Source: Pelagicoccus sp. SDUM812005 | Lineage (GTDB): Bacteria; Verrucomicrobiota; Verrucomicrobiia; Opitutales; Opitutaceae | Direction of reading: 5' to 3' | Length of the DNA: 64,000 nucleotides | Assembly: GCF_031127875.1 (NCBI RefSeq) | Contig: NZ_JARXIA010000011.1 | Coordinates: 62,001 to 126,000, forward strand | Part shown: positions 1 to 64,000 of the stretch, in pieces | Numbering within the stretch: position 1 is the stretch's first letter | Layout: the number at the start of each line of letters is the position of its first letter | Notes under the pieces: model-generated | What the model saw: only the letters and a program-made list of their open reading frames with translations | Told to the model about the DNA's origin: nothing | Database searches by the model: none | Position numbers and translations under genes: made by a program

Positions 1-812
1 CGCATGGCGACTTGCTGAGGGCAACTTTCGGGTTCCGAAGCGAGGTTAGGGTCGAGCTCGCCAGCGGAAGGGATGGGGGAATCGAGCTGCAAGGTTCCTT
101 CTCGAATCGCTTTTTCGAGGATAGGATTCGCCCCCGGCTGTCCACGGAAGCTTTGCGATATTAGGTTGAGGGGGGCTTTGACCGGGAGGCGTTGCTCCAT
201 GGCGAAGTTGCGGACGCGCCTCTTGATCCACTGGCAAGCGTAGGCCGCGAAATTCTCGCTCGGTTCGATGCGGTCGATGGCTTCCAGTAGCGCGAGGCGG
301 GCCTCCTGGCAGGCGTCCTCCGCGAGCGAAGGAGCGCTGCAGTGGGCGCGGGCTCCTTCGCTCGCGAGGTTCTGGAACTGGCAAAACAGTTGGCTTTGCG
401 ATTCCTTGTATTGCTCGTAACGGGCGCAGATCCGGATCAGCACTGCCTGTTGCAGGGCTTGCCATTCCGGATTGCTGGGTCTGCCGAAGTCGCTGCGGCC
501 TTGGTAACGCGTGGCTCCCCAGAGTCGGGCGAGCCGCTTCGCTTCCGCGTGGCTGGGGGTGGGGAGCTCTCGCTGTAAGGCGTGGCGCAGGAGCGCCTGC
601 TTCTGTTCGAGGGGCAAGGACCGCAAGGCGCTGCGCTGGCTGATGCCCTGGCGTTGTCCTTTGAAGCCCAGCTCTTGGGAGATGCAGGCCAAGCTCTCTT
701 CCCAGAGCGGGTGGGCGAGCATCCAGTCGAGACCGGCTCGAAAGCGGGCGACCTGATGGGCCGCGGAGCTCGGCGACTGGGCTGGGGCTAGACTCTCGGT
801 TCGCTTGGGCAT
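1..812 (-). CDS. Sigma-70-family sigma factor-like protein, partial (3' end beyond the window)
   Basis: The frame is open from an ATG at 812 to the window edge, at least 270 residues; an in-frame stop lies upstream at 921-923. The first 110 or so residues are not recognised. After them comes a segment resembling sigma-70 region 2: a helix with ALQQAVLIRICARYEQYKES, then LALLEAIDRIEPSENFAAYA and YACQWIKRRVRNF near residue 190, which matches the YATxWIRxxI signature of regions 2.3-2.4. LPVKAPLNLISQ follows where region 3 should begin. The -10-melting aromatic residues are only partly conserved, so it is a divergent member. The DNA-binding region 4 would lie outside the window, so activity cannot be judged. 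It would act in the cytoplasm on core RNA polymerase. The tRNA-Leu gene is divergent on the other strand. Confidence 0.6.
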   Translation of the reverse strand, partial: MPKRTESLAPAQSPSSAAHQVARFRAGLDWMLAHPLWEESLACISQELGFKGQRQGISQRSALRSLPLEQKQALLRHALQRELPTPSHAEAKRLARLWGATRYQGRSDFGRPSNPEWQALQQAVLIRICARYEQYKESQSQLFCQFQNLASEGARAHCSAPSLAEDACQEARLALLEAIDRIEPSENFAAYACQWIKRRVRNFAMEQRLPVKAPLNLISQSFRGQPGANPILEKAIREGTLQLDSPIPSAGELDPNLASEPESCPQQVAM

Positions 813-958
813 TTCGGGTTCGATGGCGACAGGCGCAAGTTTCGCGCTCGAGGCAGCTTTTAGCAAGAAAGCAGTTTTCGAGCAGCTCGGGCGGAAATTG
901 CCCAAGCGCAGGCTTGTTTTCTAGGAGCAAGTCTGCTGCATTCCCGACTTCCAACCAT

Positions 959-1045
959 GCCCTGGTGGCGGAATCGGTAGACGCAGCGGACTTAAAATCC
1001 GCTGTCCGCAAGGACGTGTGGGTTCGAGTCCCACCCTGGGCACCA
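959..1045 (+). tRNA. tRNA-Leu (anticodon UAA)
   Basis: An 87-nt class II tRNA. The anticodon stem GCGGA/UCCGC closes the loop CUUAAAA, giving anticodon UAA for leucine. A variable arm follows, then a canonical T-arm with GGTTCGAGTCCC. The acceptor stem pairs GCCCUGG with CCUGGGC, with one U-U mismatch at the fifth pair. The CCA end is encoded (1043-1045). Confidence 0.95.
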
Positions 1046-1178
1046 ATTGGGGGAAAGAGCGAAAGGTGAATTGCGCGAAGACCTTTCCGGACGAGGACCC
1101 CTGCGAGCTGTCGGCTATGCGGACGGCGGTGGGAGCGAGGGGGCTGCTGGAGGCGTTGGAGCGGTGGTTTGGAGAGCT

Positions 1179-1207
1179 TTGCTGGTATAAAATGTATTAA
1201 ATATACT
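1179..1207 (+). promoter_or_regulatory. Putative sigma-70 promoter for the ABC ATPase pair
   Basis: A -35-like TTGCTG (1179-1184) and a good -10 TATACT (1202-1207) are separated by 17 bp in a markedly AT-rich patch. They lie about 70 bp before the start at 1275. The rest of the 1046-1274 gap holds nothing else I can recognise. Confidence 0.45.
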
Positions 1208-1274
1208 TTTGTATGTATTTTGGGAGCTTTTCCGCTTGTTGTCTGATCCGGGCTTTGCAGGATGGTGCCTGATC

Positions 1275-2123
1275 ATGCTGCTTGAGGTACGAGACCTGAA
1301 CATTCGTTTCAACAGCCGCCACTCGAAAGTCGATGCGGTTCGAGGGATCTCGTTTTCTTTGGAGCGGGGCAAGACCTTAGCGATCGTGGGCGAGAGCGGC
1401 AGTGGCAAGAGTGTCACTTCGATGTCTTTGTCGCGGCTTTTGCCGCCGGCTCCCAAGTGCGTGGTGGAGGGGCAGGCGCTGTTGGACGGGGTTAACTTGC
1501 TGGAGTTGCCGGAGCGCCAGCTGCGCAAGGTCCGCGGGAAGCGGATCGCCTACGTCTTCCAGGAGCCGTCGACTTCGTTGAATCCATATTTCACGGTAGG
1601 AGCCCAGATCGCGGAGGCCCTCAAGTTTCACCGGGCGGATGTGGATGATTTTAGATCGGAAAGCGTTCGTCTTTTGGAGAAGGTTGGCATCCGGGATGCT
1701 GGTTCTCGCTTCAATGACTATCCCCATCAAATGAGCGGCGGCATGAAGCAGCGCGTTGTGATTGCCATGGCTCTGGCTTGCCAACCGGACATCTTGGTGG
1801 CGGACGAGCCGACGACGGCGTTGGACGTGACGATCGAGGCGCAGATAATGGATTTACTGCGGGAGCTGCGTGACAAGGAGGGCATGGCGATCATTTTGAT
1901 CACCCACAACTTTGGGATTGTGGACGGCTTTGCGGACGAGGTCGCTGTTATGTACCGCGGAAAGATCGTGGAGCAAGGAGAGACTGCGGAAGTGCTCGCG
2001 TCGCCGAAACATGAATACACGAAGGCTTTGATCCGTTGCATTCCGCGTCTGGGGGTTAAGCAGGATCGTTTGCCGGTGGTCGATTATGCGGCGGTTGCTG
2101 AGGAGGAGGCATCGCATGCCTGA
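1275..2123 (+). CDS. Oligopeptide/dipeptide ABC transporter ATP-binding protein (DppD/OppD type)
   Basis: A 282-residue cytoplasmic ATPase that energises peptide import. Walker A is GESGSGKS at residues 39-46, followed by a Q-loop in [11 protein letters not shown], the signature SGGMKQR, Walker B ILVADEP and the switch His in ITHNFG. The C-terminal [14 protein letters not shown] is the oligopeptide-type tail. I chose ATG 1275 because [12 protein letters not shown] is the family's usual N-terminus; the frame is open upstream to 1209 but that part is not conserved. It overlaps the next ATPase gene by 8 bp, so the two are surely co-transcribed. The matching binding protein and permeases are probably those at 7431-10845. 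Confidence 0.9.
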
Positions 2124-2937
2124 TGTTTCCATTGTTCCTCCGTTGTTGAAGGTAACGGATTTGAGCGTTAGCTATCAAACCTCGAAGGCTGGCTTATTTG
2201 GCAAGGGGGGCTCGTTTCGGGCGGTCCAGGGCGCTAGCTTCAGTGTCCAGCGAGGCCAGACGGTGGGACTGGTCGGGGAGAGCGGTAGCGGCAAGAGCAC
2301 GATCGGTAAGGCTATACTGAAGCTGATTCCAACGGAGTCGGGGAAAATTGAATACGACGGTGTGGACATAACGGATCTTTCGGAGCGAGCGTTCTTGCCG
2401 TTTCGCAAGCGGATCCAGACCATATTCCAAGACCCGTACGCGTCCTTGAATCCGAGGTTGGCGGTGGGAGCGATTGTCGCGGAGCCGCTGATCGTGCACG
2501 AGCCTGAGCTGAATCGTTCGCAGCGTGAGGAGCGTGTGGCGGAGTTGCTTGAGAAGGTCGGGCTGCCGGCGGATGCGATGCGGCGTTACCCGCATCAATT
2601 CAGCGGAGGGCAGCGCCAGCGAATTTGCATCGCTCGCGCTCTGAGCAGTCGCCCGGAGTTCATCATTTGCGACGAGTGCGTGAGCGCTCTGGACGTGAGC
2701 GTGCAGGCGCAAATCGTGAACCTTTTGCAGGACCTGCAGGATGAGTTTTCGATCACGTACCTTTTTATCGCTCACGACCTTGCGGTGGTTGAGCATATGA
2801 GCCATCATGTGCTGGTGATGCAGAACGGTAGCATCGTCGAACAGGGAGATGCTGAATCGATCTACTCAAATCCACAATCTGAATACACAAGTAAACTCTT
2901 GGCCGCAGTACCTAAGATGCCAAGCGTTGCCCGATAA
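2116..2937 (+). CDS. Oligopeptide/dipeptide ABC transporter ATP-binding protein (DppF/OppF type)
   Basis: The second ATPase of the peptide importer, 273 residues. Walker A is GESGSGKS at residues 54-61, followed by FQDPYASLNPR, the signature FSGGQRQR, Walker B FIICDE and the switch His in IAHDLAVVEH. The usual DEPVSALD reads DECVSALD, a common neutral variant. A purine-rich GAGGAGGAGG lies just before ATG 2116, inside the end of the upstream gene, which supports this start and translational coupling. OppD and OppF proteins normally form a heterodimer under two different permeases; two permease genes lie downstream at 9074-10845. Confidence 0.9.
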   Translation: MPDVSIVPPLLKVTDLSVSYQTSKAGLFGKGGSFRAVQGASFSVQRGQTVGLVGESGSGKSTIGKAILKLIPTESGKIEYDGVDITDLSERAFLPFRKRIQTIFQDPYASLNPRLAVGAIVAEPLIVHEPELNRSQREERVAELLEKVGLPADAMRRYPHQFSGGQRQRICIARALSSRPEFIICDECVSALDVSVQAQIVNLLQDLQDEFSITYLFIAHDLAVVEHMSHHVLVMQNGSIVEQGDAESIYSNPQSEYTSKLLAAVPKMPSVAR

Positions 2938-2958
2938 GTTTGTTGTCAAAACGAAACT

Positions 2959-2982
2959 GCCAGCCGTCTAAAATGTGCTGGC
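2959..2982. repeat. Short inverted repeat before the PEPCK-like gene
   Basis: GCCAGC (2959-2964) and GCTGGC (2977-2982) are perfect arms around a 12-nt AT-rich centre, about 20 bp before the start at 3004. No T-run follows, so it is not a terminator. It could be an operator or a leader hairpin. Confidence 0.4.
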
Positions 2983-3003
2983 TAACCCGAAAGAGAAACC
3001 AAA

Positions 3004-6000
3004 ATGGATACGCAAAGTACCGACCTAGTAACACAAATCGGATTCGATCCGAACACCTGCGAGAATGTCTTCGACGCCAAGAATCAAGTGGAATACTTGA
3101 ACTTGAAGTTGCGCTCTCGCGGGTTGCCCATCTTCGGCAATGCCGAGGATTTTCCCCTCTTGAAGCTCGGAGACTCTCTCTTGAAGAGCGTCGAGGAGAA
3201 GAATCGCTTGCTCAAGGACTACCTCTGTCCGGCGGACCAGCGCGTGCAGGATTATTTGGAATCTCTTTTCGAGCCTTTGGGACTGGAGCATCGTGTATGG
3301 CTGCCTTCCAATAATCTCGTTTTGGAACGCCATGGCATGGCGCGTGCCTTGTCGATCCCGCCGGATTCGGACAAGTTCGAGTCCGACATTATTAGCAGCT
3401 TCCGTGTAAAGCAGGGCGTTTGCCATAATCCTCGTAGTGACCGTCGCACTACAAAGGGAGTTTTCCACGTGACTGAAGGCGGCTTGCCGGTACCTTTCGA
3501 TAAGAAGCAGGTGCCTCTGAAGACTTTCGCGAAGCTTCTCGAAGTGGCACTGCAGCCGCCGGAGGGCTTGTTGGAGTTGCCGTTTACGGCGAACCAGGAG
3601 GAGAAGGCTCGCACTTTCGTCTCCATCATGCTGCGTCCGATCGTTCAGCCGGAAGTTCCCGGCGTGACGGAGGAGAAGCGCATGGAAGTTCGTTTCTTTG
3701 CCCCGGGCAATATGACGAGCAACCTCGATTTCGTAGAGTCGATCTTTGGCAACGCTGGGGATCCGTTCCTGTCCGAAAACGACGCTGGCCTGGACGTGAA
3801 GCATTGGTCGGGACACACTGGTTGTGTGATTTTGGCTCCGCATTTGATCCGCTGCAAGAAGAAGGATCTCGGGTTGCCTCACGTCTCGGAAGCGACGGAG
3901 CGCCAGAAGCGCGACGGGATGTGCTACGAGTCGGAAGACGAACTCTACAACGATGGCGGCGCCTTCAAGATCACTTCGCGCGACAGTCGCGGAGTGGTGG
4001 TGACTTTGATCGCCGACAACTACTTCGGCTATTGCAAGAAGGAGGTTAAGACGCAGATCTCCTATGCGTCGAATCTGCTAGGCAACGTGGAGGAAGAGCA
4101 TGCGGGTGGCGCCTTGGCGTTCGCCAGTTACGATCTCGGCGAGGAGTTTCAGCTCCAGAAGTCGAAGAACTACGAGGAGCATACTTTCGATGAAGTGGTT
4201 GCTCGCTTGGGCGACCGTATCGATGTGAAGCCCGAGGGCTACGCCGTCGATAAAAAGTATCCAAGTATTTACTACATTCCGCAACGAGCGGTGTTTCGTC
4301 TGCAAGACCAGCGGATCAGCTGGGAAGTGAACGGGGAAACGCGTCAATTGCAGCTGCAGCCGGACTGTACTTACATCTTGCCCGGAGGTTATAAGGTGCA
4401 GATGAAGCAGCCGATGGCAGGGCGTCGTTGGCGCTTGCTCGGCACTAGCGCGGTGGGAACCTACTGCCATAAGCCTTGTACGGTATCGGGCGGCGGAAAG
4501 TCGGAAATTTCGAAGCTCCTTACGGATGCTATCGTAGCGGGACCGGTCTTCACCGCGGATCTGAAAAAGGATTTCGACCAAGTCGAAGCAATCGTAAGCA
4601 AGGACTACAGCACGCGTTTCAAGAGCCCTGACAAAACGGATGATCGTCCGCTGCTGAGCATGAAGCGTTCGCTAGGGTCTGTGATTCAGCTCCTGTCGCC
4701 ATCGTCTGTATTCACAGATGAATACAATGAATGGTTGAAGGGGATTCCGGGCTACGTCATCGACATCGTGCTGGTGGTAAAGCGTTTCTATAAGGAAGAC
4801 TGGGGGGCTGGTTGGCGTGACCGTTTCAGTGTCGATATCGTTAACGGCGCTCCTGGAAACGAGCTTAAGTACCGCGACCAGAAGCTGATTTCGCAGTACC
4901 TTCGTGTCGGTTTCGAGGAGGACGGTTCTTGGCGCGTGTTCAGTTTGCGCAAGGACTTCTACCCAGCTTCGAAAATTCAAACGGAAGACGATATCTCTTC
5001 TTCGGTGGTGGTTCCAGCCAAGCATTTGAAGGGGCTCGACAAGGGAGCGGTCGGTTATTCCTCGCTCAAGTTCATCGTGAACTGCGAGTATCGCCTCTTC
5101 CAGCGTCCGGACGAAGCGATCCATCGCGGTTACGACAAAACGACGGAACGGGATTTTGCTCGCGAAAACATGTTCTTTTCGAACTATGAGCCGCTTGATC
5201 GCGCGACAACGCGCGAGCTTGCGAAGGACGCGATTCGCTTCGGTCAATTCACCGAGCCAATGCAGAAGGTCTTGTCCGACTTCAACAAGGGCACAGAGCC
5301 GGACTATGCGATCGACTCCTCCCATCCGCGTTTGGTGGACGGCGTGTTCACGAAGAATCCCCGCTACTTGCAGAATCGTCTCGATCTGGAGGACGAGCAG
5401 AGCGTTTACGTAGCGGAGGTGGGGGCGCGCTTGTACCGTCGTCTTGAAAAAGAGGATACGGTGCACTTCCCGGTAAACTGCGTGTTGCCCGGGCGTCGCA
5501 ACAACCCTCCCGCGGATGGCATCCGCGCTTTGGCTCCATTCGGTCCGGTTCACTTCCAGGAGCTTCCGGAAGCGTTCATGGATTTCGTGGCGAGTCTCAC
5601 GGGCAAGTCCCCATCGACTACGGGCGCAGGCTCGGAAGGGGCGCTGACGAAGGGGCCGTTCAATGCGCTGCTGCCGATCGTCGATCTGAACAATGCTTTG
5701 GTGTCCTTCATCGTAACGGGGTACGAGTGCTTCATCTCGTCGGCGGGTTGCGTGGGACCGAACTTCCGCGTCGACCACGACATCAGCTTGCTCGTGCCTG
5801 AGCTCTGGAGTCGCATGCGTCCGGAAGAGCGCAAGTCCAGGTACTTGATCAAGAAGGGATTTTTGGAAGCGTGCGAGGATTTCGAATACGAAGGAGAGAA
5901 GGTCGAGGCCAGTCGTTTGGGATATCGCATTACTAGCGATTTCGTCCAATCGATTGGCGGTCGCGTGTTCTCCAACCCGCGCTCTGTCTTTCCGGAATTC

Positions 6001-6468
6001 GTGCTCAAGCCAGAGTTGCAGTCGATGGACGCCTATGTGGACGGCATCAAGAACATCGTGGAAACGCAGCGCAGCGTAGCTCTCAACTACTTCGCGGATG
6101 GATCTATCGATGATGCTTGTCCTCCGCTCAAGGCGCTCTTGCACGTGATGGCGTATGGCGAGTTCGAGGGCATGAGCTACCAGGACGAGGCCTTCCGCAA
6201 GTTGTTCACGTACGAAGCGATGATCGAGAGCGACTGGTACAAGGCGCGCCTCGATACGAAGCAGAAGGTGGACATCGCGCTTTGGGAACGTCACGCGGCC
6301 TACCTGAAGGACTACCTCGCCTCGGATCGCAACACCGGCATGGCCGAGCGGATCAAGGCGGAAAAGATCCAGTCAGCGATCGCCCGACGTTTGGAAACCT
6401 TCCGTTCTCCGGAGTACCGGAAAAACCTGGAAGGTTGCATTGGCGCGGATCCAAGCTTGCACGGTTAG
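3004..6468 (+). CDS. Probable PPi-dependent phosphoenolpyruvate carboxykinase (large, about 1150 residues)
   Basis: A 1154-residue soluble protein with no signal peptide or membrane segment. Its length, a glycine-rich phosphate loop SGGGKSE (residues 495-501), the acidic stretch TADLKKDFDQ shortly after, a YFGYCKKEVKTQIS block and the C-terminal YFADGSIDDACPPLKALLHV block fit my memory of the pyrophosphate-type PEP carboxykinases identified in Entamoeba and Propionibacterium (about 130 kDa). Those enzymes interconvert PEP, CO2 and phosphate with oxaloacetate and PPi. The assignment rests on recalled motifs, not on an alignment. The gene stands alone, with a strong terminator after it. The nearby aldolase (37325) would fit a role in central carbon flow. 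The alternative is a conserved hypothetical of unknown function. Confidence 0.6.
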   Translation: MDTQSTDLVTQIGFDPNTCENVFDAKNQVEYLNLKLRSRGLPIFGNAEDFPLLKLGDSLLKSVEEKNRLLKDYLCPADQRVQDYLESLFEPLGLEHRVWLPSNNLVLERHGMARALSIPPDSDKFESDIISSFRVKQGVCHNPRSDRRTTKGVFHVTEGGLPVPFDKKQVPLKTFAKLLEVALQPPEGLLELPFTANQEEKARTFVSIMLRPIVQPEVPGVTEEKRMEVRFFAPGNMTSNLDFVESIFGNAGDPFLSENDAGLDVKHWSGHTGCVILAPHLIRCKKKDLGLPHVSEATERQKRDGMCYESEDELYNDGGAFKITSRDSRGVVVTLIADNYFGYCKKEVKTQISYASNLLGNVEEEHAGGALAFASYDLGEEFQLQKSKNYEEHTFDEVVARLGDRIDVKPEGYAVDKKYPSIYYIPQRAVFRLQDQRISWEVNGETRQLQLQPDCTYILPGGYKVQMKQPMAGRRWRLLGTSAVGTYCHKPCTVSGGGKSEISKLLTDAIVAGPVFTADLKKDFDQVEAIVSKDYSTRFKSPDKTDDRPLLSMKRSLGSVIQLLSPSSVFTDEYNEWLKGIPGYVIDIVLVVKRFYKEDWGAGWRDRFSVDIVNGAPGNELKYRDQKLISQYLRVGFEEDGSWRVFSLRKDFYPASKIQTEDDISSSVVVPAKHLKGLDKGAVGYSSLKFIVNCEYRLFQRPDEAIHRGYDKTTERDFARENMFFSNYEPLDRATTRELAKDAIRFGQFTEPMQKVLSDFNKGTEPDYAIDSSHPRLVDGVFTKNPRYLQNRLDLEDEQSVYVAEVGARLYRRLEKEDTVHFPVNCVLPGRRNNPPADGIRALAPFGPVHFQELPEAFMDFVASLTGKSPSTTGAGSEGALTKGPFNALLPIVDLNNALVSFIVTGYECFISSAGCVGPNFRVDHDISLLVPELWSRMRPEERKSRYLIKKGFLEACEDFEYEGEKVEASRLGYRITSDFVQSIGGRVFSNPRSVFPEFVLKPELQSMDAYVDGIKNIVETQRSVALNYFADGSIDDACPPLKALLHVMAYGEFEGMSYQDEAFRKLFTYEAMIESDWYKARLDTKQKVDIALWERHAAYLKDYLASDRNTGMAERIKAEKIQSAIARRLETFRSPEYRKNLEGCIGADPSLHG

Positions 6469-6503
6469 GGCACCGGCTGCTGAGAATTAGCTTATTTGGA
6501 ACG

Positions 6504-6533
6504 AACGCCAGCTTTTCGAAGCTGGCGTTTTTT
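6504..6533 (+). terminator. Rho-independent terminator after the PEPCK-like gene
   Basis: A perfect 11-bp stem, AACGCCAGCTT with AAGCTGGCGTT, closes a TTCG tetraloop and runs into a T-tract. It lies 36 bp after the stop codon. Confidence 0.9.
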
Positions 6534-6556
6534 CGGGGGCTGCGGCGGCTTGTATC

Positions 6557-7339
6557 CTAAATATGGATCGTGGCTTCGCTGTAGAGTTGGGCTTGGCCGC
6601 TAATCAAGACGCGGTCGCCGGCCAATTGGCAGCGGAGCTCGCCGCCTCGGGGACTGATTTGGCGGGCCCGCAGGGTGGTCTTTCCTAGTCGCTTGGCCCA
6701 GTAGGGCGTCAGGATGCAGTGGGCGGAGCCGGTGACCGGGTCTTCGTTTATCCCGTCTGCGGGCGCGAAGAAGCGGGAGATGAAGTCGTGTTGTTCTCCC
6801 GGGGCGGATACGATGACGTTTGAGCCTTTGGTTTTCGAGAGCAGGGCGAAATCGGGCTCGAGGGCGGCCACGATCTCTTGGGATGGGAAGAGGGCGAGGG
6901 AGAAGGCCGATTGGTGGAACTCGATGGGATGGGCGCCGAAGGCGTTTAGGAACCAGTTGGGAGTGGGAGCCGCTTGGGGAGGTTGCGAGGGGAAGTCGAG
7001 GGTATAGGAATTTCCGTCGCAGTCGACCGCAAGCGGGCCGCTTTTCGATTCGAAGGTGATGCGAAGAGAGTTCTCGCCGAAGCGTTCGCGTAGGGCGAAG
7101 GCGCTGGCGAGGGTTGCGTGTCCGCAGAGGGGGACTTCGACGGCGGGGGTGAACCAGCGAATCTTGTAGGCGCCGGGCCCGGTTTTTAGAAGGAAGGCAG
7201 TTTCGGCGATATTGTTTTGAGCGGCGATGGCTTGGAGGGTGGCGTCCTCGAGCCAGTCGTCGAGCAGGGTGACGGCAGCGGGGTTGCCGGAGAAGGGTTG
7301 GGAGGCGAAGGCGTTTACGGTGATGAGCGGCAGTTTCAT
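6557..7339 (-). CDS. PhzF-family isomerase-like protein
   Basis: 260 residues, the typical length for the family. It starts MKLPLITVNAFA and has the PhzF hallmarks: SGNPAAV near residue 17, QNNIAETAFL with the catalytic Glu at 46, PLCGHATLA and, near the C-terminus, EDPVTGSAHC. Family members have the diaminopimelate-epimerase fold and catalyse proton shifts; PhzF itself isomerises a phenazine precursor. No other phenazine genes are near, so the substrate is unknown and the phenazine label should not be carried over. It is convergent with the PEPCK-like gene and divergent from the binding-protein gene. Confidence 0.88.
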   Translation of the reverse strand: MKLPLITVNAFASQPFSGNPAAVTLLDDWLEDATLQAIAAQNNIAETAFLLKTGPGAYKIRWFTPAVEVPLCGHATLASAFALRERFGENSLRITFESKSGPLAVDCDGNSYTLDFPSQPPQAAPTPNWFLNAFGAHPIEFHQSAFSLALFPSQEIVAALEPDFALLSKTKGSNVIVSAPGEQHDFISRFFAPADGINEDPVTGSAHCILTPYWAKRLGKTTLRARQISPRGGELRCQLAGDRVLISGQAQLYSEATIHI

Positions 7340-7430
7340 GTTGGAGCGGATTGCGTCTTACAGCGAAGGAGGCGCCTGACCGGAGGTCAAGAAGGTTGCG
7401 TTGGGGGCTTAAACTGCTTGGATGGAGGCA

Positions 7431-9017
7431 ATGGTTAAGAGACTTGTTGTCCTGTTGTTGCTCGTATCTGGAATCGTTTTGGTGGGATGCGGCCCCAAGT
7501 CGCAATCCGGCGGAGAGGCTCCGAAGGTTTTCATTTTCGCTCGCGGAAGCGACGCTCAGAAGCTGGATCCGGCGGATATCGACGATGGCGAGTCGGTGAA
7601 CACCTTGACGCAAATTTGCGAGGGCTTGGTTCGCTTCAAAAGCGGGACCTTGGAAATCGAACCGTGGTTAGCGGAATCGTATTCAGTATCTCCTGACGGA
7701 TTGGTTTATCGTTTCAATATCCGAGAGGGAGTACGCTTTCACGATGGGACGCCGCTCGACGCGGAAGCGGCCGCTTATTCTTTCCAACGGCAGATGGACG
7801 AAGCGCATCCGGCTCACCTGCCAGAGGCGGCCTTTTCTTACTGGAGCTACCTGTACCAGGACGTGGTCGCGGTGGAGGCGGTCGAACCGATGGTGCTGGA
7901 GATTCGGCTTTCGCAGGCGAACGCAGCCATGCTCCGCTCGCTCGCTATTTTCCCGGCTTGGTTGATCAGTCCGAAATCCTTGGAGCGGTATGGAAGCGAG
8001 ATGCAGCGGAACCCGATCGGCACGGGACCTTATCGCTTGTTGGAGTGGCGCCGTAACGAGGCGATTATCTTGGAGCGAAATCCCGACTATTGGGCGGAAG
8101 AGCCGGCCTTCGAGCGATTGGTGCTCAAGGTGGTGCCGGACAATACGACTCGCTTGCTGCAGCTGAAGTCGGGAGCGATCCATGGCATGGACGGGCTTCA
8201 GCCGACCGAGGTGGCGGCATTGAAGGAGGACCCGTCCCTAACGGTGTACGAAGATGCGGGACTGAACGTGGGCTATATGGCCTTGAACCTTGATCGCGAG
8301 CGCTTGAGCCACTTGGACTTGCGGCGGGCGATCGCTCTGGGAATCGACAAGGAGGCTTTCGCTACGGTGGCCTTGGAGGGGGCGGGACGTCCGGCGAGCT
8401 ATCCTTTGCCCAAAGGGTTTCTTGGGTATCCAGATATTGAGGACGCAAAGGTTTACGATTTGGAGGCGGCGCGTCGCTTAGCGGCGCCTTTTAAGCGTTC
8501 GTTCGAGGAAAAGCCTTTGGAGATTTTGGTGATGAATGCTCCGCGTCCGTACCTGCCCGATCCGGTCACGGCAGCGACTTTCGTGAAGTCGCAGATCGAG
8601 GCTATCGGGATTCCGGCCAAGGTAGTGGCGTTGGACTTCAAGACGCAGCTCGACCGGCTGCGCAACGGGGACTTCGAAACGGCCTTGATCGGCTGGGTGG
8701 GGGACAATGGCGATACGGACAATTTCCTGAGCGTCTTTTTCGGGAGCTGGGCTGCGGAAAAGGGGACGGCGACCAACTATAGCTTTTATCGCAATCCGGA
8801 GATGGATGAGTTGCTTTTGTCGGCCCGCAGGGCCATCGAGCCGGAGGAGCGGGCTCGACTGTACGAGAAGGCTTTGGCCCTTTGGAAGCGGGACGTGCCG
8901 TTGGTGCCGCTCTGCCACGGCGACAATATCGTGGTGCTGAGTTCTCAATTCGAGGGCTTCAGGTTGCAGAAGATCGGCGACCTGCGCCTGAGCGAAGTGC
9001 GCCCGAGAGCGAAGTAG
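7431..9017 (+). CDS. Peptide-type extracellular solute-binding lipoprotein (SBP family 5)
   Basis: A 528-residue lipoprotein. MVKRLVVLLLLVSG leads to a lipobox LVGC, so it is lipidated and faces the periplasm. The mature part begins with the family 5 pattern SDAQKLDPADIDDGES and continues with GLVYRFNIREGVRFHDGTPL and NPIGTGPYRLLEW, as in DppA/OppA. ATG 7431 is preferred over ATG 7422 because GGAGG sits just ahead of it. It is followed by two permease genes, and the ATPase pair at 1275-2937 would complete the importer. The ligand is probably a small peptide but could also be another SBP_5 substrate such as nickel chelates or oligosaccharides. Confidence 0.9.
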   Translation: MVKRLVVLLLLVSGIVLVGCGPKSQSGGEAPKVFIFARGSDAQKLDPADIDDGESVNTLTQICEGLVRFKSGTLEIEPWLAESYSVSPDGLVYRFNIREGVRFHDGTPLDAEAAAYSFQRQMDEAHPAHLPEAAFSYWSYLYQDVVAVEAVEPMVLEIRLSQANAAMLRSLAIFPAWLISPKSLERYGSEMQRNPIGTGPYRLLEWRRNEAIILERNPDYWAEEPAFERLVLKVVPDNTTRLLQLKSGAIHGMDGLQPTEVAALKEDPSLTVYEDAGLNVGYMALNLDRERLSHLDLRRAIALGIDKEAFATVALEGAGRPASYPLPKGFLGYPDIEDAKVYDLEAARRLAAPFKRSFEEKPLEILVMNAPRPYLPDPVTAATFVKSQIEAIGIPAKVVALDFKTQLDRLRNGDFETALIGWVGDNGDTDNFLSVFFGSWAAEKGTATNYSFYRNPEMDELLLSARRAIEPEERARLYEKALALWKRDVPLVPLCHGDNIVVLSSQFEGFRLQKIGDLRLSEVRPRAK

Positions 9018-9073
9018 CCGGCGGAGCGTTTTCGGAATCGTGTAAGGCGGGGGAGGGGGTAGTAGTTTCAGGC

Positions 9074-10084
9074 GTGTCGGTGGCTTTGCTCAGAAAAATT
9101 CCTTTCTTCCTGGCTCTCTACTTTTTTGCGAGCTTGGCGATCTTTGCGGCGATCGATGCGATTCCAGGAGATCCCGTCGCTCTGCGCTTTGGCAAGATGG
9201 TGGATGCGGAGCGGGTGGCGCTGGAGCGTGAGCGGCTCGGTCTGGATCGCACTTTCGTCGAGCGCTTCCTGTTGTCTCAAAAGCGTTTCGTTTCGGGGGA
9301 TTGGGGAAAGAGCTTGAGTAGTGCCCGAGCCACTACGGAGGATTTTCGGGCGTTTATGCCGGCGACCTTGGAATTGAGCCTATGCGCGATGGCCATTGGG
9401 GTATTGGTGGGATTGAGCGTGGCGTTGACGGGAGCGTTGGGGACGCATCCTTGGGTGGCTCGCTTGGCGAACGCTATTGGTGCGATCGGCTTGGTCGTAC
9501 CCATTTTTTGGATCGGGATTTTGCTTTTGGTGGTCGGTTCGCTGTGGTTGGGTTGGTTTCCGATGGGCGGACGGTTCGATATGGCAGCGATCCAGCCGGA
9601 TCGGGTGACGGGGTTCCTTTTTCTGGATACGTTGTTGGCGGGCGACTTGACGGCATTCGGGGTGGGCGTTCGGTATATCGCCTTGCCGGCCTTGTGCTTG
9701 TCGGTCTTTCCGGCGGCGAGCGTGGCCTCGGTGACTTGGGCTCGCTTGCAGGAGCCGGAGCTGCAGGCCTTTATCGTGGCCTTGCGTTCGCGGGGATTCG
9801 GAACGGCACGAATCTTGTGGAAGCATTTGCTACGGGTTTCGGCGGGACCGACGATCACGGTGATCGGCACTTCGTTTGGGGCGCTTTTGGGCGGCGCGTT
9901 TTTGACCGAGACGGTTTTTTCCTGGCCGGGGATCGGGCGTTATCTGGTGACCGCGATTTTGGAGCGTGATGTTTTCGTGGCTCAGAACCTTCTGACCTTC
10001 TTGGTGCTTTTGGTGGTCATGGTTGCCTTCGTGTCGGACTTGGTGGTGCTGCGTCTCGATCCGAGGAAGGGGGGCGACGCATGA
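9074..10084 (+). CDS. Peptide ABC transporter permease (DppB/OppB type)
   Basis: An integral membrane protein of 336 residues with the DppB layout: an N-terminal helix (KIPFFLALYFFASLAIFAAI), the periplasmic stretch IPGDPVALRFG, then five more helices. The ATPase-coupling EAA loop reads FIVALRSRGFGTARILWKHLLR. The start is uncertain. I chose GTG 9074, 56 bp after the upstream stop, with a GGAGGGGG run about 14 bp ahead; GTG 9080 is possible. The last codons overlap the next permease by 4 bp (ATGA). Confidence 0.88.
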   Translation: MSVALLRKIPFFLALYFFASLAIFAAIDAIPGDPVALRFGKMVDAERVALERERLGLDRTFVERFLLSQKRFVSGDWGKSLSSARATTEDFRAFMPATLELSLCAMAIGVLVGLSVALTGALGTHPWVARLANAIGAIGLVVPIFWIGILLLVVGSLWLGWFPMGGRFDMAAIQPDRVTGFLFLDTLLAGDLTAFGVGVRYIALPALCLSVFPAASVASVTWARLQEPELQAFIVALRSRGFGTARILWKHLLRVSAGPTITVIGTSFGALLGGAFLTETVFSWPGIGRYLVTAILERDVFVAQNLLTFLVLLVVMVAFVSDLVVLRLDPRKGGDA

Positions 10085-10845
10085 GGGAGGGGCGCTGGAT
10101 CAACGGAGTGGTGCTAGGAGCTCTGGCGGCGCTTTTGCTGGGCACGCTTTGGACGCCTTACGATCCTTACGAGCAGGCGTTTTTCGATTTGCGGATCAGC
10201 GGCTCGAGCGGGGCGCATTGGTTGGGGGTGGATCGTCTGGGGCAAGACTACTTGAGCCGGATTTGGCGAGGGGCCGGGAACTCGATCCTGTTCGCTTTTC
10301 TGGGCAGCGCGGCGGCCTTGCTGGTTTCGGCTTTGCTGCTTGGCTTGGAGCGGCTGGGCGGAGCGGCGGTGGGGAAGTCGGTGCGGGGCTTGGTTTCGTT
10401 TGGCATCGCGATGCCGGCGATCTTCGTGGGGCTGTTGGTGGTGACCTTTATGGAGCGAGGCGCGGCGGCCTTGACCATTGCGATCGGGGTGGCGGGGGTG
10501 CCGTTCGGATTTCGGCAGTTGCGAGTGCTGTGGAGCGAGCTCAATGCCACGGCCTACGTGGAAGCGAGCCGGGCGGTGGGCGGCTCGGTTTGGCATCGGT
10601 TTTGGTTTACGATTTGGCCGAATTTGTGGCCGCAGCTGTTGGGGCTGTGGAAGCTGGTTTTCGCTTTCGCTTTGCTGGAGCTTAGCGCCTTGACGTTTCT
10701 GGGGCTTGCGGGGGATCCGAACTGGGCGGAGCTGGGGACTTTGTTGAGGGAGGGGCAGAAGTTGCTGCTGAACAGTCCGGCTTTCGTGATTTGGCCGGGA
10801 GTGGCTCTGTGTTCGGTGCTAGGGATGGTGCAGCTGTTGCGGTAG
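10081..10845 (+). CDS. Peptide ABC transporter permease (DppC/OppC type), short
   Basis: A 254-residue inner-membrane permease. It carries the DppC signature HWLGVDRLGQDYLSRIWRGA near residue 45 and the EAA-type loop ATAYVEASRAVGG. It overlaps the previous permease by ATGA. It is shorter than the usual 280-300 residues and stops at LGMVQLLR, before the usual GDxLRDxLDPR tail. I see no frameshift that would restore the tail, so this is probably a natural short form. No terminator on this strand follows. Confidence 0.85.
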   Translation: MREGRWINGVVLGALAALLLGTLWTPYDPYEQAFFDLRISGSSGAHWLGVDRLGQDYLSRIWRGAGNSILFAFLGSAAALLVSALLLGLERLGGAAVGKSVRGLVSFGIAMPAIFVGLLVVTFMERGAAALTIAIGVAGVPFGFRQLRVLWSELNATAYVEASRAVGGSVWHRFWFTIWPNLWPQLLGLWKLVFAFALLELSALTFLGLAGDPNWAELGTLLREGQKLLLNSPAFVIWPGVALCSVLGMVQLLR

Positions 10846-10876
10846 CGGTTGCTGGGCATTCGCGTTAGGGAAGACG

Positions 10877-10904
10877 AAAAAGCCCATCCGTTTCGGGATG
10901 GGCT
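10877..10904 (-). terminator. Rho-independent terminator for the SYLF-domain gene
   Basis: On the minus strand AGCCCATCC and GGATGGGCT form a 9-bp stem followed by TTTTT. It lies about 30 bp after the stop at 10934. On the plus strand no T-run follows, so it does not serve the permease operon. Confidence 0.8.
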
Positions 10905-10933
10905 GGTGAAAGTTTGAGGGTCGAAGCGAAGTC

Positions 10934-11635
10934 TTAGCGTCCGCCGCCGGTGTAGTAGTTGAGGCGTTGGAGCAGGGCGTTGGCTTCGGGGGGGAGCTCG
11001 AACCAGTCGCTGAGCACGATCTCGGGCATGTTGTAGTCGGTGTTGTAGAAGGACTGGGTGGCTCGGTTGTCGGGGGAGACCCAGCCGGCCTTCACGGCGA
11101 CGCCTGCGAAGAGGCCCTTTTTGTTGGAGTAGACGAGGATCTTGGCGTTCTTGTAGTCGATGCTGGAGCGCGATTCGCGGGAGCTGGCGAGCGGTCCGGC
11201 CACGGCAGCGGCATCGGCCCCGAAATCGAAGCGTCCGGTGTAGGCCTTGCGCACGGTGTCGAGGTCCATGATGACGTAGACGGCGTCGAATTCCTTGACG
11301 CCGAGCTGGAGTCCGATGTTGGCGCCGCCGGTGCGAACGAAGGCGGGGACGCCCCATTCTTGGGTGATGGGGTTCTTGGCGATGAGGATGCCGTTGCCGG
11401 CGTGGCCGCCGATCATGAATCCGCCGCGGTAGTTGAGGGTGAAGATGATGCCTTGGGCGTCTTGCAGGATGTCGGCGGGGATGGCGGTGGCAGGGTCTGC
11501 CATGATTTCCTCGAGCACGTATTCGCCGGAGACGATGCGGTCGACGAGTTTTTCGCGCTTGGGGGCGGCGTTGGTGGAGGCCGCGAAAAGGACGAAGCCT
11601 AGGCAGGCAAGTGCGATCCGATTGATTTGCTTCAT
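10934..11635 (-). CDS. Exported SYLF/YSC84-domain lipid-binding-like protein
   Basis: 233 residues. MKQINRIALACLGFVLFAASTNA is a signal peptide with a likely cut after TNA. The mature protein has the SYLF pattern: IPADILQDAQGIIF, then GGFMIGGHAGNGILI, GANIGLQLGVKEFDAVYVIM, and GLFAGVAVKAGWVSPD. The domain binds phosphoinositides in eukaryotes; bacterial exported members have no settled role, and an envelope function is likely. It is a single gene with its own terminator. About 215 bp upstream (11636-11849) contain nothing I recognise. Confidence 0.82.
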   Translation of the reverse strand: MKQINRIALACLGFVLFAASTNAAPKREKLVDRIVSGEYVLEEIMADPATAIPADILQDAQGIIFTLNYRGGFMIGGHAGNGILIAKNPITQEWGVPAFVRTGGANIGLQLGVKEFDAVYVIMDLDTVRKAYTGRFDFGADAAAVAGPLASSRESRSSIDYKNAKILVYSNKKGLFAGVAVKAGWVSPDNRATQSFYNTDYNMPEIVLSDWFELPPEANALLQRLNYYTGGGR

Positions 11636-11849
11636 AACTATATGTAGGATTGGCGCTTGGGTAAGAGGTTCCTTTTGCAGCGCGTTGCCGTTGATTGGAA
11701 GCGATTATTTGAGGGGGCTCTCGGATTTTGCAACAGAAGATATGGAGGAGGCTTGCTGGGCGGAGTCGCTCGGCTCGAGGCAGCTTGCGGGGGGATTTGG
11801 CGACTAAAGGATTGTTTTGAGGCGTGGGTATGGTTTCTTAGCGCCCTGC

Positions 11850-13637
11850 ATGTCACGAAGTGATAGATCTTTTTATCGCGTATCCCGTCGCTGGATCGCG
11901 GATCTGATGGAACGGCTAGCCTTGAGCCAAAGGAGCCGTTTCAACGTTTTGGCTATCTTGATCGGCGTTTTGAGCGGGCTGAGCGCGGTGGCCTTCCACC
12001 AGTCCATCCATTGGGCGGAGGACAATTGGATCTATCGGGTGAGCCAGATCCCCGGGTGGTTGGGAGTGCTGGCCTTGATTTTCCTCCCGGCTTTGGGCGG
12101 GCTGGTGGTCGGCTTTCTGATCAAGCACTGGGCGCCGGAAGCGGCGGGGAGCGGCATCCCTCAGGTGAAGGCTGCCTATTTCCTGAAGTTTGGACGGATC
12201 CGCTTCCGGGCGGCGTTGGGCAAGTTTTTGTTGGGGACGGCATCGATCGGCACGGGAGCGAGCCTCGGGCGGGAGGGGCCGACGGTTCACTTGTCGGCGG
12301 CCATCGCCTCTTGGGTGGGGCGTTGGTTCGGACTGGCTCCGCGTCAGATCATGGCCTTGATCCCCTTGGGGTGCGCGGGCGGCATCGCGGCGGCTTTCAA
12401 CACGCCTCTGGCGGCGATCGTTTTCGCGATCGAGGAGATTATGGGGGACATGAAGCACAAGGCCTTCGCGGGGATCGTGATGGTGGCGGTGATCGCGGCG
12501 GTGATCGAGCGCTCTTTGCTCGGCACGGACGCGATGTTCCAAGTGCCGTTCCACCCGGATCACATGTCGGGCATGAGCTTGGCGATGAGCGTGGTGCTTG
12601 GCGTCTTGGCGGGGTTCGTTTCCCACGTTTTCGTGGAATGCCTGTTGCGGGCTCGCGAGCGAGTGAAGCTGGTGCGCGGGCGCTTCAGCTGGATGATGCC
12701 GGGTTTGGGCGGATTGCTTACGGGCTGCGTCGGGGCTTTGGTGTATAAGAATCTTGGGCACATGGGCGTGTTCGGGATCGGTTACTTGGATCTTTCTTCG
12801 GCCTTGGCGGGCAGCTTGGGCTTAGGCGTGCTGTTGGCTTTGTTCGTGGGGAAGTTTTTGGCTACGATCTTTTCGTACTCCAGCGGCGGTTCGGGGGGGA
12901 TTTTCGCCCCGACGCTTTTTATCGGCGCCATGTTGGGCGGAGCGGTGGGAGTGTTGGCCGAAATGGCTACGCACGAGGCGGGTTTGTTGCCGCACGTCTT
13001 GGCTTTGGTGGGAATGGGTGCTCTCTTTGCGGGAGTGATTCGCGCTCCGGTGACTTCCATCCTTATCATCTTCGAGCTGACCCGGGACTATAACCTGATC
13101 CTGCCGATCATGCTCGCGAACCTGATCTCCTACGCGATTGCGACCAAGTTGCGGGAAGTGCCGATCTACGAGGCATTGTTGCTTCAGGACGGAATCAATC
13201 TGCGCAAGTTTCCGATTTTGCGTCCGAGTCAAGGTTGGCAAAACATGCCTGTGGGATCCATCATGACGAACACAGTTCACACCTTGCGGGCGGACATGTC
13301 GCTGGAGGATGCGTGGGCGAAGATTAAGGGAGAAGGCTTTAAAGTGTATCCAGTTGTTGACGACGAGATGCACTACGTCGGTTTGGTTCACCGCAAGGGA
13401 GTTAAGATTGTTAGCGCCGAGTCTCCGAAGAAGCAGGTGCAGGACATCTTCATTTCGAAGTCCTTCCCTAAGGTGTATCCAGATACTAAGATACGCGAGG
13501 CGGCTAAGCAGTTTGTGAATACGGAGTGGATTGCTCTACCGGTGATCAGCCGCTTGGACCAGGGACGCGTGGTCGGAGTGGTGACCTTGCACGATATTAC
13601 GCGGCAGCAGTTCTTGCAGGAAACGAAGGGCGACTAA
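11850..13637 (+). CDS. ClC-family chloride channel/antiporter with C-terminal CBS pair
   Basis: A 595-residue inner-membrane protein. The anion filter motifs are GSGIP (100-104), GREGP (140-144) and GGIFAPTLFIGA. Both the gating glutamate (E142) and a glutamate pair in VFAIEE (195-196), where transporters keep their proton glutamate, are present. That points to H+/Cl- exchange rather than a passive channel. Two CBS domains, which usually bind adenosine nucleotides, fill the last 140 or so residues (PVGSIMTNTVHTL, then VQDIFISKSFPKVYPDT). The frame is open upstream to a TTG at 11817, but the first ATG at 11850 is preferred. The methyltransferase gene follows after 15 bp. Confidence 0.9.
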   Translation: MSRSDRSFYRVSRRWIADLMERLALSQRSRFNVLAILIGVLSGLSAVAFHQSIHWAEDNWIYRVSQIPGWLGVLALIFLPALGGLVVGFLIKHWAPEAAGSGIPQVKAAYFLKFGRIRFRAALGKFLLGTASIGTGASLGREGPTVHLSAAIASWVGRWFGLAPRQIMALIPLGCAGGIAAAFNTPLAAIVFAIEEIMGDMKHKAFAGIVMVAVIAAVIERSLLGTDAMFQVPFHPDHMSGMSLAMSVVLGVLAGFVSHVFVECLLRARERVKLVRGRFSWMMPGLGGLLTGCVGALVYKNLGHMGVFGIGYLDLSSALAGSLGLGVLLALFVGKFLATIFSYSSGGSGGIFAPTLFIGAMLGGAVGVLAEMATHEAGLLPHVLALVGMGALFAGVIRAPVTSILIIFELTRDYNLILPIMLANLISYAIATKLREVPIYEALLLQDGINLRKFPILRPSQGWQNMPVGSIMTNTVHTLRADMSLEDAWAKIKGEGFKVYPVVDDEMHYVGLVHRKGVKIVSAESPKKQVQDIFISKSFPKVYPDTKIREAAKQFVNTEWIALPVISRLDQGRVVGVVTLHDITRQQFLQETKGD

Positions 13638-13652
13638 CAAAGCGAATTTGAG

Positions 13653-14879
13653 ATGAAGAAGGAAAACGTTTGGAAGCGTGGCGGCGGCGATAAGCCGAAG
13701 GCCTCAACTGCAGGGCGGCGTACGCCTTGGGTAGAGATAAAGACATTCACTTTCCACCCGACGATTTACAAGTCGATGCTGGGGAAGGTTTCGGCGGATG
13801 CGCTCGCGGGCGATATCGTAACGGTCTACGATCGCAAGGGAGAGATCTTTGGAACGGGGCTGTACAATGGTAAGGCTCGCGTGCCTTTGCGCATGTACCG
13901 GCATGGCGAGGACGCTTTCGGCGAGGAGGACTTTCTGGGGTTGATCGACCGAGCGATCGAGCTGCGTCGCGGTACGATGGGCTTGGATGCGAGCACGGAG
14001 GCCTATCGGGTGATCCACTCCGATGGGGATGGGTTGAGCGGCTTGGTGGTGGATAAGCTCGGTTCCGTATTGAGCGTTCAAGTACACTCGTACGGAGTGT
14101 ACCAGCGTCTCGCCGAATGGATTCCTTACTTGAAGGAGAAGCTCGAGGCGACGGAGGCGATCGTGGAAGTGGACCAGAAGATCGCGGACCTGGAGGGGAT
14201 TCGCATCGACGAAAGCCTGTCGGACGACATCCGCTTCATGAAGTTCGAGGAGCATGGGATTCGCTACGAAGCGGATTTCCGGGATGGTCATAAGACCGGA
14301 TTCTTTTGCGACCAGCGCGACAACCGAAAGCGTTTCGGGGAGTTCGCGAAGGGCAAGGACGTGCTCGACGTTTGTTGCTACACGGGAGGCTTCGCCTTGA
14401 ACGCGGCGGTGAGCGGCGGCGCGTCGGAGGTGACGGCGGTGGACCTTGATGAGAAGGCGATCGCCCAAGGAAAGCGCAACGCGAATTTGAACGGGCAGGC
14501 CCGCGTGAACTGGACGCATTGCGACGCGTTTTCCTTCATGCGGCAGATGCAGCGCAACGGGCGGCAATGGGACTTGGTCAACCTAGATCCGCCGAAGTTG
14601 ATCTTCAGCAAGGAGCAGCAGGCGGAAGGGATGAAGAAATACGAGGACTTGAACCAGCTGGCTTGTACCTTGGTGAAGCCCGGCGGGGTGATGGCGACTT
14701 ACTCCTGTTCGGGCCAGCTATCGGCTGAGGAGTTCGAGAGCATGGCGATTCGCTCGGCCCATCGGGCGGGGCGTCGCTTGCAGATTTTGGACCGGACGGG
14801 CGCGGGCGGGGATCACCCCGTGATGTCGAATTGTCCGGAGAGCCGTTACCTGAAGGCGATTTGGTCGATCGTCTGGTAG
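13653..14879 (+). CDS. RlmI-type class I SAM-dependent rRNA methyltransferase
   Basis: 408 residues. After a basic 25-residue tail comes a PUA-like RNA-binding domain (HPTIYKSMLGKVSADALAGD, GEIFGTGLYNG), a middle domain (HSDGDGLSGLVVDKLG) and a Rossmann methyltransferase domain with FFCDQRDNRKR, SAM motif I VLDVCCYTGGFALNA, acidic AVDLDEKA and the NLDPPKL catalytic motif. The C-terminal GGDHPVMSNCPESRYLKA is typical of the RlmI/RlmK family, which makes m5C in 23S rRNA. The exact target base is inferred only from the family. It is probably co-transcribed with the ClC gene. Confidence 0.9.
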   Translation: MKKENVWKRGGGDKPKASTAGRRTPWVEIKTFTFHPTIYKSMLGKVSADALAGDIVTVYDRKGEIFGTGLYNGKARVPLRMYRHGEDAFGEEDFLGLIDRAIELRRGTMGLDASTEAYRVIHSDGDGLSGLVVDKLGSVLSVQVHSYGVYQRLAEWIPYLKEKLEATEAIVEVDQKIADLEGIRIDESLSDDIRFMKFEEHGIRYEADFRDGHKTGFFCDQRDNRKRFGEFAKGKDVLDVCCYTGGFALNAAVSGGASEVTAVDLDEKAIAQGKRNANLNGQARVNWTHCDAFSFMRQMQRNGRQWDLVNLDPPKLIFSKEQQAEGMKKYEDLNQLACTLVKPGGVMATYSCSGQLSAEEFESMAIRSAHRAGRRLQILDRTGAGGDHPVMSNCPESRYLKAIWSIVW

Positions 14880-14894
14880 TGGATCGAACCGTGC

Positions 14895-15401
14895 CTAGAG
14901 CCCGTGAAGTTGCTCCCAGCGGCAGCACATTCTCGCAGCGACTCGGTGGACGGTTTCTCCATCGAGGGGCTTGGCTACGATCTCCACGGGGACGGGCCCG
15001 AGCGCGTCGGATATCGTCTCGAGGGCTTCCGGGGGATTGCTGCTGGTGATCGCGAAGATGATTCTTGGGTTGGCTTCCTGGAGAAGCTTGATGGTCTCGG
15101 TACCGTCTAGGTTTCCGGTCTTGAGATCGATAAAGGCGACTTGGATGGGCCGGTTTCCGGTGGCTCGCTTGCTGGCGATCTGGACTGCGGAATTGCCTTC
15201 GTCGGCGTGCAGGATGCTGAAGTTTCGAGTGTCGGCGAAGTCGAGGACGAGCGATTCGTCGGCGTTGCCGCTAGCGGTGGCGATTTCGGTTTCGTCCGGC
15301 TGGAGGTAAAGGTCGAAGCTCGCGTGGATCGATGGTTCTTCGTTGACGACGATGATGTTCCGGTAGCGGGCGCCCGGCATGGTCGGATCTGATAGGATCA
15401 T
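14895..15401 (-). CDS. Response-regulator receiver-domain protein (stand-alone, altered acidic pocket)
   Basis: 168 residues and essentially one receiver domain. NIIVVNEEPSIHASFDLYL is the first strand and helix, with the usual Asp-Asp pair replaced by Asn-Glu-Glu (20-22). The phospho-acceptor Asp 92 (FIDLKTGNLDG), the switch Thr 119 (FAITSS) and the conserved Lys 144 (VAKPLDG) are all present. There is no output domain, so it would work through protein contact. Start: ATG 15401 is preferred; ATG 15380 is possible. It faces away from EF-P; the sensor kinase at 16373 is the nearest possible partner. Confidence 0.7.
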   Translation of the reverse strand: MILSDPTMPGARYRNIIVVNEEPSIHASFDLYLQPDETEIATASGNADESLVLDFADTRNFSILHADEGNSAVQIASKRATGNRPIQVAFIDLKTGNLDGTETIKLLQEANPRIIFAITSSNPPEALETISDALGPVPVEIVAKPLDGETVHRVAARMCCRWEQLHGL

Positions 15402-15663
15402 GGGGATGGGGTTTAAGGGGTTGAGGGAAACGATTGGCTTGCGGAGACCAGCCGATCGATGGGGGTACTCTATTGTTCGGACGAATTGTCGAGCGCTTAA
15501 CAATAAGCGGTGAAAAAGAGGGAGGCAGGGGCAGGCGCGCGATTTCTCGGTAGGGGGAAGGGTTTCCGTTTGGGAATTGGGGCGACGGTGACGCAGGTGT
15601 TCGTTCTGACTCTCTCGAAGAGTCTCGACAAACGGCGGAAGCTGCGCACTCGTTTTTTCCCTT

Positions 15664-16224
15664 ATGGCTACCAAGGTAAACAAAATCTCCCGCGGAAACG
15701 TCATCGAATACGAGAAGCAGCCCTGCTTGGTGATCGAATGTAAAATCGTTGCTCCGCCAAACATGTCCGCTCTCTGCCAGATGCAGCTCAAGAATCTCAA
15801 GACTGGCAAAGTCATCCACAACCGCACGAACGTGGGAGATTCCTACGAGGTATTGCACAAGGAGATCAAGGATCTGGAGTACTCTTATCCGAACGGGGAC
15901 ATGTACGCGTTCATGGATCTGGAGACCTACGAGACGATTGAGATTTCCCAGGAGGTCGTTGGGGACGCCAAGGACTTTCTGATCGAAGGCAAGAGCTACC
16001 AGATCTTCTTCGTGGACGGCAACGCCTTGGGCGTGGAGCTTCCGTCTTCCATCGAGATGAAGGTTATCGAGGCGCCGGAAGCGGTTCGTGGAGATACCTC
16101 TGGAAACGTGCAGAAAACAGTGGTGCTCGAAACGGGCATCGAGGTGCGGACTCCGATCTTCATCAAGGAAGGCGAGATCATCAAGATCCGCCCTGAGGAC
16201 AAGAGCTACCAAGGCCGGGCCTAG
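15664..16224 (+). CDS. efp: Translation elongation factor P
   Basis: 186 residues with the three-domain EF-P layout: KOW-like domain I (IECKIVAPPNMSALCQMQLK), domain II (DMYAFMDLETYETIEIS) and a C-terminal OB domain ending TGIEVRTPIFIKEGEIIKI. It relieves ribosome stalling at polyproline stretches. The domain I tip loop, normally PGKG or PGRG with the modified Lys/Arg, reads PPNM, with Asn 33 at the tip. So neither lysylation nor rhamnosylation is possible there, and no modification enzyme gene is nearby. There is no Shine-Dalgarno before ATG 15664. The divergent 262-bp gap to the receiver gene holds an inverted repeat GACTCT-CTCGA-AGAGTC but no convincing promoter. Confidence 0.93.
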   Translation: MATKVNKISRGNVIEYEKQPCLVIECKIVAPPNMSALCQMQLKNLKTGKVIHNRTNVGDSYEVLHKEIKDLEYSYPNGDMYAFMDLETYETIEISQEVVGDAKDFLIEGKSYQIFFVDGNALGVELPSSIEMKVIEAPEAVRGDTSGNVQKTVVLETGIEVRTPIFIKEGEIIKIRPEDKSYQGRA

Positions 16225-16256
16225 CGAGTTTGTCTCTCTATCCTAAATAAACTTTT

Positions 16257-16292
16257 AAAACGCCAAGTCTGCTCGTCAGGGTTGGCGTTTTT
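16257..16292 (+). terminator. Rho-independent terminator after efp
   Basis: AAACGCCAA and TTGGCGTTT pair around a 15-nt loop and run into TTTTT, 33 bp after the efp stop. Confidence 0.85.
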
Positions 16293-16372
16293 CGTTTCAG
16301 GAGTTTCCCTAGCAGGTCGAAGCCTAGCGCGAGCGCGAGGGAATCGTTTATTCCGTCGCGACCCAGGAAACC

Positions 16373-17989
16373 ATGGATTACAACCGGAGCCAGTCGAAGT
16401 CACCGATCTTCGTTAGAAGCGTATTGCAGTGGACTGCGGTCTCAGTTTTAGCGATTGGGGTCCTCTGGGCATCGAACGCGACCCGCCAGGCGATGCGACG
16501 GGCGGATTTGAATAAGCTGGTCAAACTGCAGGAGGAAGCGGTTTTGCTGGAGGCGAATGCGATCCGGTACCGCCTCGAGGCGGAAACCTTGTCCTCCTTT
16601 TATCTGATCACGAGTCTGGGCGCCTACATTTCTATCAATCCGGAGATGTCGCAGGAGGAGTTCAGCCGTTTCGCGGCGACGATCTTCGACGCGAAGCCCG
16701 GCTTGGTTAACATCGCGGCGGCCCCGGATCTGGTGATCCGTTACGTTTACCCGATGGAAGGGAATGAGGCGGCTCTCGGGCTCGACTACATGCGCACGCC
16801 CACGCAGCGGCAAGCGGCTCTGGCGGTCAAGGATAGCGGTGAGCCGGTCATCGCAGGTCCCTTGGAATTGGTGCAGGGCGGGATTGCCGTCATCGGGCGT
16901 TTCCCCGTTTACGACCGCTCCGGCTTCTGGGGCATCGTATCGACTCCGATCTACTTGAACCAGCTCTTGCGAGATGCGGGAGTGTTCGACGAAGAGCTGT
17001 CGATCGAAACGGCGATCCGAGGCAAGGATGGCAAGGGGGCTCAGGGAGAGGTCTTCTGGGGCGATCCGGAGTTGTTTTTGGATCACTCCCTGCGAATTCC
17101 GATCCAGCTCTTCTCGGGCACTTGGCAACTGGGCGCTCGACCTAAGATGGGCTGGGCGAAGGAAGCCCCGAACGGGAAGTGGATCGACCTCTTCGTTTGG
17201 TTGGCGGCGGGCCTCGTTATCGTGATAAGCGTCCTTTTGAATGCCTACGTGCTACGCTTGGTGAAGGGCCGGGAGGTCGAGGCGAGCGTCAGCCGAGCGA
17301 AGTCGCGTTTCCTTGCAACGATGAGCCACGAGATCCGCACTCCGCTCAATGGTATCTCCGGAGTGGCTCACCTGCTGGAGATGGAGGACCTCGACGAGGA
17401 GCAACGCGAATTGACTGGCACGATCATCAGTTCGGCGGAGGCCCTTAACGGTTTGCTGTCGGATATTCTCAATCTCAGCAAGCTGGAGCAAGGGGGCTTT
17501 TCGACGCGACCGGAGCAGGTGGTCTTGAGCGACATTTTCGATCCGATTCGCGGTCTGCTTAAGGTAGAGGCCGAGCGAAAGTCGATCGTCTTGCATTGGG
17601 GGGAGGTTCCTGCCGATTGCCGGACGCTTGTGCTCGATCCGCTGGTATTGCGGCAGGTCGTTTGGAACCTTGCGAGCAACGCGGTCAAGTTTACCAAGGA
17701 AGGAGAGGTGCGCGTATCCTTCGAGACCTTCCACAGCGAGCGTCGCCGCTCTCGGATTTTGCGTATTGTAATCCAGGATACGGGCGTCGGAATCGATCGC
17801 TCCCGTCACGAAGCTGTATTCGAAGATTTCGTACAGGAAGACGATAGTACGACTCGAGAGTTCGGCGGAACGGGGCTGGGACTGGCCATCGTAAAGCGTT
17901 TGCTGGTCGGCGTGGGCGGATCCATCTCGCTTAAGAGCGAGAAGGGGAAGGGCAGCGTCTTTACCGTTGAATTGCCGGTTTCGTCCTGA
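16373..17989 (+). CDS. CHASE-type membrane sensor histidine kinase
   Basis: 538 residues. One membrane helix (residues 18-34) is followed by a periplasmic CHASE-like sensor domain of about 240 residues (LEAETLSSFYLITSLGAYIS, LVIRYVYPMEGNEAALGLD, GGIAVIGRFPVYD), a second helix (DLFVWLAAGLVIVISVLLNA), a HisKA domain with SHEIRTPLNG (phospho-His 319) and a HATPase_c domain with N-box NLASNAVKF, G1 DTGVGID and G2 GGTGLGLAIVKRLL. CHASE domains sense small molecules outside the membrane; the ligand is unknown. There is no receiver domain. The divergent receiver protein at 14895-15401 is a possible partner. Confidence 0.88.
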   Translation: MDYNRSQSKSPIFVRSVLQWTAVSVLAIGVLWASNATRQAMRRADLNKLVKLQEEAVLLEANAIRYRLEAETLSSFYLITSLGAYISINPEMSQEEFSRFAATIFDAKPGLVNIAAAPDLVIRYVYPMEGNEAALGLDYMRTPTQRQAALAVKDSGEPVIAGPLELVQGGIAVIGRFPVYDRSGFWGIVSTPIYLNQLLRDAGVFDEELSIETAIRGKDGKGAQGEVFWGDPELFLDHSLRIPIQLFSGTWQLGARPKMGWAKEAPNGKWIDLFVWLAAGLVIVISVLLNAYVLRLVKGREVEASVSRAKSRFLATMSHEIRTPLNGISGVAHLLEMEDLDEEQRELTGTIISSAEALNGLLSDILNLSKLEQGGFSTRPEQVVLSDIFDPIRGLLKVEAERKSIVLHWGEVPADCRTLVLDPLVLRQVVWNLASNAVKFTKEGEVRVSFETFHSERRRSRILRIVIQDTGVGIDRSRHEAVFEDFVQEDDSTTREFGGTGLGLAIVKRLLVGVGGSISLKSEKGKGSVFTVELPVSS

Positions 17990-18003
17990 GCTTTCGAAGC
18001 TTG

Positions 18004-18531
18004 CTACGGGTAGCGGGCTTTGTGGGCGGCCGACACTTTCACGTATTTGGCGGCCCAGCTTTTTATTTTGGCTTGTTCGTCTTCGGTGAGGGCTCGCTTC
18101 ACTTTGGCGGGGGCGCCCATGACCATGCTGCCGGGTGGGATGATGGTGCGGGGCGTGACGAGCGAACCGGCGCCGACGATGGAGTTGTGCCCGATCACGG
18201 AGCCGTCTAGCACGGTGGCGCCCATGCCGATGAGGCATTCGTCCTCTATCGTGCAGGCGTGGATGATGGCGCCGTGGCCGATGGTGACGTCCTTGCCGAT
18301 CTCGACGGGAAAGTCGTCGGCGAGGTGGACGATGGTGCCGTCTTGCACGTTTGAGCGATCGCCGACTTGGATGTAGTTGATATCTCCGCGCAGGACGCAG
18401 GCGGGCCAGACGCTGGCGTTCTCGCCTAGCCGCACGTCGCCGATGACGGTGGCTTCCTTGGCGACGTAAGCGCTGGCGGGGACTTGCGGGTCCTTTGCGA
18501 GGAAGGTTTCGAATTGTTCTTCGAGGGTCAT
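18004..18531 (-). CDS. Gamma-carbonic-anhydrase-family hexapeptide-repeat protein
   Basis: 175 residues forming a left-handed beta helix: repeated hexapeptides such as ATVIGDVRLGENASVW, YIQVGDRSNVQDGTIVH and IGHGAIIHACTIEDECLIG. The three zinc-type histidines are present (GTIVH and the two in IGHGAIIHA). It ends with GAPAKVKRALTEDE, as in the YrdA/CaiE group. Many members show weak or no carbonic anhydrase activity, so the reaction is not proved. Its ATG overlaps the stop of the amidohydrolase gene (ATGA), so the two are translationally coupled. Confidence 0.88.
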   Translation of the reverse strand: MTLEEQFETFLAKDPQVPASAYVAKEATVIGDVRLGENASVWPACVLRGDINYIQVGDRSNVQDGTIVHLADDFPVEIGKDVTIGHGAIIHACTIEDECLIGMGATVLDGSVIGHNSIVGAGSLVTPRTIIPPGSMVMGAPAKVKRALTEDEQAKIKSWAAKYVKVSAAHKARYP

Positions 18532-19400
18532 GTAAGTGCGAAGATGCGTTTGGCGTTGTCTGCGGTGATGGCGGTTTGCTCGCGGGCGCTGAGTTCGCTG
18601 TTGTGAAGCTCTGCGAGGGGCGTGGCGAAGTCGGGGGCGCGTTTGTCGCGAGGGAAAACGCGCAGTGGGTAGTCGGTGCCGAAGAGGACTTTCTGGCTAC
18701 CCACCTTGTCGCAAAATTCTCGATACACGGGGGGCTTGTAGAGGAGGGGACAGGCGGCGGTATCGAAGGCGATGTTGTCGGGAATTTGCTCTTCGCTGCG
18801 CAATGGTTCGCAGCCGCCGAGATGGGCGAAGACGAACTGTACGCGTGGGTGGGCTCGAGCTAGCGCTAGAAGTTCGCGGTAGGGGGTATCTATTTTTCCC
18901 GGGTAGTCGTGGGTGGTGGGGTCGGTCACGTGAAAATTGGCGGCGACTCCGTATTCAGCCGCGAGCTCGAGGGCATGGGCGAGGGTGGGGTCGTCGTAGC
19001 GATAGCCTTGGGCAGGGGGATTGAGTTCCCCGAACCCTTTGAAGCCGGCATCGAAGGCCCGTCGCAATAGCTCGATGGCAGCTGTTTCTCCCTTCGCGTT
19101 GAAAGGAGCGAAGCAGGCGAGGCGGTCCGGGTGTCGCTGCTGCCAATCGAGCTGCCAGGATAGGTTCTCTAGGCAAGTGTCGTGGTTTTCCCAATACCAA
19201 GCGAGCAGGATGGCTTTTTCGATGCCTGCTTCATCCATGTCGCTCAGCAGTTCGTCTACGGTTTTCCAGGTTTGGAGGGATCTGCCGCGAGGCGGTTGAA
19301 CGCAACTGAGCCAATAGGCCTCTCCCCGTGGCTTAGCCCAGCTGGAGGGATCCAGGTAGACGCTAGGCGGGTAGAGGTGGATATGGCTGTCGATGGCCAT
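18528..19400 (-). CDS. Amidohydrolase-2-family metal-dependent hydrolase
   Basis: 290 residues with the TIM-barrel amidohydrolase pattern: IDSHIHLYPP at the N-terminus (HxH metal ligands), FGELNPPAQGY, ANFHVTDPTTHDYPG, FVFAHLGGCEP and FGTDYPLRVFPRD near the C-terminus with the last metal Asp. Related enzymes hydrolyse or decarboxylate aromatic or lactone substrates; the substrate here is unknown. I chose ATG 19400 because MAIDSHIH is the normal start; the frame is open to 19478 without conservation. It lies 7 bp after the kinase-like gene and overlaps the carbonic-anhydrase-like gene. Confidence 0.85.
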   Translation of the reverse strand: MAIDSHIHLYPPSVYLDPSSWAKPRGEAYWLSCVQPPRGRSLQTWKTVDELLSDMDEAGIEKAILLAWYWENHDTCLENLSWQLDWQQRHPDRLACFAPFNAKGETAAIELLRRAFDAGFKGFGELNPPAQGYRYDDPTLAHALELAAEYGVAANFHVTDPTTHDYPGKIDTPYRELLALARAHPRVQFVFAHLGGCEPLRSEEQIPDNIAFDTAACPLLYKPPVYREFCDKVGSQKVLFGTDYPLRVFPRDKRAPDFATPLAELHNSELSAREQTAITADNAKRIFALT

Positions 19401-19407
19401 CTGGGTG

Positions 19408-20499
19408 CTAGCGCTTGGCTCTCTCGCGCATGAGGTCGAGACTTTGGCGGACGAGCGAGCCCATGGACCCGCAGGCAAGGAAATCGTCGCACTTGTAGTG
19501 GGCGGCGAGCTCTTCGCGCAGCTGTCGGACGTTTTCGAAGGGCGCCAAGGTATCTTGGGACATGCTGTCGAGCAGGGCTCTCAGGCGCTGGCTGATGGCG
19601 TCCATGCGCCGGGAGATGAGGGCGTGCTCTTCGCGTTGGTATTGGCGAGCGGTTTTTGTATCGATATGGCTGGTACAGAACTCGACGAGCGGGTTGTTTT
19701 CCTTGAAGAACTGCGGTAGGTAGAAGTTTTTGCGTCCGTCGTAGGTTTGCTGGTCGAAATCCATGGAGCGGATACGGATTTGCGTTTCCTCGAAATCGGG
19801 GGTGATGCCGACTACGAAGTTGTAGGGGCGCATGTCTCCGAGCAGGCGGACGAAGCAGCGTTCGTTGAACTTGATAAGCTCCTTCGCGATACGGATCGCT
19901 TTGAGGCGAGGGCTTTCCATCCAGTCGTCGATGAAGATGTCGCCCGGGAGGCCGACCACGTGCTCTTCGACAAGGGTGTCGCCGTCGGAGAGGAAGAACA
20001 TGCGGTTTGGGGAAAGGAGGTGTTCCAGCTCGAGTCCGTAGACGCGGGAGGCGTCGGCTTTTTTGACGTAGAAGTAGTCTTGGTTGTCGTTGCGCGAATT
20101 GACGATGCGGACGCGGAAAGGTTTTGAGTTTCCGAAGACGCAGTAGTCGATGCGGTCGACATAGAGGTGCTCCATTACGGATTCGTCGCCGCCGGCCTTG
20201 AGGATGGCGTAGACGCGTTTGAGGCCTTCGTTGAGCTTCTTCATGATGAAGGGCTCGTAGATCAATGTTTCCCAGAGGGTGTCTTCGCCTTTCGAGTCGT
20301 AGAGCGGGGCTCCCATTTGGAAGCGCTCGAGCTGGTTGTAGCGGATGGGCAGGCTGTGTTCGCGATTGAAGTCGGTCAAATAGTAGCGAAGAGAATCGCT
20401 AATGGGGATCGACGGTTTGCGGATGGTTTTAGTGACCCGTCGCCGTCCTTTGGCATTGGGAGGTTCTAGGAAATCTTTCGGGTCTTCGCTTGCTGACAC
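19408..20499 (-). CDS. Uncharacterised protein with a possible kinase-like fold
   Basis: 363 residues, soluble, with no signal or membrane segment. I cannot place it in a family with certainty. Residues about 235-275 read LLGDMRPYNFVV followed by RSMDFDQQTY, which resembles the catalytic HGDxxxxN and metal-binding D-F-D loops of aminoglycoside-phosphotransferase-type kinases, with the catalytic His missing. The last 90 residues are rich in charged helices. It is first in an operon with the amidohydrolase (7-bp gap) and the carbonic-anhydrase-like gene. An 86-bp gap separates it from the GT8-like gene, so it probably has its own promoter. Confidence 0.6.
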   Translation of the reverse strand: MSASEDPKDFLEPPNAKGRRRVTKTIRKPSIPISDSLRYYLTDFNREHSLPIRYNQLERFQMGAPLYDSKGEDTLWETLIYEPFIMKKLNEGLKRVYAILKAGGDESVMEHLYVDRIDYCVFGNSKPFRVRIVNSRNDNQDYFYVKKADASRVYGLELEHLLSPNRMFFLSDGDTLVEEHVVGLPGDIFIDDWMESPRLKAIRIAKELIKFNERCFVRLLGDMRPYNFVVGITPDFEETQIRIRSMDFDQQTYDGRKNFYLPQFFKENNPLVEFCTSHIDTKTARQYQREEHALISRRMDAISQRLRALLDSMSQDTLAPFENVRQLREELAAHYKCDDFLACGSMGSLVRQSLDLMRERAKR

Positions 20500-20585
20500 A
20501 GTGTTCTGGTTGAGGTTCTTTTCGAAGGATAGTCCGAGGCTGAGATGTCACAAGGGCAAAGCCGAGATCCGCCCTTATTTCTGGA

Positions 20586-21326
20586 TCACGGAGTCGCCTG
20601 ATGCCAGAGCCGCTCGAGGGGGCTGGGTTCGTCCGTGGAAGGGAACCAGGGCTTGCGGTCGCAGTAGTGAAGCAGGCGGCAGGTTTCGAGTCCGCTGGCG
20701 TCGGAGTAGTCTTTCTTGATCAAGTTGTATTCGGCGGGGAGGAGGCCGAGATCGATGCCGTGGGCGTGTATCCATTTATTGATGATCCCTTGGTCCCCGG
20801 AGTTGTAGCCGCTGCGGCCCGGATTGGAGCGGGCTATCTCTTTGAGTTGCTCGATGGTGGCGCTGCCTTGGAGGATGCGATGAATGGAGAGGACGCCGCT
20901 GTTGATCTCGTTGGGATGGCCTTTGTAGCCGCGGGTTTTCCTGAAGCCGGTGTCGCGGGCGGCTAGGAGAGACGGCCGAGAAGTGGGATAGAGGGCGGGA
21001 GCGTTTCGCAAGCAAAGGATGTCGCTATCGAGGAAGATGTTTCGCTCGTAACCGAAGTCGCGAAAGGCTTCGAACTTGTAGAAGGTTTCCGCGTGCCGCT
21101 TGGAGCGGCTTTTCTTGTAAGGGGAGATGTCTGCGTAGGAATCGGTGTCGATTAGGATGCGTTCTTTCGCGAGGGCCTTGAGTTGCGGGTCTTGCAGGGC
21201 GAGCGTGTCGCGGCTCAGGGCGATGACGGGAAAGGGCGGATTTCGCTGTTGCCAGGAAGCGATGGTCCGCAAGGTACCCGGGAGGTAGAGCGTGTCGGTG
21301 AGGAGGACGAGGCAGTGTCGAGGCAT
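20586..21326 (-). CDS. GT8-like glycosyltransferase
   Basis: 246 residues with a glycogenin/GT8-like pattern: an N-terminal LLTDTLYLPGTLRTIASW, the metal-binding FLDSDILCLRN (DxD), EINSGVLSI, SGDQGIINKW and, near the end, LLHYCDRKPW, which matches the HxxxKPW motif. Such enzymes transfer a sugar from a nucleotide-sugar with retention. Acceptor and sugar are unknown; there is no membrane segment. It starts 9 bp after the ABC_ATPase-family gene, so it is probably the last gene of that operon. Confidence 0.8.
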   Translation of the reverse strand: MPRHCLVLLTDTLYLPGTLRTIASWQQRNPPFPVIALSRDTLALQDPQLKALAKERILIDTDSYADISPYKKSRSKRHAETFYKFEAFRDFGYERNIFLDSDILCLRNAPALYPTSRPSLLAARDTGFRKTRGYKGHPNEINSGVLSIHRILQGSATIEQLKEIARSNPGRSGYNSGDQGIINKWIHAHGIDLGLLPAEYNLIKKDYSDASGLETCRLLHYCDRKPWFPSTDEPSPLERLWHQATP

Positions 21327-21335
21327 CGCGGGATG

Positions 21336-23045
21336 CTAGTGAATACGCAGGGAGCGGAGGCGGTTGAGAGCAGCGGCGAGTTCTTGGAGGCGGATTTGGG
21401 CGAGATCTCCGGGCCCGAGGGCGGAGAGGCGTTGGGTGTTGGCGAGTTCCAAGGTGCGCTGTAGAGCGACGGGGAGCAGGTGTTCTTCGAATAGCCGCTG
21501 CTCGGAGGCGTAGAGCAAGGCAGAGCCGATGGCTTTGGCCTGGGAGGAGTCTACGATTTGCGGGATGAGGGAGAGGTCGATCTCGTCTTCGCCAAAGGTG
21601 ATGGAGCGGGCGTCGCGCGTCTTGACGCGGCTGCGACCGGGGCGGCCTCTGCTGGAAGTGTATGGATCGATGGATACGGGATCTGCCTTTCGTTTGGAAG
21701 CCTCGGGGCTGGTGGCGATGGTCGAAGGATCCAGTTTTTGTTGGATGATGCTTCCGTCGCAGAGGGCTTTGGCTTCTTGGGTCAGGTCGTGGGGGATGTA
21801 GTTGTCGAGAGCGATGACATGGTCGGCGGGCTCGAAGTAATCGCCCGACCCGCCGAGTACGATCACGGTGGATACGCCGCAGTCTTCGTAGAGGGAGCGG
21901 ACGCGTTGGACGAAGGGGGTGATGGGCTCTTTCTCTTTGGCGATCAGCTGCTGCATGCGAGCGTCGCGGATGAGGAGGTTGGTCGCGGAGATGTCCTCGT
22001 CGAGCAGGAGGGTTTTGGCGCCTGTCTCTAGGGCTTCGATGATGGAGGCAGCTTGGGAGGAGGAGCCGGATGCGTTTTCGGTTGAGAAATTGGAGGAGTC
22101 CTTGCCGCCGGGGAGTTGGCCGATGAAGGGCGTGAGGTCGACGGAGGCAACGGAGCGACCGTCTTCGGCCCGGACTTTAGTGGTGTCGGCGCGGGCGACG
22201 ACGCGCTCTCGGCCGTCTTGGGGCCGGTGGTTGTAGACGCCGCGTTCGAGGGCTGAGAGAAGGGTGGACTTGCCGTGGTAGCCGCCGCCGACGATGAGGG
22301 TTACGCCTTCCGGTATAGCCATTCCGGATACGTTCCCGGCGTGAGGGAGCTCGAAGGTTTGCCGAAACGATTCAGGAGACTGGAAAGGAACTGCGTTCGG
22401 CATGGGACGTTCGTCGATGCCGGAGGCTCGGGGCAGGATCGCTCCGTCCGCTACGAAGGCGACCAGCTTTCTCTCCGCTAGGAGGGAGCGCAGGGTGTCC
22501 GCATCTTCGGCGGTGTCGGCGAAGGCGGCGACGGCTTGGGCGTCGAGGTGGTCGTAGCAGAGAGCGTCTTCCACGATGTCGGGGAGCTGCTTGATGAGGA
22601 GCTCCTTGGCGGAGCGGCCGCGGATGCGACGCCCGTTGGCGGGGAGTCCCACGGAGAAGCGGACGACGGTTTCCGAAGGGCCGATCTCGACGCAGCTGCG
22701 GGCCAGCATTTCTTGGCCAGGGGTGTCGATGGAGATGAGTCCGGACTTGCCGGAGCCGCTGTGGGAGGAGGCTTGGCGGCAGGCTCTTGAGAAGGCGAGA
22801 GCGAGGTAGTTCTCGGTGCCGGTTCGGCGAGAGGGGTTGCTGAAGAGGTCTGTGGGAAGTTCGGACTCTTGGTGGGAGATGATTATGGAGAGGCGCGAGG
22901 GAGAGGCGAAGGGATCGCCTTGGACCTTATCGATGCTGAGGTCGAAGAACTCGAAGTCGTAGCGTCCGCGGATGTCTTTGTAGGCTGGATACGGGCGTCC
23001 GTCGATGCGTTCGAGAGTGCGGGAAAGATCGGTTTTGTGCTGCAT
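21336..23045 (-). CDS. ABC_ATPase-family protein (predicted ATPase of the ABC class)
   Basis: 569 residues. The central part has a phosphate loop GGGYHGKSTLLSALERGVYNH, the signature-like NASGSSSQAASIIEALETGA and Walker B TLLLDEDISATNLLIRD, followed by IVLGGSGDYFEPADHVI. This set is diagnostic of the ABC_ATPase family (Pfam PF09818), which has no transmembrane partner and no firmly known role; RNA or DNA transactions are suspected. I use ATG 23045; GTG 23051 is possible. It directly follows the beta-lactamase-like gene. Confidence 0.85.
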   Translation of the reverse strand: MQHKTDLSRTLERIDGRPYPAYKDIRGRYDFEFFDLSIDKVQGDPFASPSRLSIIISHQESELPTDLFSNPSRRTGTENYLALAFSRACRQASSHSGSGKSGLISIDTPGQEMLARSCVEIGPSETVVRFSVGLPANGRRIRGRSAKELLIKQLPDIVEDALCYDHLDAQAVAAFADTAEDADTLRSLLAERKLVAFVADGAILPRASGIDERPMPNAVPFQSPESFRQTFELPHAGNVSGMAIPEGVTLIVGGGYHGKSTLLSALERGVYNHRPQDGRERVVARADTTKVRAEDGRSVASVDLTPFIGQLPGGKDSSNFSTENASGSSSQAASIIEALETGAKTLLLDEDISATNLLIRDARMQQLIAKEKEPITPFVQRVRSLYEDCGVSTVIVLGGSGDYFEPADHVIALDNYIPHDLTQEAKALCDGSIIQQKLDPSTIATSPEASKRKADPVSIDPYTSSRGRPGRSRVKTRDARSITFGEDEIDLSLIPQIVDSSQAKAIGSALLYASEQRLFEEHLLPVALQRTLELANTQRLSALGPGDLAQIRLQELAAALNRLRSLRIH

Positions 23046-23047
23046 GG

Positions 23048-23848
23048 TCACTGTTCGGGAAAGATTTTCTGGAGGGCCGCTTTGGTGAGTTCAATTCGGG
23101 CGGAGCCAAAGTCTTCGCCTGGTGAGGAGGAGTCGAGTACTGTCGCGAAAAAGAGGATACGTCCTTCCTTTTCAGCCCAGCCACCCCACCAACCGATGTT
23201 GCGGTTTTCAGGAAGAACGGCCCAGCCGGTTTTGGCGTGATAGGTGGTGTCGCCTTCGCTGGGGCTGCGCATCATGGATTTGACGGATTCCATGGCATGG
23301 GAGCTGAACGGGAGTTCGTTTTGGTAGAGTTTGCGCAGGAATTCGATTTGTTCGCGAGGCGATATGCGGAGGGCTCCGGTGAGCCAGAATTGGGTGATGC
23401 CACCTGAGATATCTTGGTTGCCGTAGGGGATGGAATCGAGGGCGGCCTGCATGCGTTCGGCTCCGATCTCTTTGACGATGGCTTGGTAGTGGGGGACGGA
23501 AGAGATGCGGAAGGCGTCGCGGAAATCGAGGTCGCGGTTGGTCTCGCGGCGACCCCGTTCGATGCCGTCCCACTTGAGTCGCGTATCGGCGTGAGGGACG
23601 ACGCCGGTCTGCAGGGCGACTTGGGTGCTTAGGATCTTGAAGGTAGATGCGGGGATGAAGCGTTCGTCCGCGATATCGGGATGGCTGGCGAAGTAGGTGT
23701 CTTGGGCGAGGTCGTAGATAAGCAGGGTGCCGCGGTAGCCGCTTTCGTCGAGGAGGGCTTGAGCGTCGGGGCGCTTGGCTATCGGCTCGGTCGCGGCATG
23801 GAGGTTGACGAAAGCCAGGAAGCCGAGGCAGGCAAGGAGGTGCTTCAT
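23048..23848 (-). CDS. Class D (OXA-type) beta-lactamase-like serine hydrolase
   Basis: 266 residues. MKHLLACLGFLAFVNLHAA is a signal peptide, so it is periplasmic. All class D active-site elements are present: STFK at 68-71 (nucleophile Ser 68, carbamylatable Lys 71), SSV at 116-118, YGN at 142-144, the tryptophan block FWLTGALRISPREQIEFL and KTG at 206-208. That predicts a working acyl-enzyme. The natural substrate could be a beta-lactam or a peptidoglycan-related molecule; environmental homologues are common. It overlaps the glycosylase gene by ATGA, an odd functional pairing. Confidence 0.88.
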   Translation of the reverse strand: MKHLLACLGFLAFVNLHAATEPIAKRPDAQALLDESGYRGTLLIYDLAQDTYFASHPDIADERFIPASTFKILSTQVALQTGVVPHADTRLKWDGIERGRRETNRDLDFRDAFRISSVPHYQAIVKEIGAERMQAALDSIPYGNQDISGGITQFWLTGALRISPREQIEFLRKLYQNELPFSSHAMESVKSMMRSPSEGDTTYHAKTGWAVLPENRNIGWWGGWAEKEGRILFFATVLDSSSPGEDFGSARIELTKAALQKIFPEQ

Positions 23849-24717
23849 GCGGGATTTTTTCGTTCGTAGGAGAAGATGAATTGTTGGGCGAAGCCGGCGA
23901 GGGGGCCGTAGTGGACGCGTCCGAACTGGGAGAGCTGCGGTGGAGTCCATCCTGAGAGGGCGTAGCGTTTTTCGAGGACCTTGATGATCCAAGTGTCCAC
24001 GGGGAAGGCTTCGAGCTTGGCGGCTCCGAAGAGCAGGGCGCAGTCGGCTATCTTTTCGCCGACGCCGGGGAGGGTGACGAGCTGGGCTTTGGCCTCGGGG
24101 TAGGGAGCTGCTTCGATTTGGGCGAGCAGCTGGGGAGAGGAGGCGAGCAGGTCGGCGGTCTTTTTTATGTTTTTGGCGCGGAAGCCGAGACCCAGGGCGC
24201 GGAGCTCAGCTTCGCTGGCGGCGGCGAGCTGTTCCCATGTAGGGAGAGCGTGGATACCGGGGATGATTTCGTTTCCGAGGCTTTTTGCCATGCGTTCGCA
24301 CATGACTTTTATTTGGGGAATCTGCTTGGTGGCAGAGCAGAGGAAGCAGAGGACGGCTTCGGGAAAGGGTTGCTTCAGGATGCGGAGGCCGGGGTAGGCG
24401 AGCAGGGCTTTGTGAAGGTGGGGATCGCTCCGCCAGGGGAGGGAGTCGACGGCTGCCTCCCAATCGAAGTCGGCGCGGAGGTAGGTGGCGAGCGCTGCGG
24501 GGGTGGATTTGTTTCCGCGAGGGGTCGAAACGTGTAAGGTGGTCGTATCGTAGAATCGGATACGTGCGGCGTGTTGGCCCCAAATCCCTTGCCAGCAAGA
24601 TTCGGCGGGGAGGAAGTTCCAGCGGAAGGCTTGGCCGCCGTTCAGGGTTTCAGCGAGGGTTTGCTCGGTGAAGGGCGTGGTGAGGGGAAGCGGTTTCCAA
24701 GAGGACCAATTGAGCAT
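23845..24717 (-). CDS. OGG1-type 8-oxoguanine DNA glycosylase/AP lyase
   Basis: 290 residues. The N-terminal OGG_N-like domain has TLAETLNGGQAFRWNF. The helix-hairpin-helix region reads LVTLPGVGEKIADCALLFG with the catalytic Lys in GEK, followed by AFPVDTWIIKVL with the catalytic Asp, as in human OGG1. It removes 8-oxoG paired with C and nicks the strand. The start is ATG 24717 (MLNWSSWKP), matching the family N-terminus; the frame runs further upstream without conservation. It lies 35 bp after the small exported-protein gene and overlaps the beta-lactamase-like gene by 4 bp. Confidence 0.9.
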   Translation of the reverse strand: MLNWSSWKPLPLTTPFTEQTLAETLNGGQAFRWNFLPAESCWQGIWGQHAARIRFYDTTTLHVSTPRGNKSTPAALATYLRADFDWEAAVDSLPWRSDPHLHKALLAYPGLRILKQPFPEAVLCFLCSATKQIPQIKVMCERMAKSLGNEIIPGIHALPTWEQLAAASEAELRALGLGFRAKNIKKTADLLASSPQLLAQIEAAPYPEAKAQLVTLPGVGEKIADCALLFGAAKLEAFPVDTWIIKVLEKRYALSGWTPPQLSQFGRVHYGPLAGFAQQFIFSYERKNPA

Positions 24718-24752
24718 GTGTGGACGCGGGCTAACGTTCCGCGCGACGGGGT

Positions 24753-25202
24753 TTACTCGGACCAGAGGAAGCTTTGGGCGGACTCTAGCGGGGCGCCGGA
24801 GGCGTCGAGCAGTTCGATCTTCCAGGCGACGGGGTGCTGGCTTTCGCTTGCCCATTCGGCGCCGGTGAAGCCGACGAGGATGCGTTTCTTTTTCAGGTCG
24901 TTGGTGGAAAGGGCGAAGGAGTCGATTTCCTGGGTGCCTTTGCGCACGAACTGGACGCGGACTTGCGCGACGCGCGAGAGGGTGGAGCGGTCGTCTGCGA
25001 GCAGCGAGATGTAGAAGCCGTCGCGGCTGGACTCGTCGCTGCGAAAGACGGCGTAGCGACCGTCGCTGTGCTTGCCGGTTAGGTATTCGGAAACGCGCTT
25101 GAAGGAGTCGGCGTCGCGGTGCTCAGTGGAGATGACGGCGAGCTCGGCGTGGGTGGTGGCAGCGAGCGCGAGCAGGGTTAGGAGAGCGAAGAGTTGTTTC
25201 AT
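24753..25202 (-). CDS. Small exported protein of unknown function
   Basis: 149 residues. MKQLFALLTLLALAATTHA is a clear signal peptide with an AxA-type cut. The mature 130 residues are mostly beta-like with no motif I recognise (VQVRFVRK-type strands, LSTNDLKKKRILVGFTGAEW). There are no cysteines in the mature part. It sits between the UvrD gene (68-bp gap) and the glycosylase gene (35-bp gap), on the same strand. I do not assign a function. Confidence 0.75.
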   Translation of the reverse strand: MKQLFALLTLLALAATTHAELAVISTEHRDADSFKRVSEYLTGKHSDGRYAVFRSDESSRDGFYISLLADDRSTLSRVAQVRVQFVRKGTQEIDSFALSTNDLKKKRILVGFTGAEWASESQHPVAWKIELLDASGAPLESAQSFLWSE

Positions 25203-25270
25203 TGGGAAAAGGTTGTTTGTAAGGTCGGCGGGGAGAGGGACGGGCAGTAAAGCCCGCGCTCTACAGGGGG

Positions 25271-27268
25271 CTACCAGCCGTAGTTGCGGCGGATGCGGAT
25301 GGGCTCGAATAGGTCGGTGGAGATTTCTTGGAGGAATCGGCTGGGATTTAGGAACATGCTGGGGCCGCCTTTGGTATTCATCTTTGGATACAGAACGTAG
25401 AGCTCGTCGCGGGCTCGGGTGACGGCGACGTAGAAGAGGCGGCGTTCCTCCTCGGTGTCGCCGACGTCGATGGAGCGGCGGGTGGGAAAGAATCCGTCTG
25501 CGGCGCCGATGACGAAGACGACGTTGAACTCGAGACCTTTGGCTTGGTGGACGGTGGTGAGGCGTATGGCTTGGTCTGACTCTTCCATGCGGCCGGAGGT
25601 CTCGGAGTTTAGGAGCGTTATTTGGGCGATTAGTTCCTGCATTTCCTCGAATCGTGCGGCGAAGCCGACGAGGGAGTTGAGGTCTTCGAGTCGGTTGGAG
25701 TAGTTGGCGTAGGCGCCTTGGAGGTAGGAGGAGTACCAGCCGTCGATGGCGATTTGCACGACTTCGTCCGGGGTGCCGGTGTCGGCGATTTGCTTCATGT
25801 CGCGCAGGGTGAGGGCGACGGCCTCCCAGTCGGGCCGAGCGGCGGCGGGGGCTTTTTTGATGGTAGTCTCGTGGCGTAGGGCGTCGATGAAATCGAGCTC
25901 GTGCTTCTTGGCGACGGCAAGGGTGTGGTCGTAGAGCTTTTGGGCGGTCTTTTCTCCGACTTTGGGGAGCAGTAGGAAGAGGCGGAGGAAGGCGGTAACG
26001 TCGGCCGGGTTGTAGACGAGGCGCAGGTGAGCGACGAGGTCCTTGATGTGGGCTTGCTCGAAGAAGCGTACGCCGCTGGTGATCTGGTAGGGGACGCCGG
26101 CGCGGGAGAGCTCCATTTGCATGTCGAGGGCGACGAAGTGGGAGCGGTAGAGGACGGCGATTTCGCGGGGGTCCTGGCCTTCGTCGATGAGGCCGCGGAT
26201 GCGGGTGATGACGAACTGGGCCTGTTCGCGGGTATCCATGGCTTGCACGACGTAGGGGCGCTGGCTGGAGGGCTTGTGAGCGCGGAGTTCCTTGTCGAAG
26301 CCGGCGGTGGTGCGGTTGGAGATGATGGCGTTGGCCATCTTTAGGATCTCGGGCGTACTGCGGTAGTTGGTTTCGATGCGAAGGATTTCGGTGCCGGGAT
26401 GGCGGTCGGGGAAGGTGAGAATGTTGTCGAAGTTGGCGCCTCTCCAGGAATAGATGCATTGGGCGTCGTCGCCAACGGCCATGATGCGGTGGTGGGGGGC
26501 CATCTTGTCGATGATGGCGGCCTGCAGGACGTTGGTGTCTTGGTACTCGTCGACGAGGCAGTGCTGGAAGCGCTTTTGGTAGTACTCGGCGACTTCGGGG
26601 GCTTCGTTGAGGAGCTTGAGCCAGAAGACGAGCAAGTCGTCGTAGTCGACCACGTTTTGCTCCTTCTTCTTGTTGGCGTAGGCTTCGGCGAAGCCTTCGA
26701 TGCGTTCGATAAATTCGTGGTGCTGGGGAAAGAAGTCGATGACGGTGCGCTCGATGGATTCGCAGGTGTTGCGGGCCATGCTGATGATGGAGGAGAGCGG
26801 GCCGGGCTTGGGGTGGGTCTTGTTTTTGAAGAAGGCGGACTCGACGGATTCGACGGCGTGCTTGAGCACGGTTTCGGCTTCGCCGGAGTCGAGAATGGTG
26901 AAGTTTTTGGGGATGCCGATGGCTTCGCCGTGCATGCGAAGGAGGCGGTGCCCGATGCTGTGGAAGGTGCCGCCCCAGAAGCGTCGGCCTTCCACTGCGG
27001 TGAGCTCTTCCACGCGGTCGAGCATTTCCTTGGCGGCTTTGTTGGTGAAGGTGAGGAGGAGGATTTCGCCGGGGCGGACGCCTTTGCTGAGCAGGTAGGC
27101 GACGCGGTAGGTGAGGGTGCGAGTCTTGCCGGAACCGGCTCCGGCGAGGATGAGGAGCGGGCCAGGGTTAGCGGTGACGGCGGCGTACTGCTCGTCGTTG
27201 AGCTCGGCCCGGAAGTCTATCTCGGGAATTTCGAAAGGGTTTGGCGTCGGGCTGAGGTCGAAGTCCAT
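25271..27268 (-). CDS. UvrD/PcrA-type ATP-dependent DNA helicase
   Basis: A 665-residue superfamily 1A 3'-5' helicase. Motifs in order: Q-motif LNDEQYAAV, Walker A GAGSGKT (43-49), TFTNKAAKEM (Ia), VDEYQDTN (II), VGDDAQCIYSWRGA (III), IETNYRST (IV) and TVHQAKGLEF (V). It ends at RRNYGW, slightly shorter than PcrA, without the C-terminal UvrB-contact tail I would look for. It probably unwinds DNA during repair or removes proteins from DNA. It is downstream of proB (111 bp) and may head the repair-linked operon that includes the OGG1-type glycosylase. Confidence 0.93.
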   Translation of the reverse strand: MDFDLSPTPNPFEIPEIDFRAELNDEQYAAVTANPGPLLILAGAGSGKTRTLTYRVAYLLSKGVRPGEILLLTFTNKAAKEMLDRVEELTAVEGRRFWGGTFHSIGHRLLRMHGEAIGIPKNFTILDSGEAETVLKHAVESVESAFFKNKTHPKPGPLSSIISMARNTCESIERTVIDFFPQHHEFIERIEGFAEAYANKKKEQNVVDYDDLLVFWLKLLNEAPEVAEYYQKRFQHCLVDEYQDTNVLQAAIIDKMAPHHRIMAVGDDAQCIYSWRGANFDNILTFPDRHPGTEILRIETNYRSTPEILKMANAIISNRTTAGFDKELRAHKPSSQRPYVVQAMDTREQAQFVITRIRGLIDEGQDPREIAVLYRSHFVALDMQMELSRAGVPYQITSGVRFFEQAHIKDLVAHLRLVYNPADVTAFLRLFLLLPKVGEKTAQKLYDHTLAVAKKHELDFIDALRHETTIKKAPAAARPDWEAVALTLRDMKQIADTGTPDEVVQIAIDGWYSSYLQGAYANYSNRLEDLNSLVGFAARFEEMQELIAQITLLNSETSGRMEESDQAIRLTTVHQAKGLEFNVVFVIGAADGFFPTRRSIDVGDTEEERRLFYVAVTRARDELYVLYPKMNTKGGPSMFLNPSRFLQEISTDLFEPIRIRRNYGW

Positions 27269-27379
27269 TCGTGGGGAGTAAGAATGGAGAATCGGTAAGT
27301 GTGAAGGGCGAATTTCGGGTTCCGAGCCTAGGGGGCTGGGTTCCCGGGAATGCGGCTGGGCCGAGCGCTCCTTCGCCCC

Positions 27380-28465
27380 TTAGAGGAGGACGAGGGCGTC
27401 GCGGTGCACGACTTCGAGGCGGGTGCGGTCGGGGTAGAGGGCGTTGAGCTCTTCGACGTGCTTGTTGGCGATGTTGGCGATTTCGGCGCTGGAGAAGGAG
27501 ATCTCCCCGCGGGCAATGGCGTCGCCTTTGGAGTTTAGGATATCGATGACGTCGCCTGGCTTGAAGTGTCCCTCGCATCCGGTGACGCCGGCGGCGAGCA
27601 GGCTGCGGCCGCGGCGGATGATGGCGTCGCTGGCGCCGTCGTCGACGGAGATGGAGCCGCTGGCGCGTTGGAAGTAGGCGAGCCAGCGTTTCTTGGATCC
27701 CATGGGCTGGGGGGAGGCTTTAAAGCGGGTGCCGACAGTTTCGCCGTCGACGATTCGGACGATGATGTTGTCGGCGGATCCGTCGGCGATGAAGGTTTCG
27801 CAGCCGGATTCGGTGGAGAGCTTGGCGGCTTCGAGCTTGGAGACCATGCCTCCGACGGCGGTGGGGGAGTTGGTGCCTTTGGCGAGCGACTCGATTTGCG
27901 GGGTGATCTTGTCGACGACGGGGATGATTTGTCCGTCTCCGTCCATGTCGATGAGCCCGGGGGCGGTGGAGAGGATTTGGTATTGGTCGGCGTCGCTGAG
28001 GCTGGCGACCATGGCGCCGAGCAGGTCGTTGTTGCCGAATCGTATTTCGAAGTTGGATACGGAATCGTTTTCGTTGATGACGGGTACGACGCCGTAGGCG
28101 AGGAGTTGCTCGATGGTGGCCTTGGCGTTGACGTAGCGGTTGCGGATACGCAGGCCTTCGTGGGTGAGGAGGATTTGGCCAGCTATGAGTCCGTGGGGCT
28201 GGAGGCCGTCTTGCCAGCATTGGATGAGGCGGCTTTGGCCGATGGCGGCGCAGGCTTGCTGCTTGGCGAGGGTCTTGGGGCGTTCCTGTAGGTTGAGGGC
28301 TCCCATGCCCATCCCGACGGCGCCGGAACTGACGATGAGCGTCTCAATGCCGCGCTTTCGTAGCTCTGCGACTTGGCTGCAGATCGAGTTTACGCGCGCG
28401 GTATCAACTTTTCCGATACCGTGCGTGAGGATGCCAGTGCCTAGCTTTATGACGACGCGTTTCAT
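27380..28465 (-). CDS. proB: Glutamate 5-kinase
   Basis: 361 residues, the usual length with a PUA domain. It makes gamma-glutamyl phosphate in the first step of proline synthesis. The kinase domain has VVIKLGTGILT, IVSSGAVGMGMGAL, VPVINENDSVS, RFGNNDLLGAMVA and GTNSPTAVGGMVSKLEAA, all typical. The C-terminal PUA domain begins near residue 275 (SISVDDGASDAIIRRGRSL). No proA is adjacent. A terminator-like hairpin just upstream separates it from frr. Confidence 0.95.
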   Translation of the reverse strand: MKRVVIKLGTGILTHGIGKVDTARVNSICSQVAELRKRGIETLIVSSGAVGMGMGALNLQERPKTLAKQQACAAIGQSRLIQCWQDGLQPHGLIAGQILLTHEGLRIRNRYVNAKATIEQLLAYGVVPVINENDSVSNFEIRFGNNDLLGAMVASLSDADQYQILSTAPGLIDMDGDGQIIPVVDKITPQIESLAKGTNSPTAVGGMVSKLEAAKLSTESGCETFIADGSADNIIVRIVDGETVGTRFKASPQPMGSKKRWLAYFQRASGSISVDDGASDAIIRRGRSLLAAGVTGCEGHFKPGDVIDILNSKGDAIARGEISFSSAEIANIANKHVEELNALYPDRTRLEVVHRDALVLL

Positions 28466-28503
28466 GTAGAAGCGATGAGGTGTTTAGGCGGAAGGGGAGA
28501 ATG

Positions 28504-28534
28504 AAAAAGGCTGCGGTGTTGCCACCTACAGCCT
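28504..28534 (-). terminator. Rho-independent terminator after frr
   Basis: On the minus strand AGGCTG-TA-GGTG-GCAA-CACC-G-CAGCCT forms a two-part stem capped by a GCAA tetraloop and runs into TTTTT. It lies 40 bp after the frr stop and ends the pyrH-frr unit before proB. Confidence 0.8.
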
Positions 28535-28573
28535 AAATTGCTTCAGCCTTCGGTCTGAGGCGCCGCAGCCGCC

Positions 28574-29134
28574 TTATACCTTAGTGAGTTCCTTTTCCTT
28601 GGCGGCGAGGAGATCGTTGATCTTCTTGATCGCGTTGTCGGTAGTGGTCTGGATTTCCTTTTCGTCGGTCTTGAGGTCGTCTTCGGTGATGTCGCCCGCT
28701 TTTTGCAGCTTCTTGAGGGCGTCCATGGCGTCGCGGCGGGCGTTGCGGACGGCGACGCGTCCGTCTTCGGCCTGCTTGCTGACGAGCTTGACGAGCTCCT
28801 GGCGTCGCTCTCCGGTGAGCTCGGGGAGCGGGAGGCGAATGACGTCGCCCATGATCGAAGGCGTGATGCCGATGTTGGAGGCGAGGATGGCCTTCTCGAT
28901 GGCTTTGAGGGTGGACTTGTCCCAAGGCTGCACGGCGATGGTGCGGGCGTCGGGCGTGGTGATGGCCGCCATTTCCTTGAGGGCCATTTGGCTGCCATAG
29001 GCTTCGACGATGATGCCTTCGACCATGCCTGGGTTCGCTTTGCCGGTATTGACGGCGGCGAACTCGTGCGCGGTGTGCTCGACGGCCTTGTCGGCCTTTT
29101 CGTCCATTGTGAGGAATACTGTTTCTTCGTCCAT
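28574..29134 (-). CDS. frr: Ribosome recycling factor
   Basis: 186 residues, the standard length. It splits post-termination ribosomes together with EF-G. Recognisable blocks are TGKANPGMVEGIIVEAYGSQ, VQPWDKSTLKAIEKAI, IRLPLPELTGERRQELVK and VAVRNARRDAMDALKKL. It lies 18 bp after pyrH, the classical pyrH-frr pair. The rest of the usual rpsB-tsf cluster is not in the window. Confidence 0.97.
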   Translation of the reverse strand: MDEETVFLTMDEKADKAVEHTAHEFAAVNTGKANPGMVEGIIVEAYGSQMALKEMAAITTPDARTIAVQPWDKSTLKAIEKAILASNIGITPSIMGDVIRLPLPELTGERRQELVKLVSKQAEDGRVAVRNARRDAMDALKKLQKAGDITEDDLKTDEKEIQTTTDNAIKKINDLLAAKEKELTKV

Positions 29135-29152
29135 GTGAGGGAGGGGTGAAAG

Positions 29153-29893
29153 TTAGGAGACTAGGGTTCCGACGTTTTCGCCGATGATGGCTCGACGGAT
29201 GGAGTCGGAGTCGTTGAGGCTGAAAACGAGGATGGGCACCTCGTTGTCCATGCAGAGCGAGAAGGCGGTGGAGTCGAGGATGTTGAGGCGCTGTTGAAGG
29301 GCGTCGATGTAGGAGAGGGTGTCGTAGCGCACGGCGTCGTCGTGCTTCATGGGGTCCTTGTCGTAGATCCCGTCGACCTTAGTGGCCTTCATGATGACTT
29401 CCGCCTCGATTTCGCTGGCCCGTAGGGCGGCGGTGGTATCGGTGGAGAAGTAGGGGTTGCCGGTTCCGGCTACGAAAATGACGACGCGGCCTTTCTCGAG
29501 GTGGCGGATGGCGCGGCGCAGGATGAAGGGCTCCGCTACCTGGTTCATGGGGATGGAGGTCTGGACGCGGGTCTGGACTCCCATCTTCTCGAGGCATTCC
29601 ATGAAGGCGAGGCCGTTGATGACGGTGGAGAGCATTCCCATGTAGTCGCCTGTCGTGCGATCGACGCCTTGGTCGGTCGAGCCGGAAAGCCCTCGGAAGA
29701 TGTTTCCACCTCCGATTACGATACAGACTTGGACGCCGAGCTCTCGGATATCCTTAATCTGCTGGCAGATTTTGCGAAGCGTGTTCCAGGCGATGGGATC
29801 TCCCGTCTCGGAACAGCGCAGGACCTCACCACTTAGTTTGAGGACGACGCGTTTGTATTTAGGTTTTTCGGCCGAGTTTGACGCTGATGACAT
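29153..29893 (-). CDS. pyrH: Uridylate kinase
   Basis: 246 residues. It phosphorylates UMP to UDP. The amino-acid-kinase fold shows [62 protein letters not shown] and [14 protein letters not shown]. It precedes frr by 18 bp. The gap to the tRNA-Gln gene (29894-30044) shows no clear minus-strand promoter. Confidence 0.97.
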
Positions 29894-29997
29894 TAAAAAC
29901 TCGTTAAGCCAAAGTGGGTTGGACTCGTCAATGCTAGGCTTCGGATATGCGTCATTTGGCGCGAAAGGGCGTTCTGAAAATATCGCGATTTAGGCGC

Positions 29998-30028
29998 TTG
30001 ACGAACGGGGAGGTTCTTACCAACTTAT
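29998..30028 (+). promoter_or_regulatory. Possible promoter for tRNA-Gln
   Basis: TTGACG (29998-30003) is a good -35. A weak -10, ACTTAT (30023-30028), follows at 19 bp, about 17 bp before the tRNA start. Confidence 0.3.
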
Positions 30029-30044
30029 CGCTCCTTCAAAGGTT

Positions 30045-30118
30045 AGCCTGATGGTGTAACGGTAGCACAGCTGGTTTTGGTCCAGTCAGTCGGGGTTCGA
30101 ATCCCTGTCGGGCTGCCA
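30045..30118 (+). tRNA. tRNA-Gln (anticodon UUG)
   Basis: A 74-nt tRNA. The acceptor stem AGCCUGA pairs with UCGGGCU (one U-G pair). The anticodon stem GCUGG/CCAGU closes the loop UUUUGGU, giving anticodon UUG. The T-arm has GGTTCGAATCC. The CCA end is encoded (30116-30118). Confidence 0.93.
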
Positions 30119-30162
30119 TTTGAGATCTGATCAATTTCAAGTGGTAGTTGGTTAACCTTAAT

Positions 30163-30197
30163 AAAAAAGCCGCAGCTGAATTAGCTGCGGCTTTTTT
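30163..30197. terminator. Bidirectional rho-independent terminator
   Basis: A perfect 15-bp inverted repeat (AAAAAAGCCGCAGCT and its complement) with loop GAATT. The A- and T-runs at both ends let it stop transcription from tRNA-Gln on the plus strand and from the gene at 30221-31018 on the minus strand. Confidence 0.9.
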
Positions 30198-30220
30198 GTG
30201 AAAGGTGTTTTCGGTCGTCG

Positions 30221-31018
30221 CTAGAACTTGACGGTGAGCGCGTCGATGGAGCGGCTTCTGCGGCTGCCTTGGCTGGATAGGGCGTCGTCGAGTTGCGAGA
30301 AGCTGACGTGCTGGATTTCGTCGATGGAAAGCGAGCGATTGGTATTTAGCGTACCGGTAAGCGGATCCGCGTACTTGCCGAGCAGGTAGGCGTCCTCGAA
30401 ATCCCAAACGCCGTCCGTCGTCTCTTCTTCGAGCTCGGAGAGTTCGGTTTCGAACAGTCCGTTGGAGCTCACGAATTGGTATTGAGGCGTGGGGGCCGGA
30501 TTGCTGGTCCGTTTGGCTCGGATGGTGTCTTCGAGCGATGCGAGCGTCTTGAGTACGGTGATTTTCGTGGGAGAGGGCGTTTGGGCGACAACTGCCGATG
30601 ACTGGATTACGACGCGCGGAGCGCTGGGCTGGGCGAGCGTGGCGAACTCTTGCAGTCCGACGCTGGTGGCGGTCTTGGCCGCAGGTTGCTCGTTAGTAGC
30701 GACGGCGAAGCTTGGAGCCACGGCTTTGGCTTGTTCGCCGTTTTGGGCGACGGTAGGCTCGCTGACGGGCGCCTGGAAACCGAGGTAGACTGCGACGGCG
30801 GCGATCCCGCAGGTGGCAGTGAAGGCTCCTACTTTATAGAAGCGCGTGGCGAAAAGGGACTTGAGGCCGGTCTCGTTGACGAGCTGGCGTTGGATAAGAA
30901 GCTTTTGCTTCTGCTTGAATTCGCGATCGAAGCGTACCCAGAACTCGGGTTCCGGCTGCTCCTTGCGTTTGGCTCTCATGAGCTCTTCTAGAGTGTATTT
31001 ACCTCTGTTTTCAGGCAT
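30221..31018 (-). CDS. Single-span membrane protein of unknown function
   Basis: 265 residues. The N-terminal 55 residues are charged and helical (YTLEELMRAKRKEQPEPEFWVRFDREFKQKQ-like), then one membrane helix (VGAFTATCGIAAVAVYLGF, about residues 63-81), an Ala/Thr/Gln/Pro-rich linker and a C-terminal part ending RRSRSIDALTVKF. Short cytoplasmic helix bundle plus one span plus flexible tail recalls anti-sigma-like or scaffold proteins of Opitutia, but I cannot assign a family. ATG 31018 (MPENRGK) is preferred over an upstream start at 31051. It is a single gene ending at a bidirectional terminator. Confidence 0.7.
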   Translation of the reverse strand: MPENRGKYTLEELMRAKRKEQPEPEFWVRFDREFKQKQKLLIQRQLVNETGLKSLFATRFYKVGAFTATCGIAAVAVYLGFQAPVSEPTVAQNGEQAKAVAPSFAVATNEQPAAKTATSVGLQEFATLAQPSAPRVVIQSSAVVAQTPSPTKITVLKTLASLEDTIRAKRTSNPAPTPQYQFVSSNGLFETELSELEEETTDGVWDFEDAYLLGKYADPLTGTLNTNRSLSIDEIQHVSFSQLDDALSSQGSRRSRSIDALTVKF

Positions 31019-31120
31019 CGTGGTCGGTAGACGCGCTTTTCCTGGAAGCATTCAACTTTTTTGCGGTTTTTTTCAGAATGAGCTAAAGTTCGTAGGTATT
31101 AGTCTACTAACAATCAACGA

Positions 31121-32263
31121 TTAATGGGTATGATGTGGCTGAGTCCAAGGGAAATCGTTTAAGGTATGACTCGTGGCGGCTTGTAAAAGTTCCTTGGCCA
31201 CGAGAGGAGTTTTCAGGCAGCGATGGTATTTCCCGTCTCGTATTTCGCGGAGGATGCGCGGCGACTTGGGGAATTCGCTGAGAGCGATGAGGGAGACGTT
31301 TTGGTCTGCCTGTTGGGCGAGCTGCTCGATAGCGGGGGGAAGGTGGTCTTCGCTTGTGCGTCGGAAGAGTACCGAATGGTGGGAATGGGCTGGTTGGAAG
31401 TAAGCCGGAGGAATTTGGGAGGGATCGTCATGGGCCGTCACCGTGTAGCCTTGGCTGGCGAGAAGCTTGGCGGCGAGGGTTTCGTCGTGGCTCTCCAAGT
31501 CGAGCAGTAGAGCTCGCTCTTGGACCGGGGGAGCGGCGTCTTCCGTTGCTTCCTTTGGAGATTTGGGGTTGGGCTGGCGAGTCTGTTGTCCTGTTTCGGT
31601 TTGGAACTGGCTAGCGCTGGCGGCCGTTGCCAGCAAGGCGAGCGCGAACCAGACGAGGTTTTGGGCGGGGGAGGAGTCGCGGCCTTGCTGGGATTCGAGC
31701 AGGGGGAAGACTGCGATTGCGAGGGAGGTGGCTGCGAAGAGCAGGGCGAGTCGGGGGGAGCCTGCGTGGCGGGTTTGGACGGCGTGGCGGAGCAGGAATC
31801 CCGAAGCGAGAAAGGCGAGCATGAGGAAGGGGACGTTCCAGAGCGAGGGGGTGGACTGGATGAGCTGGGGGCTGGTGGAGGATTTGAGGAGGGACTCGAA
31901 GCGGAGGGAAACGGGGGCCAGGGCGTTGGCTATCCCCAGCAGGACGGCGAGGGCGGAGTGGGCGGTAGCGGGGAGTTGGGAGGCGGGGTCCTTTTTGGGC
32001 TGCAAAATCCAGGGGACGAGGCCGAGGGCGATGATGGCGAGTCCGGTTGAGGCTTTCTCGAATTTTACGAGCAGGGCTGTGTCGGCTGCCTGCAGCAGGC
32101 CGATGTCGCAGAGGAGGTAGGCTGCGACGGCGAAGTTTGTGAGGCTGGCGAGGAGGACGCGGCGCGGGAGTTCCTGGTTTTTGCTTCTAAATAGAAGCCA
32201 GGCTCCGCCGTAGAGTCCGATCAACGCAAGCAAGGCTTGGGTGAACATGAGAGAGTGGCTCAT
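31121..32263 (-). CDS. Multi-span membrane protein with degenerate receiver-like C-terminus
   Basis: 380 residues. About seven membrane helices fill residues 5-220 (FTQALLALIGLYGGAWLLF, RVLLASLTNFAVAAYLLCD, LVWFALALLATAASA and others). A Gln/Pro/Lys-rich linker follows. The last 125 residues look like a response-regulator receiver without its active site: ALLLDLESHDETLAAKLLASQG (first strand and helix), VSLIALSEFPKSP (switch region) and CLKTPLVAKELLQAATSH (the KP-type motif). No phospho-acceptor Asp is evident. I cannot name the family. Start ATG 32263 gives MSHSLMFTQ; upstream extension to 32314 is unlikely. Confidence 0.65.
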   Translation of the reverse strand: MSHSLMFTQALLALIGLYGGAWLLFRSKNQELPRRVLLASLTNFAVAAYLLCDIGLLQAADTALLVKFEKASTGLAIIALGLVPWILQPKKDPASQLPATAHSALAVLLGIANALAPVSLRFESLLKSSTSPQLIQSTPSLWNVPFLMLAFLASGFLLRHAVQTRHAGSPRLALLFAATSLAIAVFPLLESQQGRDSSPAQNLVWFALALLATAASASQFQTETGQQTRQPNPKSPKEATEDAAPPVQERALLLDLESHDETLAAKLLASQGYTVTAHDDPSQIPPAYFQPAHSHHSVLFRRTSEDHLPPAIEQLAQQADQNVSLIALSEFPKSPRILREIRDGKYHRCLKTPLVAKELLQAATSHTLNDFPWTQPHHTH

Positions 32264-32371
32264 CGTCAAGAGGTTGGATGAACGCACATAAGCGTGCTTG
32301 CCGGCTGGCGGCAAGGGGGGCGGGGCTCTTTTACGAGCTTTCTACGCTCGCCTTTCGCGTTGGCCGACTGG

Positions 32372-32797
32372 CTAGTGGTTGCGGGGGCCGCGCTGGGTGG
32401 GCTTGTCGGTTTGGATGGCTTTGAGGAGGGGGAGTTCGCGGTGGCGGACGAGCAGGGTCGTGATGCAGCAGGAGAGCACGACGATGGCGAGGATCCCGAG
32501 TTCGAGGCGGGGGCCTTCCCAGCCGAGTTCGGTGATGTGGCCGATGATGGCTCCGGCCATGAGGCAGGAGCCGAGCAAGGCGCCGTAAACGATGCTGGAG
32601 GGGATGAGGAGGAGGATGCAGGCGATGAGTTCGAGGGCGGCGATGATGAGCCGTCCGTGCGGTTCCATGCCTAGCTCGGTGAAGAGCTGCACGGAGTCGG
32701 GGTGGGCGGTGAACTTGAAATACAGCGTTTGGCCCATGATGGCGGCGGCGGCGATCTGGGTGAACCAAGATACGATTTTGAGCTTTGGCGAGGTCAT
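32372..32797 (-). CDS. DoxX-like small membrane protein
   Basis: 141 residues with four predicted membrane helices: IVSWFTQIAAAAIMGQTLYF, LIIAALELIACILLLIPSSI, VYGALLGSCLMAGAIIGHI and LGILAIVVLSCCITTLLV. The layout and the phrase HPDSVQLFTELGMEPHGR after helix 1 match DoxX/DUF-type small membrane proteins, which are linked to redox or quinone functions in a few cases only. It starts 6 bp after the glutamate-synthase-domain gene and is surely in its operon. Confidence 0.75.
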   Translation of the reverse strand: MTSPKLKIVSWFTQIAAAAIMGQTLYFKFTAHPDSVQLFTELGMEPHGRLIIAALELIACILLLIPSSIVYGALLGSCLMAGAIIGHITELGWEGPRLELGILAIVVLSCCITTLLVRHRELPLLKAIQTDKPTQRGPRNH

Positions 32798-32803
32798 GGA
32801 GGA

Positions 32804-34330
32804 TTAGTTGCGGTGGGTGAAGGGGTAGAGGGCGGATTCGAGGGGGACGTAGAGGTGCTCGAAGCTGAGCTCGCGCACGCAGCGGACGCCGGTGGCGCAG
32901 AGCAGCTCGTCGAGGTCGTGTTCGAGGCTGTGGATGTAGTTGGCGACTCTGAGAGCTTTGTCGGCGATATCTATTCCCCTTTCGAGGCGGGGATTGTGGG
33001 AGGTGATGCCGACGGGGCAGGTGTTGCTGCCGCATTGCATGGCTTGGATGCAGCCGATGGAGAGCATGAATCCGCGGGCGGTGGCGATGGCGTCGGCTCC
33101 GAGGCAGAAGGCGATGATCTGGCTGCCGGGGTTGATGAGCTTGCCGGAGGCGACGAGTTTGAGGCGTTGCCGGACGCCGGCCGAGACGAGGATGTCTTGG
33201 GCGAGTTTGAGAGCGGGAAAAAGCGGCATGCCAACGCGGTCGATGAAGGCTTTGGGGGCGGCGCCGGTGCCTCCTTCGGCTCCGTCGATGGTGATCCAGT
33301 CGGGGAAGCTGTCTTGGCGTTTCATTTCGGCGATCAGCTCGGCGAATTGACGTGGGTCGCCGACGCAGAGCTTGATGCCGACTGGGATTTGGGAGACTTC
33401 TTGGATACGTCGGATGAAGGCGACGGCGCTGGGGTAGTCTTCGCACTCGGGGTGGTGGGTAGGGGAGACGACGTCCCGTCCCATGGGAACGCCGCGGAGT
33501 TCGGAGATTTCGGCGGTAATCTTTTCCTTGGGGAGCATGCCGCCTTTTCCCGGTTTGGCGCCTTGGCTGAGCTTGAGCTCGATGAGCTTGATTTGCTCCT
33601 TGGCGGCGAGGGCGGCGAGACGTTGCTCGTCGAGGGTGCCGTCCTCGTGGCGCACGCCGAACTTGGCGGTGCCGATCTGGAAGGCGAGGTCGCAATTTTC
33701 CATGAGGTGGTACTTGGGGTAGCCGCCTTCTCCGGTATTCATGAGGCCGCCGGTTTGGGCGATGCCGCGGGCGAGGGAGCGTACGGCTTGCTTGCCGAGA
33801 GCTCCGTAGCTCATGCCGCTGATGATGAAGGGGACAGTGAGCGTATAGGTATTTTGGATACCACGCTCTTCGCCAAAGGTGAGCTGGTAGGGCAGGAGGC
33901 GTTCTTTGGATATGGGGAAGAGGGAGTGGCGCAGCTTGATCTCGGTCGCGTCGAAGTCGTTTTGGGATCCGAAGGAGGAGGCGGAGTCGATGTTGTTGGC
34001 TTTGCGGTAGACTTCGGCCCGTTCGGTGCGGTTGAAGGGGCGTTCTTCGGTGTCGCCGGAGTAGAGGTACTGGCGGAGCTCGGGGCCGAGGCTTTCCAGG
34101 ATATAGCGTCCTTGGCCGAGGATGCCGAAATTGCGCAGCAGTGAGTGGTTGCGCTGGGCGAAGAGGTAGTAGCAGTTGACGAGGGTGAGTCCCAGCATGG
34201 GGACCGTTATGAAATGGAAGTAGAAGGAAATCTGCCAGCCCGCGATGAAGAAGAGGAGGGTGAAGATGGGGATGGCGGTGTTGGTGAAGCGGGCGAGCTT
34301 GTGCAGATTGATGGCGAGCTTGGTGGACAT
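32804..34330 (-). CDS. Membrane-anchored FMN-dependent glutamate-synthase-domain protein
   Basis: 508 residues. Two N-terminal membrane helices (AIPIFTLLFFIAGWQISFYF, VPMLGLTLVNCYYLFAQ) precede a GltB-type FMN TIM barrel: FIISGMSYGALGKQAVRSLA, GGLMNTGEGGYPKY, LKLSQGAKPGKGGMLPKEKI, WITIDGAEGGTGAAP, LVASGKL and CGSNTCPVGITSHNP. The Cys residues for the 3Fe-4S cluster of true GltB are only partly present. There is no amidotransferase domain, so it is not a complete glutamate synthase; electrons may come from a membrane partner. I chose ATG 34330 because residues before MSTKLAINL are unconserved low complexity. Confidence 0.85.
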   Translation of the reverse strand: MSTKLAINLHKLARFTNTAIPIFTLLFFIAGWQISFYFHFITVPMLGLTLVNCYYLFAQRNHSLLRNFGILGQGRYILESLGPELRQYLYSGDTEERPFNRTERAEVYRKANNIDSASSFGSQNDFDATEIKLRHSLFPISKERLLPYQLTFGEERGIQNTYTLTVPFIISGMSYGALGKQAVRSLARGIAQTGGLMNTGEGGYPKYHLMENCDLAFQIGTAKFGVRHEDGTLDEQRLAALAAKEQIKLIELKLSQGAKPGKGGMLPKEKITAEISELRGVPMGRDVVSPTHHPECEDYPSAVAFIRRIQEVSQIPVGIKLCVGDPRQFAELIAEMKRQDSFPDWITIDGAEGGTGAAPKAFIDRVGMPLFPALKLAQDILVSAGVRQRLKLVASGKLINPGSQIIAFCLGADAIATARGFMLSIGCIQAMQCGSNTCPVGITSHNPRLERGIDIADKALRVANYIHSLEHDLDELLCATGVRCVRELSFEHLYVPLESALYPFTHRN

Positions 34331-34361
34331 GGGGCGACGGAGGAAGGAGACGGCTCGGAGC

Positions 34362-34892
34362 TTAGCTAGCGGTTCTGAGGATGTTGAAAACGAGGAGGAT
34401 GAGGGATAGGCAAAGGCTACCGACAAATGAGGCGTAGGCAATTCTCAGCCAGCGAAATTTGGGGATGAGGACGTCGTGGCTGAGGTGGTAGAGGTCTTTG
34501 GCGACTTCCTTGGAGAGCAGGGTGGTGTCGTCGATGATTTCGCTCATCTGGGCGAGGTATTCGTCGCGGTTTTGGCGGCTGATGTAGGAGAAGTGCAGCG
34601 GGAAGCGATCGCTGTTTTGGATACGCCGGAAGCGTTTGGGGAAAAGGCAGAGGGTGGCGGCCATGATGGTGACGACGGCTCCTGCGAGGAAGACGGCCAC
34701 GGAGGGGAAGAATCCCGGGGCGTTGATCCGCGAGATGGCGACGGGCGCGAGCACGGCGGCCATGGTGAGCAGGCCTTGGGCGCGGCGGTCGGCCATGGCT
34801 ACGTATTGGGTGTGCTTGTTCTCGATGCTGGCGAGGATCGAGGCGCGGGCGATGGATTGGAACTTGGGTTGTGAAGGATCGGCTTGGTTCAT
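34362..34892 (-). CDS. Pycsar-effector-like membrane protein (PycTM/DUF5706 type)
   Basis: 176 residues. An N-terminal helix with ILASIENKHTQYVAMADRRAQGLLTMAAVL leads into membrane helices 1-2 (about 45-95); a cytoplasmic loop has RDEYLAQMSEIIDDTTLLSK and VAKDLYHLSHDVLIPKFRWLRIAY; a last membrane helix (ASFVGSLCLSLILLVFNIL) closes the protein. This order and the ADRRAQ, YLxxM, DLYHLS and KFRWLRIAY blocks fit the DUF5706/PycTM family, whose members in Pycsar anti-phage systems open the membrane on cCMP or cUMP. No cyclase gene is adjacent. It may be upstream in the same operon as the glutamate-synthase-domain gene (31-bp gap), so a defence role is uncertain. Confidence 0.65.
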   Translation of the reverse strand: MNQADPSQPKFQSIARASILASIENKHTQYVAMADRRAQGLLTMAAVLAPVAISRINAPGFFPSVAVFLAGAVVTIMAATLCLFPKRFRRIQNSDRFPLHFSYISRQNRDEYLAQMSEIIDDTTLLSKEVAKDLYHLSHDVLIPKFRWLRIAYASFVGSLCLSLILLVFNILRTAS

Positions 34893-34996
34893 GGGAGGCC
34901 TGTGTTGGATTCGGTTTTCTCTTTTTACGCAAAAGGTTGCGAGAACGGAATTTGGGAGCTAGGGGTTTGAGTCTTACAGTCTTGCCGTCTCAAGCC

Positions 34997-37192
34997 ATGC
35001 CTCAAAACCGTTACAATCTTGAATGGAAAGTCGGATACACCGCTGATCCTAGCTTGCGTCCGGAAAAGCTGGTTGCGGCTTCGGTACCAGGGGCGGTGCA
35101 GTTGGATTGGGCGCGGGCGGAGGGGTGGCCGCATTTTTGGCAGGACGGGGACTTCGGGCGCTACGCGTGGATGGAGAAGGTCTACTGGGTCTACGAGGCG
35201 GAGCTGCCGCGGCTGGACGCCTCGGAGGACGAGCGGCTGTTTTTCGTATCGGGCGGGATCGATTATCGTTTTTTGGTGCGGGTGGGCGATCGTACGTTCT
35301 TTGCCCAGGAGGGTATGTTCAGTCCGGTAGAGATCGACCTGACGGAAGTCGCCAAGGCGGGCGACAAGATCGAGGTAGTTGTATTTCCGATACCGGATTC
35401 GGGACTGGGCGAAGGGCGAATCGAAGCGAGCAGTTCGGTTAAGCCAGCGGTTAGCTACGGCTGGGATTTTCATCCGCGCCTGGTGCCTTCAGGGATTTGG
35501 AGGTTAACCTATTTGGAAGTGCGGAAGGCTCGGCATATTCGCGAATTGCTCTTCGACTACGTAGTGGAGGAGGACTTGGCGTTGGTGAGGCTGGACCTTT
35601 CGATCGAGCTGAGCGAGGCTTCGGGCGGCTTATTCGAGTGGAGCCTGGTGGGGCCGGACGGGCAGGTGGTTGACGGGGAAGCGATCAATTTGGATGGGCA
35701 GTCCTTGGTGGACTGCTTTTGCGAGGTCCATGAACCGGAGTTGTGGTGGCCGCGTGGATACGGAGAGCAGTCGCTGTACAACTTGTCGGTGTCGCTCCAT
35801 GACGAGGAGGGAGTGATGCTCGATTCGCGTTCGCAGCGGATTGGCTTTCGCACTTCCAAGCTGGTCATGAACGAGGGGGCGTGGGAAGAATCGCCGGAGA
35901 TGCCGAAGACGCGAAGCGTGGCCCCGATGGCCTTGGAGGTGAACGGGCGGCGGATCTTCGTAAAAGGCTCGAACTGGGTCGCTCCGGATGTCTTTCCTGG
36001 GGTCGCTGGAGAGGACGCTTACCGTCCGCTTTTGGAGATGGCGGCTAGCTGCAACTTCAATCTTTTGCGCTGCTGGGGCGGGGCGGCGGTGGGCAAGCCG
36101 TCGTTTTTCGAGCTTTGCGATCGCTTGGGCTTGATGGTCTGGCAGGACTTTCCTCTGGCTTGCAACAAGTACGCCGAGAGTCCTGAGTTTTTGGATACGC
36201 TGGGACAGGAGGCCAACGCGATCGTGCGGCAGCTGAAGCCGCACCCGTCGGTCGTGATCTGGTGCGGAGGGAACGAGCTCTACAACTCCTGGTCCGGCAT
36301 GACGGACCAGTCCAAGGCGATCCGCTTGCTCAACAAGGTTTGCCTCGAGCTCGATCCGGATACGCCGTTCTTGCCGACTTCGCCGATCATGGGAGCGGGG
36401 CATGGCGGCTACCTGTTTCGCGACGGCCGCGGGAAGGAGTGTTTCGAGGTGTTCCAGTCTGCGAAGAATTCCGCCTACGTGGAGTTCGGCATTCCGGCGC
36501 CGGCTTCTGCGGAGAAGCTGCGGAGCTTGATTCCAGAGGCGGACTTGTTTCCGCCTCGGCCGGAGGGCGTCTGGAAGTTGCGGCATGGGTTCGAGGCTTG
36601 GGAGGCGGAGAAGGAGTCCTGGCTCTGCATGCCTACGGTCGAGCACTATTTCGGCCGGCCGGAGTCGATCGAGGAGTTGGTCGAATGGGGGCAGCTCTTG
36701 CAGGCGGAAGGCTTGAAGGGGATCTACGAGGAGGCGCGGCGCCAGAAGCCCTATTGCTCGATGGCGATCAATTGGTGCTTCAACGAGCCGTGGCCGGCGG
36801 CGGCGAACAATTCGCTGGTCTCCTGGCCCTGCGAGGCGAAGCCGGCGGTGCGAGCGGTGCGGCAGAGCTGTCGCGCGACCTTGGCGTCGGCGAGGGTGAA
36901 GCGTTTTTCGTGGCGGGCGGGAGACTTGTTCGAAGCGGAGCTTTGGATGCTGCACGACGGGCCGAGCGCGGTGAAGGGGGATCGGGTGGAGGCCTACTTG
37001 CGCTTTGGGGACGACGAGAGTTTCGTGCTCGGCTGGTACTTCGATGCCTTGGAGGAAGGGGAGAATCGGGTCGGACCGGTTTTGCGTTTCCGAGTGCCGG
37101 AAATGGCGGAGCAGACCTTCCAGCTCATTTTGCGGGTGGAAGGGCGTCCCGATTGGAATTCCGAATACGCCTTCTGCTACCGGCCGGACTGA
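34997..37192 (+). CDS. Glycoside hydrolase family 2 protein (beta-mannosidase-like)
   Basis: 731 residues with no signal peptide, so probably cytoplasmic. It begins with a jelly-roll sugar-binding domain (VPGAVQLDWARAEGWPHFWQ, WVYEAELPR, PSGIWRLTYLEV), then an immunoglobulin-like domain (ELWWPRGYGEQSLYNLSVSL) and the TIM barrel (VKGSNWVAPDVFPG, NLLRCWGGA, WCGGNELYN with the acid/base Glu, AYVEFGIPAPAS with the nucleophile Glu). The WPRGYGEQ and EFGIP features favour a beta-mannosidase over a beta-galactosidase. It would release mannose from imported oligosaccharides. The start at ATG 34997 matches the normal N-terminus; it is divergent from the PycTM-like gene. Confidence 0.88.
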   Translation: MPQNRYNLEWKVGYTADPSLRPEKLVAASVPGAVQLDWARAEGWPHFWQDGDFGRYAWMEKVYWVYEAELPRLDASEDERLFFVSGGIDYRFLVRVGDRTFFAQEGMFSPVEIDLTEVAKAGDKIEVVVFPIPDSGLGEGRIEASSSVKPAVSYGWDFHPRLVPSGIWRLTYLEVRKARHIRELLFDYVVEEDLALVRLDLSIELSEASGGLFEWSLVGPDGQVVDGEAINLDGQSLVDCFCEVHEPELWWPRGYGEQSLYNLSVSLHDEEGVMLDSRSQRIGFRTSKLVMNEGAWEESPEMPKTRSVAPMALEVNGRRIFVKGSNWVAPDVFPGVAGEDAYRPLLEMAASCNFNLLRCWGGAAVGKPSFFELCDRLGLMVWQDFPLACNKYAESPEFLDTLGQEANAIVRQLKPHPSVVIWCGGNELYNSWSGMTDQSKAIRLLNKVCLELDPDTPFLPTSPIMGAGHGGYLFRDGRGKECFEVFQSAKNSAYVEFGIPAPASAEKLRSLIPEADLFPPRPEGVWKLRHGFEAWEAEKESWLCMPTVEHYFGRPESIEELVEWGQLLQAEGLKGIYEEARRQKPYCSMAINWCFNEPWPAAANNSLVSWPCEAKPAVRAVRQSCRATLASARVKRFSWRAGDLFEAELWMLHDGPSAVKGDRVEAYLRFGDDESFVLGWYFDALEEGENRVGPVLRFRVPEMAEQTFQLILRVEGRPDWNSEYAFCYRPD

Positions 37193-37233
37193 AAGGCTCG
37201 CTTTTGTCCGCAATGCGCACAGGACGGGCGATT

Positions 37234-37263
37234 TTGGTTGAAGGCTGACGCTTTCTTTATACA
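37234..37263 (+). promoter_or_regulatory. Possible promoter for the aldolase gene
   Basis: TTGGTT (37234-37239) and TATACA (37258-37263) lie 18 bp apart, 62 bp before the start at 37325. Downstream, in the leader, CCTCTCT and AGGGAGG (37271-37291) form an imperfect hairpin and TTAGA-ACA-TCTAA a short perfect one. Confidence 0.35.
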
Positions 37264-37324
37264 GTGATCAGCCTCTCTACTGATAGGGAGGAAAATAAAT
37301 TAGAACATCTAATCTAGAGAATCA

Positions 37325-38356
37325 ATGCCAGTCGCAACACCTAAGCAGTACGAAGCGATGTTGGATGCCGCCCAGAAGGGTGGCTACGCATACCCAGCCG
37401 TAAATATCACGTCACTCACGACAATCAACGCAGCCCTCAAGGCTTTCGCTGATTCGAAGACAGACGGTATCATCCAAGTTTCCACCGGCGGCGGCCAGTT
37501 CGCCTCTGGACTTAATGTAGCTGACGCAGCTTTCGGCGCGATCGTTTTGGCCGAGGCAACTCACTTGCTCGCCGAGAAGTACGACGTGCTCGTAGCTCTC
37601 CACACGGACCACTGTCACCCTGAGAAGGTCGACAGCTTCCTCAAGCCGCTTCTCGAGGCCTCCCGCAAGCGCGTGGCTGAAGGCAAGGGCCCTCTCTTCC
37701 AGTCGCACATGTTCGACGGTTCGGTCGTCGCTCTCGACGAGAACCTCAAGATCTCCAAGGAGCTCCTCAAGGAGTGCGCGGATCTGGGAATCATTCTTGA
37801 AGTTGAGGCAGGTTGCGTAGGCGGCGAAGAAGACGGTCACGACACGTCCGGACTCCCGATCGACAAGCTCTACACGACACCAGGTGACATGGTTGAAGTG
37901 TACGAAGCGCTCCAGCCAATCGGCCGCTTCCTTTTCGCGGCGACTTTCGGCAACGTGCACGGCGCTTACAAGCCGGGCTCCGTCAAGCTCAAGCCAACCA
38001 TCCTGCGCGACGGCCAGAAGGCGGTTATGGACAAGCATGGCGCCGGCGCTGAGATGGACCTCGTTTTCCACGGCGGTTCCGGTTCCGAGCTTTCCGACAT
38101 CCGCGAGACGCTCGACTACGGCGTGGTCAAGATGAACATCGATACTGACACGCAGTACGCATTCACGCGCCCAGTCGTGACGCACATCTGCGAAAACATC
38201 GAAGGCGTGCTCAAGATCGACGGCGAAGTTGGCAACAAGAAGACTTACGACCCACGTGGGTACCTCAAGAAGGCTGAAGCTAGCATGGCTAAGCGTCTCC
38301 AGGAGGCGGCCGCTGACCTTCTCTCCGAAGGCAAGACCATCTTCGGTACTGTATAG
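37325..38356 (+). CDS. fbaA: Class II fructose-bisphosphate aldolase
   Basis: 343 residues. It reversibly cleaves fructose-1,6-bisphosphate using zinc. Motifs: YPAVNITSLTTINAAL, VALHTDHCHPEK with metal His and catalytic Asp, ILEVEAGCVGGEEDGHD with the metal Glu, FGNVHGAYKPG with a metal His and DLVFHGGSGS with the third. The insert after the metal Glu and the FQSHMFDGS block place it in class IIA. Codon use is visibly different from its neighbours (many GCT, CTC, AAG and TCC; almost no rare codons), as expected for a highly expressed enzyme. It has its own leader and terminator. Confidence 0.96.
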   Translation: MPVATPKQYEAMLDAAQKGGYAYPAVNITSLTTINAALKAFADSKTDGIIQVSTGGGQFASGLNVADAAFGAIVLAEATHLLAEKYDVLVALHTDHCHPEKVDSFLKPLLEASRKRVAEGKGPLFQSHMFDGSVVALDENLKISKELLKECADLGIILEVEAGCVGGEEDGHDTSGLPIDKLYTTPGDMVEVYEALQPIGRFLFAATFGNVHGAYKPGSVKLKPTILRDGQKAVMDKHGAGAEMDLVFHGGSGSELSDIRETLDYGVVKMNIDTDTQYAFTRPVVTHICENIEGVLKIDGEVGNKKTYDPRGYLKKAEASMAKRLQEAAADLLSEGKTIFGTV

Positions 38357-38389
38357 GCTGTAGTTTCAGTTTAGATACATTTTTGAAAG

Positions 38390-38417
38390 CCGGTTCCTGC
38401 GAGGGGACCGGTTTTTT
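38390..38417 (+). terminator. Rho-independent terminator after the aldolase gene
   Basis: CCGGTTCC and GGGACCGG form an 8-bp stem with one G-T pair, followed by TTTTTT, 33 bp after the stop codon. Confidence 0.85.
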
Positions 38418-38489
38418 CGTAGGGCAGCGCGGCGCTAGCTTGTTGATCCTTTTCTTGCGGATGGCGTTGGAACTGATAGGGGTGGCCTT

Positions 38490-39359
38490 ATGCAGAAGAT
38501 CGCGTTTATCGGCACGGGAGTGATGGGAGCGAGCATGGCGGGGCATTTGCTCGCTGCGGGGTATCCGCTTTGCGTATACAATCGAACCCGATCGAAGGCG
38601 GATGCTCTGGTAGAGGCCGGCGCGGTTTGGAAGGATTCGCCCTTCGAGGCGGCAAAGGGAGCGGACGTGGTGATCACCATTCTAGGTTACCCGAGCGACG
38701 TGGAGGCTGTTTATCTAGGAGAGCGAGGTATCGTATCGGTCCTCGAGGAAGGGGCGGTGGCCATCGACATGACGACCTCGAGCCCCTTGCTCGCCCAACA
38801 GATCGCGGAGGTTGGTTCGCGGCGCGGTATCGGGATTTTGGATGCGCCGGTTTCGGGCGGCGATCTCGGCGCGCGGGAGGCGCGGCTTTCCGTGATGGTT
38901 GGCGGAGAGCGAAGCGTATTTGAAAAGGCGAAGCCGATACTGGAAGTGATGGGGAGGAATATCGTTTACCAAGGCGCGGCGGGCGCGGGGCAGCACACCA
39001 AGATGTGCAACCAGATCGCCATCGCGGGCGGCATGGTGGCGATTGGCGAGTCCTTGGCGTACGCGAAGAAGGCGGGACTGGACGCGGGGACGGTGCTCGA
39101 GAGCATTTCGGCGGGCGCGGCAGGCAGCTGGAGCATGAGCAACCTCGTGCCGCGGGCTCTCGAGGGCGACTTTGCTCCGGGCTTTTTCGTGAAGCATTTC
39201 GTGAAGGACATGAAGATCGCTCTCGAGTCGGCGCGGGAAATGGAGCTCGAGCTTCCCGGTCTCGAGCTAGCCAAGAATTTGTTCGAACAGCTCGTCGCTG
39301 CGGGCGGGGAAGACGAGGGGACGCAGGCTTTGTTCCGCTTGTTTTTGGAGCGAGAGTAG
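38490..39359 (+). CDS. 3-hydroxyisobutyrate dehydrogenase-family NAD(P)-dependent oxidoreductase
   Basis: 289 residues. The N-terminal Rossmann domain has IAFIGTGVMGASMAGHLL and VYNRTRSK; the Arg after Asn suggests NADPH. DAPVSGGDLGAREARLSVMVGG is the substrate-binding signature and GAGQHTKMCNQI holds the catalytic Lys. The C-terminal part is the all-helical domain. Members reduce small semialdehydes or glyoxylate, or oxidise hydroxyisobutyrate; the substrate is not decided by sequence. It is a single gene, convergent with the DUF3307 gene after 2 bp. Confidence 0.9.
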   Translation: MQKIAFIGTGVMGASMAGHLLAAGYPLCVYNRTRSKADALVEAGAVWKDSPFEAAKGADVVITILGYPSDVEAVYLGERGIVSVLEEGAVAIDMTTSSPLLAQQIAEVGSRRGIGILDAPVSGGDLGAREARLSVMVGGERSVFEKAKPILEVMGRNIVYQGAAGAGQHTKMCNQIAIAGGMVAIGESLAYAKKAGLDAGTVLESISAGAAGSWSMSNLVPRALEGDFAPGFFVKHFVKDMKIALESAREMELELPGLELAKNLFEQLVAAGGEDEGTQALFRLFLERE

Positions 39360-39361
39360 CC

Positions 39362-40096
39362 CTATTGCAGCAGTTGCTTGGTGGCGAAGGCGAGCACGAT
39401 TCCAATGGTGAAGCTGAGGAGGGTGCCGACGAGGATGTACTCGGTTTCGCGTCGGCTCTCGTGGGCTTTTTGGAAACGTAGGACGGACTTGGCTGCGATG
39501 AGCAAGCCGGCGGCGGAGAGTTGTCCGCTGTAGACGAAGATGAGCAGGAGGATGCGTTCGAGGTGCCCGATGTAGCGTCCGGCTCCGTTGAGCCCGCTGT
39601 CCTGGTGGAGTTGCTGCGGGTTGGTGGATAGCATGCGGGGAAGGGCCTTGGCGATGAAGTGTCCGGCGGCGAGGGTATTGGCGATGAGTCCGGAGATGAC
39701 CACGAGGGTTTGCAGGTAGGAGACGGGATTGTGGGCGAGCCACCAGGGTTCGAAGATGCCGATGCGGGACCAGTCGATGGCGCTGATGGCGAAGATGACG
39801 GCGAGGTGGGCGCTTTGGTCGACGAGGAAGGCGGGAAGGTCGTCGATGAGGCGGCCGGTGAGGCGGATCTTTAGGAGGTCGATGAGTCCATGGCTGGCCA
39901 GCACGATGAGGGGGATGCGCCACTCGGAGAAGTCGCCCAGGAGGAGGTAGGCGCAGAGTCCGGTGACGAGGACGTGCAGCAGGAAGGTGAAGGGGCGGTC
40001 CTTGGTGCGGACCATGGCGTCGGTTTGCAGGGCGAAGTCCGAGATCAGGTGGGCGGCCAGGAGGGGGACGAAGAGGGCGAGGTCGAAGGAGGGCAC
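39362..40096 (-). CDS. DUF3307-family membrane protein
   Basis: 244 residues. The N-terminal 120 residues match DUF3307: FVPLLAAHLISDFALQTDAMVRTK, then HVLVTGLCAYLLLGDF and VLASHGLIDLLKIRL, DQSAHLAVIFAISAI. About five or six membrane helices in all. The His/Asp pattern in the helices (HLISDF, HGLIDLLK, DQSAH) is family-typical and could bind a metal or lipid. The function is unknown. It lies 34 bp after satD on the same strand and is often found beside SatD genes, so both are probably controlled together. Confidence 0.85.
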   Translation of the reverse strand: MPSFDLALFVPLLAAHLISDFALQTDAMVRTKDRPFTFLLHVLVTGLCAYLLLGDFSEWRIPLIVLASHGLIDLLKIRLTGRLIDDLPAFLVDQSAHLAVIFAISAIDWSRIGIFEPWWLAHNPVSYLQTLVVISGLIANTLAAGHFIAKALPRMLSTNPQQLHQDSGLNGAGRYIGHLERILLLIFVYSGQLSAAGLLIAAKSVLRFQKAHESRRETEYILVGTLLSFTIGIVLAFATKQLLQ

Positions 40097-40130
40097 GGGA
40101 AGTTTGGATTCGGCAGAGAGTGGGAAGCGG

Positions 40131-40772
40131 CTACGCTTCAGCGGGCGCGAGGGTAGCTTGGAGGGCGAGTTCGATGGATTGTAGGACTTGTTTTATGAGC
40201 TTCCATTGGGCTTTGGCGAGGTGTTTGCCGAAGGCTTGGGCGGAAATGGGGGGATCGAACTTTTCGGCGAGTTCGTATTGGTTCAAGTCGGTTCCGGCGA
40301 GAGCGACGGCTTGGGCTTGCTTGGAGGTCCATTGGGAGGTGAGGCCGTCGAGCAGCAGCACGTTCGCGTAGGCGAGCTCCTGGATGGGACGGGGAACGCG
40401 AGGGCTGAACTGGATGGCGAGCCGCTGCTCGTCGGGCATCTCCTGCAAGCCCCGTCCCGAGAGCACGAAGGCTTCGCCTTGGGAGAGGGAAATCTTTTCG
40501 GGGCGCAGGCTTTCGTAGTCGCCGATGCCGATGCTGACGCGGGAGTCGATTTCGCGTTTGCCCAGGAGGTGGGAACGAAGGGTGAGGGCTAGGCGGATGG
40601 CGGAGTGGGAGGGCTGGCAGAAGCACTGCCAGCTGTCTCCGGCGAAGACTTCGATGTGGGTGCTGAGGTCGGCGCTGGCGGCCGCCTCTTGGAGGTAGGC
40701 TTGGAGCTGCTGCCGGTCTGACTCGCGAAGCTCTTGCGAGCCGACGATGTCGCCTGTGAGAACTGCAATCAT
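40131..40772 (-). CDS. SatD-family regulator-like protein
   Basis: 213 residues. The N-terminal half begins MIAVLTGDIVGSQEL, then EVFAGDSWQCFC and VSIGIGDYESL. This order resembles class III nucleotidyl cyclases (FADIVGFT, GDGxxAxF, RIGIHxG), with Asp 8 and Asp 46 at the spacing of the two metal-binding aspartates. The C-terminal half (NQYELAEKFDPPISAQAFGKHLAKA) looks like a helix-turn-helix. SatD proteins have no established function. The gene precedes DUF3307, and three palindromes at its 5' end suggest autoregulation. The cyclase relation is my inference. Confidence 0.8.
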   Translation of the reverse strand: MIAVLTGDIVGSQELRESDRQQLQAYLQEAAASADLSTHIEVFAGDSWQCFCQPSHSAIRLALTLRSHLLGKREIDSRVSIGIGDYESLRPEKISLSQGEAFVLSGRGLQEMPDEQRLAIQFSPRVPRPIQELAYANVLLLDGLTSQWTSKQAQAVALAGTDLNQYELAEKFDPPISAQAFGKHLAKAQWKLIKQVLQSIELALQATLAPAEA

Positions 40773-40776
40773 GAAA

Positions 40777-40852
40777 TAAACCTAAAAAGGTTTATATTGA
40801 TGAAGTAAACCAAAAAAGGTTTAGGATGAGAATCTAAGCTTATTTAGGTTTA
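40777..40852. promoter_or_regulatory. Three palindromic operators at exact 29-bp spacing
   Basis: Three 18-bp palindromes, arm-N6-arm: box 1 TAAACC-N6-GGTTTA (40777-40794), box 2 identical arms (40806-40823), box 3 TAAGCT-N6-GGTTTA (40835-40852). Each begins 29 bp after the last. Box 1 ends 4 bp before the satD start codon (40772), and the minus-strand TATAAA (40791-40796), a possible -10, overlaps it. The array lies in the 163-bp divergent region between satD and ribE. Confidence 0.75.
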
Positions 40853-40935
40853 GATTGGCTTGTTTTAGGCGGAGGAGGATTTGCTTCTGATTGAGCTTGG
40901 AGAGCGGGGCGCGGCTTGGCATGGTGGGGCGTTTT

Positions 40936-41532
40936 ATGTTTACCGGAATCGTAGAGGAAAAGGGCAAGGTCTTGGCTTGCGAGGAGCGCGAGGGTTCGTG
41001 GCGTTATCGCATCGCGGTGGAGGTCGTAGCTTCGGGCGTGTCCCTGGGCGACAGCATCGCGGTGAATGGTTGCTGTCTCACGGTGGTGGAGATCGGCGAG
41101 GGCGTGCTGAGCTTCGACGTTTTGGAGGAGACGCGGCGCGTAACGAATTTGCGGGACATTGCGGTGGGGTCTTCGGTGAACTTGGAGCGCAGCTTGCGCT
41201 TCGACGGACGCGTCGGCGGTCATTTCGTGACGGGGCATGTGGATGGCGCGGGCGTGATCAAGACGCTTCGGCCGGAGGGCAAGGACGTGCTTTTGGAGAT
41301 CGAGGCTCCGGAGGGATTTGAGAAGTACTTGGTCTACAAGGGCTGCATCGCGATCGATGGCATGTCGCTCACGGTGGCGAAGGTCGAGGGGCGGGTGGTT
41401 ACGATTTGGCTGATCCCGCATACCTTGGAGGTCACTACGATTGGGGAGCGCGCGGCAGGGGATGCCGTGAATCTGGAGTTTGACTTGATCGCGAAGTACA
41501 CGGAGAAGATCGTTGCGCAGAGGGCGGACTAG
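40936..41532 (+). CDS. ribE: Riboflavin synthase, alpha subunit
   Basis: 198 residues, two repeated lumazine-binding barrels. It turns two 6,7-dimethyl-8-ribityllumazine molecules into riboflavin. MFTGIVEEKGKV is the invariant N-terminus and fixes the start at ATG 40936. The first barrel has GDSIAVNGCCLTVV and VGGHFVTGHVDG; the second has YKGCIAIDGMSLTVAKV and WLIPHTLEVTTIG. No FMN riboswitch is visible upstream and no other rib gene is adjacent. It is divergent from satD. Confidence 0.96.
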   Translation: MFTGIVEEKGKVLACEEREGSWRYRIAVEVVASGVSLGDSIAVNGCCLTVVEIGEGVLSFDVLEETRRVTNLRDIAVGSSVNLERSLRFDGRVGGHFVTGHVDGAGVIKTLRPEGKDVLLEIEAPEGFEKYLVYKGCIAIDGMSLTVAKVEGRVVTIWLIPHTLEVTTIGERAAGDAVNLEFDLIAKYTEKIVAQRAD

Positions 41533-41624
41533 AGCGCTCGGCCGGATGGATTTGCGATGATTATTTCCTTAGAGACTAAAGGGCGAGGAGTTGGTAACCT
41601 AGACGAGAAGCGAAGCGACGAAGC

Positions 41625-42545
41625 ATGAAAGCGGAAGTGGAAGCATTGGTTGAGGAGCTGAAGCGCTTGCGCAAGGCAGGCGTGACGCGGGTGAATGTAT
41701 CTGACTTTTCGATACAGTCGCTGAAGAAGTTCTCCAAGGCGTCCTCAGTGGACGCTTCCACGCGAGCGGAGGTCTTGGGATCGATTCCGGAGCGCGTGCG
41801 CTCGGCCAGCGTGAAGGACTTCGACAAGGTTTTGGTGGAGACGAAGTCGGAGACCAAGAAGGCGGCTGCGAAGCAGAGCTACGGTCCGAAGTTGCCGCGT
41901 CCGCCGCGGATCTTGCTGCCGAATGGCGACAAGCAGGAGCGTTGGGAGTTTTTGCGCGATAAGGTTTTGAATTGCCCGACTTGCAACGAACGGGTGAAGC
42001 CGGGCAAGAAGGTGGTTTTCGGTATCGGAAATTTGGATGCGGATATCTTCTTCTGCGGCGAAGCTCCGGGCGCGGACGAGGAGATCAAGGGCGAACCTTT
42101 CGTGGGCAAGGCCGGACAGCTGCTCGACAAGATGATCGGGGCCATGGGCTTGAAGCGTGAGGATGTCTACATCGGCAATATCATGAACTGGCGTCCTGAG
42201 ATGCCGACCCCGACGGGTAATCGTCCGCCGACGATCGAGGAAATGAATTTTTGCCTGCCGTACTTGAAGGCGCAGCTCGAGGTGGTGAAGCCGAAGTTGA
42301 TCGTGGCCCTTGGGGCGACGGCGGCGAAGGGGCTGCTGGGCGCGGATTCGTTTCGCAACTTGCGCGAGCTGAAGGGGCAGTGGACTAAGTTCGAAGGAAT
42401 TCCGGTGATGCCGACCTACCATCCTTCGTATTTGCTCCGCAATGACACCAAGCGGGACAAGCGCAGCGCTTGGGAAGATTGGCTGAAGGTGATGGAAAAG
42501 GCTGGCCTGCCGATCAGCGAAAAGCAGCAGGGCTACTTCTTGTAG
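41625..42545 (+). CDS. Family 4 uracil-DNA glycosylase
   Basis: 306 residues. The first 100 or so form a charged extension not needed for catalysis. The catalytic domain has NCPTCNER (two Cys), FCGEAPGADEEIKGEPFVGKAGQLLDKMI (motif A), NRPPTIEEMNFC (one Cys) and MPTYHPSYLLRN (motif with the catalytic His). It removes uracil from DNA. Family 4 enzymes normally have four cysteines for a 4Fe-4S cluster; the third, in the KCRPP motif, is Trp here (NIMNWRPEM). Three ligands remain, and similar Trp variants exist in other bacteria. It is convergent with the xylanase gene. Confidence 0.88.
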   Translation: MKAEVEALVEELKRLRKAGVTRVNVSDFSIQSLKKFSKASSVDASTRAEVLGSIPERVRSASVKDFDKVLVETKSETKKAAAKQSYGPKLPRPPRILLPNGDKQERWEFLRDKVLNCPTCNERVKPGKKVVFGIGNLDADIFFCGEAPGADEEIKGEPFVGKAGQLLDKMIGAMGLKREDVYIGNIMNWRPEMPTPTGNRPPTIEEMNFCLPYLKAQLEVVKPKLIVALGATAAKGLLGADSFRNLRELKGQWTKFEGIPVMPTYHPSYLLRNDTKRDKRSAWEDWLKVMEKAGLPISEKQQGYFL

Positions 42546-42563
42546 GGCGTGGGCTCTACGCTT

Positions 42564-44291
42564 CTATTCCTTTTCCTTTAGGGTGAAGCGGTAGAAGTTG
42601 TTGCCTGGTTCTGGAAGAACCGTGAAGAGCGGGATTGTGTAAGTCGCCACGCCATCTTGGATTTCCGGAATGGGAGTGTTTTCTGGAAGGGCGGCCAAAG
42701 CCTGCCAGTCTTTCAGGTTCGTCGACCAGCTAAGGTAGTGGCTAACGTTTTGTCGGGCCGCTCGGATGGAGTACATCGCTACGGGCCCGGTGGGGCCGTC
42801 TCTTAGGACTTGGATGGGTGTCCAAGTGTTGAATACGAGCGGATCGCTTCCGGAGAGAAATTCCATGAGGTTTGAGATTCCGTCGTGGTCTGCGTCGTCT
42901 TCTCGAGCGGAGGGCGCTCCGTTCCATTCTATGAATTGGAGCCAGGATTCGTAGGAGCTCGCGTCTGCGGCTTCGGCCTCGAAGTCGAAGACGAGCGTTT
43001 GGTCCGAGTCGAGATGGGTGGTGAGGGTTTTGCTTTCGCCTTGGTAGGTGACGGTGACGCGGTGGGTGCCTTTGAAGGTGTTGGCGGCGTAGTCTCCGCT
43101 GGCGGAGGAGGTTCCGGTGTGGTCTTCCCACCAGTCTCGGGTGACGAGATCGACGTAGGTTTGGCCGCTGGGCTTGAGTTGCCAGTCGTTGGGGTTGCTG
43201 TCGTCGAAAAGCAGGGCGTTGTTTCGCCAGTGGTTGGAATCGTTCATGCCCCAGATGGTGAGCCCGATCACGGCTGGGTGCTCGAAGGCGGCTTCGAGGA
43301 CGTTGCGGGCGAGGGTTGCTTGGGTTTCGGGGCTTGAGGCGTTGGTCGCGTCAGCGTTGATGTCGAGCTCGGTGATTTCGATCGGCAGTCCCGGGAGTCC
43401 GTTGGGATGGTTGGCGGTGGGCTCCATGGGGGCGGCGAGGATATCGAGGCGGGCCAGCAGGTCTTCCTTGCTGACGTAGCGGTCCATGTGGGCTTGCAGG
43501 CCGATGCCGTCGATTTGGCCGCCGGCGTCGCGAAGGGCGTCGATGAAGGCTTTGTATTCGCGGGCAGCTCCGTGGTTGGGGACCCAGCTGGCGTTGAGGA
43601 TGTTGTAGTCGTTGAGGAAGAGGACGGCTTGGGGATCGGCGTCTTTGGCCTTGTTGAACCAAGGGGCGACGATGGCGGCTTCCTCGGCGACGCTGCCGTT
43701 GGAGATGATCTTCTCGATGAGCTGCTGGCGCTCGTGCAGGTGCTCATTGTAGAGGTCGAAGTTGTCGATGCCGGCACTTTTGTAGGTGGTATGGTAGTCG
43801 TGGATGTGCTGGAGAATCTGCTCGTTGACGTAGGCGGGGTCGGTGGAGTTTCGGACGCGGGTGGGGACTTGGTACTGGGCTCCCCAGATGGTGACGTGTC
43901 CGCGGAGCCGGAGCTTGTCGGGGCCGTCGAAGGCGTTGAGGGATTTGGGAAGGGCGGCGATCGCTAGGTTTTGCTCGTCGGTGCGGGCCTCGTAGTAGGT
44001 CCACTTCATGATGTTTCCGTAGGTGGCGGAATTGAAGAAGCGTTGCAGGTTGAAGACGGTTGTGGGGTCGTAGTTGCTGGAGTTTGGATCGACGAGGTGG
44101 TGTTCGACGGCGCAGCCGAAGCGGAAGGCGTGGTTGAGCATCTCGATCTCGACGGTGGCGCCCTCCAGGGGAACGCCAGACACGGACTGGACCTGTACGG
44201 CGAGGTCGGCTTTGCGGTGGGAGATGTCTGCGGCGAGGGCGGGTAGGGCCATCGCGGAGGAGAGGGCGAAGCGTAGGATGCGGGATTTCAT
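42564..44291 (-). CDS. Secreted GH10 endo-beta-1,4-xylanase-like protein
   Basis: 575 residues. MKSRILRFALSSAMALPALAA is a signal peptide. An N-terminal beta domain is followed by a GH10 barrel with RLRGHVTIWGAQYQVP, FDLYNEHLHE (acid/base Glu 183), GIGLQAHMDRY, PIEITELDI (nucleophile Glu 308) and IGLTIWGMNDSNHW. The tail has a calcium-binding type-3-like repeat (DDADHDGISNLMEFLSGSDP) and a module with YLSWSTNLKDWQAL that is common on secreted Opitutia proteins. It probably cuts xylan outside the cell or in the periplasm; the type II secretion cluster at 51056 could export it. Confidence 0.9.
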   Translation of the reverse strand: MKSRILRFALSSAMALPALAADISHRKADLAVQVQSVSGVPLEGATVEIEMLNHAFRFGCAVEHHLVDPNSSNYDPTTVFNLQRFFNSATYGNIMKWTYYEARTDEQNLAIAALPKSLNAFDGPDKLRLRGHVTIWGAQYQVPTRVRNSTDPAYVNEQILQHIHDYHTTYKSAGIDNFDLYNEHLHERQQLIEKIISNGSVAEEAAIVAPWFNKAKDADPQAVLFLNDYNILNASWVPNHGAAREYKAFIDALRDAGGQIDGIGLQAHMDRYVSKEDLLARLDILAAPMEPTANHPNGLPGLPIEITELDINADATNASSPETQATLARNVLEAAFEHPAVIGLTIWGMNDSNHWRNNALLFDDSNPNDWQLKPSGQTYVDLVTRDWWEDHTGTSSASGDYAANTFKGTHRVTVTYQGESKTLTTHLDSDQTLVFDFEAEAADASSYESWLQFIEWNGAPSAREDDADHDGISNLMEFLSGSDPLVFNTWTPIQVLRDGPTGPVAMYSIRAARQNVSHYLSWSTNLKDWQALAALPENTPIPEIQDGVATYTIPLFTVLPEPGNNFYRFTLKEKE

Positions 44292-44459
44292 GCTCTAGGG
44301 GTAGGTTCCGGGACGGGCATCGCAGGGGATGCGGTCCGGTCCCGGATTCTAGCGCATGGGGTGCTGCAAGTCTTGCGGATCTGAGCGGATCCGAGGCGAG
44401 CTGCAGTCTCTTTTTAGACTGCGTGGGGAGGGATGGCCGCTAGGCGGCTGGGGGGCGAT

Positions 44460-46844
<2,385 letters not shown>

Positions 46845-46879
46845 TCTGTCCGTCCGTGGGTAGTGCTGAGTGGCTTGCG

Positions 46880-46899
46880 GAGCTAAATCCTTTTAGCTC
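46880..46899. repeat. Perfect inverted repeat between kinase and regulator genes
   Basis: GAGCTAA and TTAGCTC (7-bp arms) with a 6-nt centre, 36 bp before the kinase start. There is no T-run. It could be an operator or a leader hairpin. The rest of the 183-bp gap shows nothing. Confidence 0.4.
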
Positions 46900-47027
46900 G
46901 GCGCCGCGTCCGGGAGTTGGGACCCGAACGCGGCTGTTGGAAAAGTTCATCGATCGGCGGCCGTCTTGGCTGTCCGTTCGGCGATGCTTTGAGTGGAATA
47001 GGTGGTGTGTAGCGGCCTGCGCGGCGA

Positions 47028-47666
47028 TCAAGTGAGCGAGATGAGCTCGTGCTTGATGGCGTAGCGGGTGAGGGCTGCCACGTCGTGCAGGTTGAGCTTG
47101 CGCATGATGTTCGTGCGGTGGTTGTCCACGGTGCGAACGGAGATGTTCAAGCGGGATGCGATCTCCTTGGTGGAGAACGACTCGGCCACGAGCTGCAGGA
47201 TTTGCTTTTCGCGATCGGAAAGGGGGATTTCGCTGGAGGCGGCATCGGGGTTGAGGATGAGCGAGCGCATGACGCTGGCCATCTTCGGTCCGATGAAGGT
47301 GCCGCCGCCGGAGATGATATCGAGAGCCTTCTTGAACTCGTCGAATCCGTCCATCTTGTCGACGTATCCCTGGGCTCCGGCCGACAGCAGTTCGCGGATG
47401 TTCGCGGAGCTCGCTCTTCCGGAGAATACGAGGACTTTGACACCAGGTACGTGCAGGGTAAGGCCGCGCAGAACTTCCGTTCCGCTGAGTTCGGGGAGGC
47501 CGACGTCGAGGATAACGGTCTCGGGTTTTAGCTTAATACACCCTTGCAATCCTTCTTCTCCGGTCCCGAACGAGCCTACTATCTCATAGCCCGGAAGCAT
47601 GGAGATGAACTCAGAGACCATTTCTCGGATTGCGGTTTGATCTTCAATTATTACGACGCTTTTCAT
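47028..47666 (-). CDS. NarL/LuxR-type response regulator
   Basis: 212 residues. The receiver domain has VVIIEDQTAIREM (acidic pair), VILDVGLPELSG with the phospho-acceptor Asp, VLVFSGRAS and YVDKMDG with the Lys. The C-terminal LuxR helix-turn-helix reads LSDREKQILQLVAESFSTKEIASRLNISVRTVDNHRTNIMRKLNLH. Phosphorylation would allow DNA binding. It is upstream of the hybrid kinase gene on the same strand and is probably its output. Confidence 0.93.
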   Translation of the reverse strand: MKSVVIIEDQTAIREMVSEFISMLPGYEIVGSFGTGEEGLQGCIKLKPETVILDVGLPELSGTEVLRGLTLHVPGVKVLVFSGRASSANIRELLSAGAQGYVDKMDGFDEFKKALDIISGGGTFIGPKMASVMRSLILNPDAASSEIPLSDREKQILQLVAESFSTKEIASRLNISVRTVDNHRTNIMRKLNLHDVAALTRYAIKHELISLT

Positions 47667-48082
47667 TGTTAAGAGATTTTCCTTTTGCTCCTTTGGTTTA
47701 CGGAGCTGGGAATCTTTTCTTAAGCGCCAATGCGCAGGATCCTTGGAGTGATAGGCTCTATGTCGGTGGGATTCTGCGGAGCGTGGAGTGGGGAGGATCT
47801 CCGCTTTGCCTCTGTAGAAGGGGAATTTAAGGAGGATTCCTCAGCGTGGGGAGGCCTAGGTAAAATTATTGGAAAAAGCGGACGGGCGGCGGGCTGGGGG
47901 AATTTTCTTAGCCGCGGAATCGCTTTTTCGCTAGGGCCCTTAGGGGCGGGAGGCGGCATGGCGGCGTGGCGGCACAAATAAAGGCGGGCCCCGGTTTCCC
48001 AGAGCCCGCCATCCTATTCCTGCACCACAAAATGTGAGGGGCGGTATTGCTACCTTATCTTCTTACTACCTAAAAAGTCGGC
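47667..48082. other. 416-bp stretch without a confident gene
   Basis: It contains the leader of the LuxR-type regulator (minus strand, with AAAGGAAAA before the start) and, at its far end, the terminator of the actin gene. A plus-strand frame 47730-47981 would encode 83 residues with a signal-like start (MRRILGVIGSMSVGFCGAW) but its glycine-rich remainder and lack of a ribosome site make it doubtful. I see no RNA gene. Confidence 0.5.
47977..48010 (-). terminator. Rho-independent terminator after the actin gene
   Basis: On the minus strand GGCGGGC and GCCCGCC form a 7-bp GC stem, extended inwards by CTGG/CCGG, with a GAAA centre, followed by TTTATTT. It lies 73 bp after the stop. Confidence 0.8.
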
Positions 48083-49201
48083 TTATCGAAGCAGGGTCTG
48101 CCACTGGCGTTCCTTGGCCTGGAAGGCGGCGGTGATGGCGCCGGTCGCAACGCGGGTCTTGTAGTCTTCGCCTACGCTGGTGACCTTGCAGCCTTCGAAC
48201 CCTTCGTCGGAGAGGAGCTTCTGCAGGGCAGAGTCGAGTCCCTTGATCATGCTTCCGCCACCAGTGATGATGATGTTTTGCAGGAGGTCGGGGATGCTGT
48301 CGGGATCTGCTTTTACGATGAGGGTGCGAACGGCCTCGTAGATCTTCTTGAGCAAGGTGTCGCAGGCGGTGCCGACGGCGTCGGAAACTTCGAGCTGCTT
48401 GATCTTGCCGCTGATCATGACGGGGTGGGTCGCGTGCTGGGTGGAACCCTGCACGAAAGAGTGCTTTTCCTTGATCTCGCGGCACTTGGCGATGGAGATC
48501 TGGCTGTCTGGGTACTTGTTGAGGAGGGACTCCTGGATGGCCTCGTCGACAGCGTCGCCGGCGAAGGCGAAGGAGATCTGGTCTTCGGCGGACGGGTAGT
48601 AGCCTTGGATGAGGCAGACGTCGGTAGAGCCGGCGCCGATGTCCACGAAGAGGGAGTTGCAGACGGGGTCGACGTAGTCGGCCTTGACGAGCTGAGCTTC
48701 GTCGCGGCTGCCGAGGGCGGCGAGGAAGGGCTCGGGGATGAGGATGACCTTGTCGAAGATGCCGGTTACGGCGAGACGGGTGTTTTCGCGAGCCTCGGAG
48801 TCAGCGTTGGCTGGCATGCCGATGACGGCGCGGACTTCTGCGTCGGGCGAGATGCCGGCGGTTTCCTTGAGGTGCACGAGGAAGTCGCGGGCGGCGTCCA
48901 TGTCGGCGATGATGCCGTCGCGGAGCGGTTGGATGAGGTTGAGGTGCAGCTTGTATTTAAGTGCGAGCTGACCGAAGAGGGCGGTCGCGTCGCCGGGGAT
49001 GATGCCGGGGAGGATGCCTTCTGTAGTGTAGCCGACGATCGAGGGGATGAGCTCGGAGGCGACGACTTTTCCGGTGGTGGGCTTGGCGACTTGGACGCAG
49101 GTGGTGTTGGTGCCGAGGTCGAGCCCGACAAGAAGGAGTTCCTGTTCGGTTTCCTTCGCTTTGGTTTTCTTGGGAGCGGTTTTGGATGTTGTGATACTCA
49201 T
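48083..49201 (-). CDS. MamK-like bacterial actin (filament-forming ATPase)
   Basis: 372 residues with the actin/Hsp70 ATPase fold. Phosphate 1 loop GLDLGTNTT at 26-34, a connecting region with SIVGYTTEGILPG, QPLRDGIIADMDAARDFLVH and VRAVIGMPANA, catalytic-type IPEPFLAALG with Glu 157, phosphate 2 loop VDIGAGSTDVC at 186-196 and adenosine loop GGGSMIKGL at 314-322. GAGSTD, the long AEDQISFAFAGDAVDE block and EIKEKHSFV match MamK, the magnetosome-aligning actin, better than MreB (which has GGGTTE). No magnetosome gene is in the window. It probably polymerises on ATP; what it positions is unknown. Residues 1-20 are a basic tail. The upstream gene, 55 bp away, is its likely partner. Confidence 0.8.
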   Translation of the reverse strand: MSITTSKTAPKKTKAKETEQELLLVGLDLGTNTTCVQVAKPTTGKVVASELIPSIVGYTTEGILPGIIPGDATALFGQLALKYKLHLNLIQPLRDGIIADMDAARDFLVHLKETAGISPDAEVRAVIGMPANADSEARENTRLAVTGIFDKVILIPEPFLAALGSRDEAQLVKADYVDPVCNSLFVDIGAGSTDVCLIQGYYPSAEDQISFAFAGDAVDEAIQESLLNKYPDSQISIAKCREIKEKHSFVQGSTQHATHPVMISGKIKQLEVSDAVGTACDTLLKKIYEAVRTLIVKADPDSIPDLLQNIIITGGGSMIKGLDSALQKLLSDEGFEGCKVTSVGEDYKTRVATGAITAAFQAKERQWQTLLR

Positions 49202-49256
49202 TTTTTGTGGTCGGTTAGATTTCGAGTTGTTGATGCAGGGGACGTATCGAGCGGAA

Positions 49257-49859
49257 TTAGCCTTTCAGAATAGGATCTATTTGGGCGTCGTTCATTTCTT
49301 GCACGATGTCGTCGAGTGAGAGGATGGAGTCGGCGAGGATCTCGTTGTCGGCGCTTTGCAGGGCATCGATCATTTCGCTGACGTCTCCGAGCTTCACGCG
49401 GCGGTCGCCGGCTTGGAAGCCGAAGGAGGTGGGCTTTTTCTCGTCGCTGTAGGTGGGGCGCACCCAGGAGCCGGCGAGCTCTTCTTGGCGCTTGGCCTTC
49501 TGCTGCTCCAGCTTGGTGACGTAGAGGGAGCGGTACTTGGCGGCGATGCGTTCCTCGACTTGCGGGATGATGCGCTTGACGAGGGTTTCCTTGAAAAGTC
49601 TTTGCAGCTTCTGGCCTTGGTCGACGATGCTTTGCTCGCGTGTGAACATGTCGCGCAGGTCGGCCTTGGCGTCTTCCTTGAGTCCGGAGGGGAGCATTTG
49701 CATCCACTGCTTGATGAGCGGGGGGAGCTCCTCTTTGATGATGCGACGCGATTCCCACTCCTTGCCATCACGGTGGAGGATACAGGCGTGGCGGAAACGC
49801 GTTACTATGGCGTCCCAGCGCTCCTGCGCTCTTTCTGTCACTTTCATCGATGCGATCAT
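49257..49859 (-). CDS. Putative partner protein of the MamK-like actin (unknown family)
   Basis: 200 residues, soluble and highly charged. The first two thirds look helical and coiled-coil-prone (ELPPLIKQWMQMLP, FKETLVKRIIPQVEERIAAKY, VTKLEQQKAKRQEEL). A short linker follows and then an acidic C-terminal tail (ADSILSLDDIVQEMNDAQID), a shape often used as a binding peptide. I know no family for it. ATG 49859 (MIASMKVTERAQ) or ATG 49847 may be the start. It precedes the actin gene by 55 bp on the same strand with no terminator between. The leader carries two GCGCCAAACTT-like direct repeats. Confidence 0.75.
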   Translation of the reverse strand: MIASMKVTERAQERWDAIVTRFRHACILHRDGKEWESRRIIKEELPPLIKQWMQMLPSGLKEDAKADLRDMFTREQSIVDQGQKLQRLFKETLVKRIIPQVEERIAAKYRSLYVTKLEQQKAKRQEELAGSWVRPTYSDEKKPTSFGFQAGDRRVKLGDVSEMIDALQSADNEILADSILSLDDIVQEMNDAQIDPILKG

Positions 49860-49869
49860 AAGGTTTACG

Positions 49870-49900
49870 GCGCCAAACTTAGCTTTGGTCGCGCCAACTT
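49870..49900. promoter_or_regulatory. Direct repeats in front of the actin operon
   Basis: GCGCCAAACTT (49870-49880) and GCGCCAACTT (49891-49900) start 21 bp apart, two helical turns, 11-41 bp before the first gene of the MamK-like operon. They could be binding sites for a regulator. The rest of 49860-50079 shows nothing else. Confidence 0.4.
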
Positions 49901-50079
49901 ATGTAAGTCGCTGAATGCCAGTGATAATCGCGTTTCAGGAAAAAATGTCCCTGTGGGAAATCGGCAGAAAGGTACCGCTTTTTCCGCAAGCCGGACCGTT
50001 TTTGCCTAGGGTCCGGCGGCTAGCTTGCCCTAGAGGAGCGCGGACGCTGGGGTGGCGCGCTCCCGCGGGGGAGCTGCGG

Positions 50080-50784
50080 CTACTCGAATTGGGAGCGGAA
50101 GGCGGCTAGCTCTTCGCGAAGGGCGGCGAGGGCCTCGCTTTGCTCGGAGACGGTGGCTTCTAGGGCGGCGATGCGGGCTTCGGCTTCGGCGGGAAGGGCC
50201 ATGGCGACGTCGACTTTGACGGGAGCGCCGCTGGGGGCGGCTGCGGAGGAGAGGGCTTCGAGGTCGATAGGGCCGGAGAGCAGGTGGGCGAAGCGGGCGT
50301 CCTTTTTGCCCGGTTGGCGGGGGAGCTCTATTATTAGAGGAGTGGGGCGGGTCAGGAGTTGCTCGAGCTCGTCGCGCATGGCGTCGAGGTCCTCGAAGTG
50401 GCTCATGCGTTCGCAGCGGGTGCGGAGCTCGCCGGCGGTTTGCGGGCCGCGGAGTAGGAGCTCGGCGAGGATGGCGACTTGGGGATTGGGGAGCGGGTAA
50501 TGGTTGTCGAGGCTGTGCTTGTACTTGGCGACGCGGGAGGCGGTCTGGGTGACGAGCAAGGCGAGGCGCTTGTGGCGGAGGGATTCGAGGCCGGCGGATG
50601 CGGCTTCGTCGTCGAGCTCGAGCACGGGGGCGCGGTTGCTCTTCTGGTTGCAGGCGTTGACGAGGCTGTTGAGGGTGAGGGGGTAGATGTCGGGGGTGGT
50701 GGCTTCCTTCTCGATGAGGCAGCCGAGGATGCGGGTTTCGACTAGGGAGAGGGGATCGTGGGGGAGTGGGTTTTCGTCGTTCAT
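50080..50784 (-). CDS. DUF480/YceH-family protein
   Basis: 234 residues. The hallmark block LSLVETRILGCLIEKEATTPDIYPLTLNSLVNACNQKSNR begins near residue 12, followed by the second winged-helix domain (NPQVAILAELLLRGPQTAGELRTRCERM) and a C-terminal coiled coil (AEARIAALEATVSEQSEALAALREEL). The two winged helices suggest DNA binding or protein contacts, but the role is not established. It is a single gene. The 271-bp region to gspG holds only possible promoters. Confidence 0.9.
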   Translation of the reverse strand: MNDENPLPHDPLSLVETRILGCLIEKEATTPDIYPLTLNSLVNACNQKSNRAPVLELDDEAASAGLESLRHKRLALLVTQTASRVAKYKHSLDNHYPLPNPQVAILAELLLRGPQTAGELRTRCERMSHFEDLDAMRDELEQLLTRPTPLIIELPRQPGKKDARFAHLLSGPIDLEALSSAAAPSGAPVKVDVAMALPAEAEARIAALEATVSEQSEALAALREELAAFRSQFE

Positions 50785-51055
50785 GGGTCTGGGGGCGCAG
50801 TGGCTCGTTGAGAAGAATTTTACTTAAATGATAAAACTGTAATGTTGCCGCAACCGAAGCGTAATCTTGGGCTGCTAGCTTCGGCAGGCTTATGGAAAGG
50901 GAATGGGTCGTGTGGGAGCGTTTATCTTTGGAAGGATCCGGCTCGAGGCGCAACAATGTTGCAAAGCCGTTAGTCTCTTAGCACTTTACACCGATTGAAG
51001 CTTCCGTTTGGAACTCTCGAGACAATCCCAAACCCCTAGAATCTGTATTATTTGT

Positions 51056-51490
51056 ATGAAGAGGAAAAATAGTTTTCGCGGTAAGAAGTCCGGTTTCACC
51101 TTGATGGAAATCTTGTTGGTCCTGGGCTTGATCGGGCTTTTGGTTTCGGTGGTGGTCGTTAACGCGGGCGGAATCTTCGGCGACCAGAAGGTCAAGATGA
51201 CCCAGATGAAGATCAAGGATTCGTTGAGCGTACCGCTTTTCAAGTACATGACGGATACGGGGAGCTACCCGACTACGGAGCAAGGCTTGCAGGCGCTTTG
51301 GACGAAGCCGGCGAACGACCGCGGACGTTGGCGCGGGCCGTACGTGAAGGATCAAGAGGCCTTGGTCGACGCGTGGCAGCGGGATTTCAAGTACCAGTAT
51401 CCGGGCGTGAAGAACCAAGGCAGCTACGATTTGTATTCACTGGGTGAAGACGGGATCGAATCGGGCGACGACATTGGTAACTGGAAGTAA
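51056..51490 (+). CDS. gspG: Type II secretion major pseudopilin
   Basis: 144 residues. The leader ends in Gly before FTLMEILLVLGLIGLLVSVVV; the prepilin peptidase cuts G-F and methylates the Phe, and Glu at +5 is present. The globular part has TGSYPTTEQGLQALWTKP and a calcium-loop end DLYSLGEDGIESGDDIGNW, both diagnostic. It forms the periplasmic pseudopilus. ATG 51056 gives an 11-residue leader (MKRKNSFRGKK) and fits; the frame is open upstream to 51008. It heads the secretion operon; TATTAT 5 bp ahead may be a -10 but would leave almost no leader. Confidence 0.95.
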   Translation: MKRKNSFRGKKSGFTLMEILLVLGLIGLLVSVVVVNAGGIFGDQKVKMTQMKIKDSLSVPLFKYMTDTGSYPTTEQGLQALWTKPANDRGRWRGPYVKDQEALVDAWQRDFKYQYPGVKNQGSYDLYSLGEDGIESGDDIGNWK

Positions 51491-51529
51491 GCTGGGCTTC
51501 CGGGAGGAGGGCTTGCTGCAGAGGCTTGC

Positions 51530-52060
51530 ATGAGGCATTTTTCAGGAGTCAGCCGAAGAGGCTTCACGCTGTTCGAGCTGCTGCTGGTGCTGGCCTTGAT
51601 CGGACTTTTTTCGACGGTCTTCGTGCTCAATATCAACTCTCTCATGAAAGACGGGGAGATGGATACGCTGGAGCGCGAGTATTGGAGAGCGGTGGAGGCG
51701 GCCCGCACGAACGCTGTATTCAAGCAACAAGCGCACTACTTGGAGTGGGATCCGAAGGGGAACCGCTTTCTGGTGGTCTCGGGCGGGGCGGCGTTGGCCT
51801 TTCCCGTGGAAATCGAGTCGCCGGTGGAGCTGGACATCGAGGTACGTTTCGAGGAAGTCGCTCCGGAGAACAGCTACGTCTTGATCGCGGGGCAGCTCGT
51901 GCAGACGCGGGAGATCGCGAAGGCCGGCTTTTTCCCGGACGGTACGTGTTCGCCTTTCGAGGTTTCGATGAAGATCGGAGACTTCGAGACGCGTTTCCAG
52001 ATGGATCCTTGGACGGGCGTGCAGCTCGTGAACCCGAACGAGAATGAGGCGGGGATCTAA
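51530..52060 (+). CDS. gspH: Type II secretion minor pseudopilin, GspH-like
   Basis: 176 residues. RRGFTLFELLLVLALIGLFSTVFVLNI is a type IV pilin-like leader and helix, cut G-F. The remaining domain (WRAVEAARTNAVFKQQAHYLEWD) has the GspH/FimT pattern. It would lie near the pseudopilus tip. A GAGGAGGG sits about 20 bp before ATG 51530 in the 39-bp gap after gspG. The next gene begins inside its last codons (17-bp overlap). Confidence 0.8.
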   Translation: MRHFSGVSRRGFTLFELLLVLALIGLFSTVFVLNINSLMKDGEMDTLEREYWRAVEAARTNAVFKQQAHYLEWDPKGNRFLVVSGGAALAFPVEIESPVELDIEVRFEEVAPENSYVLIAGQLVQTREIAKAGFFPDGTCSPFEVSMKIGDFETRFQMDPWTGVQLVNPNENEAGI

Positions 52061-52538
52061 GCGCGAGAGAAGGGAGTCCCGCTTCGGTCGGAGCGGCTTT
52101 ACCTTGTTGGAGGTCTTGGTGGCTTTGGCACTGTTCTTCATGGCGGTTACTTATTTCTCCATGACCTACCTGAACACCTTGATGGCGATCGAGGGGACTC
52201 GTTTGAACCAAGGCTTGGAGCAGGACATGGCGGCGATTCGCCGGCAGGCTCTCTTGATCGCGGACGTGGAGGAGCTGGAGGAGGGCGGCGACGTGGTGAC
52301 GGGCGAGCATGGATTGGCCCGTTGGACGGTGGAGTACGAGCCGACGCAGGTAGCGGATCTCTTTTTGGTAACGCTTTCGGTGGAGCTTGATCCGGTGGAC
52401 GAGGAGAAGGGGGTACGGGAAGCTACGGAGCAGTTTTACCTGACGCGGCCCAGTTGGTCGGAGCCGACGGAGCGTGACGAACTGCGGGCGGCAACCAAGG
52501 AGCGGCTGTTGGAAAGGCAGCTGAACATCAAGCAATGA
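52044..52538 (+). CDS. gspI: Type II secretion minor pseudopilin, GspI-like
   Basis: 164 residues. A long basic leader (MRRGSKRERRESRFGRSG, 18 residues) precedes FTLLEVLVALALFFMAVTYFSMT, cut after Gly. The body is acidic (VEELEEGGDVVTGEHGLARWTVEYEP). The position between gspH and gspJ and the LEVLVALALF segment support GspI, which starts the tip complex with J and K. It overlaps both neighbours, so translation is coupled. Confidence 0.78.
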   Translation: MRRGSKRERRESRFGRSGFTLLEVLVALALFFMAVTYFSMTYLNTLMAIEGTRLNQGLEQDMAAIRRQALLIADVEELEEGGDVVTGEHGLARWTVEYEPTQVADLFLVTLSVELDPVDEEKGVREATEQFYLTRPSWSEPTERDELRAATKERLLERQLNIKQ

Positions 52539-53197
52539 GGCGGCGCGGAAATCAGGCTGGCTTCACCTTGCTGGAGGTGCTTTTGGCGGTGGCCTTGGGG
52601 GCGATGATCATCGTTTCCATGACGAGCTTCCTGTTCAGCATGGCGGAGCTCTGGGGAGTGGGCTCGAACGAGCGTCTCTTCCAGAAGCATGCCCGCGGGG
52701 TTTCCCGTTTCATCGAGAACAGCTTCCAGAAGGCCAGCCACCGCTACAACGAAGCGGAGAACGGGAACGAGTCGCTGTTCTGGTTTAACTGGGAGGGCGA
52801 CGATACGACGCGCGAATCGTTTTTGAGCTTCGAGCTGAAGGAGAGCCCGGGAGCTTTGATCTGGCCGGAGAATCCGTTGCCGCACGTCGTGTGCTCGCTG
52901 CAGTTCGACCCAGACGAAGGCTTGTTCTTGCTTTGGCGTTCCCGCTTGGAGGAGGTCTTTGCGGACGATCCGCCGCGCCGCACCTTGATTTCGCCCTTCG
53001 TGAAGGAGGTCGAGTATCATTATATCAACTACGAAGAAGAGAATCCAGAGTGGGAGATCGAGACGACTCCCCTGCAGGAGGCGGACGATTCCTACCTGAT
53101 GCCGGAGCGGATCGTCTTGAAGTTTCGTTTCAAGGGTGAAGAGGTGACGCGCCAGCTGATCTTGCCTAAGATAATGGAAGGGACGCCGATCTTATGA
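52535..53197 (+). CDS. gspJ: Type II secretion minor pseudopilin, GspJ-like
   Basis: 220 residues. Leader MRRRGNQAG then FTLLEVLLAVALGAMIIVSMTSFLF. The periplasmic domain is beta-rich and ends with VEYHYINYEEENPEWEIET and RIVLKFRFKGEE, as in GspJ. ATGA overlap with gspI, and it overlaps gspK by 4 bp as well. GspJ joins GspI and GspK in the pseudopilus tip. Confidence 0.8.
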   Translation: MRRRGNQAGFTLLEVLLAVALGAMIIVSMTSFLFSMAELWGVGSNERLFQKHARGVSRFIENSFQKASHRYNEAENGNESLFWFNWEGDDTTRESFLSFELKESPGALIWPENPLPHVVCSLQFDPDEGLFLLWRSRLEEVFADDPPRRTLISPFVKEVEYHYINYEEENPEWEIETTPLQEADDSYLMPERIVLKFRFKGEEVTRQLILPKIMEGTPIL

Positions 53198-54225
53198 AGG
53201 GGGCATTTCCAAGAAAGAGGCAGGGGTCGATCCTGCTGCTGGTACTGGTGCTGATCGTGGTGGTTTCCTTTGCCCTGACCATGTTTATCGAAAAGGCCCA
53301 AGTGGAGATCAAGGGCGAGGGCTACTACGTGAAGCGGGCCGAGCTGCGCAAGGAGGCCTGGTCGATGATGGAAGTAGCGGTCGCGGTGTTGGCGGACGTG
53401 AAGGCGATCGACACTGCGCTCTACTCTCCTTCGCAAGGGTGGGGAGATCCGCTAGAGTACGCGAACGTTTCGCCGCGCGAGGGCTTGGATGTTCGCTTCG
53501 AATTCATAGACGAGAGCGGTAAGGTAAATATCAATACATTGGATCGCGATTCCTTGATCCTGCTGTTCGACGAGCTTGGTTTCGATCTGGAGATTTCGTC
53601 GCGCTTGAGCGATGTCTTGCTGGACTGGATCGATGGCGATGACGAGACGCGGATCGAGGGAGCGGAGTCGCGGGAGTACAGTTCGCTGGAACTGGACGTG
53701 CGTCCTGCGAACCAGGAGCTGAAGTCCTTGGACGAGCTGCGCTACCTTTTTGGCTTTCAGGAATTGTTCTTCGACGAGAGCGGAGCGCCTTTGCCGGTGT
53801 TTCGGCAGCTTGAGCAAGCGGTGAGCATCTACGAGGTGACTTCCTTGAACGTGAACGCGGCGTCCTCGCTGGCCTTGCGGGCGATCGCGGACTTGGACGA
53901 GTTCGACAAGCAGGCGATCGACGAGTTCTTGAAGGGCTTCGACGGACAGCTCGGAACGAGCGACGACAACTATTTCGCCACCGCTGACGACGTCGCGGCG
54001 GTGTTGGTCGACATTCCCGAGGGCGCTCCGCTGGGCTTCCAGATTTCGGTGCTGACGATCAAGGTGACCGTCAGCGAGGGTGGTTACCAGTTCACGCTGA
54101 TTGGAACCTTGAGCGTGGATACGGAAGCGCCAGCTTTGGAACAAAGTGGTGGGAACCTTAGCTATCCTTTTCTTTTCCTCGATTTGAGGGAACAGCCGGG
54201 CTCTAATAATGCTCGACCCTTATAA
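53194..54225 (+). CDS. gspK: Type II secretion tip pseudopilin
   Basis: 343 residues. RQGSILLLVLVLIVVVSFALTMF is the atypical pilin helix of GspK: cut after Gly, but without Glu at +5, which is normal for the tip subunit. The large domain has DESGKVNINTLDRDSL and DVLLDWIDGDDETRIEGAESREY, the GspK signature with helix-hairpin-helix-like segments, and later TSLNVNAASSLALRAIADL. It starts ATGA-coupled to gspJ. The GspK cap is thought to regulate pseudopilus length. Confidence 0.9.
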   Translation: MKGAFPRKRQGSILLLVLVLIVVVSFALTMFIEKAQVEIKGEGYYVKRAELRKEAWSMMEVAVAVLADVKAIDTALYSPSQGWGDPLEYANVSPREGLDVRFEFIDESGKVNINTLDRDSLILLFDELGFDLEISSRLSDVLLDWIDGDDETRIEGAESREYSSLELDVRPANQELKSLDELRYLFGFQELFFDESGAPLPVFRQLEQAVSIYEVTSLNVNAASSLALRAIADLDEFDKQAIDEFLKGFDGQLGTSDDNYFATADDVAAVLVDIPEGAPLGFQISVLTIKVTVSEGGYQFTLIGTLSVDTEAPALEQSGGNLSYPFLFLDLREQPGSNNARPL

Positions 54226-54251
54226 CATTTGCCTAGAGATTTTCGCCAGTC

Positions 54252-55436
54252 GTGTCTTTCCCCTCAAAATTTAAACCCAAAGCCCAAGCGTATGAGCTAG
54301 ACGCCTTTATGGCGCCGGCTCATTGGTTTTTCTGCCGCCGCATCGAGATCCCGTCCGATTTGGAAAAGGGAGAAGAGGAGGGCTTCGCCCTTTTGGAGCT
54401 GGAAAACGTGTCGCCGTTTCCTTTGGACCACCTGCATTACGGTTTCCGTTTGGACAAGGCAGGGCGGTACGCTTTCGTGTTCGCGGCCTACAAGCGTCGC
54501 TTCGAGAAGGTCGACCAAGCGGCTTGGAAGCGCGGGGACGCGGTGCTGCCGGATTTCTTGTTGGGCTTGCATGCGAACGCGAAGGGCGAAGACGGTTTGG
54601 CGCTGGTGACGGAGAAGTCGTTCGCGGCGTTTTCCTACGACGAAAAGTCGGAGCTGCCGGCCGCGTTTTACGCGGAAGCGAGGGAGTTCGACGGGCCGGA
54701 CGGTGAAGAAGCGCCGTCGGTGAAGAGCCAGCTCAACCGTTTCGAGTCGATTGCGAAGAGCCGGCTAGGCGTTTCCCGTTTCCGTATTTGGTACGCCAAT
54801 ACGGAGGCGAAATGGGTGGGGCCAACTGCTTGGTTCGGAGCGGTGGATTCCAGCGAGTCGCCGGTGGCGAAGGTGGATTTCAGCCGCTCGCAGCTTTGGA
54901 AGGCGGACCTGCGCGATCCGGAGCAAATCGAGCAAGCCCAGAAGACGGAGCGGCAGAACGCTCTCCTGTGGAAGGGTGTGGGAGGCTTGGCGGCGTTGAT
55001 AGCGATCATCGTGCTGGGCGAGGTGTACTGGGGCCTGAGTTCGGCTTACCTTTCCTACCGCAATTCCGAGATCGCGGAGCGAGCGCCGCTGGTGGAGGAA
55101 ATCCAGGGCTTGCAAGTGACCAGCAATACCTTGCGCGACTTTTTGGAGTCGGACCTGAAGCCCTTTGACATGATCGAGGCCTTGCTGCCGTTGCAGCAGC
55201 ACCCGAACATCATTTATCGCAAGTTCGAAACGGAGGGGCCCGACGTCTTGGTTATCGATGCGAAGGCAGCGAACCAAACGCAAGTGACGGAGTTCAAGAA
55301 GCGTCTCGATCGCTTCGACAAGATCGAATCGGTCGAGCTGTCTAAGCAGGTGAACAAGCCGACTGGTTCCACTTTTACGGCTACGATTCGCTTCAAGTTT
55401 GGAGCGTTCTATCAACTGGCAGGAGGAACTCAGTAA
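54252..55436 (+). CDS. gspL: Type II secretion inner-membrane protein, GspL-like
   Basis: 394 residues. The cytoplasmic first 240 residues have the divided actin-like fold expected of GspL/PilM (YAFVFAAYKRRFEKVDQAAW, LALVTEKSFAAFSYDE) but no ATP-binding motif. One membrane helix (GGLAALIAIIVLGEVYWGLSSA, about 240-260) and a periplasmic ferredoxin-like domain (RKFETEGPDVLVIDAKA, ATIRFKFGAF) follow. It recruits GspE to the membrane. Sequence similarity to known GspL is weak; context decides. The start is GTG 54252; ATG 54309 would remove 19 residues. Confidence 0.7.
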   Translation: MSFPSKFKPKAQAYELDAFMAPAHWFFCRRIEIPSDLEKGEEEGFALLELENVSPFPLDHLHYGFRLDKAGRYAFVFAAYKRRFEKVDQAAWKRGDAVLPDFLLGLHANAKGEDGLALVTEKSFAAFSYDEKSELPAAFYAEAREFDGPDGEEAPSVKSQLNRFESIAKSRLGVSRFRIWYANTEAKWVGPTAWFGAVDSSESPVAKVDFSRSQLWKADLRDPEQIEQAQKTERQNALLWKGVGGLAALIAIIVLGEVYWGLSSAYLSYRNSEIAERAPLVEEIQGLQVTSNTLRDFLESDLKPFDMIEALLPLQQHPNIIYRKFETEGPDVLVIDAKAANQTQVTEFKKRLDRFDKIESVELSKQVNKPTGSTFTATIRFKFGAFYQLAGGTQ

Positions 55437-56014
55437 TGGCTAGAAGCGATACAAGTTTCGCGGCGCGGCTGTCCGTTTTTTTGGTTAAGGCTCGCCGAGC
55501 TTTCTTCAAGATGACCATGCGCGAGAAGGTGCTGGCTCTGTTGTTCGCGTTCGCCCTGGCCTTGGTGTGGGGCTCGTGGCAGCTCGACCGCCAATCCCTG
55601 CTAAAGGACAAGCATTGGGATGCGAGCGTGGTCGAAACGAGCCAGCAGAATTGGTTGGACGAAGAAATGCGGCATCGAGGAACGTACGAGTCGCAGAAGG
55701 CTGAGATCGATCTCGGTAGCCTGCCGACGCGAGACGAAGTGAGCGGGCAGATCGACTCTTTGGTGCGCCGCGCTGGCTTTTCCACCTTCGATTTTCCGCC
55801 GCCGCGCACGGAGGTCGGAGCGGAGATGAACTTTCACACCTTTCAACTCGTCGTCCAGAAGGCGACGTATTCAAAAATCAAGAACTTCACGAAAACGATA
55901 AAGGCCGAATTGCCGTACCTGAGTCTGGAGCGTGTGGTGATACAGGCTCAGGAGAGGGATGACGACTTCCTCAATGTCCGCTACGTTTTTAAGTCTATCG
56001 AATATACGAAATGA
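55436..56014 (+). CDS. gspM: Type II secretion inner-membrane protein, GspM-like
   Basis: 192 residues. A short cytoplasmic tail, one membrane helix (VLALLFAFALALVWGSWQL, about 32-50), a helical linker and a ferredoxin-like end domain (FHTFQLVVQKATYSKIKNFTKTIKAELPYLSLERVVIQA). This is the GspM/PilO layout; identity is by topology and by position after gspL, with which it shares the bases TAATG. It would dimerise with GspL. The next gene overlaps by 4 bp. Confidence 0.68.
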   Translation: MARSDTSFAARLSVFLVKARRAFFKMTMREKVLALLFAFALALVWGSWQLDRQSLLKDKHWDASVVETSQQNWLDEEMRHRGTYESQKAEIDLGSLPTRDEVSGQIDSLVRRAGFSTFDFPPPRTEVGAEMNFHTFQLVVQKATYSKIKNFTKTIKAELPYLSLERVVIQAQERDDDFLNVRYVFKSIEYTK

Positions 56015-58230
56015 GTATTTGGGTGAACAAGACAATCACCGCGGTCCTGTCGATCGCCTGCGCCTTGGGGGCAGCCTTTCAATTGAACGCTCAGGACCAG
56101 GACCTGTTGCGGGTCATCCCGAATCCGGACGAGAAGGTCGCCAACTACAAGGTGGTGGACCAGGAGTTGGAAGGGACGCTCGAGATCTTGTCGGAGATGA
56201 CGGGGCGGGCGATTTTGCGTCCACAAGCTTTGCCGACTCCTAAGATCACCTTCGACAGCGGCGGCCAAATCACGGTGGGCGAATTGACCTTGGCTTTGGA
56301 GAGTTTGCTGAGCCTTAACGGCATCGGCATTTCTCCGTTGGGCGAGCGATTCCTGAAGGTCGTGCCCTTGAGCGAAATCCGCACCCAGGCCCCTGAGCTC
56401 GTGGTGGAAAGTCTCGCCGAGCGGCCAGCCAGCGGCAAGGTCGTGAGCAAGCTCTTCCGTCTCCAACATTTGGATTCGCAAACCTTTCAGCAGCAGATCC
56501 AGCAGTTCCTGAGCCCGGGGTTTAGTTCGATCATCCCGTTCCAGAATTCCAATGCGGTGATCGTGACGGATACGATCAGCAACCTACAGCGCCTCGAGTA
56601 CGTGGTGAGCGAGGTCGACAAGCCGTCGCGCCTGAACATCGAACCTGCGTTTTATACCTTGCAGTTCGCGCAGGCGAGCGAGGTCGCCCAGCAGGTCCAG
56701 CAGATGATCGAGGACGCTCGCAGCCGTTTCGGAGATCAGACGAATGCCAACACCGGCCGTCCCAACGGCGGCAGGCGCAACAACCCTGAAGGCGAGGGAC
56801 CCGGTCCGGTCGCGGCAGAGGGGAATTCGATCAGCCAGATCCTCTTCGGATCGAACACTGCGATTTCGGCCGATGATCGCACCAACCAGATCATCATCAT
56901 GACGGCCCCGAGCAACTTGAAGTTCTTCGAGGACATCATCCAGAAGCTCGACATCAAGGCGGACCCGTCCACCCGTATGGAAGTGATCGCGCTCAAGCAT
57001 GCGGACGCGACCGAGGTCGCGTCGTTGCTGAGCCAATTCGTTTCCGGCAAGTCCAATAGCGATAGCAACGACCGGACAAACAGTAATGCTGACGCGAATA
57101 CGCGAAACAATCGCCGAACGGGCGCGGGAAATCCTACCTTCTCCAACAACAACGACGCTACCCCGGCCAACAACGTTGCCCGGAACAATAATCAGGCAAA
57201 TTCAACCGCTACCTCCGGCGAAGAGCGCGATAGCCAGTTCAGCACCTTCATGACGATCCTTGCGGACGAGCGCAGCAACGCGTTGGTGATTTCCGGAACG
57301 CGCAACGATTTGGAGCTGATGAGCGCTTTGGTAGGCAAGATAGACGTATTGCTCCCGCAAGTACGCATCGAGGTAATCATTGCAGAGGTTAACCTCAACG
57401 AGTCGCGCGGTCTGAATCGAGGCATGGATGCCTTTAGCTTGAACTACGAGGAGCAGGCGGATGGATCAGGCAATGTTGAGGTTCCGGGGATCAATATTCT
57501 CGGACTCGGCGTTGGAGGTACCTTCAACTACGACGACGGGGTCATTTCAAACCTCTCCCTCAGCGCGATCTTGGATCAAGCCCGTACGGATTCCGACGTG
57601 CAGCTGCTATCGGTTCCGACTTTGGTTACGACCCACAACAAGGAAGCTAAGATCATCGAGGCCGTTTCCTATCCGATCATCACGAGTTCCCAGAACTCTT
57701 CGATCTCCGATACGTTTAGGCAGTCCGTGCAGTACCAAAATATCGGTATTGAAATGGTGGTGACGCCTCTGATCGGTCCGAACGACGTTATCCAGCTAGA
57801 GATCGACCAAACGATCGACGATATTTCGGGAAGCGTGACGATTGGTGGAAACGAGCAGCCAATCATCAGCAAGCGCCAAGCGACTTCTTACGTGAGCGTT
57901 TCCAATGGCGAGATGGTGGTCCTTGGCGGGCTGCAAAAGAACAAGCTCGATACGGATCGCACCCGCGCGAATTTGCTGGGCGAGATCCCGCTGCTCGGGA
58001 AGCTTTTCCGTACTAAGACGAAGGAGAGCACCAAGAGCGAGTTGATGGTATTCCTTCGCCCGCAGGTTATTCGCACCACGGACGACGTGAATGCGGATGC
58101 GATGAAGAAGCTGCGCGAACTCGAGGGCGCGCGTGCCATTCAGGAGTTTTTGGAAACAGGCAATATCGATGTGACCCAGCCTCGCGCTGAACCGGGCGAG
58201 GCTCGTTCCGCGAAGTCTAAGGGTAACTAA
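56011..58230 (+). CDS. gspD: Type II secretion secretin
   Basis: 739 residues. A signal peptide (MSIWVNKTITAVLSIACALGAAFQLNA) is followed by N0-N3 domains (KVVSKLFRLQHLDSQTF, RLEYVVSEVD, MEVIALKHADATEVASLLSQFV), the secretin domain (VRIEVIIAEVNLNESRGLNRG, ILDQARTDSDVQLLSVPTLVT, YQNIGIEMVVTPLIG, VVLGGLQKNK, IPLLGKLFRTK) and a charged tail. It forms the outer-membrane pore. An Asn/Thr/Ser/Asp-rich linker (about 345-405) interrupts N3, and a second Asn/Gly-rich one lies at about 245-270. The gene follows gspM rather than gspC, an unusual order. Confidence 0.93.
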   Translation: MSIWVNKTITAVLSIACALGAAFQLNAQDQDLLRVIPNPDEKVANYKVVDQELEGTLEILSEMTGRAILRPQALPTPKITFDSGGQITVGELTLALESLLSLNGIGISPLGERFLKVVPLSEIRTQAPELVVESLAERPASGKVVSKLFRLQHLDSQTFQQQIQQFLSPGFSSIIPFQNSNAVIVTDTISNLQRLEYVVSEVDKPSRLNIEPAFYTLQFAQASEVAQQVQQMIEDARSRFGDQTNANTGRPNGGRRNNPEGEGPGPVAAEGNSISQILFGSNTAISADDRTNQIIIMTAPSNLKFFEDIIQKLDIKADPSTRMEVIALKHADATEVASLLSQFVSGKSNSDSNDRTNSNADANTRNNRRTGAGNPTFSNNNDATPANNVARNNNQANSTATSGEERDSQFSTFMTILADERSNALVISGTRNDLELMSALVGKIDVLLPQVRIEVIIAEVNLNESRGLNRGMDAFSLNYEEQADGSGNVEVPGINILGLGVGGTFNYDDGVISNLSLSAILDQARTDSDVQLLSVPTLVTTHNKEAKIIEAVSYPIITSSQNSSISDTFRQSVQYQNIGIEMVVTPLIGPNDVIQLEIDQTIDDISGSVTIGGNEQPIISKRQATSYVSVSNGEMVVLGGLQKNKLDTDRTRANLLGEIPLLGKLFRTKTKESTKSELMVFLRPQVIRTTDDVNADAMKKLRELEGARAIQEFLETGNIDVTQPRAEPGEARSAKSKGN

Positions 58231-58247
58231 AAACGGGAGGGATTGGC

Positions 58248-58826
58248 ATGATCGGGAAAATGATAATCGGCTGGGCCCTGTTGGCTGCAACGGTAGCTAC
58301 CGCCCAGGTAGCGGACGGCGAGGCTACCGACATTAACCCGTTCGGAACGCCAGCGCCTCAGGTGAATACGGGACCGGTTGTCGAGAACGTGGCACCTTCC
58401 TCGCTCGACCAATTTCAGTTCAATGGGCTGATGGTCATGAACGGAAAGGTTCGTATCAGTTTGTTCGATGCGAAGGAGAACAAGAGTTTTTGGATACGCC
58501 AAGGTCAGCTTGGAGAATACGGTATAAGCTTTCAGCGTTTCGACGAAGAGAACGAGACGGTGGTCATTTCCCAAGGCGGAGTGACTAAGAAGCTTTCGCT
58601 CAACAAGGTTAAAATCGAACCGTTGAAGATTTCGGCCCCGCGCAATACGATTGCCATGCCGTCGCCGCCCACGCCGGGAAGCGTGACGCGGGCGACTCCG
58701 GGGAACCGGGTCGAAACGGATGAAGAAGCGCGTGAGCGCATCCAGCGAGTGGCGGAGGAGATTCGCCGCCGTCGAGCGGAGCGCCGCCAGCAGCTAGAGA
58801 ATCGCAACAATGGAGGCTCGAACTGA
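58248..58826 (+). CDS. Periplasmic/inner-membrane protein, GspC-like
   Basis: 192 residues. An N-terminal hydrophobic segment (MIGKMIIGWALLAATVATAQ) is a signal peptide or anchor. The middle has FQFNGLMVMNGKVRISLFDAKENKSFW and VVISQGGVTKKLSLNKV, the pattern of the GspC homology-region/PilP domain that binds the secretin N0. The tail (ARERIQRVAEEIRRRRAERRQQ) is a strongly charged helix in place of the PDZ or coiled coil of classical GspC. GGGAGGGATTGGC before ATG 58248 is a good ribosome site. Identity rests on position between gspD and gspE, so I leave the symbol empty. Confidence 0.6.
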   Translation: MIGKMIIGWALLAATVATAQVADGEATDINPFGTPAPQVNTGPVVENVAPSSLDQFQFNGLMVMNGKVRISLFDAKENKSFWIRQGQLGEYGISFQRFDEENETVVISQGGVTKKLSLNKVKIEPLKISAPRNTIAMPSPPTPGSVTRATPGNRVETDEEARERIQRVAEEIRRRRAERRQQLENRNNGGSN

Positions 58827-58834
58827 GAGCAGGT

Positions 58835-60526
58835 ATGCAGATTGTCGATACAGCATTTGAAGATCGCTTCGAGTTGACGGAAGAGCAGCGGGCGGAGATC
58901 GCGGAAGCGAGGCGCGGCGAACGGCTGGAGCGGATCGCTCGCTATGCGGGCCGTAGCTTGAACGAGTTAGTAGGGGAGCTGGCGGAGTTTTGCGGCTTCG
59001 AGCAAGTGGAGCCCAGTCGCTTCGATTTGAAGGCCTTGCAACGGGTTCCGCTGCGCATCTTGCACGAGTTTCACTGCGTACCGATCGGGCCGGTCGACGA
59101 GGAGGACGAAGCTCCGCCGTTTACGTTGGCTACAAGTTGGCCGATCAGCGACGAGATGGACGACTGGGTGTACGCTGCTTGCGGCGAACGTCCAGTTTGG
59201 GTCGTTGCCCACCCGGAGCGTATTTCAAATTTCATTACGCAAAATTTAGGCGTCGGCGCGGAGAGCTTGGACGATTCCTTCGATTTGGAAGCGGAGCTTG
59301 CCATCGAGCAGGTCGAAGAGGAGGAGGACGAGGACGCGGCGATTATCCGTTTCGTGAACGAGGTCTTCAACCAGGCGATCTCTGGGGGCGCTACAGATAT
59401 TCACTTCGAACCGATGGAAGACCACTTGCGAATCCGCTATCGGATCGATGGCTTGCTGGTCCCTGTTCCTGTACCCGAAAACCTGAGACGCTTCCAAGAC
59501 GCGATCGTGTCGCGCCTGAAAATCATGGCGAAGCTGAACATTTCGGAGCGGCGCTTGCCTCAGGACGGTCGCATCAACCATCGGGTCGGTTCTACGACTT
59601 TGGACATTCGCCTTTCCACGATGCCGGTCATGTACGGCGAGAGCATCAGTTTGCGTCTGCTCAACAAGAAGGACAAGCCGCTTAGCTTGGCCCAGCTCGG
59701 CATGTCGGAGCGGGATTCAGAGGTCGTGAACCGAGTGTTGAATTTGCCGCACGGGATTATCCTGGTCACTGGCCCGACGGGCTCGGGTAAGTCGACATCC
59801 TTGAACGCCTTTATTCGCTCCATCAATTCGGACGATCGTCGCATCATCACGGTTGAGGATCCGATCGAGTACGAGGTTGCGGGAGTGAACCAGATCCAAG
59901 TGAAGCCCGACATCGGCTTTGGCTTCGCGGAGGCCTTGCGGCACGTGCTGCGTCAGGATCCGAACGTGATCATGGTCGGGGAAATCCGAGACCGGGAAAC
60001 GGCGGACATCGCGGTGCAAGCGTCGCTCACCGGTCACCTGGTTTTTTCCACCTTGCATACGAACGACTCGGCGGGGGCGATCACTCGATTGATCGATATG
60101 GGAGTGGAGCCGTTCCTGATTGCTTCCAGTGTGGAGATGGTCATCGCCCAGCGCTTGCTGCGTCGCGCTTGCCCGAGCTGCATGGGCATGCGGGCGGCGG
60201 AACCGCAGGAAGTCGAGGATGCCTTGCGAGTGCTGGACCTGAACCCGGATTTGGCGGAGGGAGTTTTGCAGTTGCCTGAAAGTTGCGGTTGCGAGACGTG
60301 TCGAGGGATTGGATACAAGGGGCGTATCGGCATTTATGAAATTTTGCGGGTAACGGAAAAGATGCACGATCCGATCGTGCGTCGCGAGGCTGCCCCGGTG
60401 ATTCGTCAGCTCGGTTTGCAGGCGGGGATGGTTTCGCTTGGCAAGTCCGGCTGGAATTTGGTGAACCGCAAGCTCACGACTTTGGAAGAGGTGGTGCGTA
60501 CGATCTCCGTGAAGGAAGGCGAGTGA
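58835..60526 (+). CDS. gspE: Type II secretion ATPase
   Basis: 563 residues. The N1/N2 region (1-150) is followed by ATDIHFEPMEDHLRIRYRIDG, Walker A GPTGSGKS, the Asp box ITVEDPIEYE, Walker B-like VIMVGEIRDRETADIAVQASLTGHLVFSTLHTND (His box) and the tetracysteine zinc site CPSCMG...CGCETC. The hexamer drives pseudopilus assembly through GspL and GspF. It contains a Glu/Asp-rich linker at about 165-178. It follows the GspC-like gene by 8 bp. Confidence 0.95.
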   Translation: MQIVDTAFEDRFELTEEQRAEIAEARRGERLERIARYAGRSLNELVGELAEFCGFEQVEPSRFDLKALQRVPLRILHEFHCVPIGPVDEEDEAPPFTLATSWPISDEMDDWVYAACGERPVWVVAHPERISNFITQNLGVGAESLDDSFDLEAELAIEQVEEEEDEDAAIIRFVNEVFNQAISGGATDIHFEPMEDHLRIRYRIDGLLVPVPVPENLRRFQDAIVSRLKIMAKLNISERRLPQDGRINHRVGSTTLDIRLSTMPVMYGESISLRLLNKKDKPLSLAQLGMSERDSEVVNRVLNLPHGIILVTGPTGSGKSTSLNAFIRSINSDDRRIITVEDPIEYEVAGVNQIQVKPDIGFGFAEALRHVLRQDPNVIMVGEIRDRETADIAVQASLTGHLVFSTLHTNDSAGAITRLIDMGVEPFLIASSVEMVIAQRLLRRACPSCMGMRAAEPQEVEDALRVLDLNPDLAEGVLQLPESCGCETCRGIGYKGRIGIYEILRVTEKMHDPIVRREAAPVIRQLGLQAGMVSLGKSGWNLVNRKLTTLEEVVRTISVKEGE

Positions 60527-60640
60527 CGAGAGCTAGGCGGAGCCCGAAAAGCGATATGAGGATTTTGAATACAAACAGGGGTAGGGGCGTGTCGAAGGCA
60601 GCTACGCTTTTCGCCGTTCACTCTTCACTCTTTTAGCACG

Positions 60641-61888
60641 GTGCCGGTTTTCAAGTACAGTGCAAGGGATGCCTCGGGGGCGTCGACGCGAGGCGAGGTG
60701 GAAGCGGTTTCGCGCAAGCTCGCGGTGCGCAAGTTGAGCGCTCAGGGGCTGAAGCCCATTTCTGTAGCGGAGAGCGGATCGAAGCTGGCGGGAGCGAAGA
60801 AGTCGGAAGGCTTGAGTCTCTCGTTTCTCACCAAGTCTGGGAAGTCCGGCAAGCTCGACGGGAATGTGACGCTGCCGTTTCTCTCGGCCCTGAAGGAGTT
60901 GCTGGCCTGCGGCGTGCAAGCGGGGGATGCCTTGCAGTTGATGAGCGCCCGCTTGAACGATCCCTCGCAAAAGCGCTTGGCGAACGTGCTGTGGGATGAT
61001 GTGCGGCAGGGGCGTTCCTTGTCGGAAGCGTGTCGCAAGCAAACGCAGGTTTTCGACGACAGCATGGTGAGTTTGATCGAAGCTGGCGAAGCGACGGGTA
61101 ACTTGAACAACGTGCTGGGTCGCTTGGTGGCGAACCTGGAAGAGGCGAAGGCGATCAAGGGTAAGCTGAGCGCGGCGATGGCGTATCCATCTTTCTTGAT
61201 AGTGGTGGCCTTTGGCTTGGTGCTGCTGTTCTTGTTTTTCCTGCTGCCGCAGATCGAAGGTTTGCTGGCTTCTTTGGGCGGCGATTTGCCGCTGTCGACG
61301 AAGGTGCTGATTGGCTTGGCGGACTTTGCTTTGAGCTATGGTTGGTTGATCGTGATCGCGGGCTTGTTCGGGGTGACGGCTCTCTTGTCTTGGAGGCGAA
61401 CGAAGGCAGGTCGTCTGCGCTTCGACGATATTATCTTAGGATTGCCCTTGCTGGGGCACTTTTTGCGCGATGTGCAGGTGCTGCGCATGGTGCAGGTGCT
61501 GTCGCTGCTTTTGGAAAACGGGATTACCATGGTGCAGTCCTTGCAGATGTCGGAACGCTCCTTGACGAACCATGCGATGCGGAAGCGTTTCGTGGAAGCT
61601 CGCGGGAAGGTGACGGAAGGGTCTTCGCTATCGAGCGCCTTCAAGGGCACGGGCTACTTGGACGGGATGGCCTTGGACATTTTCACCGTGGGAGAAAACA
61701 CCGGTAACGTGGTGCCGGGCTTGAAGCAACTTTCGCGTCAGTATTCAGAACGTGTAGACAAGGCGATCAAGTCGTTCATCGGCGTGGTGTCGATCGGGGT
61801 GTTGATCTTCGTCTTCTTGTTCGTGGGGCTGGTGGCGCTGGGAATCATTTCGGCGGTCTTCCAGTTGAGCGGCAGTTTGTCGGGTTAG
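60641..61888 (+). CDS. gspF: Type II secretion inner-membrane platform protein
   Basis: 415 residues in two repeated cytoplasmic domains and three membrane helices (YPSFLIVVAFGLVLLFLFFL, YGWLIVIAGLFGVTALLSW and IGVVSIGVLIFVFLFVGLVALG). The hallmark is MVSLIEAGEATGNLNNVLGRL and the second copy IFTVGENTGNVVPGLKQL. The start is GTG 60641, since a stop lies two codons upstream and PVFKYSARDASG is the normal N-terminus. The 114-bp gap after gspE contains a 7-bp direct repeat TTCACTC and no clear terminator. It is probably the last gene of the operon. Confidence 0.94.
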   Translation: MPVFKYSARDASGASTRGEVEAVSRKLAVRKLSAQGLKPISVAESGSKLAGAKKSEGLSLSFLTKSGKSGKLDGNVTLPFLSALKELLACGVQAGDALQLMSARLNDPSQKRLANVLWDDVRQGRSLSEACRKQTQVFDDSMVSLIEAGEATGNLNNVLGRLVANLEEAKAIKGKLSAAMAYPSFLIVVAFGLVLLFLFFLLPQIEGLLASLGGDLPLSTKVLIGLADFALSYGWLIVIAGLFGVTALLSWRRTKAGRLRFDDIILGLPLLGHFLRDVQVLRMVQVLSLLLENGITMVQSLQMSERSLTNHAMRKRFVEARGKVTEGSSLSSAFKGTGYLDGMALDIFTVGENTGNVVPGLKQLSRQYSERVDKAIKSFIGVVSIGVLIFVFLFVGLVALGIISAVFQLSGSLSG

Positions 61889-61983
61889 CGGGTCAGGGCT
61901 GAGCGTGGCGGGGATTCCGGCGGCTTCGTTAAAGTTGTAGTTGAAGCGTTGGGTCAAAGTCGCCTATCTGGGACTTTTCCTTG

Positions 61984-63237
61984 ATGAGCCCCAACATTCA
62001 AATCGCGACCCGGTTCCTGTTAGCCAAGAAGCGCTCCATGCTGATGAGCTTGTGCGGCATCGCTTTCGGGGTGGGCTTCTTCATCGTAACGCAGGCGCAG
62101 CTCAGTGGCTTCGAGGAGTTTTTCATCCGGACGATTTTGGGCACGGACGGGGCGATCCGCATCGAAGACAAGTTCCAGGCGACCTTGGCTCAGATGGAGG
62201 CGGCTTCCAGCACGCGTACGGATTCCAAGTTTTTCGTAGCGGACCGCGGCAACCGCCGGTACGTGGAGGGCGTCGAGTATCCGGAAAAGATTATCGACGC
62301 CTTGCAGAGCATTCCGAATGTGGCGGCGACTTCCTCGGTCTTGAAAGGGCGAGTGGAGGTGCAAAGTCCTTTGCGCATGGAGTCGGCCCAGGTTTACGGC
62401 ATCGTGCTGAACGACCACCTCGCGGTTTCGGACCTGGAGGACCAGCTGGTGTTCGGGAGCATCGAGGAGTTTCGGCGGGCTCCCACTGGGATTTTGATTG
62501 GGCGAAAGCTCTCGGATCGCCTGCAAGCTCGAGTGGGCGACTCTATTATAATAGAAAGCCGCGGGGAGCAGAGCCGCTATCGGGTGAGCGGGGTCTATGA
62601 AACGGGAGTTTCCGATATCGATCGGGTTCGCGTTTTCATGCACTTGGACCAGGCCCGCTCCTTGCTGCGGCGTCCGCACGGCGTGACCTTCATCCAAGTC
62701 AGCGTCTTCGACCGGGATCGGGCGGAGTACGATGCCTTGGTGATCGAAAACTTGGTGCAGCACGCGGCGGCTCCCTGGCAGGATCGGGAAAAGGTTTGGC
62801 TAGACGTCTTCAAGGCGCTGCAGGTTTCGGCGGTGATTACGGTTTCGACGATTATCCTGATCTCCGGCTTGGGCATGTTTAACACGCTGGTGATGATCGT
62901 GATGGAAAAGACGCGGGAGATCGCGATCTTGCGCTCCATGGGCTACAGCCGATCGGACATTTCGGCCATTTTCCTGTGGCAGGGCGGCATTGTCTTGGTG
63001 TTCGGCGTATTTCTTGGTTTTGCGCTCGGAGCGGGCGTGACCTATGGCGTCTCTCACTTGCCGCTGCGGGTGCGGGGGATCTTCTCGACCGATAGCTATG
63101 TGGTGGAGTGGTCCGCGATGCATTATTTTTGGGCGGCGGTGACGGCGATCGTTATCGTTTTGTTCGCCAGTCTGGCTCCGGCGCGGCGGGCAGCTCGCTT
63201 GGTGCCGGGGGATGTCATTCGGGGGACTGCCTCATGA
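61984..63237 (+). CDS. LolC/LolE-like ABC transporter permease (FtsX/MacB class)
   Basis: 417 residues with the four-helix layout of MacB-like permeases: helix 1 (SMLMSLCGIAFGVGFFIVTQA), a large periplasmic domain, then three C-terminal helices (VITVSTIILISGLGMFNTLVMIVM, LWQGGIVLVFGVFLGFALGAG, YFWAAVTAIVIVLFASLAPARRAARLVP). MEKTREIAILRSMGYSRSDISAIFLWQG is the family coupling helix. It would transport lipoproteins or another envelope substrate mechanically. The start is ATG 61984. Its stop overlaps the ATPase gene (ATGA). Confidence 0.88.
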   Translation: MSPNIQIATRFLLAKKRSMLMSLCGIAFGVGFFIVTQAQLSGFEEFFIRTILGTDGAIRIEDKFQATLAQMEAASSTRTDSKFFVADRGNRRYVEGVEYPEKIIDALQSIPNVAATSSVLKGRVEVQSPLRMESAQVYGIVLNDHLAVSDLEDQLVFGSIEEFRRAPTGILIGRKLSDRLQARVGDSIIIESRGEQSRYRVSGVYETGVSDIDRVRVFMHLDQARSLLRRPHGVTFIQVSVFDRDRAEYDALVIENLVQHAAAPWQDREKVWLDVFKALQVSAVITVSTIILISGLGMFNTLVMIVMEKTREIAILRSMGYSRSDISAIFLWQGGIVLVFGVFLGFALGAGVTYGVSHLPLRVRGIFSTDSYVVEWSAMHYFWAAVTAIVIVLFASLAPARRAARLVPGDVIRGTAS

Positions 63238-63932
63238 GCGCTCGTTCCGATCAGGCGAAGGTCGCCATGTCGTGTCGCGGCCTGCACAAGCATTTGGGGG
63301 AGGGGGAGGCCCGCGTGCATGTTTTGAAAGGGGTCGATCTCGAGTTGAACCGCGGCGAGATCTCCGCGGTGGTCGGACCCTCCGGCTGCGGCAAGAGTAC
63401 GCTCCTATACTTGCTCGGATTGCTGGACCGCCAGGACGAGGGCGAGATTTTGGTCGGCGGGGAAGCGGTTCCGCTCGATCGGGACGGTGCCCATACCCGG
63501 CTTCGCTGCGAGCACATCGGTTTCGTTTTCCAGTTTCACTTCCTCTTGCCGGAGTTCTCCGCCCTCGAAAACGTCATCCTGCCGATGCGCAAGCTTGGGA
63601 AATTAAGCGAAGACGAGATGGGGGAGCGGGCGAAGGAGCTGCTGGAGCAGGTCGGCTTGGGCGACAAAACCCACCGCCGTCCCTCCCAACTTTCGGGCGG
63701 CGAGCAGCAGCGGGTGGCGATCGCGCGCTCGCTCGCGAACCGGCCGAGCGTCCTTTTGGCGGACGAGCCGACGGGAAATCTCGACCTGAAAAACTCGATG
63801 ATGGTGTTCGATCTACTGACCCGCCTTGCCAAGGAGTACCAGCAAGCGGTGCTCATCGTGACCCACAATCCCGAGCTGGCGGGGCGTTGCGACCGAATCC
63901 TGCGCATGGAGGACGGGCTTTTCGTCCAGTGA
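63234..63932 (+). CDS. LolD-like ABC transporter ATP-binding protein
   Basis: 232 residues. Walker A is GPSGCGKSTLLYLLGLLD near residue 52, followed by FVFQFHFLLPEFSALENVILPM, the signature LSGGEQQRVAIARSLANRPSVLLADEPTGNLD and the switch His in LIVTHNPELA. HFLLPEFSALENV and EPTGNLD are LolD/MacB-class features. It pairs with the permease just upstream, with a 4-bp overlap. ATG 63234 is chosen because MSARSDQAKVAM leads directly into the domain. No terminator is seen in the last 68 bases of the window. Confidence 0.92.
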   Translation: MSARSDQAKVAMSCRGLHKHLGEGEARVHVLKGVDLELNRGEISAVVGPSGCGKSTLLYLLGLLDRQDEGEILVGGEAVPLDRDGAHTRLRCEHIGFVFQFHFLLPEFSALENVILPMRKLGKLSEDEMGERAKELLEQVGLGDKTHRRPSQLSGGEQQRVAIARSLANRPSVLLADEPTGNLDLKNSMMVFDLLTRLAKEYQQAVLIVTHNPELAGRCDRILRMEDGLFVQ

Positions 63933-64000
63933 TTTGCATGTACGCCGCTCATGGCTATTAGAAGTGGGATTAATAAACTGTACCTCTGCTAATAACCCCT

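Follow-up and report, generated by a model that had tools for sequence, protein, structure and literature searches.

Among the actin-like systems of bacteria, MamK systems use adaptors such as MamJ and McaA/McaB, and the ends of the ParM filament are tethered by ParR, a DNA-binding protein of plasmids with a ribbon-helix-helix domain. In the study of crenactin and arcadin-2 (PMC5173319), ParR on ParM is given as the bacterial case of groove binding, and the archaeal arcadin-2 is a protein of about 200 residues encoded in the same gene cluster as crenactin. According to the same study, arcadin-2 has a core, an unstructured linker and a conserved C-terminal helix; this helix sits in a hydrophobic groove of crenactin, to which it binds with nanomolar affinity, and causes the filament to depolymerise, the credit going to a tryptophan of the peptide (PMC5173319). 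BeeR, an actin family of Verrucomicrobiota published in 2025 with a solved filament structure (8R2N), is the family closest to MamK (25–30% identity), was described from non-magnetotactic bacteria, forms a three-stranded tube with ATP and has a disordered N-terminal extension of 30–50 residues; the BeeR of O. terrae polymerises alone in vitro (PMC11929497). According to its authors, the function of BeeR is not known, and the main text names no partner gene for it (PMC11929497).

The window analysed here, a stretch of 64,000 nucleotides from Pelagicoccus sp. SDUM812005, encodes an actin-like protein and, directly upstream, a second protein that we call the partner. The earlier note, made from the sequence alone, read the two as a MamK-like actin and an adaptor that position some cargo. 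Both open reading frames are present, on the same strand and 55 nt apart (Table 1), as are the motifs by which the actin was likened to MamK (GAGSTD, AEDQISFAFAGDAVDE, EIKEKHSFV and LLQNIIITGGGS). Judged by profile scores, however, the actin is a BeeR, not a MamK. In the NCBIfam search, of the kind that the note had called for, it exceeds the curated cut-off of the BeeR equivalog model, whereas it falls far below the cut-off of the MamK model (228 bits against 400) and below that of the MreB model (90 bits against 293); Hsp70-type models of Pfam and NCBIfam give marginal scores only. The closest solved structure is the BeeR filament 8r2n (399 bits, 363 residues aligned with no gaps), followed by MamK 5jyg (153 bits, E about 1e-43). 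Across the whole genome, the MamK model matches in two places, the window BeeR and an MreB encoded elsewhere (G000:C53), both below its cut-off; the note's statement that no mam gene is present agrees with this result and with the Pfam scan of 12 neighbouring proteins. MamK, which is also the closest well-known actin to the BeeR family as a whole, is the next-best model, and the resemblance of the window protein to it is real but already explained, because the window protein is a BeeR. The part of the earlier reading that stood is therefore that the actin lies outside MreB and is akin to MamK in sequence; the family assignment did not. To the same profile evidence, the window actin is a further member of a recent, already known family.

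Table 1 Features of the partner/BeeR locus (positions in the window)
Feature	Position	Strand	Basis
Probable intrinsic terminator downstream of BeeR (12-pair stem and TTTATTT)	47983..48010	-	Terminator scan
BeeR-family actin-like protein, 372 aa	48083..49201	-	NCBIfam NF053558, 580.2 bits, cut-off 530; PDB 8r2n, E 1.2e-118
Lys/Thr-rich N-terminal extension of BeeR ahead of the fold, about residues 1-22	49136..49201	-	BeeR model match begins at residue 23
Gap of 55 nt between partner and BeeR genes	49202..49256	-	Gaps of -4 to 143 nt in 47 pairs, with start codons set by rule, which affects the lengths
Gene for the partner (200 aa, unassigned to any known family), which precedes BeeR	49257..49859	-	ORF; homologues directly upstream of BeeR at 47/54 loci; dN < dS
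C-terminal helical motif of partner, VSEMIDALQSAD, residues 160-171	49347..49382	-	Strict motif in 46/47 partners, relaxed motif in 47/47
Variable low-confidence linker of partner, residues 131-158	49386..49469	-	pLDDT < 50 at 141-152; length and sequence vary among homologues
Predicted helical core of partner, residues 9-130, helical hairpin and long helix	49470..49835	-	AlphaFold2, ten-residue block mean pLDDT 92-98 over 11-130

A tree, also proposed in the earlier note, was built from 54 BeeRs (see below), 20 MreBs of Opitutaceae, all of which score over the MreB cut-off, and one MamK. The 20 MreBs form one side of a branch with an SH-aLRT value of 100, with the BeeRs on the other side, which together with the MreB score excludes an MreB identity for the window actin; the MamK branch (5.35) is too long for placement, so that the tree separates BeeR from MreB only.

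The O. terrae BeeR (B1ZZL4, PDB 8R2N; PMC11929497) belongs to the same family as the window protein, which is about 50% identical to it but has a shorter Lys/Thr-rich N-terminal extension, 22–25 residues compared with the 30–50 published for the family. The window BeeR keeps the equivalents of the cross-strand contacts E153, I277, L284, T307 and L385 and has S, L, N, D and V in place of E149, R157, R242, N246 and Q310, with the paper's numbering not fully matched to the printed 8r2n chain (Arg252 and Asn380 correspond there to H and Q, and N stands at 379, where the window protein has R). In all nine BeeRs of the clade that contains the window protein, positions 157, 242 and 246 are replaced (by L, by N, A or S, and by D, respectively), whereas all nine retain E153, L284 and L385, and eight retain I277. 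The contact positions vary in the O. terrae clade, too, with R157 in 15 of 27 proteins, E149 in 13 and Q310 in 4. Because three of the contact residues are replaced throughout the window clade, the three-stranded tube should not be assumed for the window BeeR; the substitutions neither assure nor exclude it.

From strand and spacing only, we infer that the partner and BeeR genes are co-transcribed as a two-gene operon. The terminator that the earlier note had assigned to the pair lies downstream of the actin gene and has the longest stem among the four terminator-like sites of the window, a number not in excess of the shuffle mean of 4.3; no sigma-70-like promoter was found for the pair. In each of the two genes, dN is below dS in all seven homologue pairs computed (one partner dS is saturated); by this measure, each is under selection as a protein-coding sequence.

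The 12 neighbouring proteins scanned comprise two-component, DUF480 and type II secretion proteins and two that match no Pfam family; no magnetosome family was found among them. The DUF480 gene lies upstream of the pair on the same strand. Divergent from the pair, a type II secretion operon (window 51008–60523, + strand) encodes GspG, other N-methylated pseudopilins, GspK, secretin and GspE. At all nine window-clade loci, BeeR is flanked by genes related to type II secretion, which are not clustered at the other loci. Downstream, on the strand of the pair, lie genes for a LuxR-family response regulator (47028–47666, − strand) and a PAS hybrid kinase (44460–46844, − strand); the LuxR-family regulator adjoins BeeR in eight of the nine window-clade loci.

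The partner is linked to BeeR far beyond the window. A family sample of 100 genomes yielded 40 strong BeeR loci in 38 genomes (493–614 bits), and a class sample of 384 genomes added 14 further strong loci, for a set of 54 loci in 52 genomes. An iterated profile search, seeded with the 200-residue window protein alone and run against the 3,800 open reading frames of at least 60 residues around these loci, converged on 47 partners, one per locus, all on the same strand as BeeR and ending less than 500 nt before the BeeR core; no other reading frame among the 3,800 matches the partner profile. The synteny search that the earlier note had suggested thus places a partner homologue directly upstream of BeeR at 47 of the 54 loci, or 48 if a fragment is counted in which the C-terminus of the partner sits at a contig end; in that genome, an N-terminal piece of a partner lies at the end of a second contig. 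The note had staked its reading on this linkage and on an actin outside MreB and Hsp70, and on both points it has held. The adjacency of the pair is kept while the other neighbours differ between clades, and where a genome carries two strong BeeR genes, as two genomes do (L099 and L102; L101 and L106), a partner precedes each copy. The O. terrae locus (L069), where the BeeR sequence includes the printed 8r2n chain without a single mismatch, is among these pairs, with a gene for a 153-residue partner 47 nt upstream.

Six of the 54 BeeR loci (L072, L084 and a clade of four, L115 and L119–L121) have no adjacent partner, and the partner profile found none elsewhere in these six genomes; BeeR can therefore do without the partner. 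Conversely, within the samples searched, the partner is largely confined to genomes with BeeR. In the family sample, 37 of 100 genomes match the partner profile; 36 of these are among the 38 with BeeR, and the one match among the 62 without BeeR is a fragment truncated at the end of its contig. The class sample gave matches in 29 of 384 genomes, 24 of the 28 with BeeR and 5 of the 356 without. These counts come from overlapping samples, are uncorrected for relatedness and may miss some proteins, given that at most 36 (family) or 9 (class) partner candidates were scored per genome and that BeeR was sought in the class sample at E up to 1e-60. Among the five BeeR-less matches of the class sample, one is a remnant (G336), one is marginal (G301, E 8.9e-4) and three are intact partners (G233, G409 and G447). 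The remnant (L144, G336:C2:127615-128106) is a decayed partner with several in-frame stops in a genome where no BeeR was found; G336 shares its genus with two genomes (G048 and G078) that carry an intact pair, in an apparent case of loss of the whole module. In a phylum sample of 387 genomes, BeeR was found in 18 at E up to 1e-40, all in the family or order of the window.

Comparison of protein distances adds weak support for the link. MreB sequences were retrieved for 20 genomes, of which 18 were compared (one without a partner, G013, and one with two BeeR genes, G010, were left out). Across these, partner and BeeR distances correlate with r of 0.74, and the partial correlation given MreB is 0.49; the support is weak because the raw correlation between partner and MreB (0.73) is as strong.

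The partner itself has no described family in the databases searched or in the literature, which, the partner being nameless, was searched via BeeR and MamK. The best named relative of the window protein, at 96% identity, comes from Pelagicoccus sp. SDUM812002. Neither Pfam nor NCBIfam has a model that the window protein matches above cut-off (the only Pfam match is YpjP, E 0.1), and PDB, PHROGs and PADLOC give no match. The profile of the 47 partners finds nothing in the PDB up to E 1; searched individually against Pfam, the 47 proteins hit 16 families, each in one or two members only and none consistently (best E 0.00098). For the predicted structure, the best Foldseek match in the PDB has E 1.6 and the best VIA-align Z is 7.5, in the range that the tool calls ordinary for helical models; the absence of a fold match does not mean a new fold. 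By none of these comparisons (profile against PDB, Foldseek, VIA-align) does the partner match a known actin modulator.

The average column identity of the 47 partners is 20%, and a C-terminal motif is common to them. In the AlphaFold model of the window protein, which is all-helical and has no strands, the predicted core includes a long helix at residues 58–130, which fits the coiled-coil tendency ascribed to the protein beforehand; W15, W52, L68 and F72 are invariant in the 22 closer homologues. Beyond the linker, a C-terminal helix is modelled at residues 160–179, within the acidic tail that had likewise been noticed (11 D/E and 1 K/R at 159–200). The C-terminal element reads roughly (I/V)-(A/S/P)-D-(M/L/F)-(I/L)-(D/E)-x-(M/L), position 6 being D in 43 partners and E in four. 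The strict motif occurs within the last 70 residues of 46 of the 47 partners, compared with a mean of 2.9 and a maximum of 8 in 500 tail shuffles, a contrast that is indicative and overstates significance, the pattern having been written after the alignment was seen.

We regard as evenly poised the proposition that the two genes form a chromosomal operon, one encoding a BeeR filament and the other a dedicated binding protein, either a regulator or an adaptor. The window BeeR would bind ATP and polymerise, as reported for its O. terrae orthologue. In the partner, a predicted helical core would lead through a flexible linker to the conserved amphipathic C-terminal helix, and this helix would dock on BeeR. 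Its most likely site is the hydrophobic groove that separates subdomains IA and IIA, the one used by arcadin-2 on crenactin and by ParR on ParM. The core might dimerise or hold another component, and the partner would determine the place or the duration of BeeR polymerisation. It could do so by sequestration of monomers, like arcadin-2, or, like ParR, as a tether for filament ends.

A C-terminal helix that docks on BeeR is the likeliest reading because the partner shares the layout, gene position and conservation pattern of arcadin-2. By comparison with the account of arcadin-2 (PMC5173319), both proteins have a core, a linker (variable in the partner) and a conserved C-terminal helix and are encoded beside an actin; the comparison is one of architecture, not of homology, and the tryptophan of the arcadin-2 peptide is absent from the partner motifs. 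The pair may likewise resemble ParM–ParR, for which the same study describes an actin-like ATPase and a small adaptor that binds a hydrophobic groove (PMC5173319). The partner, for its part, is modelled without strands and has no match in the plasmid collection; the absence of a fold match does not exclude a ParR-like domain.

The one structural prediction that bears on docking at most leans against it. The heterocomplex that the earlier note had proposed to model was approached through a read-through chain of the partner and BeeR of locus L086, in which the C-terminal helix of the partner is modelled again, but the motif has a pLDDT of 50–57, compared with 69–74 in the window partner alone; BeeR and the first two partner helices are of fair to high confidence, and the second half of the long helix falls to 63–69. 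This model, based on an alignment of 15 rows, compared with 47 for the window partner alone, and carrying no interface scores, gives no sign of docking.

More specifically, and a little more tentatively, the partner may be the first known example of a new protein family dedicated to binding BeeR, and BeeR half of a chromosomal actin-plus-modulator system of Verrucomicrobiae under C-terminal-helix control like that by arcadin-2 or ParR, whether convergent or ancient. What is new here is the partner family and its pairing with BeeR, the BeeR family itself being already known. The partner gene upstream of that for the purified O. terrae BeeR provides a concrete handle on the regulation of BeeR and on what BeeR holds, and the family bears on the question of arcadin-2-like actin modulators encoded by the chromosomes of bacteria.

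It is possible, if rather unlikely, that the partner is instead a cargo or membrane adaptor of the MamJ or McaA/McaB kind that rides BeeR filaments, with the C-terminal helix on the filament side and the core on the cargo, and exerts no control over polymerisation. Such adaptors are used in MamK systems, the conserved pairing and C-terminal motif would be expected of one, and the very variable linker length suits a tether, but neither Pfam nor the AlphaFold2 model of the partner revealed a domain for membrane anchoring or for cargo. A membrane anchor could have been supplied by a small coiled-coil protein with a C-terminal anchor, encoded directly upstream of the partner at 10 of the 54 loci (L074, L081, L087 and seven others; also at L147). 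However, genes of this kind occur in 72 of the 100 family-sample genomes, more than have BeeR, and lie near a BeeR or partner gene in only 10 of those 72, so we rejected it as a third component. For the filament-plus-adaptor module of the earlier note, then, the conserved, linked partner stands and its architecture makes an adaptor plausible.

The claim that the module positions some other cargo found no support. In the family sample, genes for bacterial microcompartment (BMC) shells occur in 23 of the 38 genomes with BeeR and in 36 of the 62 without (p 0.84), and show no association. Flagellar rod genes are associated with BeeR only loosely, being found in 30 of 38 BeeR genomes and 30 of 62 others (Fisher p 0.003) and, among genomes of at least 4 Mb, in 28 of 31 with BeeR and 15 of 26 without, both comparisons being uncorrected for relatedness. 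Rod genes were not matched in eight of the BeeR genomes; unless assembly gaps account for all eight, BeeR cannot depend on flagella as its cargo. The BeeR genomes are larger than those of their BeeR-less relatives (median 4.65 and 3.65 Mb, respectively) and more often flagellated.

We consider it unlikely that the partner serves a process separate from that of BeeR, with the linkage reflecting shared expression and not contact. The six BeeR loci without a partner, the three genomes with an intact partner in which no BeeR was found and the unsupportive L086 model would all fit such an arrangement. Against it stand the adjacency that is kept amid differing neighbours, the partner before both BeeR copies of the two-copy genomes and the decay of the partner where BeeR is gone (G336); furthermore, the strict motif is found in none of the three BeeR-less intact partners, and the relaxed motif in one.

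That the actin is a magnetosome MamK displaced from its cluster is a notion with next to nothing left to it, already refuted at the level of family membership: MamK is the next-best model and structure after BeeR, but the protein is far below the MamK cut-off and above that of BeeR, no protein of the genome exceeds the former, and the BeeR family was described from non-magnetotactic bacteria (PMC11929497). An origin from plasmid or phage partition was rejected as well, with the plasmid collection giving, for the actin, six weak matches at 27–30% identity (four annotated as rod-shape proteins, two of these as MreBH, and two without annotation), and PHROGs two weak matches, to the actin only. 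A defence system was rejected for want of a PADLOC match.

In the window clade, the partner tail (window 49257–49382, − strand) contains a second stretch, LDDIVQEMN, that follows and resembles LGDVSEMID; to judge from this similarity, it is perhaps a duplicated docking motif.
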